From the NCBI GenBank assembly GCA_007131245.1, contig SLQX01000010.1:1-57776 (forward strand): DNA of 57,776 bases. Direction: 5' to 3'. The position numbers were made by a program, and so were the translations under genes. The stretch comes from Bacteroidales bacterium. GTDB taxonomy: Bacteria > Bacteroidota > Bacteroidia > Bacteroidales > UBA7960. Shown here one piece after another: positions 1 to 57,776 of the stretch; within the stretch, counting starts at the first letter, position 1; the number at the start of each line of letters is the position of its first letter. A model generated the notes under the pieces. That model had not been told where the DNA came from, did no database searches, and saw only the letters and a program-made list of their open reading frames with translations.

Positions 1-426
1 ACTTTGCTTTTCCGGATCTTGTTTTTGCTGTGTTTTTTTCTGTTGTGCTTGTTTTTGTTGCATCTGTTTTTGTTGAGATTGCCTTTGTGATCGGGCTTGT
101 GATTTTTTGTCATTTTCCTCAGAAACAACTTCTTTCTGCGCCTGCTGCACCACTGAGGATGTTTTGCTGGCAGATGCACTTTTATTGCTTGAAGCTACGG
201 GCTGCTTTTCAGCGGGTTTGTTGCCTGCTGGCTTTCTTTTTCTTTGCCGATTTTGATTATTCTCGGGTTGGGGAGCCTGTGGAGGTGGGTTGAGAGCCTG
301 TGCATCAAGAATTTGATATACAAGCTCTTGTTTTTTATAAGAGTCTACTTTTTTTATTTTAAGCTCTCTTGCGATTTCTTTTAATTCGGTGAGAAGCTTG
401 CTGTTAAGTTCAACAATATCGTACAT
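1..426 (-). CDS. rho: Transcription termination factor Rho, N-terminal part (runs off left end)
   Basis: The 142 visible residues begin MYDIVELNSKLLTELKEIA, which matches the Rho N-terminal helical (SAP-like) domain: a short helix, then a lysine-rich segment and an LVYQIL helix ending near residue 42. From residue 43 on, the chain is low complexity, rich in Q, N, K, R, S and P, with stretches of alternating Q and K. Bacteroidota Rho proteins carry such a disordered insertion between the N-terminal domain and the RNA-binding cold-shock domain; in Bacteroides it has been linked to condensate formation. The RNA-binding and ATPase domains lie outside the window. Rho is the hexameric RNA-dependent ATPase that ends transcription. 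The start is the only ATG that gives the conserved N-terminus. The gene is probably complete beyond the edge, but that cannot be seen here. Confidence 0.88.
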   Translation of the reverse strand, partial: MYDIVELNSKLLTELKEIARELKIKKVDSYKKQELVYQILDAQALNPPPQAPQPENNQNRQRKRKPAGNKPAEKQPVASSNKSASASKTSSVVQQAQKEVVSEENDKKSQARSQRQSQQKQMQQKQAQQKKTQQKQDPEKQS

Positions 427-1010
427 GAATTGTGAGGGTTAAGAATTTAATAAGGATTTTTAGAGTATGATTTTCAATGATAAAGATTTGAGAGCTCGTG
501 CGTTCGCTTGTAGATATACAAAACAAACCTGTTTCGCACAAAGCGATTTGTAACTATTTTTGAACGAAGGTAAATGGTTAAGTAATATCGAAAAAATCAA
601 AGAAAAATCCTGAAGGAATTATGGTGCAAATATAACGATATTAGGTTAAATGCAAAATAAAAATATGAAATTATTTGTTCCTCTAAGCATTAGGTACTGC
701 TGGATGGTTGAAAAAATGAATCGTTTATCACAATTTCGCTATTTTGTATCGGAGGGGGGAGTTCTTTGAAAATAATACAAAAAAGTTGCCATATACCTGA
801 AAACATTCCAATATGCCAGGGCAGGAAGTTATTGAAAAAGTAGCTATTTCAGTAACTTCATAAATGAGCATAGCTTTTTCATATTCTTTAATTGAAGAAA
901 TTTGTGGGGTTATCTTTGTAAATAATATGTTGCCCGGGGAGTGGTTATGATGGTAAAATATTTATTTTTGCACTAAATAAAACATGAAACAATAACTAAT
1001 TATATCTATT
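427..1010. other. Intergenic region between divergent rho and DUF4293 gene
   Basis: This stretch holds the rho leader (about 427-620), the rho promoter (627-656) and, on the plus strand, two -7-like elements: TATCTTTG at 911-918 and TATTTTTG at 963-970. Neither has a well-spaced -33 TTG. The second lies 41 bases before the DUF4293 ATG and is the likelier promoter. No convincing small reading frame or RNA gene was seen. Confidence 0.5.
627..656 (-). promoter_or_regulatory. rho promoter (Bacteroidota sigma-70 type)
   Basis: Read on the minus strand there is a -33 TTTG (656-653), an 18-base spacer, then a -7 TATATTTG (634-627), which fits the Bacteroidota consensus. Transcription would start near 620, leaving about 190 bases of leader before the rho ATG at 426. 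A long leader suits the self-regulation known for rho genes, but no specific element was recognised in it. Confidence 0.65.
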
Positions 1011-1472
1011 ATGCTCCAAAGAATTCAAACCGTTTATTTATTCCTTGTGTTTTTATTTTCAATTTTATTTCTACTTCTTCCTTCCGGCATAGCAGAAATA
1101 GGGGGGATAAGATATACCATAAAATTGTGGGATATGGGACCATTGGATGAGCATGTACAGTATCCGGTACTTTTAAAATATCTGTTACTCGTACTTCCAT
1201 TTATAATCATGGGGCTTACACTTTTTACGGCGTTTCAATTTAAAAAGCGCTTGTACCAGATTCGGCTTGGGAAAATAAATATTTTTATCCATTTAGTTCT
1301 AGTGGTGTCTGTTATTTTCTTTTTGGATAATTTCAGGGAGTTACCCCAGCTTGATTTCACTTATGGGGCGGCTATTGTATTTCCTTTACTTTCCATGATA
1401 CTGATTATGCTTGCCAACCGTGCCATAAAAAAAGATGAGGAGCTGGTTCGTTCAGCCGATCGACTCAGGTAG
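1011..1472 (+). CDS. DUF4293 family membrane protein
   Basis: A 153-residue inner-membrane protein with four hydrophobic segments (about residues 8-28, 55-77, 88-108 and 117-136). The opening MLQRIQTVYLFL and the charged ending DEELVRSADRLR are the features I recognise from the Bacteroidota DUF4293 family, whose function is unknown. Length is normal for the family. It lies next to rho, divergent from it. A -7-like TATTTTTG at 963-970 sits 41 bases upstream of the ATG. A strong hairpin terminator follows at 1515-1552. Confidence 0.85.
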   Translation: MLQRIQTVYLFLVFLFSILFLLLPSGIAEIGGIRYTIKLWDMGPLDEHVQYPVLLKYLLLVLPFIIMGLTLFTAFQFKKRLYQIRLGKINIFIHLVLVVSVIFFLDNFRELPQLDFTYGAAIVFPLLSMILIMLANRAIKKDEELVRSADRLR

Positions 1473-1514
1473 TTCATGGATTATTTCTAAAACAGAACCA
1501 TTCTATTGTCAAAA

Positions 1515-1552
1515 AAAAGCGGTAATTAACACCCGGGTTAATTACCGCTTTT
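1515..1552. terminator. Bidirectional terminator between convergent genes
   Basis: A perfect 16-base-pair stem (arms 1515-1530 and 1537-1552) with a 6-base loop is flanked by A-runs on the left and T-runs on the right, so it can end transcription from either side. It separates the plus-strand DUF4293 gene from the end of the minus-strand racemase operon. Confidence 0.9.
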
Positions 1553-1586
1553 GAATTTATAGCAATCAAGTATAGAAACCGGGTTG

Positions 1587-2660
1587 TTAATCAACCAGTC
1601 TTTTATTAATGTAATCCGAATTAAAAAGAGCCAGGGCGCCCATATATTTAAGTTTAAACTTAATATAATGCCCCACTTTATATTTTTTGGGGTTTTTGCC
1701 CAGGTCTATTACAACAATGTCAGAGCTGGCTCCTGCAATTTCAATGCTTTTGTCGGCAGGAATAAGAAAATCTGGAGAAATATCCAATAGTCCGATATCC
1801 AATAAAGCTCTCCAGGAAGTTTTCCCGTAATCTTCCGGATCTACCTCATAGGTTTCGCCTGAGGGATTTTCAGCCAGTTCTCCTTCGGGCACAATTGGCT
1901 TTTCGAGCAATTCTATGATTTCGGCATATAATGTAATAACATCATCCTTCATTCCCTTTATGGATTTGCCTGTTACCAGGTTGTTTCCAAAGTAAAGGGT
2001 TTCGCCTACACGGAAATGGTTGATGCCTTTGGGCATTTTCTTTTGCTGAATCATAGGAATTACCACCGAAGAGCCACCTGAGATCCATTTGATTTTACGG
2101 TTGAATTTTATTTCAACAATTTGCTTGTAAAGACTCAACTGCACCATCTTGTCGTGCGAGGGCATTACTCCGTACAAGCAGTTGAAATTACTTCCAAATC
2201 CCAGTACTTCGATGTTGGGTAGCTCAAATATCTTCTCATAAAAGCTTACCAGGTTTTCACCCAAAACCCCTTCTCGCAGGTCGCCCATTTCGATCATGAT
2301 GATCACCCGGTGCACTTTGTTTTGTCTGCCAGCTTCCTTTGAAAGAAGCTTAAGAGTTTCCAGGTCAGAGTTAAAGCTTACATCTGCATATTTTACAACT
2401 GAGCGTAAACTTCTCCTGGGGGGAGGTTTGATGTAAACCGTATTTACCTCAGGGTTAATTCTTTTGATTTTTTTTAGATTGCTGATACGGGAGTCCATGA
2501 GTTCATGGGCTCCCATATCAATTAATTCTTTAAGGAAAACTTCATTACCGCAAAGCAGCTTACTGACAATTCCCCACTCAATGTTATTTTTCGCAAAAAA
2601 ATTTTTGAGGAATTCGAAGTTGTGTCGTAGTTTTTTGCTGCTGATGGTTATTTCTGCCAT
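1587..2660 (-). CDS. PLP-dependent amino-acid racemase (alanine/ornithine racemase-like, fold type III)
   Basis: A 357-residue protein with the N-terminal barrel of alanine-racemase-like PLP enzymes. Lys34, in WGIVSKLLCGN, is at the position of the PLP-binding lysine. EMGDLREG, GFGSNFNCL, SGGSS and HFRVGETLYFGN resemble the phosphate-binding and substrate loops of the alanine/ornithine racemase branch, which lacks the full second domain of biosynthetic Alr. The expected reaction is interconversion of L- and D-forms of an amino acid; the substrate cannot be read from sequence. It is the last gene of a likely operon: only 10 bases separate it from the acetyltransferase upstream, with a symporter before that. 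The context suggests use or modification of an imported amino acid. Confidence 0.75.
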   Translation of the reverse strand: MAEITISSKKLRHNFEFLKNFFAKNNIEWGIVSKLLCGNEVFLKELIDMGAHELMDSRISNLKKIKRINPEVNTVYIKPPPRRSLRSVVKYADVSFNSDLETLKLLSKEAGRQNKVHRVIIMIEMGDLREGVLGENLVSFYEKIFELPNIEVLGFGSNFNCLYGVMPSHDKMVQLSLYKQIVEIKFNRKIKWISGGSSVVIPMIQQKKMPKGINHFRVGETLYFGNNLVTGKSIKGMKDDVITLYAEIIELLEKPIVPEGELAENPSGETYEVDPEDYGKTSWRALLDIGLLDISPDFLIPADKSIEIAGASSDIVVIDLGKNPKKYKVGHYIKFKLKYMGALALFNSDYINKRLVD

Positions 2661-2670
2661 TTTTCTTTTT

Positions 2671-3108
2671 TTATTGTTTAAGTCTCATTTCCAGATATTT
2701 ACTGGTAAATCCAAGTTTTTCATATAAAAACCTGGCGGGGTTTTCGGGCTCAACATGCAATTTAATTTCTCCTTCAGCTTTGTCAAAGGTTTTCAGCATA
2801 AGGTCTTTGCCAAGTCCTTTGCCCCTGTGATCTTTATGAACAGCAATATAAACAAGGATGTTTTCAGGAATATAACCTGCCATGCCTGTTTTATTAATGA
2901 CAACTGCACCGGTTATATCCTTACCATCCCTGGAAATAAGGATAAAGCCTCCGAATTTTTTTTCTTCATCGAGGGCAAAATTGATGCAGCGCATGATAGC
3001 GTCATGTTCATCTCCAAACTGATCCAGATGTTCATATAAAAAATCAGCGATTTCTTTTTTCTGATCTTCACTTACGTGATCCTTAGGTGTGTAAAATGTG
3101 TAATCCAT
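2671..3108 (-). CDS. GNAT family N-acetyltransferase
   Basis: A 145-residue single-domain acetyltransferase. Motif A is visible as VHKDHRGKGLGKDLM (about residues 91-105), the acetyl-CoA pyrophosphate loop R-x-G-x-G. The C-terminal LYEKLGF is the usual GNAT motif B, followed by SKYLEMRL. The protein is cytosolic and probably acetylates an amine. It sits between the symporter (54-base gap) and the racemase (10-base gap), all on the minus strand, so an amino-acid-like substrate is a reasonable guess. Specificity cannot be assigned. Confidence 0.8.
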   Translation of the reverse strand: MDYTFYTPKDHVSEDQKKEIADFLYEHLDQFGDEHDAIMRCINFALDEEKKFGGFILISRDGKDITGAVVINKTGMAGYIPENILVYIAVHKDHRGKGLGKDLMLKTFDKAEGEIKLHVEPENPARFLYEKLGFTSKYLEMRLKQ

Positions 3109-3162
3109 AATAATACAATACTTTAGAGTTTTTAATAAAATATTAAAATTAAATTGTTGGTC

Positions 3163-4614
3163 TTACGTGGGGTTGTTCACAAGCATTTTGTTGTGAATGG
3201 TGTTGATGATAATAAAACTGACCAGCGAGGTAGTGATGCCAAATATGTTGGCATCAAGGTCTAAAGGTAATTCTAAATTGCTAATAATCAAAGAAATTGT
3301 TGTAGTTCCTCCCAAAAACATTGCCCAGAATGCAGCCACGGAACTGGCTTTTTTCAAAAATAAGGCTGCCACAACGGGTACAAATAATCCTGAAACCATA
3401 AACGCATAGCTGTAAAGCATCAACTCTAAAACATTAGGCATTACAGTAGCCAGCATTAATGCCAGGGTGCCCAGTATGAGGGTAAATCCCTGTGAAAACA
3501 GTAAAAATCCTCTTCGGCTTTCAGGCACTTTAAACCATTTGCTGAAAATATCGGTGAGGAAGTTGCCGGAAGATGCCATCAGGCAGCTATCAGCTGTACT
3601 CATAATTGCAGAAAAGTAGGCTGCCATCATCAACCCCATGAGCCCTACTGGCAATACCGTGCGTAAAAGCAATGGAAGTCCCTGTTCGGCATCAATGTCA
3701 CCGGTGTCAAAAATCCCAATATATTCAAACATTCCCTGAGCGAGTGCAACCCGCGCAAAAAGGCCAAGTAGTACACCCATAAACGCCATTACAGGCCACT
3801 CAAACAAGCCTGCAATATACCAGGCTTTTTGTGCCTGTTTTTTGTTGCGTGTGGCATAAATCCTTTGGTAAAGTGTCATGCCTACAAACCAAATGGGAAT
3901 GATGGTAACTGCCCAGTTTAGGATTTGTTGCCAGGAAATATTCCGCAAACTGAAATACTCTGGCGGAAGAACAGATGTGACTCCTTCAACACCTCCCACA
4001 CTAAAAAAAGCAATGGGAATACCAATGAAAATCAAACCTGACATCAGGATAATCCATTGTATTGTATCGGTATAAATAACTGCTTTTATCCCCCCCATAG
4101 CGGTATAAACAATAACGATGATGCCCATGATTATCAGGGCGGTTTGTCGGTCAAGCATTGGGGTGAAAGTGGCCTCGGCCAATATGGCACCTGCCAGTAT
4201 CTGGGAACTGGTGAAACCAAGGTATCCAATTCCTGATATTATTCCGGCCAATAAAGCCACCCGGGGATTGTAAAAATGTGCCAGCAGTTGGGGGAAGGTG
4301 TAAAACTTTTTGAATTTTTCAATCTTTTTTACCCGGGGTATGAGTAAAACGGCACTAAGCCAGGCTCCGATAAGTCCTGTGAAAAGCATCCATGAACCTG
4401 CAAGGCCCATGATAAAACCCAGTCCGCCTAAACCAATGGAAAATCCACCCCCAACATCTGTGGCAACTACTGATAAACCAATATGCCAGCTTCCAATTTT
4501 GCGTCCACCAACATAATAGTCATCAACTCCTTTATTCTTTAGCAGGAACCATACCCCGATTCCAATTACCGCCAACATGTAAAGAGTGAAAACTAATACG
4601 TCTAAATAGTGCAT
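3163..4614 (-). CDS. Sodium:solute symporter (SSS family)
   Basis: A 483-residue membrane protein with about 12-13 hydrophobic segments. It has SSS family hallmarks: the early YYVGGRKIGSWHIGLSVVATDVGGG segment around the first sodium-site helix, GGIKAVIYTDTIQW in the middle, and AAYFSAIMSTADSCLMASSGN, the Na2-site helix with Ser/Thr. It should import an organic solute with Na+; the substrate is unknown. The ATG at 4614 is chosen because a well-formed promoter (4641-4672) lies just upstream; an in-frame ATG at 4671 would fall inside the -33 region and would add a non-homologous extension. It heads the operon symporter, acetyltransferase, racemase. Confidence 0.88.
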   Translation of the reverse strand: MHYLDVLVFTLYMLAVIGIGVWFLLKNKGVDDYYVGGRKIGSWHIGLSVVATDVGGGFSIGLGGLGFIMGLAGSWMLFTGLIGAWLSAVLLIPRVKKIEKFKKFYTFPQLLAHFYNPRVALLAGIISGIGYLGFTSSQILAGAILAEATFTPMLDRQTALIIMGIIVIVYTAMGGIKAVIYTDTIQWIILMSGLIFIGIPIAFFSVGGVEGVTSVLPPEYFSLRNISWQQILNWAVTIIPIWFVGMTLYQRIYATRNKKQAQKAWYIAGLFEWPVMAFMGVLLGLFARVALAQGMFEYIGIFDTGDIDAEQGLPLLLRTVLPVGLMGLMMAAYFSAIMSTADSCLMASSGNFLTDIFSKWFKVPESRRGFLLFSQGFTLILGTLALMLATVMPNVLELMLYSYAFMVSGLFVPVVAALFLKKASSVAAFWAMFLGGTTTISLIISNLELPLDLDANIFGITTSLVSFIIINTIHNKMLVNNPT

Positions 4615-4640
4615 TAAAAAGTTTTTCTGTTTTGGTGCGG

Positions 4641-4672
4641 CAAATATAAAGGTTTTTCCATGAACCAGCAAA
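4641..4672 (-). promoter_or_regulatory. Promoter of the symporter operon
   Basis: On the minus strand there is TTTG (4672-4669), a 20-base spacer and TATATTTG (4648-4641). Transcription should begin near 4634, about 20 bases before the ATG at 4614. This placement rules out the upstream in-frame ATG at 4671. Confidence 0.75.
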
Positions 4673-4779
4673 CGGGTAGCGTAATATACACGCTGTGAGG
4701 ATTATATGTTTTGTAGCTGAAAACTTTTCGGTTTTTCAGATCCAATGTTCAATATGTATTTTTATTTGTTCAACTACCT

Positions 4780-4787
4780 TAACTTTG
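4780..4787 (+). promoter_or_regulatory. -7 element upstream of the YhcC-like gene
   Basis: TAACTTTG fits TAnnTTTG. No well-spaced -33 TTG is present. Start of transcription near 4794 would favour the ATG at 4809 over upstream in-frame starts. Confidence 0.45.
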
Positions 4788-4808
4788 TGGGCCCAAAAAG
4801 AAAAATTT

Positions 4809-5753
4809 ATGGAGTACCCCTGGGGTAATACACGTCGTTTTCACTCATTGGCTGACTTTTACAGGCAACGTTTTGGAAGTCGCATCCAAAAGGTAAGCGT
4901 CCATGCTGGTTTTACCTGCCCCAATCGTGATGGGACGGTTGGCACAGGAGGTTGTACTTTTTGCAACAATAGTGGTTTTAGTCCATCTTATTGCCACCAG
5001 GAAAGTACCATTACACAGCAAATAGACACAGGACTCAACTTTCTAAAAAAGCGGTATAAAAAGGCTCAGCTGTTTGTGGCTTACTTTCAGGCCTACTCCA
5101 ATACCTATGAGGATATTGAAGTCCTACATAAACGTTATCAACAGGCGTTAGACCACCCCGGAATATCAGGACTTACTATCGGTACACGCCCCGATTGCGT
5201 GGACGAGCAGAAGTTGGATTTATTGGCCAAGCTTGCAGAAAAATACATTATAAATGTTGAATATGGTGTGGAAAGCTGTTATGAAGATACCCTTGTCCGG
5301 ATAAACCGTGGCCATACTTTCGTGGATTCGATGAAGGCTATAGAGCAAACAGCTTCCCGGGGACTGCATACCGGTATACATTTGATTATGGGTCTACCCG
5401 GAGAAAGTCGTGCTGATATACTTGAACAGAGCCGTATTATTTCAAAATTACCCATTCACTCGGTAAAATTTCATCAGCTTCAAATTGTCAAGGATACACC
5501 CATGGCAGAGGAGTTTATAAAACATCCTGAACGATTTCATTTTTTTGAGCCCGATGAATATGCTGAATTTATAGTAAAATTTATTGAAACCCTCAGACCA
5601 GATATTGCCATAGAGCGTTTTGCAGGTGAGGTACCCCCTCAATATAATCTACGCGAATCATGGAGCGGGTTGCGCAGCGATCAGTTGTTATTACTTATTG
5701 AAAAGAAACTCCAGGAAAAAAATACCTGGCAGGGAAAATACTACAGCGGATAG
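4809..5753 (+). CDS. TIGR01212/YhcC family radical SAM protein
   Basis: A 314-residue cytosolic radical SAM enzyme. The cluster-binding cysteines are Cys37, Cys49 and Cys52 in CPNRDG...GGCTFCN, the wide C-x11-C-x2-C spacing of the YhcC (TIGR01212) family rather than the common C-x3-C-x2-C. EYGVES and IHLIMGLPGE are the expected SAM-binding and later barrel motifs, and the segment around HQLQIVKDTP is also typical. The enzyme is conserved in many bacteria; the reaction is not settled. The start at 4809 gives the family N-terminus (MEYPWGNTRRF) and fits a -7 element at 4780-4787; an upstream in-frame start at 4695 would add about 38 unrelated residues. Confidence 0.88.
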   Translation: MEYPWGNTRRFHSLADFYRQRFGSRIQKVSVHAGFTCPNRDGTVGTGGCTFCNNSGFSPSYCHQESTITQQIDTGLNFLKKRYKKAQLFVAYFQAYSNTYEDIEVLHKRYQQALDHPGISGLTIGTRPDCVDEQKLDLLAKLAEKYIINVEYGVESCYEDTLVRINRGHTFVDSMKAIEQTASRGLHTGIHLIMGLPGESRADILEQSRIISKLPIHSVKFHQLQIVKDTPMAEEFIKHPERFHFFEPDEYAEFIVKFIETLRPDIAIERFAGEVPPQYNLRESWSGLRSDQLLLLIEKKLQEKNTWQGKYYSG

Positions 5754-5947
5754 CAATATATAGCGATTTTTGTTATCTGCTCATACTTTTGTTGATGCAA
5801 TACTTTTAAACTTATGGATAATCCTTATCCATTTCCGGAAATTGATTATTTTTGGCACCTTTTAAAGTTCTTTTTTCAGAGAAACAGTTAGTATATAAGT
5901 ATATTTTCTTAAACATCAGGGGATTACCTGTCTAAAATCAGAGTTGT

Positions 5948-7528
5948 ATGAATAATCAGAATTCAGGATTTATTGCCGGAATGCTGGGGGCGATAGAAAG
6001 GGTTGGTAACAAGTTGCCACATCCGGGGGCATTGTTTGCTTATTTTGCCTTTGGAATCATAGTTTTAAGTGGTATTGTGGCACTTTTTAATGTAACAGCT
6101 GTTCACCCAGGAACCGGAGAGACCATTGAAGTTTTCAACCTGATGAGTCGTGATGGGTTGCATATGATTATGACAGGCATGGTAACCAACTTTACTTCCT
6201 TTGCACCCCTTGGAACTGTGCTGGTGGCGTTACTGGGTATTGGTATTGCAGAGGCCAGTGGTTTGATGTCCACAGGTCTTCGCCTCTTGGTTATATCAGC
6301 TCCAAAAAAACTACTCACTTTTGCTATCGTATTTGCCGGTATTTTGTCAAATACTGCAAGTGAAGTAGGATATGTGGTACTAGTGCCTTTGGGAGGTATG
6401 ATATTTCTTGCTGTAGGACGGCATCCCATTGCCGGTATTGCTGCCGCTTTTGCTGGAGTATCAGGTGGTTATTCAGCCAATTTGTTGCTGGGTACCATTG
6501 ATCCCCTTTTGGCAGGACTTTCAGAAGAGGCAGCACGGATTGTTGACGATACTTATACTGTTAATCCGGCAGCCAATTATTACTTCATGTTTGTATCTAC
6601 CTTCTTTATATCAACCATTGGCACCTGGGTTACTGAGAAAGTAGTTGTGCCCCGCCTTGGAGAGTATAAAGGGCATGCAAAGCCTGAAGAGATAAAGCAT
6701 CTGAATGATGAGGAAAAAAGGGGAATTCGTTTTACGCTTGTGGGCTTTATTGTTATTGTATTGTTGCTGGCATGGAGTATGGTTCCCATTGAAAGTGGTT
6801 TTTGGGGCAATATACCCGGAAGTGGCTTTCTGCGGGATCCTGAAACAGGTGGTTTGTTGCGCTCGCCCTTCATGAGCGGAATAGTTGCCATTATTTTTCT
6901 TATTGCCGGTATCCTGGGTATTGTTTATGGTATAGGTGCAAGAACTCTCAAAAGCAGTACCGATGTTATCCTTGGAATGGGTAAATCCATGTCCACCCTG
7001 GGAACATATATCGTACTGGTGTTTTTTGCAGCACAGTTTGTGGCTTATTTTAACTGGACTAACCTGGGCTTGATATTTGCTATCCAGGGTGCTAATTTTA
7101 TTGGCTCATTGGGTTTGGGGCGTATACCTTTGATGGTAGCCCTGGTTCTCATTTCAGCTTTTATTAACCTTGTGGTGGGCAGTGCCAGTGCTAAATGGGC
7201 CATATTAGCTCCGGTTTTTATCCCCATGTTTATGATCTTGGGTTATTCTCCTGAATTTACACAGTTGGCATACAGAGTAGGAGATAGTGTTACCAATGTG
7301 ATTGCACCCATGATGTCCTACTTTGCCATGATCGTTGCCTTTTTTGAGAAATATGATAAGAATGCCGGTATCGGAACCATCATTGCAACCATGATTCCCT
7401 ACACCTTTATCTTTTTGGGTGCCTGGTTAATAATGCTTATTATATGGATATTGCTTGGAATTCCAATTGGTCCTGGAGCTCCACTCTTTTATGAAATATC
7501 AGATGCTGCAGTAGTGGGTGGGGTATAA
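5948..7528 (+). CDS. AbgT family transporter
   Basis: A 526-residue polytopic inner-membrane protein with about 11-13 hydrophobic segments. It matches the AbgT family (p-aminobenzoyl-glutamate importers and YdaH/MtrF-type sulfonamide exporters): the N-terminal [13 protein letters not shown], the repeated re-entrant hairpin segments with [15 protein letters not shown] (about residues 410-424) and [10 protein letters not shown] near the C-terminus. AbgT homologues use an ion gradient; whether this one imports folate breakdown products or exports antifolates cannot be told. A universal stress protein starts 43 bases downstream on the same strand, so the two may be co-transcribed, a pairing often seen for stress proteins and membrane transporters. 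Confidence 0.9.
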
Positions 7529-7571
7529 TTTCTTGAGTTACTGAAATGATAAAACAGTTTTAGGCTTATCA

Positions 7572-8423
7572 ATGACGGATTATGTAAAATATTCAATCCT
7601 GGTGCCTGTTGATTTCACTGATCAGTCCTTTCAGGCATTGCAATACGCAGCAGGGCTGTTGCGTAAAAAGGATGGAATCATTCATTTACTCCATGTGGTA
7701 GATGATTATGCCGGTGTTGATCATACATTGCTCAATACACAAAAGGAAAAATTATTTGAATATGCCCGTAAAAACCAAGAGCTATTTGCAATCAGTATTG
7801 TTCCCAATATCGTAACAGGTAATATCTTTCACTCAATAGGTGAAACTGCTGCCAAGCTGGGAGCCAAACTTATCGTAATGGGTACGCATCCTATGAGTAG
7901 CATACAGTTTCTTATTGGTAGTTTTGCGGCAAGGGTTATACTGGGTAGCACAATCCCGGTTTTACTTACCAATGGTAATTCCAGGTTCAGAACCTATCAA
8001 AACATTGTTTTGCCTTTTGACTACCACATGAACATGGATTTACTGTTACAGGCGGCCTTGCAAATTGGGCAAAAATACAACAGTAAGATCCATCTTTTCA
8101 GCCAGTCTGAAAACCTTTCTTTCTTTGCCCAAAAGCGTAAAAACTTCAAAATAAAGCAGGCACTGTACAAAATAAAAAAGAAAAAGCTGGAGTGTCAAAA
8201 TGTTATGCTTGAATCGGAATCTGGTGACTTTACTGACAACATCCTGAAGTATGCTGAAAGTGTTGATGCTGATTTACTCATATCGAACCTGCAAAAAAAG
8301 ACTAAGAAAGCTCCCTGCAACGAATACCTGCCTATTCATCTGGGCGTTAAGCTTTTACAGGATGCCAAAATCCCACTACTGTTTGAACCCAACAAAACAG
8401 TTTTTAATGGAATCGAGTTATAA
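7572..8423 (+). CDS. Universal stress protein, two UspA domains (first of three)
   Basis: A 283-residue protein with two UspA folds. The first (about residues 5-137) starts with SILVPVDFTDQSFQAL and has the helix segment VMGTHPMSSIQFLIGS, where the second glycine of the ATP-binding G-x2-G-x9-G-S/T motif is replaced. The second (about 145-275) starts NIVLPFDYH and lacks the glycine motif altogether. ATP binding is therefore doubtful. It follows the AbgT transporter closely and overlaps the LOG gene by 17 bases, pointing to a transporter-Usp-LOG operon. Confidence 0.85.
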   Translation: MTDYVKYSILVPVDFTDQSFQALQYAAGLLRKKDGIIHLLHVVDDYAGVDHTLLNTQKEKLFEYARKNQELFAISIVPNIVTGNIFHSIGETAAKLGAKLIVMGTHPMSSIQFLIGSFAARVILGSTIPVLLTNGNSRFRTYQNIVLPFDYHMNMDLLLQAALQIGQKYNSKIHLFSQSENLSFFAQKRKNFKIKQALYKIKKKKLECQNVMLESESGDFTDNILKYAESVDADLLISNLQKKTKKAPCNEYLPIHLGVKLLQDAKIPLLFEPNKTVFNGIEL

Positions 8424-9000
8424 AATTAAAAACATCTGTGTCTTTTGTTCATCAAGTAATCACTTGGATAATAAGTACTTTAAGCTGGCTGAAAACCTGG
8501 GTCAATTGATTGCCCGAAACAATTGGTCATTGGTTTATGGTGGTACCAATGTGGGACTTATGGGCAGACTTGCAGAGGCTTCCCAAAACTACGGAAATCC
8601 CCATATCACTGGTGTTATACCTCAAAGAATTTTTGATAAGGGTATCGCTAACGATGCCTGTGATGAGTTGATAATAACTTCTGATATGTACGAGCGAAAA
8701 AAAGTCATGGCCTCCAAATCCGATGCTTTTGTTGCTATGCCGGGTGGTTTTGGTACCCTGGAAGAAATCCTTGAGGTTCTTACCCTTAAGCAACTGCAGT
8801 ATTTGTCAGGGCCGGTGGTGTTTTTGAATGTGGAGGGCTTTTATTGCCACCTGGAGAAAATGTTTGCTACATTATTCCAAAAAGGTTTTTCCAATCAAAA
8901 GTATAGAAGCCTATATTATATGGCGCCGGATTTGGAAAGTATGGAAAAGTATCTCATTGATTACAACCTCCCTTCGTTGACCGATAAATGGTCGGATTAA
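8407..9000 (+). CDS. LOG family (TIGR00730) nucleotide phosphoribohydrolase-like protein
   Basis: A 197-residue Rossmann-type protein with the LOG hallmark motif PGGFGTLEE and the preceding YERKKVM helix. LOG enzymes cleave the N-glycosidic bond of nucleoside 5'-monophosphates; plant and bacterial members activate cytokinins, while many bacterial ones act as general nucleotide hydrolases. The N-terminal ICVFCSSSN and YGGTNVGLMG match the family. The ATG at 8407 lies inside the end of the Usp gene, so 17 bases overlap in another frame; this suggests translational coupling. Longer upstream in-frame starts would run through the Usp coding sequence and give no homology. Confidence 0.85.
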   Translation: MESSYKIKNICVFCSSSNHLDNKYFKLAENLGQLIARNNWSLVYGGTNVGLMGRLAEASQNYGNPHITGVIPQRIFDKGIANDACDELIITSDMYERKKVMASKSDAFVAMPGGFGTLEEILEVLTLKQLQYLSGPVVFLNVEGFYCHLEKMFATLFQKGFSNQKYRSLYYMAPDLESMEKYLIDYNLPSLTDKWSD

Positions 9001-9209
9001 CCAGGAAGTACTCCGTGTCATTTTAGAGGATTAACCTGTTCTATGATTTGAGAATTAAGTTTCTTTGGATCAAATTAAAAAGCAGGGTAGCAATACTTTC
9101 TTAAAAAATCAATATTACATACACATGATTTTTAAATATGGGTGTTTTTTCGTATATTTAAGGATATTTATGGTCTGATGCAATGGTTGCCTGGCTGGTT
9201 TAATGAGAT

Positions 9210-9215
9210 AGGAGG
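9210..9215 (+). promoter_or_regulatory. Strong Shine-Dalgarno sequence
   Basis: AGGAGG lies 6 bases before the ATG at 9222. Most genes here have only A/T-rich leaders, as usual for Bacteroidota, so a full anti-SD match stands out and fixes the start of the second stress protein gene. Confidence 0.6.
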
Positions 9216-9221
9216 GGTTTT

Positions 9222-10142
9222 ATGAAAGCACCGGAACGAAAAATACTTGTCCCCCTGGATTTTGAGGAGCAATCACTGAATGCTCTGCGATACTCCTTTG
9301 AGCTGGCAGAATTATTTAAATGTGATTTGATTTTGGTATATGTCATAGAGGGTATAAGTGTTTTTGGCAAACTTCGCTCTCCGGAAGAGTATCTGAATAA
9401 AGTAGTAGCAGAGGCAAGGGAAAAATTTGATGAACTTGAGCAACTGGCAAAAAGCTTATCAGACAAACCTTCTGTGAAGGTTTCATACCGTATAAAACAG
9501 GGTAAACCCTATGATAAAATTATAGAAACAGCTTATGAAAACGATGTTTTTCTTATTGTAATGGGAAAAAACGGCAACCTTTCTCTCAGGAAAAACAGAA
9601 CCATCATGGGGAGCAACACCCTGAATGTTATCCGTGAGTCACAGCGCCCTGTATTTACTATTTCTTCCAACGTAATAAACCCCGCTAACATCTCCAATAT
9701 TCTGTTGCCTCTTGACTTTACGGGGCAAACTAAAAAGCAAGTGCAAAATGCCATTGATTTCGGAAAGCTTTTTGATGCTCAAATAACAGTAGTATCCATA
9801 CTTACAGGAGATAACCGAATATTGCAACTTCGAAAACAGGTACAGTTAAGCCAGGTGAAAAAGGCCATTCGCAAACACGGTATTGTCTGCAAAGCTTCTT
9901 TAATACACAGTAAAGGTAAAATGATAGCCGACTGGGTTGTCGAACACAGTAAAAGAATAGAAGCTGACTTGATAATTATTATGACGCAGCAAAAGACTAA
10001 AGTGGTGGAGTTTTATGTGGGGTCTACTGCGCAAAAAATCATTTCGCATTCCTCTGTTCCGGTATTGAGCATTTTCCCGGCTTCACCCCAAAGAGCTGCA
10101 CTTATTGCACCCATGGTGGATCCTTTTGGTGTTATGGGGTAA
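9222..10142 (+). CDS. Universal stress protein, two UspA domains (second of three)
   Basis: A 306-residue cytosolic protein with two UspA folds (about residues 6-150 and 158-288). Domain one opens ILVPLDFEEQSLNAL and has VMGKNGNLSLRKNRTIMGSN, close to the ATP-binding G-x2-G-xn-G-S pattern with a slightly longer gap. Domain two opens ILLPLDFTGQT and has IIIMTQQKTKVVEFYVGSTAQKI, where only the final GS remains. A short tail ends with MVDPFGVMG; the third paralogue ends with a similar FYDPLGV, so these two are closer to each other than to the first. Preceded by a 221-base gap and an unusually strong ribosome-binding site. Confidence 0.88.
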   Translation: MKAPERKILVPLDFEEQSLNALRYSFELAELFKCDLILVYVIEGISVFGKLRSPEEYLNKVVAEAREKFDELEQLAKSLSDKPSVKVSYRIKQGKPYDKIIETAYENDVFLIVMGKNGNLSLRKNRTIMGSNTLNVIRESQRPVFTISSNVINPANISNILLPLDFTGQTKKQVQNAIDFGKLFDAQITVVSILTGDNRILQLRKQVQLSQVKKAIRKHGIVCKASLIHSKGKMIADWVVEHSKRIEADLIIIMTQQKTKVVEFYVGSTAQKIISHSSVPVLSIFPASPQRAALIAPMVDPFGVMG

Positions 10143-10541
10143 ATGGAATATGGCTTTGTAAAAACCCATTCAGAAAAATGAAATAAACATTTTACGCATC
10201 GAGTATTTGCAAATAAACAAATAACAGGTTTTATTACTTTGTTTTACTTTAAATCCTGTTATCCAAATATCTTTACCTGTTCTTAAATCCGATGTGGGTT
10301 GGTTGACGCAACCAACAGCATTTTTCACTCAAGACCCATTTTATGTGGTCTTTTGGTTTTTTTCTAAAAAAGAAACAACTTTTTTTTACTATCATTGCAT
10401 TATCGTTGATTTTGGGAGAAAGAAAGGATGAGATGGGAAACCAATAATTGCTTTTGATTGGCTTAATAAAGGGGGTGTGATGGTCTGTCAGGAAAAACAA
10501 CAGGTTTATTTTGATTTTATTAATTCAAAAAAGATACATGT
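10143..10541. other. Intergenic region between two stress protein genes
   Basis: No coding frame is supported. It contains a perfect 8-base-pair hairpin with a 3-base loop (10298-10316) and, just after it, a 6-base-pair hairpin (arms 10331-10336 and 10347-10352) followed by a T-rich run to 10363, which may end transcription of the upstream gene. No convincing promoter with both elements was found for the downstream gene. Confidence 0.5.
10331..10363 (+). terminator. Probable terminator after second stress protein
   Basis: Arms AAGACC (10331-10336) and GGTCTT (10347-10352) form a short stem, followed by a T-rich stretch interrupted by GG. The stem is weak, so the call is tentative. Confidence 0.45.
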
Positions 10542-11444
10542 ATGACATCAGTGGAAAGAGATACAATATTGGTAGCAACTGACTTTACACCTGTAGCAGA
10601 TTGTGCCATTGATCATGCCATTGAAATTGCAAAACTTTTTAACCATAAGCTTTGTCTGTTGCATATTGTCAGTAAAAAAACCGGGCAACTTCAGCGGGAT
10701 AAAATTATTCGTAAATTAGAAAAGATTGCCAATGCTTATCAGGATCGCTCGGGGATTGAAATTACCTATCGTCTTGAGGAGGGAAGTATTTTTGATGAGA
10801 TCAGCAGAACAGCCAGCAAACTCAAAGCAGAGTTTGTCATCATGGGCATACATGGCAAGAAAGGAGTCCAGCATATTCTGGGCAGTTATGCTTATAAAGT
10901 GATAACCAGTTCAAAGGTGCCTGTGATGGTTGTGAAAAAGAAACACCATCATGTTGGGTATAACAACATCGTGGTTCCAATCGATTTTACTTATGAGAGT
11001 GGCCAAAAAGTCGGTCAGGCCATTAAATTTGCCAAATACTTTGATTCTACTGTACACATCATTGGCGTTATACAATCCAAGAGCAGTGTTTATAAAATCA
11101 AAAAAGAAGCCATCCTGAAAAACATCATGGACTACCTCAGCAACCATGGAGTAAAAGCCAAGGCCGAAATCATAATTAAACCCGGAGCAGATATTGACGA
11201 CGAGGTGTTTGAGTATTCAGAAAAACACGATGCTGATCTCATTATGATCGTAGCCGAAAAAAGTGGTCGTATTTCAGAGCTTTTCGGAAATAATGTGCCC
11301 GAGCAAATTATTGACAAGGCTGATATTCCTGTACTAACCGTGATTCCCAACCTTGAATACGACGAAGACCTTGAATGGGACGAAACTTTTCTCAGCCCAT
11401 TTTACGATCCTCTGGGGGTAATAGACAAGCCCGGGCAGAGCTAA
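10542..11444 (+). CDS. Universal stress protein, two UspA domains (third of three)
   Basis: A 300-residue protein with tandem UspA folds. Domain one (about residues 6-133) has ILVATDFTPVADCAI and VIMGIHGKKGVQHILGSYAYKVI, the best match of the three paralogues to the ATP-binding G-x2-G-x(8-9)-G-S motif. Domain two (about 141-277) has NIVVPIDFTYES but only FGNN at the motif position. The C-terminal tail is acidic (EYDEDLEWDE) and ends with FYDPLGV. It lies 64 bases before proline dehydrogenase on the same strand and may be co-transcribed with it. Confidence 0.88.
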   Translation: MTSVERDTILVATDFTPVADCAIDHAIEIAKLFNHKLCLLHIVSKKTGQLQRDKIIRKLEKIANAYQDRSGIEITYRLEEGSIFDEISRTASKLKAEFVIMGIHGKKGVQHILGSYAYKVITSSKVPVMVVKKKHHHVGYNNIVVPIDFTYESGQKVGQAIKFAKYFDSTVHIIGVIQSKSSVYKIKKEAILKNIMDYLSNHGVKAKAEIIIKPGADIDDEVFEYSEKHDADLIMIVAEKSGRISELFGNNVPEQIIDKADIPVLTVIPNLEYDEDLEWDETFLSPFYDPLGVIDKPGQS

Positions 11445-11508
11445 TCTGGAAGCAGCTAAGAAATGGGTTGATGGCCAATACTTTTTTTATATTGTAAGTT
11501 AAATATTC

Positions 11509-12681
11509 ATGCTATCATTTGAAAATACGGAGGTTGCTTTTTCTGATAAGACAACTTCGCAACTAAAGAAATCCTACTGGCTTTTTTGGCTGGTGAAAAG
11601 CCCGGCACTTGTAAAAATGGGCTCCCTGTTTGTTGGTTTGTTTAACCGCTTGAGAATACCCCTTGGATGGGCTATGAAAAAGACGGTTTATGAGCATTTC
11701 TGTGGGGGAGAAACCCTTGAAGAATCTGCCCTTGCGATGAATCAGCTGGCAGACTTCAACATTAAAGCGGTTCTTGACTATGCCGCTGAAGGTATAGAAA
11801 GTGAGAAAGAGTTTGATGAAGCCCGCGACCGCATTATCGACTCAATCGAAATGAGTAGATCCAATGAAAATATTGCTTTTGCCGTATTTAAACTAACCGG
11901 TATTGCTCCATTTGCCCTGCTTGAAAAGTTGAATGCATCTAAAACCCTTACAAAGAAAGAAAAGAAACAATGGACCCAAGTTAAAAACAGGGCCGATGAA
12001 ATCTGTAGGAAAGCAAGCCAAAACAATCTCTCTGTAATGATTGATGCAGAAGAAACCTGGATTCAGGATACGGTGGACCAGTTGGTAGAAGAACTAATGG
12101 AGAAATATAACAGAGAGAAACCAGTTGTTTACCATACCCTCCAGCTTTATCGCATTGATAAACTTTTTAACCTTAAGCGAATCTTTGTAACAGCCCGGGA
12201 AAAAGGATTTGTGCCTGGATTCAAGCTAGTTCGCGGAGCGTACATGGAAAAGGAGCGCAAACGCGCTTTGAAATACGGCTATGCTTCACCCATCCATCCT
12301 GACAAAGAAGCTACCGATGCAGCATTTAATGAAGCGGTTAGGTTTTGCCTTGAAAATGTTGAGGAACTTGCTGTGTGTATTGGAACACATAATGAAGATA
12401 GCTGTAGCCTGGCCGTTGATATTATGGCCGAAAGAGGTATAGCAGCCCATCACAAGCATGTACATTTTTCTCAATTAAAAGGGATGAGTGATCATATCAG
12501 CTATAACCTTTCTGCTCATGGTTACAATGTAAGCAAATACCTTCCTTATGGCCCTTTGAAGGTGGTAATACCATACCTCATCAGGCGAGCCGAGGAGAAT
12601 ACTTCAGTGGCCGGACAAACAGGTCGTGAGCTGTTCTTGTTGAAAAAAGAACTGAAAAGGCGTAATGAGCTGAAGAATTAA
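11509..12681 (+). CDS. Proline dehydrogenase (monofunctional)
   Basis: A 390-residue FAD enzyme oxidising proline to pyrroline-5-carboxylate and passing electrons to quinone. The barrel motifs are present: MIDAEETW, TLQLYR, KLVRGAYMEKER, IGTHNEDS and YLPYGPLKVVIPYLIRRAEEN, which includes the two arginines that bind proline's carboxylate. The length fits stand-alone Bacteroidota enzymes, with no fused aldehyde dehydrogenase as in bifunctional PutA. The matching P5C dehydrogenase is not in the window. It follows the third stress protein at 64 bases and ends 27 bases before a convergent RNA methyltransferase gene, with no evident terminator between them. Confidence 0.93.
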   Translation: MLSFENTEVAFSDKTTSQLKKSYWLFWLVKSPALVKMGSLFVGLFNRLRIPLGWAMKKTVYEHFCGGETLEESALAMNQLADFNIKAVLDYAAEGIESEKEFDEARDRIIDSIEMSRSNENIAFAVFKLTGIAPFALLEKLNASKTLTKKEKKQWTQVKNRADEICRKASQNNLSVMIDAEETWIQDTVDQLVEELMEKYNREKPVVYHTLQLYRIDKLFNLKRIFVTAREKGFVPGFKLVRGAYMEKERKRALKYGYASPIHPDKEATDAAFNEAVRFCLENVEELAVCIGTHNEDSCSLAVDIMAERGIAAHHKHVHFSQLKGMSDHISYNLSAHGYNVSKYLPYGPLKVVIPYLIRRAEENTSVAGQTGRELFLLKKELKRRNELKN

Positions 12682-12708
12682 AATCGACTCTAAGCAAAGG
12701 GTACTCCA

Positions 12709-13506
12709 TCATTGCATCCGTTGCCTCACTACTTCAAAAGCGATAACTGCCAGGGATGCCGAAACATTTAAAGAGTCTGTTTTTCCCAGCATGGGGATTT
12801 TAAGTTTCTCGTCTGCTGAGTTATACCAGATTTGGGATAGCCCTTCGGCTTCGGTTCCAAAAGCAATTGCCACAGGGGCATTCATATCTGCTTTAAAATA
12901 ATACTTTGACACCTGCAAAGAGGCTATCATAATTTTAATTTCATGTTTTTTAGCCCATTGGATAAACTCCTCAGACTTACATGTTGTAAGTTGGTTGGTA
13001 AAAATACTTCCCAGTGAAGAGCGAATTACATTAGGATTAAAAACATCTGTTTGGGGATTACAGACCACAACTGCATCTGCTGCACAAGCGTCAGCAGTGC
13101 GTAATACAGCTCCCAGGTTACCCGGCTTCTCAATCGACTCAAGAACCAAAATCAAAGGTGGTTGTTTGAATCGAATATCGTCAAGTTGGGTTTTGTATTG
13201 CCGGGCAAGGCCTATGATACCCTCAACATTTTTTCGGTAGGCCATCTTGTTATACACCTCCACCGAAACATTTCTTATCCTTGCTGCCGTTTTATTTAAA
13301 TGAACAGGGTATTGAGGGTCCTGCCGTAAAAGTTCATTACATAAAAACACTTGCTCCAGCTTAACACCTGCTTGCAAAGCCAGAGATACTTCTCTGGTTC
13401 CCTCAATGACAAAAAGTCCTTGCTTTGTCCGCTCCTGTGATTTTTGCTGAAGTCGGGCAAGTTGTTTCACCGCCGGGTTTTGTAAACTATTGATGGTGTC
13501 TTCCAT
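12709..13506 (-). CDS. SpoU/TrmH family RNA 2'-O-methyltransferase
   Basis: A 265-residue protein with an N-terminal substrate-binding domain (QERTKQGLFVIEGTREV, about residues 25-41) and a C-terminal SPOUT knot. The three SpoU motifs are present: ESIEKPGNLGAVLRTADA with the conserved N and R, the NPNVIRSSLGS segment, and IPMLGKTDSLNVSASLAVIAFE. It should methylate a ribose in rRNA or tRNA using SAM; the target is not predictable. A poor -7-like TACTTTCG lies at 13529-13536, 23 bases upstream of the ATG. Transcription is convergent with proline dehydrogenase. Confidence 0.88.
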   Translation of the reverse strand: MEDTINSLQNPAVKQLARLQQKSQERTKQGLFVIEGTREVSLALQAGVKLEQVFLCNELLRQDPQYPVHLNKTAARIRNVSVEVYNKMAYRKNVEGIIGLARQYKTQLDDIRFKQPPLILVLESIEKPGNLGAVLRTADACAADAVVVCNPQTDVFNPNVIRSSLGSIFTNQLTTCKSEEFIQWAKKHEIKIMIASLQVSKYYFKADMNAPVAIAFGTEAEGLSQIWYNSADEKLKIPMLGKTDSLNVSASLAVIAFEVVRQRMQ

Positions 13507-13582
13507 GTTGTATATGAGATTTTTTTTACGAAAGTACCTGTTTTTTGAATAGGATTCTTTTTAGACAAAAACACGGAACATC

Positions 13583-15988
13583 TTAAGGATTTTTTCTGAA
13601 GAAGACAAAAAAGGCAACCAGGTAGCATACCAATGCCATTGTCATCACCAGCCTGAAACCAAACTCCACTGCTGTAAGTGTAGCAATGGAAGTTGCTATC
13701 ACGGATAACGATCCATTGATACCCCATGCCCACGGAATTTGGTCTGATTTGTTTACGTTCAGAATGCGTATGCCGGAGGGAAATGGCATGCCCATAAACA
13801 AAGAAGGTATGGCAAGTAATACAAAAGCAATTAAAATCTTAACAGCCAGGGGAAAGCTGATGGTGTTAGTAAGCAATGGTGTCAGAAATAGGATATACCC
13901 CAGCAGAAGTACTGCAACTGTAAGGTTTGAAAACCTGGCAGCTTTGAAAGGATTCTTTACTTTTCCTGAAATCAGGCTTCCTAACCCGCTGGCAATCATC
14001 ATGGTGCTGATAACAGCTGAAATGGCGTATATAGGGTGTCCGAAATACAAGACAAAGCGTTGTATCAAAATGATCTCCACAAACATATACCCCAGCCCCA
14101 GTGCCCCAAAATAAAGAACCGTAGGCGTTTTGCCCCGGCTTGTACCCCTGAGTCTGAATAAAGGTAAAACAATTAGGATCAGTGCCAGCAATGCCCCCTG
14201 TATGAGGGTAACCCACACAATCAGGTATCCCAGCTCAAGAAAAGGCATGGATTCGGCTCCAAATTCATCTTGAAGCTTGTTAAGTGTTCCTGGTTTTAAA
14301 AACCGGCTGAAATAGGGTTTATCGTCTGTGGCAGGTTCTATGTGAAAATCATAATCATTAAACAACTTTGGCGAGGTGCTATGTACTATGGAGTCCAGGT
14401 ACTTAAAAAAAGAATCATCTTCCAGTTGGTTGTATTGTAGTCTTTCGGCGGGAGAAATATCAGGCAATAGTGCCGGGTCAAAGAGCATTGACTGAGCAAA
14501 ATCTCTGATTCGCTCTGTTTCAACACTGTTCAAGGGTGTTTTTTTGATAATAAACGTGATGGTTCCCCAACTTCTGACAGCTGCAATATGCTCAGAGGGA
14601 TTTTTAATATTTTTTTTGCGAAGGGTTTTCACAAGTGTGGAAGCGATTTTTAAGGTAGTTCTGGGGGGATAATCCATCCAGGAGCTTATGGCAATTACCC
14701 CTGAAGGTGATAGTTTATCCCACATTTGTCCAAAAGCTTCAATGGTCATGGAATAGTTTTCATTGAGGGCATTTAGCCCTGTCGACCCTCCAAAACTTTC
14801 CATGCGTGGTAAAATGATCGCATCAAAATGGTTATCAGGAACTGAGAACAAAAACTGTCTGCTATCCTGGTATACAATCTCTGTTTGGGGATGGTGAAAA
14901 AGATTATTGGATGCTGCTGAAAAGTCTTGTTGCATTAATTCTTTCACTCCTTTTACTTCAACAACCCCAAAAACCATTTGAGCGTTGTTTTGCAAGGCAT
15001 GTGCCACACTGGGACCTGTGGTGGCTTTGAGAATCAAAATTGTATCCCTGGGTGCTGTAATGTAGGGGAGTGCCTCTGTAGTGTAATCGTGGATATTGGT
15101 CCGGGAGGTGTCAAAATGGGGGATAACCCCATGAAACTCTGCATTGGAATAGAGGTGTTTCTTCACAGGAACATTACCAGTAAACTTCAGGCTTGTAGCC
15201 GGTGCATATCGCAGGGCGGGTGATTCAACAACGTCAATTTTACCATGAATGTCGGGCTTTGACAGTATGATTTCGGCTTCAGGGAGGTGTAAGGTGCGGG
15301 AAAGGCTTTTGTATTCCGACAGAGGTACACTCCCTGGTATGAAAAGGGCATAGAACACGGTTGCAATACCCAGTGATATGGCTGCAATGTTTAAAAGCTT
15401 TCTTTTATTTTGAAAAATGATGATGGCAGCCATAACTGAAAGAGAGGCAGTTGCTGGTAAAGCATCAATAGCAAAATACCTGCTAAGTAAAAATACCACG
15501 AAAAGACCTCCCAATCCCGAACCCAACAGGTTTGAAAAATAATATCGTCCAATATGTTTGGCATGCTCCATAAATAGAATCCCGATAGCAATAGCTCCCA
15601 GGAAAAACGGCATGAAAAAAATCAGATAATTTGCAGCAAGGATGGGAAATTGTGCTCTTTCAACAAAAATCAGGTAAACATCAAACTGAAATAGTGGCAG
15701 GCGGGCCAAATAAAAAGAGATGACCATAAACATACCGGACAGGGCCATCAACAATGGAACAACCCATTGAGAATGTGTTAGTAGCCTGTTTTTAAAAAGA
15801 GCAAGGATGGTGCCGGCAGCACCAAAACCCAGCATGGCAATGGAAATAATCATGTAAGCAAAATGATACCATTGCATGAGCGAAATAAGCTGCATCAATA
15901 CAAGCTGGAATGCAATGATTGCTGCAGAGTGTAGCCCCAGCGCCAAAATCAGTCTTGACTCATAAACAGGTTTTATTTTTGCCAGCAT
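13583..15988 (-). CDS. Polytopic membrane protein with spermidine synthase-like domain
   Basis: An 801-residue protein in three parts: about six to seven N-terminal membrane segments (residues 10-235), a soluble Rossmann-like region (about 240-550), and another set of membrane segments (about 570-801). The middle region resembles spermidine/spermine synthases and related methyltransferases: GVVEVKG, YQDSRQFLF and FDAIILPR sit where the cofactor-binding acid, the D-x-R motif and the following strand are expected. The first glycine-rich loop reads ILKATTGPSVAHAL rather than G-G-G-x-G, so cofactor binding may be altered or lost. The gene starts 14 bases after the PCMT gene and is surely in its operon. 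Substrate and function are unknown. Confidence 0.75.
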   Translation of the reverse strand: MLAKIKPVYESRLILALGLHSAAIIAFQLVLMQLISLMQWYHFAYMIISIAMLGFGAAGTILALFKNRLLTHSQWVVPLLMALSGMFMVISFYLARLPLFQFDVYLIFVERAQFPILAANYLIFFMPFFLGAIAIGILFMEHAKHIGRYYFSNLLGSGLGGLFVVFLLSRYFAIDALPATASLSVMAAIIIFQNKRKLLNIAAISLGIATVFYALFIPGSVPLSEYKSLSRTLHLPEAEIILSKPDIHGKIDVVESPALRYAPATSLKFTGNVPVKKHLYSNAEFHGVIPHFDTSRTNIHDYTTEALPYITAPRDTILILKATTGPSVAHALQNNAQMVFGVVEVKGVKELMQQDFSAASNNLFHHPQTEIVYQDSRQFLFSVPDNHFDAIILPRMESFGGSTGLNALNENYSMTIEAFGQMWDKLSPSGVIAISSWMDYPPRTTLKIASTLVKTLRKKNIKNPSEHIAAVRSWGTITFIIKKTPLNSVETERIRDFAQSMLFDPALLPDISPAERLQYNQLEDDSFFKYLDSIVHSTSPKLFNDYDFHIEPATDDKPYFSRFLKPGTLNKLQDEFGAESMPFLELGYLIVWVTLIQGALLALILIVLPLFRLRGTSRGKTPTVLYFGALGLGYMFVEIILIQRFVLYFGHPIYAISAVISTMMIASGLGSLISGKVKNPFKAARFSNLTVAVLLLGYILFLTPLLTNTISFPLAVKILIAFVLLAIPSLFMGMPFPSGIRILNVNKSDQIPWAWGINGSLSVIATSIATLTAVEFGFRLVMTMALVCYLVAFFVFFRKNP

Positions 15989-16002
15989 AATTAAGAGGGA
16001 GA

Positions 16003-16695
16003 TTAGTCAGATGATGTAAAGGGTACAAATCTAACAGGCATGAGACTTCTGGATGTAATGTCGTCTCCGGTTTTTTCCACCAGCATAAGTTGTTGCACTC
16101 TGAATGGTGATCCCACCGGAATGATCATCTTTCCTCCATCTTTCAGTTGATTGATGAGGGGCGGGGGGATATGTTCAGCAGCAGCTGTTACCACAATGGC
16201 ATCAAAAGGTGCGTGTTCCTCCCATCCGTAATAGCCGTCAGCAATTTTTACACTCACATTGTCATAGTGTTCCTCCAAAATCTTTTGGGCTCTTTTGCCC
16301 AGCTCTTCCACAATCTCTATGGTATAAACATGATCCACTATTTCTGCCAGCACTGCAGCCTGGTAGCCTGACCCTGTGCCTATCTCCAGGACACTGAAGT
16401 TTTCCCTTGGTTGGATGATTTCGGTCATATAACCTACAATATAAGGCTGAGAGATGGTTTGTCCGTAACCGATGGGTAAGGGACGATCGTTGTAGGCCTG
16501 CCTTTGCACATTGGAAGGTACATATATGTGGCGTGGAACAGCACGCATTGCATCCAGGGTGGGTTGGTGGCGAATTCCCCGGTTGCGGATCTGGTTTTCT
16601 ACCATATCGTTGCGTTGACTCTGGTATTGCTGGGAGAATCCTGGTGCTGATAAGATAGCAAGTAATGAAATTAAGGTAATCAGTGCTTTTATCAT
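16003..16695 (-). CDS. pcm: Protein-L-isoaspartate O-methyltransferase with signal peptide
   Basis: A 230-residue SAM-dependent enzyme that starts repair of isoaspartyl residues in damaged proteins. SAM motif I is VLEIGTGSGYQAAVLAEI (about residues 99-116), with post-motif IVEELGKRAQ and motif II PFDAIVVTAAAEHIPP. PLPIGYGQTISQPYIV is the family's signature near the active site. Unlike cytosolic Pcm, it begins with a typical signal peptide (about residues 1-21: MIKAL, hydrophobic core, then FSQQ), so it should act in the periplasm, where SAM supply is a puzzle. It is the first gene of an operon with the spermidine-synthase-like membrane protein. Confidence 0.9.
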   Translation of the reverse strand: MIKALITLISLLAILSAPGFSQQYQSQRNDMVENQIRNRGIRHQPTLDAMRAVPRHIYVPSNVQRQAYNDRPLPIGYGQTISQPYIVGYMTEIIQPRENFSVLEIGTGSGYQAAVLAEIVDHVYTIEIVEELGKRAQKILEEHYDNVSVKIADGYYGWEEHAPFDAIVVTAAAEHIPPPLINQLKDGGKMIIPVGSPFRVQQLMLVEKTGDDITSRSLMPVRFVPFTSSD

Positions 16696-16717
16696 GACTT
16701 TGTTTTTTGGCGTTAAG

Positions 16718-16748
16718 CAAATATAAGCAATCCCCGAAAAAGGGGCAA
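16718..16748 (-). promoter_or_regulatory. Promoter of the pcm operon
   Basis: On the minus strand there is TTG (16748-16746), a 20-base spacer and TATATTTG (16725-16718), ending 23 bases before the ATG at 16695. The spacer holds a small CCCC/GGGG inverted repeat (16732-16745) that could be an operator but may be chance. Confidence 0.68.
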
Positions 16749-16890
16749 TAATATTTGATTGCTGAAATCTATGAAGGGGGAGAAGTGTTTTAAAATCCGA
16801 GATGTTTTATCAATGATCTATTGCCAGGGTTGGAAGGCTTTTTACCCAATGACAAATAGGGTGTTTGTAGGGTTAAAATTTGAGAATCAG

Positions 16891-16921
16891 TTGAAAGGAG
16901 GATGACTTTTTTGTATCTTAG
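16891..16921 (+). promoter_or_regulatory. Candidate promoter of the TonB plug gene
   Basis: TTG (16891-16893), a 20-base spacer and TATCTTAG (16914-16921), one base off the -7 consensus. The ATG is at 16966. Confidence 0.45.
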
Positions 16922-16965
16922 AGGATTAATAATCATGCACTCATCAAGGAAAATAAACTCCGGGT

Positions 16966-19362
16966 ATGTATCGCTTTATCATCTTTCTGTCTTTGGTTTC
17001 GATTTCCTTTTTACCCTACACAACAAAGGGGCAGGTAAGTGTTGACTCCATTTACAAAAGTCTGGAGAAGTATGACTCTCTTTTTCCCCGACACAAAATA
17101 CATTTACATACCGATAAAGACACTTATCACGCCAGTGATGTTGTTTGGTTGAAAGCATATGTAGTATCTGCCATCACCCATCAGCCTGCTACAGATGTAA
17201 AAACCCTTTATGTGGAAATTTTTAATACTACAGGCGATTTATACAGCCGAAAAAGGTTAAACGTTGAAGAAGGCTATGCAAAAGGTGAATTTTTTCTTAA
17301 GGACTCTATTCTTGCTGGTAATTATGTAATCCGTGCCTATACCTCTTGGATGCTTAACTTTGATAACAGGAATATTTTCGAAAAAGTATTTCATATAGAA
17401 AACCCGCTTAGTATAAATTTGATAAGTCGTCGCCAGGTAAGAAAAAACAGAAGGACTAACCAGCAAATTGAAAGAGCCCGCCAGCAATATAAATTCAATT
17501 ATTATCCTGAGGGAGGTGTTTTGGTTGAAGGCGTAAACAACCGTGTGGCTTTTAAAGCTACGAATGAACTAGGGCAGGATGTTGAAATAAAAGCAAAACT
17601 CATTAATGATAATAAAAATGAAGTTTTGTCCATAAAATCTCCTTACGGCGGTAAAGGTATGTTTGAGTTTATCCCGTCTGCCGGTAGTAACTATAGCTTG
17701 CTCATTGAGTTTCCAGGTGATGAGTCTCAAAGATACAGGATTCGGGATATTGTATCATCAGGTAATACTTTACAGGTAAGACCATTGGAGGGGGAGTTTG
17801 AAATTATTGTAGATGGGTCTTTCCCCGCGGGGCAAATTCCACCTGAAAGAAACCCGTTATATTTGGCTGTTCATTCCCGGGGTAAAATAGTTGATATCTA
17901 TCAAATAGAAAATGATGCTCTGCCTTACCGACTTGTTTTGCAAAATGATACTCTAATGCCAGGTATTTCCGTGGCAGGGCTTTTTAACAGCAAAGGTGAG
18001 GTAATTGCCGAACGTTTGTTTTTTGTGCCACCCCCGGAATCAAACCCATTTTCGATTTCAAAACAAACTTTTTCTGATAGTACCGTCCGGCTAACAGTTG
18101 ATGCACAACAACCAATCATTGATACTGCATCTTTTTCAGTTGCCGTCAGTGCTTCGCATAAAGCACCTGATTTTCCGGATAATAATATTTTAACCACCCT
18201 TTTTATTACATCCGACATTTCTTCTACCATCGAAAACCCCCATGCATATCTGTCAGCAAAAGAAACCAAAGAGGCAGATTTATTAATGATGGTGTCAGGC
18301 TGGAAAAGGTATAGCTGGCAGGATATACAACAAGGAAACTATCCTGATATTAAATATAAAAGGGAGCAGGATGGGTTTTCTGTCTATGGCCATATTGAGC
18401 CCACTGAACGCTCGCAAGCCCTTGGTGAAACAATATTTGATGTTACACTCCAGGTTGAAGATGAACAAAAAGTACATGCTGTTCAAACAGATTATGATGG
18501 CGAATTTCAATTTGATGGATTCAACAAACACGGCAGTTATGAAGCTCGTTTAACGATTCAGGAAAAGAATAAAAAAAGTTTACAGGCTCTTGAACTTTTT
18601 CCCAAAAGAGTTTCAATGGATGATTACCCTCTAAGCTTTTATTATCAGGAGCTTAGTGAGAAAAGGTCTCCCAGGGCATGGTTCTCATTTTCTGGTGCTC
18701 CGGAAATCAGGAAAACAGACAGGTATTTAACTTTTTTCAAAAAATCATCGGCCCGTTCCTATGGCAGAGCCGATCAGGTCATACATTTAAAAGCAAACGA
18801 TGAACGTTACAACACATTGCGGGATGTTTTGGTCAGAAGTGTAGCCGGTGTACAGATAGAGGGCAACTCAATTACGCTCAGAGGCAAAAGCAGTGTTTAT
18901 TTTTCTAACCAACCCCTTTTACTGGTTGATGGCAGTGAGTTTACCAGTCGTCAGTTTTTAGTCATTCCCACCATTGAGGTTTCCCGCCTGGAGGTGTTTA
19001 AGGGAAGCAGTGCAACAATATTTGGATTGAGGGGTGCCAACGGTGTATTGTATGCTCATACCCGCCGTGGTCAGTTGCCCGAAAGAGTTATTATTGAATA
19101 TGTGCTGGATGGTTACTACGTGAGTAAAGAGTTTTCGGAGGTTGATGTTAAAGCAGATGAATTATTCAGAGAAAGCCTGGATTATGACAAAACGGTTTAT
19201 TGGGAGCCTGCCCTGAACTTTGAAAGCCAAAGCCCCCACGTGATTAACATCTCATTTGACAAACTTCCAGCCTATCTGATAATGACTATCGAAGGTGTAG
19301 ATGGCCAGGGAAATGTTTATTTTACACGGGAGGTTTTTAAAAACGATACATCAAGCCGCTAG
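16966..19362 (+). CDS. Exported protein with MG2-like domain and C-terminal TonB plug domain, no barrel
   Basis: A 798-residue protein with a signal peptide (about residues 1-22). After it comes a segment with HLHTDKDTYHASDVVWLKAYV and a following YVEIFN...GNYVIRAYTSWM, which resembles the MG2 beta-domain of alpha-2-macroglobulins. Further beta-rich domains follow. Residues about 612-705 read as a TonB-dependent receptor plug: LRDVLVRSVAGVQIEGN, ITLRG, LLLVDGSEF, IEVSRLEVFKGSSATIFGLRGANGVL. Only about 90 residues follow, far too few for a 22-strand barrel. Such barrel-less plug proteins occur in Bacteroidota and their job is unclear. It converges on the acyl-CoA reductase gene with a 24-base gap. 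Confidence 0.75.
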   Translation: MYRFIIFLSLVSISFLPYTTKGQVSVDSIYKSLEKYDSLFPRHKIHLHTDKDTYHASDVVWLKAYVVSAITHQPATDVKTLYVEIFNTTGDLYSRKRLNVEEGYAKGEFFLKDSILAGNYVIRAYTSWMLNFDNRNIFEKVFHIENPLSINLISRRQVRKNRRTNQQIERARQQYKFNYYPEGGVLVEGVNNRVAFKATNELGQDVEIKAKLINDNKNEVLSIKSPYGGKGMFEFIPSAGSNYSLLIEFPGDESQRYRIRDIVSSGNTLQVRPLEGEFEIIVDGSFPAGQIPPERNPLYLAVHSRGKIVDIYQIENDALPYRLVLQNDTLMPGISVAGLFNSKGEVIAERLFFVPPPESNPFSISKQTFSDSTVRLTVDAQQPIIDTASFSVAVSASHKAPDFPDNNILTTLFITSDISSTIENPHAYLSAKETKEADLLMMVSGWKRYSWQDIQQGNYPDIKYKREQDGFSVYGHIEPTERSQALGETIFDVTLQVEDEQKVHAVQTDYDGEFQFDGFNKHGSYEARLTIQEKNKKSLQALELFPKRVSMDDYPLSFYYQELSEKRSPRAWFSFSGAPEIRKTDRYLTFFKKSSARSYGRADQVIHLKANDERYNTLRDVLVRSVAGVQIEGNSITLRGKSSVYFSNQPLLLVDGSEFTSRQFLVIPTIEVSRLEVFKGSSATIFGLRGANGVLYAHTRRGQLPERVIIEYVLDGYYVSKEFSEVDVKADELFRESLDYDKTVYWEPALNFESQSPHVINISFDKLPAYLIMTIEGVDGQGNVYFTREVFKNDTSSR

Positions 19363-19386
19363 TGCGCATTTCCTGTATTTAAACAG

Positions 19387-20478
19387 TCACAACTCTGTTA
19401 AAAATGCTATCGTGTCTACCCCGTCAGCAAATTCTGACGGACCAGGGCTTTGAGCCTTGCCGGGCAGAACAGTTTTACTGCAATTAACTATGCGGGGATC
19501 GGATGATACAATACATTGGATGTTGCCCCTTTGCAGGTTTATGTAACTCCCAAGTTCCTTTGCATCAGAATATGTGTCATAATGAACCACGGCCAGGGGA
19601 GAGGACAGGTTGGCATCCTGCTTGATAATCGAAAATCCGCTATCCAGGTGAGGTGTTTGGTTGACCAGCATTATGGCTTTTTGATACTCATAGTTATTAT
19701 AAAACTTGTTGTGATCCTTTAGTTTTTCCCATTTGCTGAAGTTTTTTATCAACCGTTTGATGTCAAAATATTTTGGTATAAAAACTTTTGATACATTCCG
19801 GCATCCCCTGCCAAAAAACAGGAATATGTCGTCTGAAAGTGCCTGCAGTTCATCGTCGGTTTCCTGTCCTGTTAAAATGGCAAGGCTGTTTCTGTTTTTT
19901 CGGATAATATGAGGGTGTCTTCCAAAATAGTATTCGAAATACCGGGATGAGTTGTTGCTTCCTGTGGCTATTATAGCGTCGAATTCACGAACCATTCCCT
20001 CGGTAAAGCTGTACATGTTATTCATTGCAGGTTGGGCTTCGCCAACCAGTTCTGCAACTCTTACAGGCAGGTGCTTATCCTGGCTTGATAGTTTGCCCAA
20101 AAATCTGTGCCCTGAAAGCAGTACACACATAAAATCGTGAAAACCTACCACAGGTAAATTTCCCGCCATAATTACCGCAACTGTTTTAGGATTCTGCCCA
20201 CTCTTTTTAAGTTGATCATAGGTGTTGATCCATGGAAGGAAATTTTCGGGTTTCAGTATGAACGCAATTCCTTCAAGGGCATGTCTTACATTTTCTTCTG
20301 TAAACCATGCATTCTTTGTTTTACTTTGTTTGATTTCATCAAGCAAGGCTGCTTCGGCAATTGTAAGCCCTTCTTGTGATTTGGCTCTCAAAACCCTGGC
20401 GATTTTTTCTCCGGTTTTGATAAAAGTTTCAATGCGACGGGTGGTTGAGGGAGGCATAAATGGCTGAGATTTATTCAT
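19387..20478 (-). CDS. Acyl-CoA reductase (LuxC family)
   Basis: A 363-residue aldehyde-dehydrogenase-fold protein of the LuxC family, which reduces acyl-CoA (or acyl-enzyme) to aldehyde with NADPH. The nucleophile is Cys226 in FFGRGCRNVSKVF. VAVIMAGNLPVVGFHDF and IIATGSNNSSRYFEYYF fit the nucleotide-binding core. Start: the first in-frame codon upstream (20481) is TTG; the next codon is ATG at 20478, chosen here. A TACCTTTG element ends 25 bases before it. In many Bacteroidota this gene lies beside a ferredoxin gene and serC; here serC is nearby but I see no ferredoxin gene in the window. No luciferase genes are present, so luminescence is not implied. Confidence 0.82.
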   Translation of the reverse strand: MNKSQPFMPPSTTRRIETFIKTGEKIARVLRAKSQEGLTIAEAALLDEIKQSKTKNAWFTEENVRHALEGIAFILKPENFLPWINTYDQLKKSGQNPKTVAVIMAGNLPVVGFHDFMCVLLSGHRFLGKLSSQDKHLPVRVAELVGEAQPAMNNMYSFTEGMVREFDAIIATGSNNSSRYFEYYFGRHPHIIRKNRNSLAILTGQETDDELQALSDDIFLFFGRGCRNVSKVFIPKYFDIKRLIKNFSKWEKLKDHNKFYNNYEYQKAIMLVNQTPHLDSGFSIIKQDANLSSPLAVVHYDTYSDAKELGSYINLQRGNIQCIVSSDPRIVNCSKTVLPGKAQSPGPSEFADGVDTIAFLTEL

Positions 20479-20494
20479 CAATCATTTTCTTGTT

Positions 20495-20510
20495 TATATT
20501 TGCAAAGGTA
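20495..20510. promoter_or_regulatory. Back-to-back -7 elements at acyl-CoA reductase start
   Basis: TATATTTG on the plus strand (20495-20502) directly abuts TACCTTTG on the minus strand (20510-20503). The minus element is well placed for the acyl-CoA reductase gene. Neither has a clear -33 TTG at normal spacing, and the plus one is 277 bases from the next plus-strand gene. Confidence 0.45.
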
Positions 20511-20771
20511 ATAAGGATTATATTGGCTTAAAGGGCCAGGTACTTTCAGGTGAAACAAACCGGAATATTTTTTAAACTACTCTCTGGCACAATAGAATCA
20601 CCGTTAAAAGAGTTTTCTTATTTAAAGGGGATTTATCCTGATTATTATTGCTTTGCCAAAATTGTTTTGTAGGGGTAAAGTTATGCATTTAAAATTATTT
20701 GTTTTACTTGGTCATTTCAATAAGGGAATGAAAAAAAGAATAAACTAAAAACTATTAAGCCAGTGTATTTT

Positions 20772-21662
20772 ATGAAAAAAAGCATTGTAAGTCTGTATTT
20801 TTTTTTATTGTTGTTTCTACCTGTTTATGCAACAGATGATTTTATAAATTACGAAGACAGTCTCCGGACAATAATAGAGCAAGTACCATTTTTGGAAAAT
20901 GATTCGCAACGCCAGCAGACAGGAAAGCAATTCAAAGATTACTTCCAAAAGGTACTCTCCATGGAGGGATCGTTCGATTATCCGTTTGATTCACTTACCG
21001 TTGTATCTTTTTTAAAAGCCCCTGATGATAAATTTCGTATAATAAGCTGGTACATACCCCTGGAAGATGACAGATTTGAATACTTTGGTTTTTTTCAGAT
21101 ACCAATCCCGGAGAAAGAAGATGAGTTTGTATTGTTTGAACTGAAGGATGTTGCCTCAGAACTAAGTCAGCCACAATATGAAATTTTGAAAGATTTAAAC
21201 TGGTATGGAGCCTATTACCTGGAGTTAATCCATAGACAACACAACCGTGAAGATTACTATGCATTATTGGGATGGCGGGGAGACAATCCCCAAACCAGAA
21301 AACGAGTAATTGAGCCTCTTGTATTGACAGATTCCGGAGAGCCAGTATTCGGTCAGGAGGTTTTCACATACAGGAACAACAACCATAAGCGAGTCATATT
21401 TGAATACTCATCCAGGGTTTCCATAACCATGAATTATGAATCCCAGAGAGTGGAAGGGAGAAGACGGCCTGAAAAAATTATTATTTTCGACCGCGTGGCT
21501 CCAACCCATAGTTTTTTGGAAGGGCATTACCAATATTATGTGCCCGAAACCAATATTTTTGATGGCTTTGCTTTTGATGACGGGAAATGGGTCTTTATTG
21601 AAGATATCGACGCAAGGGTTCCCCCCCGTACACCTCCACCTCTTCCCCAGCCTCCCGAATAG
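20772..21662 (+). CDS. Exported protein of unknown function with proline-rich tail
   Basis: I do not recognise this 296-residue protein. It starts with a clear signal peptide (MKKSIVSLYFF, a hydrophobic core, then VYAT; about 20 residues) and has no other membrane segment. The mature part is acidic in the first half and beta-rich, with aromatic strands such as RFEYFGFFQIPIP and WYGAYYLELIHRQ. It ends with a short proline tail (PPRTPPPLPQPPE). The ATG at 20772 is chosen; a GTG three codons earlier (20763) is less likely. It probably sits in the periplasm or on the outer membrane. It lies between a divergent acyl-CoA reductase and serC, with no evident operon link. Confidence 0.7.
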   Translation: MKKSIVSLYFFLLLFLPVYATDDFINYEDSLRTIIEQVPFLENDSQRQQTGKQFKDYFQKVLSMEGSFDYPFDSLTVVSFLKAPDDKFRIISWYIPLEDDRFEYFGFFQIPIPEKEDEFVLFELKDVASELSQPQYEILKDLNWYGAYYLELIHRQHNREDYYALLGWRGDNPQTRKRVIEPLVLTDSGEPVFGQEVFTYRNNNHKRVIFEYSSRVSITMNYESQRVEGRRRPEKIIIFDRVAPTHSFLEGHYQYYVPETNIFDGFAFDDGKWVFIEDIDARVPPRTPPPLPQPPE

Positions 21663-22028
21663 TGTGTGGTACTGTTAACTGGTTTGTAGAGGCGGGTGAA
21701 AGGGCCCTGCCAACAGGACTGTTTGTCTTTAAATGGTTTAATCCTGGATTAAAATGATTGTAGTTAGGGAAATTCGCAAATATTTACACGAAATTTCTTC
21801 TTACATTGTAATAATTTTGCCAATTTTGCCCCTAGATTATTAAAAATAAAACGGATATCGCGAAAAGCAGTTTTAATCTTTGCGTTTTTTTTTAAAAAAG
21901 GATTCATATTGTAATCAAATACCAGCAGGTCTTAAATATGAAACATACAGGCCTGTTACAATTATATAGATTTAATTTCCTGATTATCACCTAATTTATT
22001 TGTTTTAAATAACTAAAAAGATTAAGCA
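21663..22028. other. Intergenic region upstream of serC
   Basis: No coding frame is supported. It holds an 8-1-8 palindrome (21737-21753) that could be an operator, and a plus-strand TAATTTTG (21812-21819) as a possible -7 element without a matching -33. If that is the serC promoter, the leader would be about 200 bases. Confidence 0.45.
21737..21753. promoter_or_regulatory. Perfect 17-base palindrome, possible operator
   Basis: Arms TTTAATCC and GGATTAAA flank one central T. Its form suits binding of a dimeric regulator. It lies about 60 bases upstream of a -7-like element and 275 bases upstream of serC. No regulator gene is adjacent. Confidence 0.35.
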
Positions 22029-23102
22029 ATGAAAAAACATAACTTTAGTGCAGGGCCATCGATATTGGCTGGCGAAGTAATTGAAAACACAGCCAAAGCT
22101 GTAAGTGATTTAAATGGTATTGGTTTGTCAGTGATGGAGATATCACATCGTGGTAAAGATTTCCAGGCCATCATGGATGAAACAGTTGCCTTGTTTAAAG
22201 AACTACTTGATATCCCTGATGGATATCAGGTCTTGTTTTTAGGAGGTGGAGCAAGTATGCAATTTTGCATGTTGCCCTATAATTTGCTCAACAAAAAAGC
22301 TGCATACCTGGAAACTGGTGTTTGGGCCAAAAAAGCCATCAAGGAGGCGCAGTTTTTTGGCGAGGTTGATGTAATAGCATCCAGTAAAGACAAAAACTTC
22401 AGCTACATCCCTTCAAATTACAATATTCCCAAGGATGCAGACTATTTTCATATTACGACCAATAATACCATCTACGGTACAGAAATAAAAGAAGATATCG
22501 ATTCTCCTGTACCCCTGATTGCTGATATGTCATCTGATGTTTTCAGCAGACCCGTTGATGTTTCCAAATATGGGATGATTTACGGAGGCGCTCAGAAAAA
22601 TCTGGGACCTGCCGGTGTAACTTTTGTTATCATCCGTGAGGATTTGCTGGGTAAAGCCGAAAGACCTATCCCCACAATGTTAAATTATCAAACTCATGTG
22701 GATAGCGGGTCGATGTTCAATACGCCCCCCTGTTTGCCCATTTACACTTGCATGGAAACACTTCGCTGGTTGAAAAAGTTAGGTGGTGTAAAGAAGATGC
22801 AAGAACTCAACGAAGCAAAGGCAAGGCTGTTGTATGATGAAATTGACCGTAATGAACTGTTTGTAGGTACAGCGGCAAAAGAAGACCGTTCTCTGATGAA
22901 TATTTGTTTCGTGATGAACGAGCAATACAAAGAGCTTGAGCAGGAGTTTCTAACCTATGCTTCTTCGCTGGGAATGGTAGGACTGAAAGGACACCGTTCA
23001 GTGGGCGGATTCCGTGCATCTACTTACAATGCTTTACCCGTTGAAAGTGTAAAAGCACTGGTAGAAGCCATGCAGGAATTTGAGAAGAAGTTCAAAAAAT
23101 AG
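22029..23102 (+). CDS. serC: Phosphoserine aminotransferase
   Basis: A 357-residue PLP enzyme of serine synthesis, converting 3-phosphohydroxypyruvate and glutamate to phosphoserine. Family marks are the N-terminal [41 protein letters not shown] and [14 protein letters not shown], in which the lysine forms the PLP aldimine. RASTYNALP near the C-terminus is typical. The length is normal. It is followed by serA on the same strand (292-base gap containing a 20-base-pair hairpin) and DUF1015, an arrangement common in Bacteroidota. Confidence 0.97.
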
Positions 23103-23125
23103 AACTTATCCCAATCCCTATATTA

Positions 23126-23168
23126 ATCAGCATATCTTTCTGCCTTGCAGGCAGAAAGATATGCTGAT
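23126..23168. repeat. Perfect 20-base-pair inverted repeat (hairpin) between serC and serA
   Basis: Arms 23126-23145 and 23149-23168 pair perfectly around the 3-base loop TGC. No T-run follows on the plus strand, so it is not a standard terminator. It begins 24 bases after the serC stop. It could protect the serC mRNA end, be an RNase processing site, or lower serA expression. Confidence 0.85.
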
Positions 23169-23394
23169 ATGAAAATGATAGGGTTTATTTTCCCAAAAAA
23201 GATGAATAAACAGCTGCCTGGAGGGGTAGGGTTGATTGATAAAAGTTAAGGTAAAAGTAGGTTGGTATTTGAAGGTTGAATCAATGAATTGTATACAGTG
23301 AAAAACTGACAACTTCTTATAATCCATCGCAGCTTAAGCAAATTATTTCCAGGTAGTTATAAAAGGTAATTGAATAATAAAATCAAAATTAGAT

Positions 23395-24318
23395 ATGAAA
23401 AAAATATTAGTAGCAACAGAAAAACCATTTGCACCCGCAGCAGTAGAAGGTATCAAAGGGGTTTTTAACAAGGCAGGTTATGAAACTGAAATGTTGGAAA
23501 AATATTCTGATCCGGCAGATTTGCTTAAGGCCGTTGCAGAGGTAGATGGATTGATTATCCGGAGTGATAAAGTAACATCCCAGGTTATAGAGGCTGCCAA
23601 AAAGATGAAGATAGTAGTAAGAGCAGGAGCAGGGTATGACAATGTAGATCTGGAAGCAGCTTCTGCAAAAAATATAGTGGCAATGAATACGCCCGGTCAA
23701 AACTCAAATGCAGTGGCTGAACTTGCTTTTGGCATGATGCTTTACAATGCAAGAAACGGGTTTAACGGTACCTCCGGCACCGAGTTGAGAGGGAAAAAAC
23801 TTGGTATTCATGCCTATGGAAACGTTGGAAAATTTGTTGCCGCCATTGCCAAAGGATTTGGTATGGAAGTATATGCCTTTGATCCGTTCCTTAAAAAGGA
23901 ACAAATAGATAAAGATGGTGTTAGTGTTTTGCATAGTGTGGAAGAGCTTTATCAAACCTGTCAGTACATTTCCTTGCACATCCCTGCCAATGACAAGACT
24001 AAAAAATCTATCAACTATGAGCTTCTGTCAAAGCTTCCCAAGGGAGGTACTTTGGTAAACACTGCCAGAAAAGAGGTTATTCACGAGGCGGATCTTTTGA
24101 AGATGTTTGAAGCAAGAAGCGACTTTAACTATTTGAGTGATCTGGCACCTGACTGCAAAGAAGATGTATTGAATAAATATGCCGACCGAGCAGTGTTTAG
24201 TGCAAAAAAAATGGGTGCTCAAACAGCTGAGGCAAATATTAATGCAGGAGTTGCGGCTGCCACCCAGATTGTGAGCTTTTTTGAAAAGGGAGACACTACC
24301 TTCCAGGTAAATAAATAA
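23395..24318 (+). CDS. serA: D-3-phosphoglycerate dehydrogenase, short form without ACT domain
   Basis: A 307-residue NAD-dependent 2-hydroxyacid dehydrogenase, the first enzyme of serine synthesis. Substrate-domain motif VVRAGAGYDNVDLEAA and MNTPGQNSNAVAELA, Rossmann motif LGIHAYGNVGKFVA, then SLHIPAN and LVNTARKEVI carry the expected residues. LAPDC replaces the more usual DVF region, and no clear H-x-G-A-T catalytic histidine motif is seen: the corresponding place reads SAKKMGAQTAEANIN. It lacks the C-terminal ACT domain, so it is not expected to be feedback-inhibited by serine. The neighbourhood with serC makes the assignment firm. Confidence 0.92.
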   Translation: MKKILVATEKPFAPAAVEGIKGVFNKAGYETEMLEKYSDPADLLKAVAEVDGLIIRSDKVTSQVIEAAKKMKIVVRAGAGYDNVDLEAASAKNIVAMNTPGQNSNAVAELAFGMMLYNARNGFNGTSGTELRGKKLGIHAYGNVGKFVAAIAKGFGMEVYAFDPFLKKEQIDKDGVSVLHSVEELYQTCQYISLHIPANDKTKKSINYELLSKLPKGGTLVNTARKEVIHEADLLKMFEARSDFNYLSDLAPDCKEDVLNKYADRAVFSAKKMGAQTAEANINAGVAAATQIVSFFEKGDTTFQVNK

Positions 24319-24346
24319 TCCTTGTAAGAGAGCGGGAATTAAGAAT

Positions 24347-24384
24347 CAGGATGGGTCTACAAAACATTTTTTACACCCATTCTG
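24347..24384. repeat. Imperfect 12-base-pair hairpin between serA and DUF1015 gene
   Basis: Arms 24347-24358 and 24373-24384 pair with one G-T pair and one mismatch around a 14-base loop. As in the serC-serA gap, no T-run follows. It starts 29 bases after the serA stop. Confidence 0.6.
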
Positions 24385-24432
24385 TAATGAAAATTCAACA
24401 TTTATAAACAACAATCTCAAACCATTAAATTC

Positions 24433-25680
24433 ATGGCAATATTCAGACCTTTTAAAGGGCTTCGTCCCCCAAAAGATATTGTTAAAGACCTGGCTTCAAG
24501 ACCATATGATGTTCTCAACTCTGCTGAGGCTCGTGTTGAGGCCGAGGGAAATCCTCACAGCTTTCTTCGGGTTGTAAAGCCTGAAATTGAGCTGCCTGAA
24601 GGCACTGACCTGTATTCGCAACAAGTATACAACAAAGCCCTGGAAAACTTTAATAAGTTTATTGAAAAAGGGTGGCTCAAGCAAGACAATACAGCCAACT
24701 ACTATGTATATGCCCAAACCTGGGGAGATAAAGTTCAATATGGTATTGTTGGCTGTGCCGGAGTGGAAGATTACTTGAATGATGTGATCAAAAAACACGA
24801 ACTTACCAGGCCCGATAAGGAAGAGGATCGTATGAAGCATGTGCGTGTGGTAAATGCAAATGCTGAGCCGGTATTTTTTTCCTATCCCGCTGTTGAAGAA
24901 ATTGATCAGATAGTGAAAGAGATAGCCAACGCAACTCCGGAGTATGATTTTATGGCTGATGACGGTTTTGGTCACAAGTTTTGGGTGATTGATGATGCCC
25001 AAAAAGTAGAAAGACTGCAGCAACTTTTTGCTGAAGTACCTGCTTTTTATGTAGCTGATGGGCATCATCGCACTGCAGCTGCCGCACTTGTGGGTAAAGA
25101 GAAAAAAGAGAACAATCCCAACCATACGGGCAACGAAGAATACAACTTCTTTATGTCTGTTGTTTTTCCAGATAATCAGCTCACCATTATTGATTACAAC
25201 AGGGTTGTGAAAGACCTTAATGGATTGAGTAAAGAAGAGTTTCTCAAAAAGCTTGAGCATGTTTTTGAAATAACAGAAAAAGGGTCAAATCAATACAGGC
25301 CTGACCGCTTGCACAACTTCAGCATGTACCTTGACGGCACCTGGTATGAGTTGAATGCAAAACCCGGAACTTTCGATGATAATGATCCCATAGGTGTATT
25401 GGATGTTACCATTTTGTCCAAACATGTGCTGGATGAAATACTGGGAATAAAGAACCTTAGAACCGACAAAAGAATTGAGTTTGTTGGCGGCATCAGGGGG
25501 CTTGAAGAGTTGGAGAGGAGAGTGGGTAATGGAGATATGGAAGTAGCCTTTGCGCTTTATCCGGTTACTATGAAGCAATTAATTGATATTGCCGATTCCG
25601 GAAACATTATGCCTCCCAAAACCACTTGGTTTGAGCCCAAGCTGCGCAGCGGACTTGTGGTTCATAAACTGGAAGACTAA
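24433..25680 (+). CDS. DUF1015 family protein
   Basis: A 415-residue cytosolic protein of the DUF1015 family. It starts at once with the family motif MAIFRPFKGLRP and SRPYDVLN, and carries FYVADGHHRTAAA in the middle, a conserved segment that may be catalytic or metal-binding. The family occurs widely next to serA/serC and is thought to relate to serine or phosphoserine metabolism; the reaction in this organism is not proven. It lies 114 bases after serA on the same strand. No membrane segments. Confidence 0.88.
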   Translation: MAIFRPFKGLRPPKDIVKDLASRPYDVLNSAEARVEAEGNPHSFLRVVKPEIELPEGTDLYSQQVYNKALENFNKFIEKGWLKQDNTANYYVYAQTWGDKVQYGIVGCAGVEDYLNDVIKKHELTRPDKEEDRMKHVRVVNANAEPVFFSYPAVEEIDQIVKEIANATPEYDFMADDGFGHKFWVIDDAQKVERLQQLFAEVPAFYVADGHHRTAAAALVGKEKKENNPNHTGNEEYNFFMSVVFPDNQLTIIDYNRVVKDLNGLSKEEFLKKLEHVFEITEKGSNQYRPDRLHNFSMYLDGTWYELNAKPGTFDDNDPIGVLDVTILSKHVLDEILGIKNLRTDKRIEFVGGIRGLEELERRVGNGDMEVAFALYPVTMKQLIDIADSGNIMPPKTTWFEPKLRSGLVVHKLED

Positions 25681-25779
25681 GGCGGTTACACCGTTTAAAA
25701 TTGCTTTTCCGGCAATGGTTATAATTATCTCCGGTGTCATTTATTGCAATGCGCCGGAGATGTTTTTTAGGGGTAAAAG

Positions 25780-25810
25780 TTTGCTACTTTATTATTTTAT
25801 GGTATCTTTG
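25780..25810 (+). promoter_or_regulatory. Promoter of the L31 gene
   Basis: TTTG (25780-25783), a 19-base spacer and TATCTTTG (25803-25810) followed by CA: the best match in the window to the Bacteroidota consensus. It gives a leader of about 135 bases before the L31 ATG. Confidence 0.85.
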
Positions 25811-25896
25811 CACTCCTTAAAAAGGCAATGGTTTTGTCTGAAATTTCGAGTTTAGCATCAAATAAGCTGAAAATAAATCCATAATCGTTAATTAAT

Positions 25897-25932
25897 CCGG
25901 CATTTTGTAAATAAAAATGTTTCAGTTGCCGG
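25897..25932 (+). promoter_or_regulatory. Structured leader of rpmE, candidate L31 autoregulatory element
   Basis: CCGGCA (25897-25902) can pair with TGCCGG (25927-25932), and inside it CATTTT (25901-25906) can pair with AAAATG (25914-25919). The two stems share bases, so they may be alternatives. The element ends 22 bases before the ATG. Leaders that bind L31 to shut off its own synthesis are known in other phyla; this one is inferred only from structure and position. Confidence 0.4.
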
Positions 25933-25954
25933 AAACAACAAATTTTATAGTCCA

Positions 25955-26212
25955 ATGAAGAAAGATATCCATCCAAAAAATTACCAAATGGTCATTTTTA
26001 AGGACATGTCAAATGATTATTCCTTTTTGACCCGCTCCACGGCTACAAGCAAAGAAACAGCAAAATGGGAAGATGGAAATGAATATCCGCTGATCAAACT
26101 TGATATTTCACACACATCACACCCATTTTATACCGGAAAACAACAGCTTGTGGATACTGCTGGACGAATAGACAAATTTAAGTCTAAGTATCAGAAGCAC
26201 ATTAAGAAATAG
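25955..26212 (+). CDS. rpmE2: Ribosomal protein L31, type B (zinc-free)
   Basis: An 85-residue ribosomal protein. [18 protein letters not shown], the STATSKET segment, and [13 protein letters not shown]...[13 protein letters not shown] match type B L31. The four cysteines that hold zinc in type A are absent. In many bacteria the type B form replaces type A under zinc limitation; here, as in many Bacteroidota, it may be the only copy. It is a single-gene unit with its own strong promoter (25780-25810), a structured leader and a terminator (26235-26266). Confidence 0.96.
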
Positions 26213-26234
26213 TGATTGTGAATATCTACTTGAA

Positions 26235-26266
26235 AAAAAAGCCCTTTCCAAAAGGGCTTTTTTTTT
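26235..26266 (+). terminator. Terminator of the L31 gene
   Basis: GCCCTTT (26241-26247) and AAAGGGC (26251-26257) form a stem, extended by an A-run before and a T-run after (26258-26266). Confidence 0.92.
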
Positions 26267-26326
26267 AAAAAATTCATACCTTTAGCCAATTATGTATTAG
26301 AATTGACTAATCTAAATAATATCACA

Positions 26327-27514
26327 ATGAATTATATTTTATTCGGAGACCAAACCCGTAATCATTTATTACCTTTTACATTTACCAGGCCCATAGCCGA
26401 TATCCGCATAGGAATCCTGACAGTCAGGGAAAAGTGGGAGAAAATGCTCAATGCAACCACTTCAACTTTAACCGAAGACTATCTGAGTAAAAAATTTCCT
26501 TTGGTGAAAAGTGCAGATAATATCTTAATCAACTCTAGTGTTTTTCCCAGCCAAACCATTATTAAGGAAATTCATGAACTTTCTCCCAATCAAACCCTCA
26601 TTACCGGAGAAACAATTATTGCACTTCGTCTGAAGTCTGAGGATATTGAAAATCTTGACTGGGATTTGATTGACTCTGTATCACCGCTTAAAACCGAAAG
26701 CAAGGTTGAAAAAATTGGCTTTTTGTGGGACCTCATTAATATGAATGAAGAGGCTATCCGAAAAGATTTTGAGCTTATCACAAAAGGACGGAAATCGCAG
26801 CCTATCCCAAAACATGTGAAGGTTTTTGGAGAAGAAAATATTTTTATCGAAAAGGGTGCGGTACTCGAACATGTAACCATCAACGCCTCCGGTGGCCCGG
26901 TTTATATCGGCAAAAATGCACAAATCATGGATGGCGCTATGTTACGTGGTCCCATGTCTGTTGGAGAAGACAGTAAAATCAGAATGGGAGCTAAAATATA
27001 TGACGCCACGTCTATTGGCCCTTTTTGTAAAGTAGGGGGTGAGGTTACACACTCCATCATATTTGGATACACCAATAAAGCACACGATGGTTTCCTGGGG
27101 CATAGCGTAATAGGAGAGTGGTGCAACCTGGGGGCCGATACCAACACCTCTAATCTCAAAAATAGCTACGAAAATGTAAGACTGTGGGATTACAGCGTTG
27201 AAAGTTTTGTGAGAACTGACCTGCAATTTTGTGGTACATTTATGGGCGACCATGCAAAATGTGGCATCAATACAATGTTTAACACAGGCACAGTGGTGGG
27301 GGTTGCTGCACAGGTTTTTGGTGCCGGGTTTATGCGAAACTTTATTCCTTCTTTTTCATGGGGAAGTGTTTCAGGGTTCTCTATGCACAACATTGATAAA
27401 TCAATCAATATTGCCAAAAGGGTATACGCCCGAAGGAACAAAGATTTTGATCAGGTGGAAGAAGATGTGCTGCGTTATGTTTACGACCAGACTTTAAGCT
27501 ATCGCCAAATATAA
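26327..27514 (+). CDS. GlmU-like putative sugar nucleotidyltransferase
   Basis: A 395-residue protein of a Bacteroidota family related to GlmU. The N-terminal part opens YILFGDQTRNHLLPFTFTRPIADIRIG, with the nucleotidyltransferase-like signature altered from the usual L-x-x-G-x-G-T-R-M. The C-terminal half is a left-handed parallel beta-helix of hexapeptide repeats (about residues 165-345: VTINASGGPVYIGKNAQIMDGAMLRG and on). It may form UDP-sugar precursors for cell wall or surface glycans. The ATG at 26327 is chosen over an in-frame TTG at 26303. TACCTTTA at 26277-26284 could be a -7 element. A strong terminator follows. Confidence 0.85.
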   Translation: MNYILFGDQTRNHLLPFTFTRPIADIRIGILTVREKWEKMLNATTSTLTEDYLSKKFPLVKSADNILINSSVFPSQTIIKEIHELSPNQTLITGETIIALRLKSEDIENLDWDLIDSVSPLKTESKVEKIGFLWDLINMNEEAIRKDFELITKGRKSQPIPKHVKVFGEENIFIEKGAVLEHVTINASGGPVYIGKNAQIMDGAMLRGPMSVGEDSKIRMGAKIYDATSIGPFCKVGGEVTHSIIFGYTNKAHDGFLGHSVIGEWCNLGADTNTSNLKNSYENVRLWDYSVESFVRTDLQFCGTFMGDHAKCGINTMFNTGTVVGVAAQVFGAGFMRNFIPSFSWGSVSGFSMHNIDKSINIAKRVYARRNKDFDQVEEDVLRYVYDQTLSYRQI

Positions 27515-27556
27515 TGAGCATTACTCATTTTACATTCGATTCATTAAGATAATATA

Positions 27557-27580
27557 GGGGGCAACGGCCCCCTTTGTTTT
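27557..27580 (+). terminator. Terminator of the GlmU-like gene
   Basis: GGGGGC (27557-27562) and GCCCCC (27567-27572) around a 4-base loop, then a T-rich run. Confidence 0.9.
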
Positions 27581-27778
27581 TGCAAATATTACTGATTGGC
27601 ATATTCATTGTTTTATACCATGCCACTGTTTCTAATGCTGGTTTTAATAAAAGCATGTTTGATTCATTGTATTGATTATTAGATGTTTAGTTGTGTGTTT
27701 CGAACTATGTTACTTTTTGGGCTTGAACATCTGCTGACGTATTAACCGAATTAATGACAAATTGACCTAAATAAACCT

Positions 27779-30238
27779 ATGGATAGTTTTTTTGATAAAA
27801 AAGAATTTAAGCTTTCTGGCTCTATGGATCCTGATACCGAATATATACCTCTGCTTTCACCCGAAGAGGAAGAGCAGATGACAGCAGAGGAGTTGCCAGA
27901 AGTTCTACCTGTTCTGCCACTGAAAAACACTGTTTTATTTCCGGGCGTGGTGATTCCCATTACCATCAATCGTGATAAGTCTATCAAGTTGGTAAAAGAG
28001 ATTTATAAGGATAGCAAAATGGTTGGTGTGGTATCACAAAAAGATGACAGTGTGGAAGACCCTGGCTTTGATGACTTGAACAAAATCGGGACCGTTGCTG
28101 TCATTTTAAAAACACTTTCAATGCCTGATGGGAGCACCACTGCTATCATACAAGGTAAGAAACGTTTTGAAATGCAGTCTGTTATAGAGGATGAGCCTTA
28201 TCTTAAAGCCCGAATTGTTTCATTTGATAAGCCCACCTCCAAAAAAACAGACAAGAACTTTAAGGCCCTGATTTCTACCATCAAAGATTTGGCCATCCAG
28301 ATAGTAAACAAATCACCACAAATACCAAGCGAGGCTGCTTTTGCCCTAAAAAACATTGAAAGTCCCGCTTTTCTTGTCAACTTTATCTCTTCCAATCTCA
28401 ATATTGAAGTGCCTGAAAAGCAGAAACTGCTGGAAATATTTGATCTAAATACACGCGCCAAAACTGTTTTAGGGCATCTGAATAAAGAGCTGCAGGTGGT
28501 TGAGTTGAAGAATCAGATCCAATCTAAAGTTAAGGTGGATATTGACAAGCAGCAACGTGATTATATCCTGAACCAACAACTTAAAACCATCCAGGAAGAG
28601 CTTGGTGGTAATCCGCATGAGGAGCAGATTAAGGGGATGAAGGAAAAGGGTAAAACCAAAAAGTGGAGTAAGCAGGTACGGGAGGTCTTTAATAAGGAAA
28701 TCAACAAACTGCAACGGATGAACCCGGCAGCCATGGAGTACTCTCTTCAGCTCAATTACCTGGAAACCTTACTTGAACTTCCCTGGAATGAGTACACCAA
28801 AGACAACTTCGATCTTACCAAAGCACGTAAAATACTGGACAATGACCATTATGGACTGGAAAAAATCAAAGATCGAATACTGGAATACCTTGCCGTTTTA
28901 AAGTTAAAAGGGGATATGAAGTCTCCCATTCTTTGTTTTACAGGTCCTCCCGGAGTGGGTAAAACATCCCTGGGGAAAAGTATTGCCAATGCTCTGGGGC
29001 GTAAATACATCCGCATGTCACTGGGAGGTATCAGAGATGAGGCAGAAATACGGGGACACCGAAAAACATACGTGGGTGCAATGCCTGGACGAATCATACA
29101 GAATCTGAAAAAGGTTAAAAGCGATAACCCTGTTTTTGTGCTTGACGAAATAGACAAAGTGGGCCACCACAGTGTCAGTGGTGATCCTGCGTCTGCTTTA
29201 CTGGAAGTATTGGATCCTGAACAAAACAATACTTTTTATGACAACTTCCTGGAAGTGGATTATGACCTGTCACACATCATGTTTATTGCCACAGCCAATA
29301 CGCTTTCCACCATTCACCCGGCTTTGCGCGACCGTATGGAGGTTATTGATTTGTCAGGCTATATTGTGGAAGAAAAAGTAGAGATTGCTCGTAAGCATTT
29401 GATACCAAAACAAATGAAAGAGCATGGTCTGAAACGATCACAGTTGAGTTTCTCTAAAGCATTGCTGGAGAAAGTTATCCAGGATTATACCCGTGAATCT
29501 GGTGTGCGCTTGCTGGAGAAAAAAATTGCCAAAATTATTCGCTACAAAGCCAAGGAAATTGTGTTGGGTGAAACTCCATCCAAAACCATTAAGACCTCAG
29601 AACTTGAGAAAATATTGGGGGTGCCTCCTTATACCAGAGATTCATCTATCATAAAAAATATGGCTGGTGTTGTAACCGGTCTTGCCTGGACTTATGTGGG
29701 AGGAGAAGTTTTGTATGTGGAAGTTTCAGTTAGTAAAGGGAAAGGTAACCTCACCCTCACTGGTAATCTGGGTGATGTGATGAAAGAGTCTGCCACTCTG
29801 GCATACGAATATTTGAAAGCCAATGCCAGAAACCTTGAGCTTGATCCGGGTGTTTTTGATAAATGGAATGTGCATATTCACGTGCCCGAAGGTGCTACAC
29901 CCAAAGATGGTCCATCAGCAGGTATTACCATGTTCACATCTCTGGTGTCTGCCTTTACACAGCGTAAGGTGAGACCGGCCGTAGCTATGACGGGTGAAAT
30001 AACACTCCGGGGGCGTGTTACCCCTGTGGGTGGAATCAAAGAGAAAATTCTTGCTGCCCGCAGAGCGAACATTAAAGATGTTATTCTGTCCATTGAGAAT
30101 AAAAAAGATGTGGATGAAATTAACCCGGTTTACCTCAAAGGATTGAAGTTTCATTACATCAAAGAAATGATAGAAGTGGTGGATTTGGCTCTTGAGAAAG
30201 AAAAAGTGCAAAACCCCCTGGATTTTTCAGAAAATTAA
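27779..30238 (+). CDS. lon: ATP-dependent protease Lon (LonA)
   Basis: An 819-residue cytosolic protease of full LonA layout: N-terminal substrate-binding domain (about 40-240), coiled helical segment, AAA+ domain with Walker [10 protein letters not shown] (from residue 389) and Walker [11 protein letters not shown], then the protease domain with catalytic Ser713 in PKDGPSAG and Lys756 in GGIKEK. It degrades misfolded and some regulatory proteins. The first 40 residues are an acidic extension ([14 protein letters not shown]), common in Bacteroidota. It is a single-gene unit, and a shared terminator separates it from the convergent sensor gene. No heat-shock-type element was recognised upstream. 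Confidence 0.97.
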
Positions 30239-30269
30239 TGCAATACATTCCGAAATCCTACTATTATTA

Positions 30270-30306
30270 AAAAAGCACCTGTCTTTCCAAAGGTAGGTGC
30301 TTTTTG
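30270..30306. terminator. Bidirectional terminator between lon and the HAMP-GAF-PAS gene
   Basis: AAAAAGCACCT (30270-30280) pairs with AGGTGCTTTTT (30295-30305), with an inner CTTT/AAAG stem. A-runs and T-runs flank it on both sides, so it serves both convergent genes. Confidence 0.9.
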
Positions 30307-30333
30307 GTTTGGGGCGTTTTTTGCAAGTTGTTG

Positions 30334-32475
30334 CTATTTCTTTTTTCCTTTTCTGAAAGTTTTGCCCTTTTGCCTGATGTGTTCTGACCAGGCCTTTTGC
30401 GGGTCAGCTGATTCGTCTTGATGCATATCCCTGCTATCCTCTGTCTTTTCATTGGTGTCTTTGGACTCCCCCGCTTTTTTATTGTCTGCATTACCGGGTG
30501 TTTCCTGCTGCGGGCTGCCGGTTTCTGGGGAATCAGGAGAGGGTTGGTTGCCGCCGGATGTTTTGGGGGCACTGAAAAAGCCAGTAATAAATATCTCTTC
30601 TCCTATCCGTGTTTGTACCGTGGTCAGATATATGTTTATTACCTCTCCGGGTTTGGTTTTAAATGGGAGATCTTTTCTGATATTTTTCTTGTGCCCGGTT
30701 TTTAGATAGCTTTGTATTTCCTGGTCGTAATTTAAAGCATCTTGCTCAGGCATGAGCATTTTTATATCCTGCCCCACGACTTCGTTTCGGTTATACCCCA
30801 AAATATGCTCTGCTGCTTTATTGAAAAACAGAATAATACCATTTGTATTTGTTCTTACTACCCCATTTGGGCACTCTTCAAGGGTCTCAACCAGTTCTTT
30901 TTCCTTGAGCTTTATATCTTCTTCGGTGTGTTGGATTTGCTTATTAAGCTCCTCAATGGTTTTCAGGTTTTCTTTTTCTTTTTCTGCCATGGATTCCTGT
31001 GTGGCAGAAAGTTCTTCCATGTTTTGGCGCATTTCTTCCTCCTGGGCACGCATCTCTTCTGCCTGTTGCTGTGACTTTTCCAAAAGTGCAGCAGTTTGGG
31101 TATTGATCTTTACACTGGAAATGGTAGAAGCGATGCTTTCTCCGATTTTTTCCACAAACTCCAGTTTATACTTCTCAAATTCGGAAAAAGAGGCCAGCTC
31201 AATGACTCCGAATATTTGATCATTAACTTTAAGCGGGATTAAAAGAAGCGCGCTGGGGTTTTCATCTCCCAGACCTGAGGTAATCCGGATATAGTCCTGA
31301 GGAATATCCGTCACATAAATGGGTTCTTGCTCCATAAAGCATGTGCCCACCAAACCTTCTCCCGGTAAAATCTTTTTATCCAGGTATTTGCGTCTGTCAA
31401 AAGCATAACAGGCTGTTAACTCCAGAAACTTGTCGTTTTTATCTTCATCATTGAGAATAAAAACACCCCCCTGGTTAATGTCCAGGTACTCCACAAGGTT
31501 TCTAATGATGTCGTAGGAGAGCTCGGTAATATTGTCGTTGTTTTTCCGGAGAATATCTGCAAACTTGGCAAGGCCTTGCGTAGTCCAGTTTCTTTTTTCG
31601 TCTTCAATTTTTCTGATCTGTTCCTCTTCATGAGCTGCTTTGAGGCTTTGGCGCATGTCAAGGAGGGCGTTGCCAAGCATATCTTCAGAGCTCAGGGGTT
31701 CAAAGGGGTGGTCAAAGTTATTCTTACCAATTTCGTTGGCAAAGATGGCTGTTTGTTTTAGCCCTCTCACCAGGTCATTGACTGATCCGGCCATCTGTCC
31801 CACTTCATCTTTATAGGGATAGTGAAATGTATCGGCAAGGTCTCCTTTACCCAGTTGTTTTACCACTTTTATCAACCCATTGATGGGAGTGGTAATGGTT
31901 TTCATGATGAAGTAGTTGACCACAGAGAAAGTAATCCATGTGAATATTAAGGCAAATAGCAGAATACCCAGGGTGTTGTAAACCGGTTTGTCAATAACTT
32001 CACTTTTTTCCAATGTGGCTATTACATATAAGTCCATGTTTGGGTAAAAGGTGAAATACTGGAAGTTGGTTTCATCTGTTACAGGGTCTGTGTATGTGGT
32101 TTCACCCCGCTGGCTGCCATGCATTTGCAGGAAGTAATGTGTTGAGGAAATGTTTTGACCCTGCCTTTCACGGCAAATGAGCACTTCTCCATCCGAATTG
32201 ACCAAAGAAATAAACCCGGTGTTATAAATCGTCCGGCTGCTGATAATGCGATCCAGATCGTCTAAAGGCCGCTCTTGTAAAAAATCTAGCAAGGTTGTAA
32301 TTTGATTAAGTTCGTTATGTACCAGGTTTCGTGCATCCTGTTTTTGCACATTGATGCGGTTGATGGTAGCAAAAATGGAAATGATGAGAATTGACAAAAA
32401 AATGGCCAGGTTCATGCTTAGAATTACCCTGTGGCTGAGCTTGGTGTTTTTGTACCAGTTTAGGATCCTGTTCAT
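30334..32475 (-). CDS. Membrane sensor protein HAMP-GAF-coiled coil-PAS, no output domain seen
   Basis: A 713-residue protein. Membrane helix about 21-40, extracytoplasmic sensor region 41-165, second helix 167-192, HAMP 192-245 (ITTPINGLIKVVKQLGKGD), GAF about 320-456 (GGVFILND, LPGEGLVGTCF, GVIELASF), coiled coil 465-530 rich in E, Q and M (EEMRAQEEEMRQNMEELSA), PAS about 531-635 (NGVVRTNTNGIILFFNKAAEHILGY), and a polar tail with P, S, E and K. No HisKA/HATPase, GGDEF, cyclase or receiver domain is visible, so the output is unknown; it may act through partner kinases. The start is ATG 32475, since TACTTTTG at 32513-32520 places the promoter downstream of the earlier in-frame ATG (32535). 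Confidence 0.82.
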   Translation of the reverse strand: MNRILNWYKNTKLSHRVILSMNLAIFLSILIISIFATINRINVQKQDARNLVHNELNQITTLLDFLQERPLDDLDRIISSRTIYNTGFISLVNSDGEVLICRERQGQNISSTHYFLQMHGSQRGETTYTDPVTDETNFQYFTFYPNMDLYVIATLEKSEVIDKPVYNTLGILLFALIFTWITFSVVNYFIMKTITTPINGLIKVVKQLGKGDLADTFHYPYKDEVGQMAGSVNDLVRGLKQTAIFANEIGKNNFDHPFEPLSSEDMLGNALLDMRQSLKAAHEEEQIRKIEDEKRNWTTQGLAKFADILRKNNDNITELSYDIIRNLVEYLDINQGGVFILNDEDKNDKFLELTACYAFDRRKYLDKKILPGEGLVGTCFMEQEPIYVTDIPQDYIRITSGLGDENPSALLLIPLKVNDQIFGVIELASFSEFEKYKLEFVEKIGESIASTISSVKINTQTAALLEKSQQQAEEMRAQEEEMRQNMEELSATQESMAEKEKENLKTIEELNKQIQHTEEDIKLKEKELVETLEECPNGVVRTNTNGIILFFNKAAEHILGYNRNEVVGQDIKMLMPEQDALNYDQEIQSYLKTGHKKNIRKDLPFKTKPGEVINIYLTTVQTRIGEEIFITGFFSAPKTSGGNQPSPDSPETGSPQQETPGNADNKKAGESKDTNEKTEDSRDMHQDESADPQKAWSEHIRQKGKTFRKGKKK

Positions 32476-32512
32476 ATTCAACAATTTTTTACTGTAAAAT
32501 ATCAAAGTGCCC

Positions 32513-32520
32513 CAAAAGTA
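32513..32520 (-). promoter_or_regulatory. -7 element of the HAMP-GAF-PAS gene
   Basis: TACTTTTG on the minus strand, ending 38 bases before the ATG at 32475. No clear -33 TTG at normal spacing. Confidence 0.45.
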
Positions 32521-32770
32521 AGAAAAAACAGACAAACTCCTTTAGGTGAAATCCGTAAATATTTGAATACGGAGTTAGCCAGGGAGCTGATTTGCTTGTT
32601 TGGGCGTTGCTTTTATTGAGATAGGAGGGAGAGGCTTAGGGAAAACCTGGAAGTGAGCTTGTTGGGGTTTTGGTAATGAGATACATAGGAATCAGGGAAG
32701 AGATTTAATCAGGAAAACCTGTGTTTTTGCTGTATTTGAGTTAAAGGCCTGAAAAACTTCATGGTATGTT

Positions 32771-32800
32771 TTTGATTTGATTATAAAATAGTTACCTTTG
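32771..32800 (+). promoter_or_regulatory. rpsA promoter
   Basis: TTTG (32771-32774), an 18-base spacer and TACCTTTG (32793-32800) followed by CA. Transcription should start near 32807. Confidence 0.8.
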
Positions 32801-32804
32801 CAGT

Positions 32805-32862
32805 CCCAAAAATTGGGCCTATTAAAAAAATAGTATTGTTTAACCCGGTAATGAAAGTTACC
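32805..32862 (+). promoter_or_regulatory. rpsA leader with two small hairpins
   Basis: CCCAA/TTGGG (32805-32817) at or near the 5' end of the transcript and GGTAA/TTACC (32847-32862) 20 bases before the ATG. S1 represses its own mRNA in other bacteria through leader structure; here a role is only inferred. Confidence 0.4.
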
Positions 32863-32881
32863 ACAGTATTTAATTATTTAG

Positions 32882-35206
32882 ATGTCAGAAGAAAACAAAG
32901 ACTTGACAGACAACAACGAAAAAGCTGCAGAAAACCAGAACGGTGACAATGCAGAATCTGCACCCCAGAAACAAGAGCAAACTGACGAAAACCCTTCCGG
33001 TGATAAACCAGTTGCTGAACAGCCCACCTCTGATGATTCTTCCAACGAAGAAAACATCACAGAAGGAGCCGCCGAAGTAGTAGAAGATAAAGTGCACGAA
33101 CAGGTGGAAGCCAACGAATTGCCCGAGCCGGGTGATTTTGACTGGGACGCAGTAGGCAAAAAGCAAGATGCCTATTCATCAGATGAAAGACAGCGCCTTG
33201 AAAGCCTTTATGACGAAACTCTCAAATCTATCGGAGAAGGGGAAGTCATTGATGGTACTGTAGTTTCGATGAACAACCGTGAAGTGGTTGTAAATATTGG
33301 CTTTAAGTCAGATGGTGTAATCCCTGCTGCTGAAGTTCGTTACAACCCCGACCTGAAACCGGGTGATACCATTGAGGTATATGTAGAAAGTCAGGAAGAT
33401 GCCTCTGGTCAGCTGGTACTTTCCCACAAAAAAGCGCGTACATTGCGTTCATGGGAAAGAATCAATGAAGCCATGGAGAAAGATGAAATTATCAATGGTT
33501 TTGTGAAATGCCGCACCAAAGGTGGTTTAATTGTTGACGTTTTCGGAATAGAAGCTTTCCTCCCTGGTTCGCAAATTGATGTAAAACCCATTCGCGACTA
33601 TGATATTTATGTGGGTAAAACCATGGAGTTCAAAGTGGTTAAAATCAACCATGAATACAAAAACGTGGTGGTTTCTCACAAAGCACTCATCGAAGCAGAG
33701 CTTGAAATCCAAAAAGCGGAAATCATTTCCAAGCTTGAAAAAGGACAAATTCTTGAAGGTACGGTCAAAAATATCACCTCTTATGGGGTATTCGTTGACC
33801 TGGGTGGTGTTGATGGTCTTGTCCATATCACCGACCTCTCCTGGGGTAGGATTAATCACCCCGAAGAGATTGTAGAACTGGATCAGAAAATCAACGTTGT
33901 TATCCTTGACTTTGATGATAACAAGAAACGTATTGCATTAGGTCTTAAGCAACTTACACCTCATCCATGGGATTCACTTGACCCGGAAATGAAAGTGGGT
34001 GACAAGGTGAAAGGTAAAGTGGTGGTAATTGCCGATTATGGTGCATTTATTGAAATTGCCCCCGGCGTAGAAGGTCTGATACACGTTTCAGAAATGTCCT
34101 GGTCACAACATTTGCGCACTGCACAGGACTTCCTTAAGGTTGGTGATGAGATCGAGGCTGTTATCCTTACCCTTGACCGTGAGGATAGAAAGATGTCCCT
34201 GGGTATCAAACAACTTATACCTGATCCATGGGAAAACATCCATGAAAAATATCCGCCCAACAGCAAGCACACTGCTATGGTTCGCAATTTTACCAACTTT
34301 GGTATTTTCGTGGAGCTTGAGGAAGGTGTTGACGGACTGATTCACATCAGCGACCTATCCTGGAGTAAAAAGATCAAGCACCCCGCTGAGTTTACCAAAA
34401 TAGGTGAAGATATCGAAGTAGTGGTACTTGACGTGGATAAAGAAAACCGTCGTCTGAGCCTTGGCCATAAACAGTTGGAAGAAAACCCATGGGATGTTTT
34501 CGAATCGGTATTTAAGCTTGATTCTGTTCACCAGGGAACCATTGTAGGTTCTTCGGATAAAGGTGTTATCGTTGCTTTGCCTTATGGTGTTGAAGGGTTT
34601 GCGCCCACACGTCATATTGTGAAAGAGGACGGTACTACCGCCAAAATGGATGAAACCCTTGACTTTAAAGTCATCGAATTTAACAAAGACAGCAAGAAAA
34701 TCGTGGTATCTCATTCAAAATTATACCAGGATGTGCAAAACGCACAAAAAGCTGCTGCAACTGATGAAAAGAGAAGTCAGGAGAAAACAGCGCGCAAGAC
34801 GGTTAAGAAAATGAAGGATAGTATGGAAAGAACTACCCTTGGTGATCTTGACGTTTTGGCCAGCCTGAAGACAGATTTGGAAAAGACGGAAAAAACACCC
34901 GCTAAGAAAAAATCTGTAAAAAAGGAAGAGGCCCCAAAAGAAGAGCCTAAACAAGAGGCTGCTGAAGGCCAGGAATCTCCTGCTGATAAAACAGAGGAAA
35001 CGCCTGCTGAAAAGGTAGAAGCGAAAGAAGAGAAAAAAGAAGAACCTAAAGCAGAGAAAGCCCCTGAAACTGAGGAGAAAACTGAAAAAGAAGAACAAGC
35101 TGAAGAACCCAAAGCAGAAAGCAAAGATGAAAAACCTCAGGATGATGCAGAAAAGGAGGAGGAAAAGAAAGATGATGCATCGGACGAAAACGAGGAAAAA
35201 AAGTAA
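32882..35206 (+). CDS. rpsA: 30S ribosomal protein S1 with long charged tails
   Basis: A 774-residue protein with six S1 RNA-binding domains between about residues 119 and 610 (for example ILEGTVKNITSYGVFVDLGGVDGLVHITDLSW in the third, and repeats with GVEGLIHVSEMSW and GVDGLIHISDLSW). The first 85 residues are acidic and low complexity. After domain six comes a conserved-looking MERTTLGDLDVLASLKTDLE (about 648-667), then about 105 residues made almost wholly of K, E, A, P, D and T. Bacteroidota S1 proteins are usually nearer 600 residues, so both tails are long. S1 binds mRNA on the small subunit and is important where Shine-Dalgarno sequences are rare. Own promoter, leader and terminator. 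Confidence 0.96.
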   Translation: MSEENKDLTDNNEKAAENQNGDNAESAPQKQEQTDENPSGDKPVAEQPTSDDSSNEENITEGAAEVVEDKVHEQVEANELPEPGDFDWDAVGKKQDAYSSDERQRLESLYDETLKSIGEGEVIDGTVVSMNNREVVVNIGFKSDGVIPAAEVRYNPDLKPGDTIEVYVESQEDASGQLVLSHKKARTLRSWERINEAMEKDEIINGFVKCRTKGGLIVDVFGIEAFLPGSQIDVKPIRDYDIYVGKTMEFKVVKINHEYKNVVVSHKALIEAELEIQKAEIISKLEKGQILEGTVKNITSYGVFVDLGGVDGLVHITDLSWGRINHPEEIVELDQKINVVILDFDDNKKRIALGLKQLTPHPWDSLDPEMKVGDKVKGKVVVIADYGAFIEIAPGVEGLIHVSEMSWSQHLRTAQDFLKVGDEIEAVILTLDREDRKMSLGIKQLIPDPWENIHEKYPPNSKHTAMVRNFTNFGIFVELEEGVDGLIHISDLSWSKKIKHPAEFTKIGEDIEVVVLDVDKENRRLSLGHKQLEENPWDVFESVFKLDSVHQGTIVGSSDKGVIVALPYGVEGFAPTRHIVKEDGTTAKMDETLDFKVIEFNKDSKKIVVSHSKLYQDVQNAQKAAATDEKRSQEKTARKTVKKMKDSMERTTLGDLDVLASLKTDLEKTEKTPAKKKSVKKEEAPKEEPKQEAAEGQESPADKTEETPAEKVEAKEEKKEEPKAEKAPETEEKTEKEEQAEEPKAESKDEKPQDDAEKEEEKKDDASDENEEKK

Positions 35207-35281
35207 TCTGATGACTGCTTTTGTTGTTGAGTAATTATCTTCAATGAATCATACAATTCGCAAGAATTGATTTACAAAAAT

Positions 35282-35309
35282 AAGGGTGTCCGAAAGGGCA
35301 CCCTTTTTT
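35282..35309 (+). terminator. rpsA terminator
   Basis: AAGGGTG (35282-35288) pairs with CACCCTT (35299-35305), with an inner CC/GG and a GAAA loop, followed by a T-run. Confidence 0.93.
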
Positions 35310-35407
35310 ATTGAAGGTAGAAAGAAGCTTTGTTTTGATAGAAAGCGCCCAGGCATGAGGGAAAATTCTTTTTCCTTGTGGATTTGCAAGCTATTTGTCA
35401 AGCATTG

Positions 35408-36640
35408 TTAATAGCAATACCTTCTAAAACGCTCGCCGGCCTCTTCATGGCCCAAATCAGCTGCTTCTTTCAAGTCTCGGCATGCCGCTCTCTGGTTGTT
35501 TTGTTGAGCATAAACAGCAGCGCGAATAAAAAAGTTATCTGCAGATGGTTCTAGCCTGATGGCTTTGTTGATATCCTGGAGGGCATCTTCATTTTTACCC
35601 GATTTTAACAACATTTCAGCTCGTTTTTGATAGGCCAGGGGGTTGTCTGGATTACGCCGCATTAATATCCGGTAATCGACCATGGCCTGGGATTCTCTGC
35701 CCATCTTATAATAAGATTCAGCCCTGTATAGGTAGGCTTGTTCGTGGTCGCGGTTATGTCCGATTACCCGTGTAAAGTCGCGGCTTGCAGCTTCGTATTC
35801 CTCTGAGTAGTAATAAGATTTCGCCCTTTTGTAATAGGTTTCCTCATTTCTTTGGCGAAAGCTGTTTATTAGCCTGGTAAAATCTTCAATGGCCACCTCG
35901 TAAATGCCTGCATCAAAGGCGGCATCTGCTCTTTGCTGAATAATATTCTGAGCTGATACACCTTCATCGATGGCAACAGTGAGATCTGCTACGGCTTTTT
36001 CATACTCCTGCATGCTGATATAAATATTGGCTCTTTCGGTTCTCAATTCCGAGTGCAGAGAGTCCAGCTCAATGGCCTTTGTAAAATCTTCCAGGGCCAG
36101 ATCTGGATTTCCAGTTTGTTGATTAAGTTTCCCCCTGTTAAACAATACATTAGGGTTGATGTGTCCGGAATCCAGCACTGTGGTTAAATCATCAATGGCT
36201 TTTTTGTAGGAACTGTTTCTCAAATGTATTTCGGAGCGTTTCAGGTATGCCTGTGTTTTGTCGGGATTATTTTCTATGGCCCGGGTATAATCATTCAGGG
36301 CATTGTTGTGCTCTCCAATGGCCGAATAAGAGATTGCTCGCTGGTAGTAGGCTTGAGCAAAGGTGGTGTCATGCTTTATGGCTTGAGTGAAATCTCCTAT
36401 GGCTTGCTCGGGTTTACCCAGCTGTTGATAACTTCGGCCCCGCTCATAGAATGCTTCGTAAAAGAAGGGAACCATTTCAATGGCCGCACTAAACTGTTCA
36501 ATGGCCAATTCATAGTTTTCAGTTGACATGAGTTGCAAACCTCGGTTGTATGCTTCATTAGCGCTTTGAGACTGGGAAGAAAAGGGAGTTATATGTAAAA
36601 AGACCAATAGGATAACATTGGCGCTCCAAAAAAACTTCAT
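35408..36640 (-). CDS. Exported TPR-repeat protein
   Basis: A 410-residue protein with a signal peptide (about residues 1-23, ending FSSQSQS) followed by about eleven tetratricopeptide repeats covering the rest, for example ANEAYNRGLQLMSTENYELA, FYEAFYERGRSYQQLGKPEQ and later ALAYQKRAEMLLKSGKNEDA. The last repeat ends CRDLKEAADLGHEEAGERFRRYC, a common Bacteroidota form. It should be a periplasmic or outer-membrane scaffold protein; partners are unknown. A -7-like TAATTTTG lies at 36688-36695. Not clearly in an operon with the endonuclease gene upstream (193-base gap). Confidence 0.85.
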   Translation of the reverse strand: MKFFWSANVILLVFLHITPFSSQSQSANEAYNRGLQLMSTENYELAIEQFSAAIEMVPFFYEAFYERGRSYQQLGKPEQAIGDFTQAIKHDTTFAQAYYQRAISYSAIGEHNNALNDYTRAIENNPDKTQAYLKRSEIHLRNSSYKKAIDDLTTVLDSGHINPNVLFNRGKLNQQTGNPDLALEDFTKAIELDSLHSELRTERANIYISMQEYEKAVADLTVAIDEGVSAQNIIQQRADAAFDAGIYEVAIEDFTRLINSFRQRNEETYYKRAKSYYYSEEYEAASRDFTRVIGHNRDHEQAYLYRAESYYKMGRESQAMVDYRILMRRNPDNPLAYQKRAEMLLKSGKNEDALQDINKAIRLEPSADNFFIRAAVYAQQNNQRAACRDLKEAADLGHEEAGERFRRYCY

Positions 36641-36833
36641 GAAAAATCTTGTAATTGGGTTTCAAAAATGAGGAAATAGTATCAATACAAAATTAGACAG
36701 ATTTCGCCAATAAATATCACTTCCCGAAGAAAAAAGATGTTGTTTAGCAAATTTTGGGAATATTTTTGTTTCCCCTAAAACTTATTCAAGTAATTATAGC
36801 TGTCATGTTTTTCCAAATTGGTAAGGCATTGAT

Positions 36834-38276
36834 TTATTGAATAATGAGTTTTTCTGATACAGAGTACCCGGGCCCTTTAAATCTTAGGAAATATACCCCG
36901 GATGGCAAATGTTTAACCGAAATAGTCGTATTATCCCAGAAAATTTCTCTCTTTCTACCATCCCATGAAAATAACTCAATCGTATGGGGAGGGTACTGGC
37001 TGCTGTACTGAACGTAATCATCTGCCGGATTTGGAAAAACCTTTATTGGATGATTATGTGGTTGATTACCTGTGGAAAGGGTGGTGTCTCCCCAAATTTT
37101 TTCAACCCATTGGGGTTTGTCTACAAAGGGGTTGCGGTTTCCCTGTATTTGGTAAACCAGGTCATTGCGCAGTCTTTCCTTTTGGCTCACCGGATCATTT
37201 TGGTGCCATTTTAAAAACATATCAATTACCCATTCCTGGTAACCCGGATAGGTATTGTGATCAAACATTTGGTTACCCTCATCACTGTAGGTCCAGTCTT
37301 CAATGCGATCTTCATACCGGGTAATCATATAAAGAAAAGCCCGGGCCAGGTCTCCTTTGTAGGCATCAATGGGCTCAAAAGCAGTTCCGGAATAGGTGTT
37401 GCCGGTTGTGTTGGGCCCAAGCTTTCCTCCATTGAGAGAAGTCCAGGTTGGATTGTCTACCATACCAAAGGGGTAGTTGTCACGAACTGCATTTACATGT
37501 TTGTCTACAGGGTATATGTGATAAAGGTCTGTATTCATGGGGTTAACAGCTCCTCCAAACCAGGAACGAGGCATGGAGTGTTCCCGGTTATAAACATCTC
37601 CTTCCTGGTTTCCTCCAAATCCTGAGTCCTGGTCATCACCAAAGGTAAAAATGTAGGGTGGCTCCTGGCAGGGAATATCAGAGTAAATGTCCCATACTTT
37701 TCCGGAAAAAGTGGCATCGGTGGTTTCGAAGTGGGTCCAAAGGCTATTATAGCTTTGGGAGTTGTGGTCTTTGACAATATGGTGGAGTTGTGTTTTAAGT
37801 TCACTGCCTGAGCCGGTAGCAGTGGAGTAATATCCATCAGGTATTTGGCTGGATGTGCTTTCCAGGTGTGTGGTAAGTTCAATGGTGTTATCCGCACCAA
37901 ACTGGTGACTGATAGCTACCTGGAATTCATCTATGGATTCAGGAAATGCCCGTACATAAATTCTTTGCTCGATAGAACCCCCTTCAGGTGTAAGGGTAAG
38001 GGTGGATTGAAAATCGTGGTAGCAGTCCAGGGAAACTTTCAGAGGATAATCTGCTTCCAGGGTGATTTCAGACATTAAGTTTTCAGCAAAGACGGTGTAA
38101 TACTGAACATCGGACTCCGTATGAACGTAAACCTGGCGAAAACCGGGTAGTTCATGGGTGGAAAGGTATACATTAGAGGAGCGATCGTTGTGTGATGCAA
38201 CATCTGTTTTTTGGGTGTAGGCTGCTGACCATGCTGTTGCCAGAGACAAAAGCAGTAGTAATGATAATTTGTACAT
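36834..38276 (-). CDS. Secreted endonuclease I with T9SS sorting domain
   Basis: A 480-residue secreted nuclease. Signal peptide about 1-21, a beta-rich region to about 145, then the endonuclease I (EndA/NucM) domain about 150-390, with NREHSMPRSWFGG carrying the histidine of the metal-dependent active site, followed by TDLYHIYPVDKHVNAVRDNYPFG. The C-terminal 75 residues (IKVFPNPADDYV ... LPSGVYFLRFKG ... EKLIIQ) are a type A T9SS sorting domain, so it is exported across the outer membrane and cleaved there. A likely role is use of extracellular DNA as a nutrient. A TATATTTG element at 38353-38360 lies about 77 bases before the ATG. Confidence 0.92.
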   Translation of the reverse strand: MYKLSLLLLLSLATAWSAAYTQKTDVASHNDRSSNVYLSTHELPGFRQVYVHTESDVQYYTVFAENLMSEITLEADYPLKVSLDCYHDFQSTLTLTPEGGSIEQRIYVRAFPESIDEFQVAISHQFGADNTIELTTHLESTSSQIPDGYYSTATGSGSELKTQLHHIVKDHNSQSYNSLWTHFETTDATFSGKVWDIYSDIPCQEPPYIFTFGDDQDSGFGGNQEGDVYNREHSMPRSWFGGAVNPMNTDLYHIYPVDKHVNAVRDNYPFGMVDNPTWTSLNGGKLGPNTTGNTYSGTAFEPIDAYKGDLARAFLYMITRYEDRIEDWTYSDEGNQMFDHNTYPGYQEWVIDMFLKWHQNDPVSQKERLRNDLVYQIQGNRNPFVDKPQWVEKIWGDTTLSTGNQPHNHPIKVFPNPADDYVQYSSQYPPHTIELFSWDGRKREIFWDNTTISVKHLPSGVYFLRFKGPGYSVSEKLIIQ

Positions 38277-38352
38277 GATGTGGTGGTTTTACTGTTTTGG
38301 CTTATATGGTTTTTCAAAGCCAGTATGCAAATTCAGTGTTTGAAATTTTGGG

Positions 38353-38360
38353 CAAATATA
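38353..38360 (-). promoter_or_regulatory. -7 element of the endonuclease gene
   Basis: TATATTTG on the minus strand, a full match to TAnnTTTG. No -33 TTG at normal spacing. Confidence 0.45.
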
Positions 38361-38412
38361 ACCTTATTTTCCCTGCCTCATGCAGATGAATGTATTAGAA
38401 AATTATGAGAAA

Positions 38413-38436
38413 AGCCGACCCTAATAAGGGTCGGCT
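38413..38436 (-). terminator. Terminator of the large T9SS gene
   Basis: AGCCGACCCT (38413-38422) and AGGGTCGGCT (38427-38436) form a perfect 10-base-pair stem with a 4-base loop. On the minus strand it is followed by TTTCTC and more T-rich sequence. It begins 36 bases after the end of the coding region. Confidence 0.88.
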
Positions 38437-38472
38437 CTTGCAAAGGTATTTTACTCATCCTGGCTGATATTC

Positions 38473-41400
38473 TTAAGGCAAAATCTGTATCTTTTGCGTT
38501 ATTAAACCCTTTTGAGTTCTTATTTGTAACAGATAGAGGCCAGCGGGTAAATCGGGTAAGTTGAGCAGGATAGTACGCTCATTTACTCGTTTATTTGTTA
38601 TAATCACCCCATTAAGGTTGGTTAAAACCACTTGATTGATCAAGTGTTCAGAGGAAATGTTTAACAGGTTTGTTACTGGATTGGGGTATACATTTACCCT
38701 GGGTTTGTTGGCTTCAATAATATTGGTGACCCCCCAAACATCATTCATTACCGTATCCGATACAAGCTCAAAAAATCTGTCCTCACCAGGTTCTGGATTA
38801 CCCAAACCCTCATTGATGAAATACTTGTAAGAATAGCTGCCTTCATCCAGTACCATTATTTGGGTGTAAACCAAGTCTCCGGTGTGTTCCATCAATTGCT
38901 CTTCGGGCATGGTACCCGGAATGGCAAATCCAAACATTGATCCGGTAATAAAAACTTCATCTTCTTCCGGGTTAAAATCGGGTGCATTACTCATATCTAC
39001 ATTGAAAGTAACAGAAAACTCCTGGGGTTCGGGCATAACATTTACCTCCATGCTGGCCTGGATATTATCCGGGTTTTCCATGGATTCAGTAAGATGCAGC
39101 TCTCCGGCTATCAGGTAAGTACCCGTTGTGTTTTCATCGTATTCCCCTTCAAGCCAGGTTACAGGAAGATCCTCAGTGCCTTCGTCATCAAAGATAACGG
39201 TTACATTTTCGGGGAGATCGAGGTCTTGAAATCCGGTACCCACTTCCACTGAAATAGGTGAGGGGTTCTCTACATCGGTTACGATACGTTTGAATTCGGT
39301 GGAAAAAAGGCCTTTGACAAAAATATCATCGATGCGGGAGGTTCCGCCGCCAGATATTTCATCTTCCTGCACACTGGTGTTAGAGGTGAGTATCCATCGA
39401 AGGAAGAGGGATGGCTTGTTGTTGCAGGCAGCTGGCAGTGCTAAATGCTCCAGCACACCTGAGCTGAAATTGTTTTCAACCATTATTTCACTATCGGGTA
39501 CATCTGTCCAGGTGCCGCCTTCTCCAATCTGGTATTGAAGCCTAAAGTCCCGTGGTCCGGTATTTGAGCTTCGCTGTTTGCTGGAAAGTGTTAGCTCTCC
39601 GTATCCGATGGTACTTATCTCAATAACCCAGTACTTGGTATCCACTCCATCAGCCCACTGGGTCGTATAGATGGAGTTTCCTTCAGCCCCTGTGCCATAT
39701 TGATAATTGCCTTCAAAGGCTGCTTCTCTGCTGATGGTTTTATCCAAATTGGCTTCAATGCCCTGATCGGCTAGCTGGCTCTCCTGTGGGAATGTCCAGC
39801 CGGCAATCACCTCGGTTGTTATTGCTTCAGTCACAACCACCTCGATTTCAGCCATCAGATCTTCAGGGTTAAGGATGTTTGAGGGCAGGATTAGCTCACC
39901 CGATAGCGCATATGTTCCCGGAGTATCACCGTCGTAGTCTCCGGGTAGCCAGTTAACACCAAACATGGCGGTGCTGTCATTATCCAGTACTACTTCGGCT
40001 TCTGATGGGAGCAGGAGCATTTCAAAGGGTGTGCCTTCATCCGTGGACACGGGTTCGTCAAATGCTGTCACTGATACAATGGTATAGGTAATAATCTCTT
40101 CCACCACAGTAATTGTGACCTCTGCCAAGATATTGTCTTCATTGGTGATGTCATCGGGCAGTAACAGCTCCCCGGTAATGAGGTATTCACCCGTGGTGTC
40201 GGGGTCATAGTTGCCTTCTGACCAGTCTACTTCAACATCTGTAATTTGGTTGTTATCGAGGGTTGCCTGGAGAGTGTTGGGCAATTCTATTTCGGAGAAA
40301 GAGGTGCCCAGCTCCACAGTAATTGGTTCAACGGGTTCAACAGCTATTACATTAGGAACAAATTCTGTATCATAACCCATCACGGCAATATGGTCAATGC
40401 GTGAGTTTCCTGTTGTGCCTACCGTTCCTCCACCCACACTGGTGTTGGAAGTCATGATCCAGCGAATCGAAACACTGGCTTTGTTTTCCATTTCTTCGGG
40501 TAGGGTAAGCTCCTCAATTACCCCGGAAAAACTGCCCCCTACTGTTGTTTCTGAACCCTCCACATCCTGCCAGTCGTTTTCATCTATCCGGTACTGTACA
40601 ATAAAGTCCCTGGGGCCTGTACTTGAGCTTTGCTGCGAGCTGAATAATGTAAGGTCGACATGATCAATGGTGGAAAATTCTATTTGCCAGTACTTTGTGT
40701 TCGCCCCGTCATTCCAGCTACTTGTGGAGATGCTATTATCGGTAATTCCGGAGAAATAGTCATACCCTCCCTCATAGGAAGACTCACGCGTGATGGGCTT
40801 TCCGATGTTTTCTTGGGTCCCGTAGTTAGCCCCGGGAGCTTCTTCCGGGAAAGTCCAAGCGATTAAAGCATTGTCAAAAGCAAGAGGTTCAGGCTCTACA
40901 ACAACTACGATTTGGGCGGTGAGATTGTCGGGGTTGCTAATCCCCCCGGTTAATAACAGTTCCCCGGTGAGAAAATAGGTTCCGGATTCTTCCCCATTGT
41001 AATCTCCTTGCTGCCAGTTAACCTCCAGGTTTTCGGTGGTTTCGGTATCCAGGTTTACCGTCACGGTTTGGGGGAGGGGGAGATCATTAAAGGGGGTGCC
41101 GTATTCTACGGTAACAGCATCCAAATCTTCAATGCCTACAATCACAAGATCAATGTCCGGGTCCAGGACATGATAACTCATTATTGTCGAAAAGGCGGTT
41201 TCTTCATCTTCGTCTTCAGCAAAAATGCGATAATATACCTGTGTATTATGCTCCTGGGCAGGAATATCTGTTTCTGTGGTGAATATATCATTGTCATCGG
41301 GATTCATGATGATATTGTTTGTGAGCTCATCAGAAGCTGCACCCCACAAAAGTTCAACGGTTTCTACCGGGGCATCGCCGGGGGTAACATGGGCAGAAAC

Positions 41401-42306
41401 TGAAACCGTGGTCTCAGGTGTAATGTCATACTGGGGTGTTTGCACAATATTGGTGATGGCAGGAGGTATACCACCCGTTGCTTCCAGCCATAGGCTTACA
41501 TTGTCAAAGAAGGCTGTTTGATTGGCTCCGGTAGAACCCTGCCAGTAGGCTCCCATATAGGGCATTTCCAGATTGGTGTAGGTGTTATCTGTAGAAGTGC
41601 CCAGGTGGTTCAATTCGCCTGACATGGGGTTTTCAAAACTACTGCTGCCATCGTCTCTGCCATAAAGGTTCCACTCTTGTGTAGCCGGGTTGTAAGTTAC
41701 ATGAAGGCTTGCAAAGTTGTTGGTGGGATCATCCAAAGGATCGGGAGCTACAATTAGACCATCGCTGGATATGCCCAGGGATTGAATGCCGTTGGTATAA
41801 TTCACCAGGCGGATGGGGTCGGGTGATCCGGTATTTCCTAAAACGATGGCATATCCCTCTCCCTCATCAGCAACATTGTTGTGCGTAGCGGCTAATATAA
41901 AAGCCACTCCGTAACTATTGCTGCCAAAACCAGCAGGGTTACCCCGAATCTGCCGCATATTAAAGTACCAGCTAATCGTGCTGGTGTTCTGGTCAAGAAT
42001 AACCTGGTGGGGGGCATCAAAGTTCGTGGTTTCCAAATGGGCAAATACCCAACCAATGGTATTTGCCTCATCACTGGCAGTATTGGTTAGTTCAAGGATG
42101 CCATTGTGAATCCTGGCTCCCCAATCGTCGCCGGAACGGTTCACCAGCCAGGGTGTGTTACCAATATTGCCTGAAGTGACAAATGTTTCTCCCTGACTTT
42201 CTTCGAAATCCGACATGTGCAGATTCACCTGCGCTGATACCGGGGTTTTAACTCCCAGTAAAAAAATTAGCAACAGCGTAATTTTCCAGTTGGTAAAATT
42301 TCTCAT
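38473..42306 (-). CDS. Large secreted multidomain protein with T9SS sorting domain
   Basis: A 1277-residue secreted protein. Signal peptide about 1-25; legume-lectin/LamG-like beta-sandwich 30-275 (SYGVAFILAA, FFDNVSLWL); a beta-domain 280-385; then alternating modules: Ig-like (group 4-like) at about 388-472, 652-736, 742-828 and 1007-1093, each with a WxxGxYxxxxxGxYxxxGEL core, and two copies of a 170-residue jelly-roll-like domain at 478-648 and 830-1000 (both with KYWxIExST and STGPRDF or NTGPRDF). A starch-binding/CBM-like domain follows (1095-1195, SVTFNVDMSNAPDF), then a type A T9SS sorting domain (1203-1277, VNVYPNPVTNLL). No catalytic domain recognised; adhesion or glycan binding is likely. 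Confidence 0.85.
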   Translation of the reverse strand: MRNFTNWKITLLLIFLLGVKTPVSAQVNLHMSDFEESQGETFVTSGNIGNTPWLVNRSGDDWGARIHNGILELTNTASDEANTIGWVFAHLETTNFDAPHQVILDQNTSTISWYFNMRQIRGNPAGFGSNSYGVAFILAATHNNVADEGEGYAIVLGNTGSPDPIRLVNYTNGIQSLGISSDGLIVAPDPLDDPTNNFASLHVTYNPATQEWNLYGRDDGSSSFENPMSGELNHLGTSTDNTYTNLEMPYMGAYWQGSTGANQTAFFDNVSLWLEATGGIPPAITNIVQTPQYDITPETTVSVSAHVTPGDAPVETVELLWGAASDELTNNIIMNPDDNDIFTTETDIPAQEHNTQVYYRIFAEDEDEETAFSTIMSYHVLDPDIDLVIVGIEDLDAVTVEYGTPFNDLPLPQTVTVNLDTETTENLEVNWQQGDYNGEESGTYFLTGELLLTGGISNPDNLTAQIVVVVEPEPLAFDNALIAWTFPEEAPGANYGTQENIGKPITRESSYEGGYDYFSGITDNSISTSSWNDGANTKYWQIEFSTIDHVDLTLFSSQQSSSTGPRDFIVQYRIDENDWQDVEGSETTVGGSFSGVIEELTLPEEMENKASVSIRWIMTSNTSVGGGTVGTTGNSRIDHIAVMGYDTEFVPNVIAVEPVEPITVELGTSFSEIELPNTLQATLDNNQITDVEVDWSEGNYDPDTTGEYLITGELLLPDDITNEDNILAEVTITVVEEIITYTIVSVTAFDEPVSTDEGTPFEMLLLPSEAEVVLDNDSTAMFGVNWLPGDYDGDTPGTYALSGELILPSNILNPEDLMAEIEVVVTEAITTEVIAGWTFPQESQLADQGIEANLDKTISREAAFEGNYQYGTGAEGNSIYTTQWADGVDTKYWVIEISTIGYGELTLSSKQRSSNTGPRDFRLQYQIGEGGTWTDVPDSEIMVENNFSSGVLEHLALPAACNNKPSLFLRWILTSNTSVQEDEISGGGTSRIDDIFVKGLFSTEFKRIVTDVENPSPISVEVGTGFQDLDLPENVTVIFDDEGTEDLPVTWLEGEYDENTTGTYLIAGELHLTESMENPDNIQASMEVNVMPEPQEFSVTFNVDMSNAPDFNPEEDEVFITGSMFGFAIPGTMPEEQLMEHTGDLVYTQIMVLDEGSYSYKYFINEGLGNPEPGEDRFFELVSDTVMNDVWGVTNIIEANKPRVNVYPNPVTNLLNISSEHLINQVVLTNLNGVIITNKRVNERTILLNLPDLPAGLYLLQIRTQKGLITQKIQILP

Positions 42307-42386
42307 GATGTTTGGTGTTTTGTAAAGGGTACGTTTATGAATTTGTTAATAAAAGCTGATACAATCGTTTCTTAATTGGTGTACCT

Positions 42387-42394
42387 CAAAATTA
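42387..42394 (-). promoter_or_regulatory. -7 element upstream of the large T9SS gene
   Basis: TAATTTTG on the minus strand, 81 bases before the ATG. No clear -33 element. Confidence 0.35.
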
Positions 42395-42434
42395 GGAATT
42401 TCACGGTCGAAAATATAATCTGTGAGGTATCTTT

Positions 42435-43355
42435 TTACGATCTTTGGTAGCGAATTTTACCACGGGGGTGATATGAAATGATATTTTCTCTTAGATATTC
42501 CCTGTTGAGATGGGTATATATCTCGGTAGTAGTAATAGACTCATGTCCCAGCATATCTTGTACGGCACGCAAATCAGCACCACCCTCTACCAGGTGGGTA
42601 GCAAAGCTGTGGCGCAGAGTGTGTGGGCTGATGGTTTTTGAGATGCCCGCTTTTTCGCCCAGCTCTCTGATGATATGAAAAATCATTACCCTGGAAAGCT
42701 TTCGTCCTCTCCGGTTGAGGAAAACATGGTCTTCAAAACCTTTTTGAACCGGTATATGAATGCGGTGATGAGCAAGGTAGCTCTTTACCTCTCTGGCAGC
42801 GGGGCCGCCCATGGGTACAATTCGCTGCTTATTGCCTTTGCCGGTTATTCTCATAAACTCTTCTTTGAAGAATATATCTGAGATTTTTAACTCTGTTGCT
42901 TCAGAAACACGCAGGCCACTGCCATACATCACCTCTATGATAGTCTTGTTTCGTTGGCCTTGTGGCTGGCTAAGATCAACCAATGCCAGCATCCTATCTA
43001 TTTCTTCCACTTTAAGCACCTCGGGTAGTTTGCGACCCAACCTGGGTGTGGTTAGCATCTGTGCCGGACTTTTTTGCAGTATATCCTCCAACAGTAAATA
43101 TTTAAAAAAAGCTTTAATGCCCGATATCATTCGAGCCTGGGATGTTGCTGACAATCCCAGCTGGGCAATCCAGTGCAAAAACGCATTAAGTGTATCAAGG
43201 GTGATGGTCTCCGGTTGATCGGGCCGGTTTTTCAACTGCAAAAATTGCTGTACCCGGGATAAGTCATGCAAGTATGCTTGTATGCTGTTTTCTGAGAGAG
43301 ACCTCTCCAAACGGAGGTACATTTCAAAATTTTTCAGGTGGTGGTGCCAGTCCAT
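42435..43355 (-). CDS. xerD: Site-specific tyrosine recombinase XerD
   Basis: A 306-residue tyrosine recombinase. N-terminal SAM-like DNA-binding domain about 1-100; catalytic domain after it with Arg149 (GSGLRVSE), Lys173 (TGKGNK), His245 and Arg248 (SPHTLRHSFATH), His271 (LGHESI) and Tyr280 (TEIYTHLN), the complete active site. The length and YTHLNREYLRE ending are those of chromosomal XerC/XerD, which resolve chromosome dimers at dif, rather than of phage or element integrases. No dif-like site was identified in the window. The neighbouring genes are not mobile genes. A good promoter lies just upstream (43375-43407). Confidence 0.92.
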   Translation of the reverse strand: MDWHHHLKNFEMYLRLERSLSENSIQAYLHDLSRVQQFLQLKNRPDQPETITLDTLNAFLHWIAQLGLSATSQARMISGIKAFFKYLLLEDILQKSPAQMLTTPRLGRKLPEVLKVEEIDRMLALVDLSQPQGQRNKTIIEVMYGSGLRVSEATELKISDIFFKEEFMRITGKGNKQRIVPMGGPAAREVKSYLAHHRIHIPVQKGFEDHVFLNRRGRKLSRVMIFHIIRELGEKAGISKTISPHTLRHSFATHLVEGGADLRAVQDMLGHESITTTEIYTHLNREYLRENIISYHPRGKIRYQRS

Positions 43356-43374
43356 TTGTTTGTGTTTGGAAGGT

Positions 43375-43407
43375 TAAAGATAGCACTCCTTTGGCAAATA
43401 AACCAAA
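43375..43407 (-). promoter_or_regulatory. Candidate xerD promoter
   Basis: On the minus strand: TTTG (43407-43404), 21 bases, then TATCTTTA (43382-43375), one base off consensus, ending 20 bases before the ATG. Confidence 0.5.
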
Positions 43408-43684
43408 TAAAACCCTTGATGGATTGCTTTTTTCCTGGTCTTCCTTTTTGTTGGGTGACATTGATTTTTTCTTTGATTCATTCCATTGGGGCCAACTGGT
43501 AAAGCAACACGCTCAAAAAGTTGTACTTTTACCAATCAAAGAGATAAAACAGTTGCAAGTGCAAAACTTTGAGGTTTGATAAAATTTATCTTCAGCAAGT
43601 TTTCAAAGGGTAAGGTCGCTGCAATATTTGGTTTTTAGGAATTGTTGAATTATCGGATCATCGTATCCCATTTATATTCCGTAT
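43408..43684. other. Intergenic region between divergent xerD and AAC(3)-like gene
   Basis: A plus-strand TACTTTTA (43524-43531) is the only -7-like element seen, without a matching -33. No coding frame, RNA gene or strong hairpin is supported. Confidence 0.4.
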
Positions 43685-44506
43685 ATGTTGAAAACGATAG
43701 GCAGAGATAGTAAAATTGTATATAATACCCTGCGGTATAATTACATGATGAGGCAAAAGGGGAGGGCAAAACCTTCGGATCCCCGGTTGTTGAGCGATGT
43801 ATTAGATGCGTACAGGAAAGACGATAACATATTTGTACATGTGGGCTTAAGTCAAATCAAAGCAGCTTTTGATGAGAACCCCTATGATTTTTTAATGAAA
43901 AGGTTGCGTCAACATTTTTCTGGTATCATAACGCCGGGTTTTACCCCCTCATTTCGTCAAACCGGTTTGTACCACAAACTTTATTCCGTTCCTGAATACG
44001 GCAAGTTTTCGGCTTTATTTTTGAAAGATGCCACTTTCCGAACCGATGATCCTATTCATTCTTTGTTGGCTTATGGCAATTACCGGTTTGAAAACAGTTA
44101 TACCAGGGAAGCTTTTGGTAGGGGTAGCAGCTTTGATCAGCTTGATCGTGACAATATACTGTGTCTGAGTATCGGTACCCGATGGCCGGTAAGCTCCCAA
44201 AAGCATTTTATTGAATACAGAAACCAGCTTCCGTATGTGGAAAAGGCTATATTTGACGGCATTATTTATTATGATAAATCACATCATGAAAAGATTACCA
44301 CCATTAATTATTACCGGAAACACTGGTTTAACAAATATGTAACCCTCCTGTGGAATAATTATAAGATAGCCCGCCAGATGGAGAAAAGTGGCGTAATGGA
44401 ATCATGGAATGTGGGAGGGGTAATGATATATGCCTTTCGGATGCAGGAGATGAGGGTATTTTTGGAGGAGAAATTTAAAAAAGATCCCTATTATTTGTTT
44501 ACCTGA
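43685..44506 (+). CDS. AAC(3)-family acetyltransferase-like protein
   Basis: A 273-residue protein that resembles the AAC(3)/YokD acetyl-CoA-dependent acyltransferase fold. Points of match are DNIFVHVGLSQI near the N-terminus, ITPGFTPSFRQTG, TDDPIHSLLAYG with the conserved histidine (usual form R-S-x-H-P-x-x-S), and LSIGTRWPVSS followed by an EYRNQLPY segment. Members act on aminoglycosides or, more often in such contexts, on sugars or unknown amines. It lies next to a polysaccharide flippase gene, convergent with it, so surface glycan modification is as plausible as resistance. It is not evidence for an antibiotic-resistance phenotype. Confidence in the family is moderate. Confidence 0.55.
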   Translation: MLKTIGRDSKIVYNTLRYNYMMRQKGRAKPSDPRLLSDVLDAYRKDDNIFVHVGLSQIKAAFDENPYDFLMKRLRQHFSGIITPGFTPSFRQTGLYHKLYSVPEYGKFSALFLKDATFRTDDPIHSLLAYGNYRFENSYTREAFGRGSSFDQLDRDNILCLSIGTRWPVSSQKHFIEYRNQLPYVEKAIFDGIIYYDKSHHEKITTINYYRKHWFNKYVTLLWNNYKIARQMEKSGVMESWNVGGVMIYAFRMQEMRVFLEEKFKKDPYYLFT

Positions 44507-44613
44507 ATGGCCTTCATGCTCTTATCATACTTTCTGAATACCTCGGATGTTTTTTGGTCCCGTTGCCTGTTTTGCAGGAACGAAAATTGGCTTTGGATCC
44601 TGGTTGTGGGATA

Positions 44614-46059
44614 CTAAAGCTTTTTCTTTCCAAAATATTTTACGATTTCATTTTTATAGACCAGTGTCAATCCCAATAAAATGGAAAACACCAGCATTAG
44701 TGCCGTGAGCCAGCTATGAATGTCAAAAATCCATTTAGCAGTCTCAAGGAGAGCCGCAAGCAAAACGATACCCAATGGAAAGAAAAGCAGTTTTTTAAGG
44801 TTCCAGGAAATGGGCATAATTTTTTGTTGAATAAAATAAAAAAGACTTACCTGTAAAATAGCAGCAAAAGTAAAGGCAATAATGGCACCATAATAACCGA
44901 TTTTTGGGGTAAGAAATGCGTTGATAGTAAGGTTAACGGCGAGGATCAGTATGTTGATAACGAAAAAATAGATGGTTTTTTTGCTATACATTACCGGCCA
45001 TGAAAAAATGAGGTACTGTGCTCTGAGTATGAACCGAATAAAAATAATGGCAACAATTCCTGCAGATAGTTGCAGTTGGGTTTGATAAAATAAATGGATA
45101 AATGCCATTACCGGTAAAATGGCAAGGCCCACTATAAGCAGTGACTCAGCCATAAAAAGACTGGCAAGTTTTTTTATATTTTCCCCGGTTTGTTTGACCC
45201 CCTGCTTGAAAAAACGAAAAATTTCGGGTTGCACACCTGCCGATAGACCCTGGATGATAAACTGCACACCCACCGCAAACTTCATGGCATTATCATAAAT
45301 CCCCAGTGAACCGGGGTTTGCCAGCAGGAAAAAGCGGTCTCCAAAGAGTAGGCCCCAGAAAATAAGCTCAGAAAAAAACAGGGGGGTTGAAAAAGCATAA
45401 AGGCTTCGGTTAACCTGTTTGTTGAAATGAAACCCTTTTTGATGGTATAAATAGAATACAATACAAAGTGCTACGAGGCCACCACCTATGGCAGTACCAT
45501 AGACATATCCCCTGAAAGACATATCATAAAACAAAACTCCCGCCACCTGGAAGCCTGAGCGAAAAAGCCCTGAAAACAGGCTTACAATGACAAATGGCAA
45601 TAGCTTTTTCTGGTGACGGTACAACACCACAGCCATAAAAATGATGGCGCGGTTGAGTCCCGAAATGAAAGCATGAGGCCCATACTCTCCAAAGTTTTGC
45701 AATTCAGTGTGTGAAAAAATTCCCCCCAGCAACGGGGTAAAAAGTACTGATAAGCCAAAGAGAAAAAAACCACGCGCCAAAATGCCGGTCAGTACGTTGG
45801 ATACCAGTCTGTTAAACGCCAGCATGTTCTCTCTTTTGTCGTAGTATAGTCGGGCTAAACCATTGCCCGTACCAAACAAAACAATCGTAAATACCAGTGA
45901 TATGATTACCTCGGTGATGGCCAGGTAACCAAAATCTTCAGGGCCCAGCCTGTTATCCCCTTCGATGATCGGGTACACTATAAGCTGCAGCATTGCAGGG
46001 AAAGCTGCAAAAATGGTATAGACAGCTGTAAGTTTAAAATGTTCTTTTAAATTTATCAT
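44614..46059 (-). CDS. Polysaccharide flippase (Wzx/MurJ-like, MOP superfamily)
   Basis: A 481-residue inner-membrane protein with about 12-14 hydrophobic segments. The N-terminal AAFPAMLQLIVYPIIEGDNRLGPEDFGYLAITEVI is the common start of Wzx-type oligosaccharide flippases, which turn lipid-linked glycans to the periplasmic side. Other family points are FGTGNGLARLYYD and LFWGLLFGDRFFLLANPG. It stands alone rather than in an O-antigen cluster; a glycosyltransferase lies 5 kb away. A minus-strand TACTTTTG element (46082-46089) ends 23 bases before the ATG. Confidence 0.85.
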   Translation of the reverse strand: MINLKEHFKLTAVYTIFAAFPAMLQLIVYPIIEGDNRLGPEDFGYLAITEVIISLVFTIVLFGTGNGLARLYYDKRENMLAFNRLVSNVLTGILARGFFLFGLSVLFTPLLGGIFSHTELQNFGEYGPHAFISGLNRAIIFMAVVLYRHQKKLLPFVIVSLFSGLFRSGFQVAGVLFYDMSFRGYVYGTAIGGGLVALCIVFYLYHQKGFHFNKQVNRSLYAFSTPLFFSELIFWGLLFGDRFFLLANPGSLGIYDNAMKFAVGVQFIIQGLSAGVQPEIFRFFKQGVKQTGENIKKLASLFMAESLLIVGLAILPVMAFIHLFYQTQLQLSAGIVAIIFIRFILRAQYLIFSWPVMYSKKTIYFFVINILILAVNLTINAFLTPKIGYYGAIIAFTFAAILQVSLFYFIQQKIMPISWNLKKLLFFPLGIVLLAALLETAKWIFDIHSWLTALMLVFSILLGLTLVYKNEIVKYFGKKKL

Positions 46060-46081
46060 CCAAGTTGCTCATAGGGATCAT

Positions 46082-46089
46082 CAAAAGTA
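46082..46089 (-). promoter_or_regulatory. -7 element of the flippase gene
   Basis: TACTTTTG on the minus strand, ending 23 bases before the ATG, the same spacing as seen at pcm. No -33 TTG at normal spacing. Confidence 0.5.
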
Positions 46090-46392
46090 AATGTTTAGCT
46101 ATTATCCGGTTCGCGAACCTTTTAGCCCTAGCAAATATATGAAAAGTTTTGGGTGTCAGCTTTGGTAAACCTGTGGAGGTTGAAGTGATTCGTTGATTAC
46201 CTGGCATTGCGTATTGGCGGGGTTGCAGTTTTCATGGGGTTGGGATCTTACCAGTTGAATAGATCCGTTCAAATACGATTACTTGTGAATACCAGTGAAG
46301 TAAATCATTTCTTTGGGATTAAGGGCTTGGTTTTGTGACATAAAACGCATACATTTGTTTTAAACAATTGTAATTTATAAAATGCCTGTATT
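46090..46392. other. Divergent intergenic region, flippase and SpoIIAA-like gene
   Basis: Holds a 12-base palindrome GGTTCGCGAACC (46108-46119), a second minus-strand TATATTTG (46132-46139) and the promoter of the plus-strand gene. No coding frame is supported. Confidence 0.45.
46327..46357 (+). promoter_or_regulatory. Promoter of the SpoIIAA-like gene
   Basis: TTG (46327-46329), a 20-base spacer and TACATTTG (46350-46357). The ATG is 35 bases further on. Confidence 0.65.
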
Positions 46393-46824
46393 ATGGAACC
46401 TAAGATATTATTAGATGCTGAATTTGCCCAGGTAACCTTTACCCCCTCAATACGCCTTGGCAAAATTACATGGAAACGTAAACCAACCGCAGATGAGTAC
46501 AAGAAGGGATTCAGTACTTTGTTGGAATATGCTCAAAACGAGGAGCTTGTGGGGAATTTTATGTCGGATATTCGCAACCAGGGTGTGGTAGCTCCTGAAA
46601 ACCGGAAATGGTTTGAAACAGAAATGTTACCTGCTGCCATTGATGCCGGGTTGAAACGTGCTGCAGTGATTTTTGATGGTAATATCTTTAAAAAGTATTA
46701 CCTGAACATATTAATCGGAGTGTCCAATAAATTTGGTTTACCCCTGAAGCTATTTAATTCTGAGGAGGAGGCTTTGAAATGGATACATCAATTTGAACTT
46801 GAAAAGGCTGAAAACATTGAATAA
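46393..46824 (+). CDS. Small SpoIIAA/STAS-like cytosolic protein
   Basis: A 143-residue soluble protein with the alternating strands and helices of the STAS/SpoIIAA-like fold: an N-terminal strand pair (AQVTFTPSIRLGKITWKRKPT), a helix, GNFMSDIRNQG, then RAAVIFDGNIFKKYYL and a C-terminal FNSEEEALKWI helix. Such proteins occur widely in Bacteroidota; no function is established. It has its own promoter and is not in an evident operon. Gene neighbours are the divergent flippase and a convergent hybrid kinase, and neither proves a link. Confidence 0.6.
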   Translation: MEPKILLDAEFAQVTFTPSIRLGKITWKRKPTADEYKKGFSTLLEYAQNEELVGNFMSDIRNQGVVAPENRKWFETEMLPAAIDAGLKRAAVIFDGNIFKKYYLNILIGVSNKFGLPLKLFNSEEEALKWIHQFELEKAENIE

Positions 46825-46961
46825 TTTGGGGATTATTACAGTTTTAAACAGCCATTGGTTTACGGATGCATAAACTATGTGCCTTATTGCCATGAATTAG
46901 CCCAAAGATGTTCGGTGGGTGAACTACAATAATCTGACCTGCCAACCGGACATTTACTGAT

Positions 46962-49900
46962 TTAATTTGCAGAATCCAAAACCCTTTTCAGCACATTCTT
47001 TATATTATCTTCAGTAACGGGTTTGGTGATATATTCATCCATTCCCTGTTGCATATATTTTTCCCTGTCTCCTTCAAAAGCATTAGCACTCAGCCCGATA
47101 ATCGGAGGGGTTTGGGAGTGCTTTGTTTTTAACTCCTGGGTTGCAGTGATACCGTCCATTACCGGCATCTGAATATCCATAAAAATGGCATCATACTGAC
47201 CGGGTTTGTAAATTTTCAATGCTTCTTCACCGTGGGCTGCAAGCGTGACTTTGTGCCCCATAGACTCCAGCATTAATTTTATAACCATCTGGTTTACTTT
47301 TTTATCCTCTACCAGTAAAACGTTCAGGTTTGATTCCTTGTACTGTAGGGAATTAGAGTTGGGAATGATTTCTTCCTGCAAATCTTTCATGCTTTTTACC
47401 CTGCATGTAAACCAGAAGTGGCTTCCTATACCTTTCTTACTTTCAACACCAATTTCACCTCCAAGCATTTCTGCCAGTTTTTTGCTTATGGCCAGCCCCA
47501 GCCCGGTGCTATCAATTGCCCTTGTGTCTTTAATTTCAATCTGTGAAAAGGGGACAAATAACTTATCCATGGATTCACTGGCGATGCCTATACCCGTATC
47601 TTTTACAGATATTTTCAGTAATACTTCTGCCTGAACATTTGATCCCGGCTTTATTTTTTTCGCTGATGCTTCAAGTGTGATAGTTCCTTCCTGGGTGAAT
47701 TTGATAGCATTATGTAAAAGGTTTTGCAGCATCTGGTTGATTCGCCCCCTGTCTCCATTCATTAAGGCTGGCACCGAAGGATCAATGTGTGTACGAATGG
47801 ATAATGATTCACTTTTTGCTTTCAACGAAGCAAACACCTTTTCAGCATGATTAAAAAGTTGTTTAACGGTGAAATTCTCATTGCGCAGACATACTTCTCC
47901 TGACTCCAGCTTTGAATAATCCAGGATTTGATTAATGATTTCTTTCAGGTTTTGACCCGATTGTTTGATGGTGAGCAGGTAATTTTTCTGTTCCTCATTG
48001 AGAGGCGTTTTAAAAATGATATCTGTCATGCCTATAATACCCGTTAGGGGTGTTCGCAACTCATGGCTTACATTGGCGATGATATTTTGCTTGATTTCAA
48101 TGGTTTTTCGGGCAAGATCCACTTTACTGTCAAGAATTTGATTTTTCAGTATCAGGGCTTTTTCCCGTGATTTGATAAAGAATACCAAAACAAGCACTGC
48201 ACTGCCAAGGTAAAGCATCCATGCCCACCAGGTTGTCCACCAGGGAGTGGAAATTGTAAAGGCAAACTGATCTACATCACTCCATTGGCCCATCCTGTTT
48301 ATAGCTCTGACCTTGAAAGTGTAATCTCCGGGAGGAAGATTTCCGTAGGTAGCTGAGTTTTGTTGTGTGGGATTGTGCCAGTTTTGGTCAAAACCTTTCA
48401 ACTTGTAACTGAAGAGTAGTTTGCGGCCTGAAGATGTGGAGATTCCTGAAAACTTAAATGTGACAAAATTATTACTGTGATGCAATTTGAGGCTTTCAGG
48501 GATATGATACCATGGTCTGATGCTATCAAATTGAAATTTTCTCAATTTCACCCCGCTGGTAAGCTCCAGGGTTGTATCCGGATAACTGAGTAATTGTTTC
48601 CAGTCAACGGGTTCATTGTATAGTTCAATACCGCTGATTTTAATTTCCGGGTTGATAGAGTCATAAAAAGCCGCTTGTGGATAAAATGCTGTTAGGCGGT
48701 CATTGGCACCAATCCATACTTGATCTTTATCCGCAAATATGGCCCTCATATTGGAACCGACACCCAGAAAGCCATCTTCGTAAGTAAAGCTGGTAAATAG
48801 GTTTTTTTCTGATGACAGGAAGTTTTCCAGCTCCTGTTTTTGGGAAAGGGTGGTCTTGTTAAACTGTCCTAAACCAAGCAATCTCTCATGCTGGAGAATG
48901 TTTAAACCAAAGCGGCTACCAAAAATCATGTTTCCTTGATGGTCCTGGGTGATGCTAAAAACATAATTGTCTGTGAGTCCGTTTTCGGTGTTGAAATTTA
49001 TAACTCTTTGGCCGTTGAAAAATATCAACCCATCTCCATAGGTGCCAAACCAAAAGTTTTCTTCTGAATCCTGTTGCACGGCATAAATAAAGTCACTGCC
49101 AAACCCGGTTTGTTCATTGAAGTAGGTTATGGAATCTTCGTTCATCTTAAAAATGCCACTTCCCCAGGTGCCCGCCCAAATATTTCCGGAATGGTCCTCT
49201 ATTATGCTGGTAACATAATTTTCGGGCAGACCGTTTTTGTCCGTGAAATGCGTGAATTCTTTTCCGTCAAATTTGAGCATACCCTGTTCTCCAATCAGCA
49301 ACCATAAATTGCCTTTGCTGTCTTGCATTCCTCCCACCAGAAAAGCAGTGCTGGACAAAAAAGAAAAATCATACTGATAAAAATATTCTCCATCAAACCG
49401 GTGAATGCCTTGGTCTTCAATGGACAACCACAGGTTTCCTTTAGCATCGGTAATCATGCTCTCCATATAGCTAATAGGGCTATCCGGATAAATGGAGTAT
49501 TCCGTAAACTGCTCCCCATCGTAGTTTACAACCCCTCCTTCATAAGCTGCTATCCATAATTTATCATCGGGGGTTTTTTCGATAGATGTGATTTTTTGGT
49601 CAAAGCCGCTTTTTACCTGGTAATGACGGAAAACATCACCAAAATGACGGGCAAAACCGCCATAATACCCAAGCCAAATAATACCGGTACGGTCCTCATA
49701 AATGTGGTTGATATAATTTGAGGAGAGACCTTTTTCCATATCCATGCTTGTTAATTTGTCCTCGTCCAAAATGAGCAAGCCCCCACCCCAGGTGCCAAAC
49801 CAGAATCTGCCGCGCTTATCCTGGATAATTCTGCTAACTAATTTGGCTGGAAAACCTTCATCGCTTGTGTACATGGTAAATTCGTTCTTGTCGAAACGTA

Positions 49901-50948
49901 CGACTCCCAAATCATATAAACTAATCCATATGTTGTTATCTCTGTCTGAATGTAAGGCGATTACGGGATTATCATTTGAAAGTAGAGGAATCCTGTAAAC
50001 GTAGAAACTGCCATCACGGAATAAAAAGAGTCCGTCTTCATTATGGGTTATCCAGGGATTTCCTTCTGTATCCAGAGTGAGCATCTGTCCTTTTTCCAGT
50101 GAAAGTCCCTGCTCTGCTCCATAATGATGAAAAATCGTTCCATCGAAAGCCGAAATACCTCCGTCCCAGTAGGCTATCCATAAAGTACCTTCGTTATCAA
50201 ACTCTAATGATGTAATATCATCATACAGCAATCCACCTTCATCGGAGTTGTAGTAGTGCGTGTTATTTCCATCAAACATGAACAGGCCTTTCATGGTTCC
50301 TACCCATATATTTCCCTGGCTATCTCCTTCAATGGTTGTTACTTCCATTATTTTACCTTTCTCACTCCGGTTGTAATGCCTTAAAAATTGTCCATCGTAC
50401 TTCATCAGACCTCCTCCATGGGTACCTATCCACATATTGCCATTGGGGTCTTCGTAGAAGCAGGTAATATCATCATGCAGCAACCCTTGTACTTTGGAGT
50501 AGTTTACAATGCTGTATGGATTTGAGTCTCTGCTAACAGGATCTTTTAACATGACCACCTCAGGTTGCTCAGTGCTGCGGATTCTGGGGGTTGCCTTCAG
50601 GGTATCGGCAGCTGCCCACGAATTACTGCCGGGTGTTCTTACCTCTGCTTGGCTTCCTGTAATGGTGCGGGGTTCAATATCATGGGATGCCTTTTTTTCC
50701 TGGGTAATCTGGTCAACTACAAATGCAGGTGACCGGGAAATGATTTGAGCCTGGTAAGTTTGAGGTTCTTCGATTGAGTCCAGCAGGACAAATTCGCTAT
50801 TGTTTACAGGAAATTCTTTGGCTAATTTAGTTGACCTGTTATTTGAGGCGGGCTCTGAATTACATCCCGAAAAAAGCATGAAAATCAATAAGTAAGCATA
50901 AAAGAGCCAGTTGAATGAGTTCATTGGTTTTTGTTGGGTGTTGTGCAT
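46962..50948 (-). CDS. Hybrid two-component sensor kinase with beta-propeller sensor (HTCS-like)
   Basis: A 1328-residue protein. The N-terminus has a lipobox-like LFSGC (Cys29). Residues about 150-800 are two-component-regulator propeller repeats of the form DxxGNxWxGTxGGGLxxxDG; then a Y_Y_Y domain (about 820-890, ending YTFKVRAINRMGQWS), a membrane helix about 905-925, HisKA with His962 in ANVSHELRTPLTGI, HATPase with NLLHNAIKFTQEG and DTGIGI and TGLGLAI, and a receiver (1208-1328) with phospho-acceptor Asp1258. Canonical Bacteroides HTCS end in an AraC-type DNA-binding domain; this one stops after the receiver, so a separate response regulator must act. Start 50948 is kept because it puts a lysine before the signal core; 50924 is possible. 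Confidence 0.9.
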   Translation of the reverse strand: MHNTQQKPMNSFNWLFYAYLLIFMLFSGCNSEPASNNRSTKLAKEFPVNNSEFVLLDSIEEPQTYQAQIISRSPAFVVDQITQEKKASHDIEPRTITGSQAEVRTPGSNSWAAADTLKATPRIRSTEQPEVVMLKDPVSRDSNPYSIVNYSKVQGLLHDDITCFYEDPNGNMWIGTHGGGLMKYDGQFLRHYNRSEKGKIMEVTTIEGDSQGNIWVGTMKGLFMFDGNNTHYYNSDEGGLLYDDITSLEFDNEGTLWIAYWDGGISAFDGTIFHHYGAEQGLSLEKGQMLTLDTEGNPWITHNEDGLFLFRDGSFYVYRIPLLSNDNPVIALHSDRDNNIWISLYDLGVVRFDKNEFTMYTSDEGFPAKLVSRIIQDKRGRFWFGTWGGGLLILDEDKLTSMDMEKGLSSNYINHIYEDRTGIIWLGYYGGFARHFGDVFRHYQVKSGFDQKITSIEKTPDDKLWIAAYEGGVVNYDGEQFTEYSIYPDSPISYMESMITDAKGNLWLSIEDQGIHRFDGEYFYQYDFSFLSSTAFLVGGMQDSKGNLWLLIGEQGMLKFDGKEFTHFTDKNGLPENYVTSIIEDHSGNIWAGTWGSGIFKMNEDSITYFNEQTGFGSDFIYAVQQDSEENFWFGTYGDGLIFFNGQRVINFNTENGLTDNYVFSITQDHQGNMIFGSRFGLNILQHERLLGLGQFNKTTLSQKQELENFLSSEKNLFTSFTYEDGFLGVGSNMRAIFADKDQVWIGANDRLTAFYPQAAFYDSINPEIKISGIELYNEPVDWKQLLSYPDTTLELTSGVKLRKFQFDSIRPWYHIPESLKLHHSNNFVTFKFSGISTSSGRKLLFSYKLKGFDQNWHNPTQQNSATYGNLPPGDYTFKVRAINRMGQWSDVDQFAFTISTPWWTTWWAWMLYLGSAVLVLVFFIKSREKALILKNQILDSKVDLARKTIEIKQNIIANVSHELRTPLTGIIGMTDIIFKTPLNEEQKNYLLTIKQSGQNLKEIINQILDYSKLESGEVCLRNENFTVKQLFNHAEKVFASLKAKSESLSIRTHIDPSVPALMNGDRGRINQMLQNLLHNAIKFTQEGTITLEASAKKIKPGSNVQAEVLLKISVKDTGIGIASESMDKLFVPFSQIEIKDTRAIDSTGLGLAISKKLAEMLGGEIGVESKKGIGSHFWFTCRVKSMKDLQEEIIPNSNSLQYKESNLNVLLVEDKKVNQMVIKLMLESMGHKVTLAAHGEEALKIYKPGQYDAIFMDIQMPVMDGITATQELKTKHSQTPPIIGLSANAFEGDREKYMQQGMDEYITKPVTEDNIKNVLKRVLDSAN

Positions 50949-51044
50949 ATAAATAGCCTAACCTGCAATTTATAGTTTTTTCTTTGGCGCATGGTAAGGC
51001 TGCGATGGATATTTCTGGATTTTGGAACAATAATACCCGGTTGC

Positions 51045-51052
51045 CAAAAGTA
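51045..51052 (-). promoter_or_regulatory. -7 element upstream of the hybrid kinase gene
   Basis: TACTTTTG on the minus strand, 97 bases before the ATG. No -33 TTG at normal spacing. Confidence 0.38.
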
Positions 51053-51179
51053 CAAAAAAACCTGATACATAAATGCAGGTGATTTCTCCTGTGTTTACTG
51101 TTTCAGCGGTGGATTAGTGGCGGTTTGTATAGTTTGCTGTCTTATGGTAAAATGTTCTTTTTTCACCCACATTTATTTC

Positions 51180-51213
51180 TTGTAAACTGGTATATATTGA
51201 TTTTGTAGATTTG
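51180..51213 (+). promoter_or_regulatory. Promoter of the glycosyltransferase gene
   Basis: TTG (51180-51182), a 23-base spacer and TAGATTTG (51206-51213). Transcription should start about 51220, which excludes a GTG start at 51216 and favours ATG 51234. Confidence 0.55.
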
Positions 51214-51233
51214 CGGTGAAGATTTTACTTGAT

Positions 51234-52247
51234 ATGAATACAACTACTCCTTTTGTTTCTGTCGTACTTCCTTTTTACAAAGCTGGTGATGAATTTATAC
51301 AAGCTATCGAAAGTATACGAAATCAAACTTTCACCGCCTGGGAGTTATTGCTTGTGAATAACAACGCACCTTCCTATGCATCGTCGATAGTGCATTACTA
51401 TACCAGCATGGATTCACGGATTTTGCATTTTCATGAAAACCACCAGGGGATAGCCCACGCCCTGAATAAAGGACTAAAGCACAGCCGAGGTCGATATATT
51501 GCACGCATGGATGCCGATGATTATTCTTTGGCTGACAGACTTCAAAAACAATACAATTTCCTGGAGAGCCGAAAAGCGATCGATGTGGTTGCATCCCAAA
51601 CCCGTTTTCATTCAGGGCTTGAGAAGAGTCATGGTTATGAGTTATTTGTGCAATGGCAAAACAGCATTTTGATCCCGGACCAACACAATCTTTACCGGTT
51701 TATTGAATCGCCCGTGGCGCACCCTTCTGTGATGTTCCGCAGAAACCTTATTGATTTATATGGTCTGTATACCCTGGAAAATGTACCCGAAGATTATGAG
51801 CTTTGGCTTCGGTGGATGGACCACGGGGTGCTCATAAACAAGCTAGATGAGCCTTTGCTTCAATGGAATGATCATCATGGCCGGTTGTCCCGTCAGCACA
51901 AGAATTATTCTGTTGAGGCTTTTTTTACCGTAAAGAGCCATTACCTGGCCCGCTGGATTAAAAAGTTTGTACCAAAGGATAAAAAGATTGTTGTTTGTGG
52001 CAGCAGTAAAACCGCCCGAAGAAGGGCTGCCATGCTTTCTGACAAAGGTGTTGATGTTTTTGGATTTACGGACGTAAAAAAGCGTCACGGCTTACCTGTG
52101 CATTTTATCCCTTATGAACAAATTAAAGAGCCGGGCGCATGGTTTTTGATCAATTTGATCGCTACCCGGGGCGTTGGCCAGCAAATAAGAGCGTTTTTCT
52201 CGGGAAGGGGTTTTGTGGAAGGCAAAGACTTTATCCTGGCTGCCTGA
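51234..52247 (+). CDS. Family 2 glycosyltransferase with C-terminal nucleotide-binding-like domain
   Basis: A 337-residue protein. The GT-A domain (residues about 6-225) has FVSVVLPFYKAGDEF, WELLLVNNNA, GIAHALNKGLKHSRGRYIARMDADD with the DxD metal-binding motif, and ENVPEDYELWLRW for the acceptor region. From about residue 240 a small Rossmann-like region follows (KKIVVCGSSKTARRRAAML, then VDVFGFTD), like the nucleotide-binding half of PglD-type sugar acyltransferases. It should transfer a sugar to a lipid-linked or surface glycan. ATG 51234 is chosen over GTG 51216, which would lie before or at the transcription start. Confidence 0.85.
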   Translation: MNTTTPFVSVVLPFYKAGDEFIQAIESIRNQTFTAWELLLVNNNAPSYASSIVHYYTSMDSRILHFHENHQGIAHALNKGLKHSRGRYIARMDADDYSLADRLQKQYNFLESRKAIDVVASQTRFHSGLEKSHGYELFVQWQNSILIPDQHNLYRFIESPVAHPSVMFRRNLIDLYGLYTLENVPEDYELWLRWMDHGVLINKLDEPLLQWNDHHGRLSRQHKNYSVEAFFTVKSHYLARWIKKFVPKDKKIVVCGSSKTARRRAAMLSDKGVDVFGFTDVKKRHGLPVHFIPYEQIKEPGAWFLINLIATRGVGQQIRAFFSGRGFVEGKDFILAA

Positions 52248-52476
52248 CTTTTCTTTGTTTGAGGCTTGCCTTTGGGCTGAATCAGATATACCCCGTTTTC
52301 TAAAGAAATTGAGCTTTTGACAATGAGTGTAAAGCTTTTTGACTCTATAACAGGATTGTCTGCATCTAATTACAGGTGGGCAGTTGCACCCTCTCCTGAA
52401 TTAAATATTAGGGAGCTTTTATTTTTTGCCAGAATTTTGCATATTTTTATACTGTTGAACATCAAATTATGTTGTT

Positions 52477-53202
52477 ATGGCCTTAAAGTGGATTAACTTG
52501 CTGCTGTTTGTGCTGATGGTCTTTTTGAACTACCTGGCCAATGCCCTTCCCCTCAATGGAAAAACCACCGGTGAGCTTTCGGCAGAATACCCCAACCTCT
52601 TTGTTCCTGCAGGTGTTACTTTTTCCATCTGGGGTGTTATCTATTTGTTGCTGCTTGTGTTTGTGATAGTGCAGTTCAGGGAAAGCAACCGGGATATCCT
52701 GGAGGCCGTGGGCTGGGCTTTTGCAATTAGCTGTTTGTTTAACGCAGCATGGATTGTTGCCTGGCATTATCAGCATATTCCGGCATCTTTACTTGTTATG
52801 CTGGGGCTTTTGATCTCCCTGGTTTATATTGGAGAAAAGATCCAGGATTTGCCGGCTGGATTTTTCAAGCTGGTTTTTGGCCTTTACCTGGGTTGGATTT
52901 GTGTGGCTACCATAGCCAATGTTACAGCCGCCCTTGTTTATTATAACTGGGGAGGATGGGGTATTTCTGAATCGGTTTGGGCCATGGTTATGATAGGAGC
53001 AGGATTTGCCATCATCGCCATAAGCTCCATAAAGTTGCAAAACCCTTTTGCCGGCCTGGCAGTAGCCTGGGCTTACGCCGGAATAGCTCTGAATCGGCAT
53101 AACGATCACTTATCCATTGCTGTTGTTGCCATTGCAGGCACAACTGTTATCCTCACCTTGTCCATATTCTTATTTTTCAAGTACACCAGTTTCAGGTTAT
53201 AA
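52477..53202 (+). CDS. TspO/MBR-like tryptophan-rich membrane protein
   Basis: A 241-residue inner-membrane protein with about seven hydrophobic segments. PAGVTFSIWGVIYLLLLVF, FNAAWIVAW and a later LGWICVATIANVTAAL carry the W-rich pattern of the TspO/MBR relatives (tryptophan-rich sensory proteins), although the protein is longer than the five-helix TspO (about 160 residues). Some members bind porphyrins; ligand and role here are unknown. Not clearly in an operon: 229 bases separate it from the glycosyltransferase and 356 from the RND adaptor. No clear promoter seen. Confidence 0.7.
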   Translation: MALKWINLLLFVLMVFLNYLANALPLNGKTTGELSAEYPNLFVPAGVTFSIWGVIYLLLLVFVIVQFRESNRDILEAVGWAFAISCLFNAAWIVAWHYQHIPASLLVMLGLLISLVYIGEKIQDLPAGFFKLVFGLYLGWICVATIANVTAALVYYNWGGWGISESVWAMVMIGAGFAIIAISSIKLQNPFAGLAVAWAYAGIALNRHNDHLSIAVVAIAGTTVILTLSIFLFFKYTSFRL

Positions 53203-53558
53203 CAGCTTGCCAAATCATCAGATGTTTTTAGAACGATTTGCATCCCGGATAATTTTTATCACGACCGGGTCGGGTTAAAAAACCATAAATAGCGCAAACC
53301 ATATCTTAATAAAGCTGTTAATTCAAACAAATGATTTTGTAACCCATTGGTTCGGTGAAAAAATAGTGTCGATTTGCTTGATGTAAGGTTTATATTTGTG
53401 ATGCTAAAATATTAAAATCATTATAAATAAGGTGTCAAACTTGATTTGTTTTGTTTTTTCCAAAATCATGTAAATACTCCTTTTCCTGTTGTTTCAAAAG
53501 ACTTTTCCGCCGGCCTGTTTTTGGCATTGCCGGATTTTAATAAATTAAAAGCTTGAGG
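53203..53558. other. Intergenic region upstream of the RND operon
   Basis: TATATTTG at 53391-53398 is the only good -7 element; its nearest TTTG (53373-53376) is 14 bases away, shorter than usual, so the promoter call is weak. Just before the adaptor gene CCGGC (53510-53514) can pair with GCCGG (53529-53533), followed by ATTTTAA. No coding frame is supported. Confidence 0.4.
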
Positions 53559-54635
53559 ATGAAAAACCAAACACAAACAAGGGTCCGTTTTTTCAATTTC
53601 CATGTGCTGTTACTACCTTCTTTTTTATCATTGTTTTTGTCTTGTGGTTCTGCTGACTCTCCCAGTGGGCAGCATACATCTGTTACTCATGCTGAAGGTT
53701 TCCAGGTTCGTACTTCGGAGTACCGTGTAAATATCAGATCTACCGGTGATTTGTTATCCTGGGAAAGGGTAGAACTCAAAGCTCCGGTGGCAGGAAACGT
53801 TTTGGCTATCCATTTTCAAGAGGGGCAGCATGTTAACGAGGGCGAACTGCTGGTGCAAATAGATGACAGAACCTGGAAAGCCCAAAAGAAGGGATTGGAG
53901 GCCCAGTTGTTTTCTGCTGAAAATGAGTTGGAACGCAAACGTCAATTGCTGGCCGTTGAAGGTGTCAGCCGAGAAGAATTTGACCAGTCTGAAGCACGGG
54001 CCAACCATCTGAAAGCACAAATAGATGAACTGAAAGTAAGAATTGATTTGGCACGAATACATGCACCCTTTACAGGGAGACTGGGCATGCGCAACTTTAG
54101 CAGAGGGGCTTACCTGGCACAGGGTGACATTGTTACCCATCTTGTTCAAGCCGATAAAATCAGGGTTGATTTCAGCATCCCATCGCGTTATGCGCCATTT
54201 GCAAAAGAGGGTATGGAGGTACAGGTGATTCCTTCCTCCAGCGGTGATACTGTTACGGCTGAGGTTTACGCCCTGGAGCCCGCTATTAATACTTCAAGCA
54301 GGAGTATGCATGTCAGGGCCAAACTTGATAATCCTCTTTACAAGTATATACCGGGAGATTTTGCCCGGATTGTTTTTGAAGTGGGGTATGACGATCAGGC
54401 TCTGTTGATTCCTGCAGAATCGGTTATTCCAGAGATGGATTCACAGGTTGTTTACAGAGTGGAAAACGGCAAAGCTCAACGTCGGGAAATTGAGACCGGC
54501 ACCCGCACCCGCGACAAGGTGCATGTGTTGCAGGGACTCACACCGGGAGATACGATCCTGGTTACTGGTCTGATGGAAATACGGGATGGTACCCATGTTG
54601 AAATCACAGCATTGAAAGGGGAGGAAAGCCTATGA
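53559..54635 (+). CDS. RND efflux periplasmic adaptor (membrane fusion lipoprotein)
   Basis: A 358-residue lipoprotein: signal peptide with lipobox LFLSC (Cys about 29), then a barrel-sandwich/lipoyl half (GDLLSWERVELKAPVAGNVLAIHFQEGQHV), a helical hairpin (about 105-150) rich in E, Q and R, a second lipoyl half (RIHAPFTGRLGMRN), a beta-barrel domain and a membrane-proximal domain. This is the MexA/AcrA-type adaptor that joins pump and outer-membrane channel. The ATG at 53559 is preferred to the TTG two codons earlier. The stop overlaps the pump ATG (ATGA), so the two are translationally coupled. Confidence 0.93.
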   Translation: MKNQTQTRVRFFNFHVLLLPSFLSLFLSCGSADSPSGQHTSVTHAEGFQVRTSEYRVNIRSTGDLLSWERVELKAPVAGNVLAIHFQEGQHVNEGELLVQIDDRTWKAQKKGLEAQLFSAENELERKRQLLAVEGVSREEFDQSEARANHLKAQIDELKVRIDLARIHAPFTGRLGMRNFSRGAYLAQGDIVTHLVQADKIRVDFSIPSRYAPFAKEGMEVQVIPSSSGDTVTAEVYALEPAINTSSRSMHVRAKLDNPLYKYIPGDFARIVFEVGYDDQALLIPAESVIPEMDSQVVYRVENGKAQRREIETGTRTRDKVHVLQGLTPGDTILVTGLMEIRDGTHVEITALKGEESL

Positions 54636-57600
54636 CACTTTCGGACCTAAGTATAAAGAGGCCGGTACTTTCCACCGTTTTTGCTATCGCCATTATAATA
54701 TTTGGGCTGGTGGCGTTTTATTCTTTGGGTGTAAGAGAATACCCCAGTGTGGATCCTCCCATTATTACTGTCAGGACCGATTATACGGGAGCCAATGCCC
54801 AGATTATGGAGTCTCAGATTACCGAGCCCCTGGAGGAGGCAGTAAACCGGGTAGATGGTATAAAAACCCTCAGCTCCATCAGTTCAACCGGGCGCAGCAC
54901 CATCAGAGTCGAGTTTGAACTGGGAATGGATTTGGATAATGCTGCTAATGATGTGAGAGACAGGGTGTCTCAAGCAGTGCGTAACCTGCCGCCCGATGCT
55001 GATCCCCCCATTGTGTCCAAGGCGGATGCTGATGCGCAAACCATCTTTACTGTAACCTTATCCAGTAACAACCGGAGTTTGCTTGAGCTCACCGATTTGG
55101 CAGAAAATGTTTTTGCCGAAAGATTGCAAACCATCGAAGGGGTTAGCCAGGTAAATATTTGGGGGCGAAAGCAATATGCCATGCGCCTAATCCTTGACAT
55201 GGAAAAGATGGAGGCCCTGAATGTAAGCCCCATTGATATACGTAATGCGCTCAATGAGCAAAATATTGAACTCCCATCCGGCCGGGTGGAAGGCGACCGC
55301 AGGTATTTAACCATTCAAACTTACGGCCGCCTCAATACCGAGGAAGAGTTCAATAACCTGATTATCACCCAAAAGGATAATACCCTAATTCGCTTAAAGG
55401 ATGTAGGAAATGCCCGCCTGGCGGCGCAAAATGAAAAATCCATTTTGCGTGGGAACAGAGGTATCCCTATGGTTGGCGTAGCTATGCAGCCCCAGCCTGG
55501 TTCCAATTTTATTGAAATAGTGGATGAAGCAAAGCGCAGAGTAGATATGCTCAGCCGCGATATGCCACAGGATATCACCATAGGGGTTGGGTTGGATGTA
55601 ACCGGCAGTATCCGCCAGTCTATCAGGGATGTTCAGTATACTATTTTTGCCGCATTTGTGCTGGTGTTGATTATCATCTTTATTTTTCTGCGAAGCTTCA
55701 GAACCACTTTCATTCCCATTATTACCATTCCAATATCCCTTTTGGGAAGTTTTATTTTTCTCTACTTGTCTGGCTTTTCCATCAATGTGCTTACCTTATT
55801 AGGGCTTTTGTTGGCCACTGGAATGGTGGTGGATGATGCCATTGTAATGATGGAAAATATTTATGCAAAGATTGAACAGGGGATGAAACCCATCCAGGCA
55901 GCTTTTAAAGGGGCCAGGCAGGTTTTTTTTGCCATTGTTTCTACTTCCATCACCCTTATCAGTGTTTTCTTACCCATCTTTTTTATCGAAGGGCTTACAG
56001 GAAGGCTGTTTCGTGAGTTTGCCATGGTAGTGGCAGGAGCCATTGTTGTTTCCACATTCATTTCCCTCTCTTTTACGGTTATGTTAAGCTCCCGGTTGTT
56101 AAGGCCCTCGCAAAATGAGTACAGGTTCCTCCATACTATCAAAATGCCGGTTGACTACGTGTTGAATAACTACCCGTCCTGGTTGCGGGGATTTATGAAA
56201 ATGAGAATCCTTGCTGTGCCTGTTGTGGTTTTGATGGCTGTGATTATCGTATATTTGTTTATGAACCTGCAGTCAGAGCTGGCTCCCCTGGATGATAAAA
56301 GTGCGCTGACCCTGGTTTCTACAGCTCCTGAAGGTACATCTTATGAAATGATGGATGCCTATCAGATGCAGCTTATTGAACTTATTGATACCTTGCCTGA
56401 AAAGGAATATCTCCTTTCAGTAACCTCTCCGGGATTTGGTGCCTCGGTAGCTGTTAATAGCGGGTTTGTAAGGTTGATGCTAACGAACCCTTCGCAGCGC
56501 AGCAAAACCCAAATGCAACTGGCCGATGAGTTAAGGCCCCGGCTTGCTCAATACAACATGGCACAAACCTATGTTGTACAACAGCCCACCATAGCCGGTA
56601 GCGGCGGTGGAAGAGGGCTCCCCGTGCAATATGTCTTGCAGGCGCCCAACCTTCAGGCTTTGGAGGAAAAGATTCCTGATTTCATGCAACAAGCCAGAGC
56701 TCACCCTGCATTAGATGTGGTAGATATCGATTTACGTTTTACCCGGCCCGAACTTATCCTGGATATTGACAGGGAAAAGGCATTTGACCTGGGAATTTCC
56801 GTCAGGGATATTGCCGAAACCTTGCAGGTGTATTTCAGTGAGCAGAGAGTTGGGTATTTTATTCGCGATGGCAAACAATACTTTGTGATTGCGCAGGCCG
56901 AAAGAAGACAAAGGCAAACTCCACGGGATATTACCAATATGAGGTTAAGAGCAGCATCAGGACAAATGGTATCTCTTGACAATCTTGTGGAGATACGTGA
57001 AGAGAGTTTGCCCCCCCAGTTGCTTCGGTTTAACCGCTACTCCTCTGCTACCATATCAGCCTCCACAGCTCAGGGATATACCCTGGGAGATGGTATCGAA
57101 GCCATGGATGAAATCGCTGCGTCGGTTTTGGATGATACATTTTTAACCGCACTTACCGGAACATCCGCTGACTATGTGGAAAGTGCGGGAAACCTTTTTT
57201 TAATATTTGTTTTTGCTCTTTTATTGATTTACTTAACCTTGTCAGCCCAGTTCGAAAGTTTTCGCGACCCTCTAACGATTATGTTCACTGTGCCGCTTGC
57301 CCTGGCCGGTGCCCTGATGGCACTTTGGTTTTTTGGGCAGACACTGAATATATTCAGCCAGATAGGAATGATTGTATTGGTGGGTATAGTAACCAAAAAC
57401 GGAATTCTCATTGTGGAGTTTGCCAACCAGAAACGCCTGCAAGGGGTAGAACGCATGGAAGCTGTAATATTAGCGGCAGCAGAAAGGGTAAGACCCATTA
57501 TTATGACCAGCCTGGCTACTGCACTGGGGGCGTTACCGCTGGTAATCTCTCTAGGGGGCACCTCCAACAGCCGTGTACCAATGGGGGTTGCCATCATTGG

Positions 57601-57700
57601 CGGGCTGCTGTTCTCACTCGCACTCACATTATTTATCATACCGGCCATTTATAGCTTTATTGCCGGAAAAACAAAGACCTATGTTGTTGAAGAAGATTAA
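54632..57700 (+). CDS. RND efflux pump inner-membrane permease (HAE1/AcrB-like)
   Basis: A 1022-residue full-length pump: N-terminal helix (LSDLSIKRPVLSTVFAIAIIIFGLVAF), two large periplasmic loops, and two blocks of transmembrane helices. TM4 carries GMVVDDAIVMMENI, with the paired aspartates of the proton relay. The first periplasmic loop has PSVDPPIITVRTDYTGANAQ and the second half ALAGALMALWFFGQTLNIFSQIGMIVLVGIVTKNGILIVEFANQ, both standard. Drug, solvent or bile-salt export is likely, but the substrate is not predictable. It overlaps the adaptor stop by four bases and is followed by a TolC-like gene. Confidence 0.95.
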   Translation: MTLSDLSIKRPVLSTVFAIAIIIFGLVAFYSLGVREYPSVDPPIITVRTDYTGANAQIMESQITEPLEEAVNRVDGIKTLSSISSTGRSTIRVEFELGMDLDNAANDVRDRVSQAVRNLPPDADPPIVSKADADAQTIFTVTLSSNNRSLLELTDLAENVFAERLQTIEGVSQVNIWGRKQYAMRLILDMEKMEALNVSPIDIRNALNEQNIELPSGRVEGDRRYLTIQTYGRLNTEEEFNNLIITQKDNTLIRLKDVGNARLAAQNEKSILRGNRGIPMVGVAMQPQPGSNFIEIVDEAKRRVDMLSRDMPQDITIGVGLDVTGSIRQSIRDVQYTIFAAFVLVLIIIFIFLRSFRTTFIPIITIPISLLGSFIFLYLSGFSINVLTLLGLLLATGMVVDDAIVMMENIYAKIEQGMKPIQAAFKGARQVFFAIVSTSITLISVFLPIFFIEGLTGRLFREFAMVVAGAIVVSTFISLSFTVMLSSRLLRPSQNEYRFLHTIKMPVDYVLNNYPSWLRGFMKMRILAVPVVVLMAVIIVYLFMNLQSELAPLDDKSALTLVSTAPEGTSYEMMDAYQMQLIELIDTLPEKEYLLSVTSPGFGASVAVNSGFVRLMLTNPSQRSKTQMQLADELRPRLAQYNMAQTYVVQQPTIAGSGGGRGLPVQYVLQAPNLQALEEKIPDFMQQARAHPALDVVDIDLRFTRPELILDIDREKAFDLGISVRDIAETLQVYFSEQRVGYFIRDGKQYFVIAQAERRQRQTPRDITNMRLRAASGQMVSLDNLVEIREESLPPQLLRFNRYSSATISASTAQGYTLGDGIEAMDEIAASVLDDTFLTALTGTSADYVESAGNLFLIFVFALLLIYLTLSAQFESFRDPLTIMFTVPLALAGALMALWFFGQTLNIFSQIGMIVLVGIVTKNGILIVEFANQKRLQGVERMEAVILAAAERVRPIIMTSLATALGALPLVISLGGTSNSRVPMGVAIIGGLLFSLALTLFIIPAIYSFIAGKTKTYVVEED

Positions 57701-57776
57701 TATGTTGGTTTTGGCCATGGTGCTTTTCCCTTTGAAGTTTCTGGGCCAATCATATACGCTTACTGAATTGGTGCAG
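57681..57776 (+). CDS. TolC-family outer-membrane channel, N-terminal part (runs off right end)
   Basis: Only 32 codons are visible, reading MLLKKINMLVLAMVLFPLKF then LGQSYTLTELVQ. A signal peptide of about 22 residues is followed by a TLTELVQ start, which is the usual N-terminus of TolC-like outer-membrane factors, and the position after adaptor and pump completes a tripartite efflux operon. The ATG at 57681 overlaps the pump gene by 20 bases; an internal ATG at 57702 is an alternative start that would leave no overlap. The rest lies outside the window, so family assignment rests mainly on context. Confidence 0.65.
   Translation, partial: MLLKKINMLVLAMVLFPLKFLGQSYTLTELVQ

Follow-up and report, generated by a model that had tools for sequence, protein, structure and literature searches.

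The window, the whole 57,776-nucleotide stretch of DNA analyzed here, encodes on its minus strand a protein-L-isoaspartate O-methyltransferase (PCMT) and, 3′ of it with 14 bases between the two genes, a polytopic membrane protein of 801 amino acids, hereafter the partner. An earlier note on this DNA had described both genes, and we found each where it had put them. A scan of the window against Rfam gave zero matches at the gathering score. The features discussed below are as follows:

16003..16695, minus strand: PCMT, exported type, 230 aa (ORF, PF01135, NF001453, PDB matches)
16633..16695, minus strand: putative signal peptide of the PCMT, residues 1–21 (sequence reading; hydrophobic N-terminus common to paired homologues)
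13583..15988, minus strand: membrane partner, 801 aa, with a modeled MFS fold and an inserted spermidine-synthase-fold domain (ORF, AlphaFold2 model, fold matches)
15341..15973, minus strand: transmembrane (TM) helices 1–7 of the partner, residues 6–216 (model helices, hydropathy, K/R pattern)
14234..15337, minus strand: middle domain of the partner, spermidine-synthase fold, residues 218–585 (VIA-align to 1uir; loop 7 of the charge pattern)
15005..15034, minus strand: degenerate glycine loop ILKATTGPSV, residues 319–328 (ORF, alignment with relatives)
14807..14809, minus strand: Pro394, where the aminopropyltransferase motif IIDLTDP has its first Asp (alignment to 1uir)
13604..14233, minus strand: TM helices 8–14, residues 586–795, an MFS half (separate model of residues 578–801; VIA-align MFS matches)
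12709..13506, minus strand: SpoU-family rRNA methyltransferase (RlmB-like), 76 bases downstream of the pair (PF00588, E 6.3e-33)

The PCMT and Its N-Terminus

The PCMT matches PF01135 over residues 27–228 (E 1.1e-63; 215 bits against a Pfam cut-off of 20.3) and the NCBIfam model NF001453 (240 bits, cut-off 188). Its PDB matches comprise 12 distinct sequences, 11 of them named PCMT, with 2yxe the best (E 1.2e-49). Both VLEIGTGSGYQAAV and TISQP are present, which we take to be SAM motif I and the TISxP active-site motif; across the paired PCMTs (n = 63), SAM motif I is found in 60 and TISxP in all. As judged from these motifs and the domain match, the catalytic domain is intact and isoaspartyl methylation is the predicted activity. 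The protein thereby resembles Pcm/PIMT (PF01135), from which it differs in its signal-like N-terminus and in the presence of a second, cytosolic-type copy in the same genome.

The N-terminus, MIKALITLISLLAILSAPGFSQ, looks by eye like a signal peptide, and cleavage would be expected after S21, the proposed site. A hydrophobic N-terminal stretch (mean hydropathy of at least 2.0 over 12 residues) occurs in 57/63 paired PCMTs, whereas 0/8 measurable cytosolic-type PCMTs reach this threshold; the cytosolic-type label was mostly given after the N-termini had been seen, and the comparison is therefore descriptive and carries no test. Of the six paired PCMTs below the threshold, one (L076) is truncated where its contig ends; the other five score 1.41–1.98. 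The second PCMT of the host genome has no signal-like N-terminus. Second copies also occur in seven distant hosts, and the three that were read lack one too. The suggestion in the earlier note that the PCMT carries a signal peptide and acts outside the cytosol thus holds for the signal-like character of the N-terminus, while export itself is supported but not proven. We also considered export by the Tat route with SAM bound, which was rejected, as a twin-arginine motif, searched as a simple pattern, occurs in 0/115 PCMT N-termini (116 rows less one; the Rhizobium plasmid relative L211 lies outside this set).

As a separate observation, the divergent L211 has MKRRDFL near its start, giving it a Tat-like look.

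The Membrane Part of the Partner

The AlphaFold2 model of the whole partner (pLDDT 86.2, pTM 0.86) comprises seven TM helices, a spermidine-synthase-fold domain, and seven further TM helices. Superposition with VIA-align, which covers only chains that Foldseek ranked, matched this model to SV2A (Z 26.9, 351 residues, rmsd 3.9) and FLVCR2 (Z 22.4, 357 residues, rmsd 4.3). Since MFS proteins were just two of the 50 whole-model matches listed, the remainder being mostly spermidine synthases, the C-terminal part was modeled separately. Residues 578–801 alone (pLDDT 88.4) gave Z-scores of 17.9–19.4 over the best 50 VIA-align rows, which we take to be MFS transporters as far as their names could be recognized. 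MFS family models from Pfam and NCBIfam, profiles that miss distant MFS proteins, matched none of 12 partner members at E 0.01. On the strength of the models, of which only the whole-partner model covers the N-terminal half, the TM part of the partner is an MFS transporter fold in two halves, with transport putative; the fold alone assigns no transport substrate.

The loops differ in charge across 62 proteins of the PCMT-linked clade: even loops contain 1.5–4.2 K/R per loop and odd loops 0–1.5, except for the middle domain, which constitutes loop 7. This pattern predicts that the middle domain is periplasmic and hence on the same side as the putatively exported PCMT.

The Middle Domain

The earlier note had likened the middle domain to spermidine synthase and had described its glycine loop as degenerate, and both descriptions are borne out. 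The likeness is faint in sequence: the best NCBIfam match is NF002956, at 20.9 bits against a cut-off of 472; Pfam gave no match for the window partner at E 1; its best PDB sequence match has an E-value of 0.49; and PF01564 was matched by one of 12 partner members (E 1.4e-8). It is clear in the model, where the domain matches 1uir by both Foldseek (E 1.3e-7) and VIA-align (Z 20.9, 267 residues, rmsd 3.5). Set against relatives, the loop of the window partner is degenerate, with a glycine at one of the four places.

We compared the residues expected in such a pocket between the linked clade and 16 unlinked relatives. At least two loop glycines are present in 49/62 linked versus 16/16 unlinked proteins, the strand 2 acid in 53/62 versus 16/16, and the strand 3 acid in 46/62 versus 16/16; in aminopropyltransferases, these two acid places hold the ribose and the adenine, respectively. 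By these counts, the PCMT-linked clade keeps the SAM-type pocket less strictly than its unlinked relatives do. Position 394, occupied by proline in the window partner, is D/E in 1/62 linked and 0/16 unlinked proteins. The Asp of the DLTDP motif is the catalytic residue of aminopropyltransferases, and the replacement of this motif's first Asp led us to reject aminopropyltransferase activity for the partner. The missing catalytic Asp, together with a SAM-type loop more relaxed than in unpaired relatives, indicates that the domain is probably non-catalytic. This lends some support to the earlier alternative of a non-catalytic relative, which is compatible with a role in SAM handling.

The partner therefore shares a fold and weak profile similarity with SpeE and other polyamine aminopropyltransferases (PF01564), and differs from them in the replaced Asp and relaxed loop as well as in the predicted periplasmic location of the domain and its insertion between TM helices 7 and 8. 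In combining an MFS-fold TM part with a spermidine-synthase part in a single chain, it resembles the proteins that NCBI names "fused MFS/spermidine synthase"; it differs in that its members escaped the MFS models and in that its clade adjoins an exported-type PCMT.

Conservation of the Pair

The pair is adjacent in 63/64 judgeable non-redundant loci from several phyla, and in 4/5 plasmid records opened. Phyllobacterium zundukense, a cultured species, is a host with a plasmid-borne pair. The earlier note had made its proposal depend on conservation of the pair; this gene-order survey finds it conserved across phyla, and so indicates that the pairing is beyond chance. The partners of the pair form one clade. 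In a sample of the phylum, an exported-type PCMT (at least 214 bits) is present in 15/15 genomes with a strong partner match (in one of which, G087, the PCMT N-terminus is cut off) versus 13/281 others, giving a naive hypergeometric p of 6e-18 in which genomes are treated without correction for relatedness. Hence 13 of the 28 genomes with an exported-type PCMT are without the partner, whose family gave no match in them at E 1e-5. Wherever the partner occurs in the sampled genomes, an exported-type PCMT accompanies it; the converse fails, as many such PCMTs stand alone.

In a tree of the PCMTs built by quick search, which excludes L180 and includes L038 (a fragment of the L040 gene, and outside the N-terminus count), the paired copies do not form one clade: six changes are needed, three of them forced by starred branches, and unpaired exported-type copies are scattered among paired ones. 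On the side of the PCMT, gain or loss of the pairing may thus have happened repeatedly, which counts against a simple single-origin story.

A SpoU-type homologue lies near the partner in 20/21 host-family genomes that contain the partner, the remaining locus ending inside the partner. No such homologue occurs in loci L011–L018 and L073–L086, which places this gene outside the core pair and rejects a larger conserved operon that includes it. A second candidate pattern, that unlinked relatives lie beside other exported methyltransferases, was not found when 16 loci were inspected by eye over ~1.5 kb. In another lineage, five genomes from three families have an amino-acid-permease-family gene after an exported-type PCMT; PF13520 was matched in 3/3 of those scanned.

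A Putative Extracytoplasmic Methylation Module

PCMT is known for repairing proteins in the cytosol at the expense of SAM. Proteins of the envelope persist for a long time and likewise age, but SAM is not generally expected beyond the cytosol. In many bacteria, a conserved two-gene unit encodes an apparently exported PCMT together with a transporter-shaped membrane protein whose spermidine-synthase-like domain is predicted to lie on that same outer side. A search of the open-access full-text literature found nothing on the pair among the titles and abstract openings listed, an absence of little weight given that only open-licence papers were covered.

We tentatively favor the reading that the two genes form an extracytoplasmic isoaspartate-methylation module, in which a dedicated transporter most likely serves SAM or SAH and the middle domain provides a site for docking or for a ligand. 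Good support for the module comes from the intact PCMT motifs and signal-like N-terminus, from the MFS fold and predicted periplasmic domain of the partner, and from near-invariant adjacency; within it, we infer the SAM step, and transport is putative. The MFS part would move a small molecule needed or made by the exported PCMT reaction, the likeliest options being export of SAM, import of SAH, or both. The periplasmic domain would act not as an enzyme but as a platform that binds a ligand or docks the PCMT, and the PCMT would methylate isoaspartyl residues in proteins that belong to the envelope or are secreted. We counted for this module the strand 2 and strand 3 acids kept in most of the linked clade and the permease-family gene that follows an exported-type PCMT elsewhere, and against it the failure of paired PCMTs to form one clade.

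The earlier note had proposed that the membrane protein supplies or handles a SAM-related substrate. The MFS fold and periplasm-facing domain fit small-molecule handling there, but the partnerless exported-type PCMTs and the relaxed pocket of the linked clade argue against a general requirement for SAM supply. A full mechanism, in which the partner is an inner-membrane exchanger of SAM and SAH whose periplasmic pseudo-aminopropyltransferase domain hands the cofactor to an exported, envelope-repairing PCMT, is possible though doubtful. If such exchange were true, the periplasm would gain its own methylation chemistry. The pair makes it possible to ask by genetics whether SAM-dependent methylation takes place outside the cytosol and by what means it is supplied. 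For one clade of membrane proteins that combine MFS and spermidine-synthase folds, and for which Pfam and NCBIfam offered no function across 12 members, it also points to a likely partner.

One PCMT-like protein dedicated to a membrane complex is CI-PIMT, a subunit of Paracoccus complex I, which is bound to the hydrophilic domain with its substrate binding obstructed (PMC11522691). There, too, one of two PCMT paralogues is so dedicated, while the window PCMT differs in its signal-like N-terminus and intact motifs.

It is rather unlikely that the partner is instead a membrane-anchored pseudoenzyme, whose periplasmic domain serves the PCMT as a dock or activator and offers it substrates from the envelope, while the MFS part has lost transport and SAM arrives otherwise. 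The replaced Asp and relaxed loop would suit such a scaffold, as would lone exported-type PCMTs that work without a partner. Of the 22 positions that set the PCMT-linked clade apart, 14 lie within the middle domain (Y226, R260, A262, P263, S266, W437, R443, W474, F503, N520, Y546, F548, F563, and E585), which would suit it too, but this clustering is rejected as not significantly above the domain's share of the length (368/801; binomial p 0.07). Moreover, the second TM half is conserved like the domain (mean 0.53 versus 0.50); among its conserved positions are E638 and Q643, which lie within a TM helix and would be superfluous in a mere anchor.

Also unlikely is a transporter that serves the reaction with some substrate or product besides SAM and SAH, e.g., isoaspartyl peptides or a polyamine. 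Foldseek matched the C-terminal half to FLVCR choline transporters first (E 0.013–0.05) and to POT peptide transporters as well, and the domain has the fold of polyamine enzymes. However, every Foldseek E-value for this half exceeds 0.001, so that rank within the MFS is uninformative on substrate, and the catalytic Asp of polyamine synthesis has been lost.

We consider it improbable that the middle domain catalyzes a novel chemistry with SAM or a similar molecule on the same envelope substrate. R377, D389, G404, T415, E417, G430, and D555 are kept in at least 90% of the linked clade, and position 397 is D/E in 50/62 linked versus 1/16 unlinked proteins. Yet all of the former except G404 are also kept in unlinked relatives, which points to the fold rather than to a PCMT-linked activity; the SAM loop and first Asp are degenerate, and residues 402–405 have pLDDT below 50 in the model. 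Least probable is a PCMT tethered by an uncleaved signal peptide and working in the cytosol: a cleavage site is not evident in some N-termini, but a Sec-type signal anchor with a positive n-region and a cytosolic N-terminus would still place the catalytic domain outside, the second PCMTs read in the host and in distant hosts have no such N-terminus, and the partner's domain is itself predicted to lie outside.

Conservation of the PCMT-partner gene pair

The PCMT gene and the gene for its membrane partner very probably constitute a genuine, conserved extracytoplasmic module. The two genes are:

13583-15988, minus strand, membrane partner, 801 aa, 14 bases from the PCMT gene
16003-16695, minus strand, PCMT, 230 aa, matching PF01135 (E 1.1e-63) and, above its cut-off, NF001453

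An earlier note had called for a gene-order survey of the pair, and conservation was borne out: over all surveys, without repeats, the genes are adjacent in 63 of 64 loci (11 from a contig scan, 18 from relatives, 13 of 14 from a phylum sample, and 21 from the class of Candidatus Thiodiazotropha, which we take to be the Gammaproteobacteria). In the contig scan of genome_contigs, which took six peptide patterns from the window partner as seeds and thus reached part of the family only, PCMT was directly upstream on the same strand in 11/11 loci. Among relatives, the partner occurred in 21 of 41 genomes (the host's own counted) and PCMT adjoined it in all 21; three of these carry proteins identical to those of loci L008-L010, and in two (G015, G021) contig ends break the partner and PCMT adjoins its N-terminal piece. 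A partner match was present in 32 of 296 genomes of the phylum sample, 15 of them strong (at least 590 bits), and PCMT lay at most 656 bases away on the same strand in 14 of the 15. The remaining strong genome, G243 (locus L086), carries an exported-type PCMT on a different contig. In the Thiodiazotropha class, 27 of 185 genomes had a match at E 1e-40, 23 of them strong; the pair was intact in 22/22 judgeable loci, and the other, L150, begins at a contig end. Spacing was between -30 and +51 bases in 55 of the 63 paired loci, with overlap in 14. One further paired locus (L196), found by a PCMT search, was left out of these counts.

No PCMT was found within about 1.5 kb in any of the 18 loci read for weaker relatives (<420 bits; L087-L101, L170-L172), and the intermediate L169 (489 bits) adjoins a divergent PCMT (139 bits). 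A quick-search tree of 78 partner-family proteins contains one branch (SH-aLRT 100) that separates all 16 unlinked relatives from the linked clade of 62, comprising 60 with an adjacent PCMT (including the window and L169), L150 and the non-adjacent L086. In the PCMT tree (116 rows), paired copies do not form one clade; six changes are needed, three of them forced by starred branches.

The partner was also matched in 17 plasmid records, five of which were opened. PCMT was upstream on the same strand in four (Phyllobacterium, Microvirga, Paraburkholderia, Sinorhizobium); the fifth, from Rhizobium jaguaris (L211; 517 bits), has a distant, Tat-like PCMT relative with a twin-arginine-like start, head-to-head with the partner gene. 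In both L211 and L169 the PCMT-like neighbor (~300 aa) is divergent, as is the partner.

Two neighbors of the pair were also observed. A SpoU-family rRNA methyltransferase gene (12709-13506) lies downstream and is beside the pair in the host's family; it was not found there in the loci searched outside that family. The divergent neighbor (16966-19362) encodes a 798-aa protein with a below-cut-off MG2 match and a TonB plug domain match.

Predicted export of the paired PCMT

The window PCMT (best PDB PCMT match, E 1.2e-49) begins with a hydrophobic, signal-like stretch. The host genome contains a second strong PF01135 match (192 bits, contig C273) that lacks such an N-terminus, and five weaker ones (21.6-46.7 bits) that are probably other methyltransferases. 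A second or further PCMT match was likewise present in 7/7 distant hosts of the pair, and the three second copies read have no hydrophobic N-terminus. To characterize the exported type, we used the best 12-residue hydropathy ahead of the PCMT domain, with a level of 2.0. Among paired PCMTs 57 of 63 reached this level, as did 35 of the 37 unpaired and all 4 permease-linked ones. None of the eight cytosolic-type PCMTs long enough to measure did so; they come from a group of 11 assembled mostly after the N-termini had been seen, with which in mind the zero is to be read. SAM motif I is retained in 60 and TISxP in all 63 paired PCMTs. Downstream of the cytosolic-type PCMT gene in both L002 and L068 lie three similar small genes, reminiscent of SiaB/SiaC-type regulators.

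Fold and topology of the partner

Pfam gave no match to the partner at E 1, and a spermidine synthase model with a cut-off of 472 scored it at 20.9 bits. A structure modelled from a 12-row alignment, A1 (pLDDT 86.2, pTM 0.86), has seven TM helices, a mixed domain (~218-585) and seven more TM helices. Spermidine synthases and aminopropyltransferases were the top Foldseek matches (1uir, E 1.3e-7). VIA-align, which re-examined candidates supplied by Foldseek, gave Z 26.9 for SV2A (351 residues, rmsd 3.9), 22.4 for FLVCR2 (357 residues, rmsd 4.3) and 20.9 for 1uir (267 residues, rmsd 3.5). When residues 578-801 were modelled in isolation (pLDDT 88.4), the VIA-align Z values were 17.9-19.4 among the matches listed (best 50) to proteins that, by name, we take to be MFS transporters. 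Every Foldseek E-value for this part exceeded 0.001 (best 0.013, FLVCR2), so the model shows an MFS fold clearly without revealing which MFS transporters are its kin.

Lysine and arginine are enriched in the even loops and the domain forms loop 7, in 12 proteins and again in the 62 linked ones. The latter average 2.0, 2.6, 1.8, 2.5, 4.2, 3.3, 1.5 and 1.8 K/R per even loop, and 0.4, 1.5, 0.0, (domain), 0.9, 1.0 and 0.0 per odd loop; the unlinked relatives (n = 16) have the same pattern. This charge bias predicts that the middle domain lies outside.

A possible role in SAM or SAH handling

The earlier note had described a degenerate glycine loop in the partner and suggested that the protein might supply or handle a SAM-related substrate or, equally, be a non-catalytic relative. 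The partner's transporter fold, the predicted position of its domain and what PCMT needs all point towards handling of SAM or SAH; we nevertheless advance this role only tentatively, and would sooner bet against it, because lone exported-type PCMTs and a relaxed pocket count against it.

The pocket was assessed over the 62 linked and 16 unlinked proteins. When the family profile is aligned to 1uir (E 1.5e-6), Pro394 falls at the first Asp of IIDLTDP and residue 397 at the second; the pocket positions counted are ones with functional roles in aminopropyltransferases.

Pocket features in linked and unlinked partner-family proteins
Feature; linked; unlinked
Acid at 394; 1/62; 0/16
Acid at 397; 50/62; 1/16
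R377; 62/62; 16/16
Acid at 343 or 344; 53/62; 16/16
Acid at 375; 46/62; 16/16
Loop with at least two glycines; 49/62; 16/16

Fourteen of the 22 clade-specific positions fall within the domain, a share not significantly above expectation from its length (p = 0.07).

The partner accompanies PCMT, but PCMT also occurs without the partner. In the phylum sample, a PCMT match of at least 214 bits occurred in 28 genomes, 15 with the partner and 13 without. A follow-up search at E 1e-5 covered 21 genomes, including all 13 partnerless ones, in which it returned zero partner-family matches; the association therefore runs from partner to PCMT and not the reverse. The other eight comprised G243, which has the partner, three with faint matches (25-40 bits) and four with none.

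A second transporter pairing was observed in one exported-type PCMT lineage, where an amino-acid permease gene directly follows PCMT (L174/L066, L175, L178/L065, L179 and L180; five genomes, three families, one order), matching PF13520 at E 1e-50 or better in 3/3 scanned. The permease gene is absent after PCMT in L176 and L181, and L177 is too short to judge. Yeast Sam3, a SAM permease, belongs to the same family.

None of the papers listed by full-text searches of the open-access literature was on the pair. PMC11522691 describes a PCMT paralogue that associates with complex I by binding its hydrophilic domain, whereas the window PCMT has a signal-like N-terminus and intact motifs.
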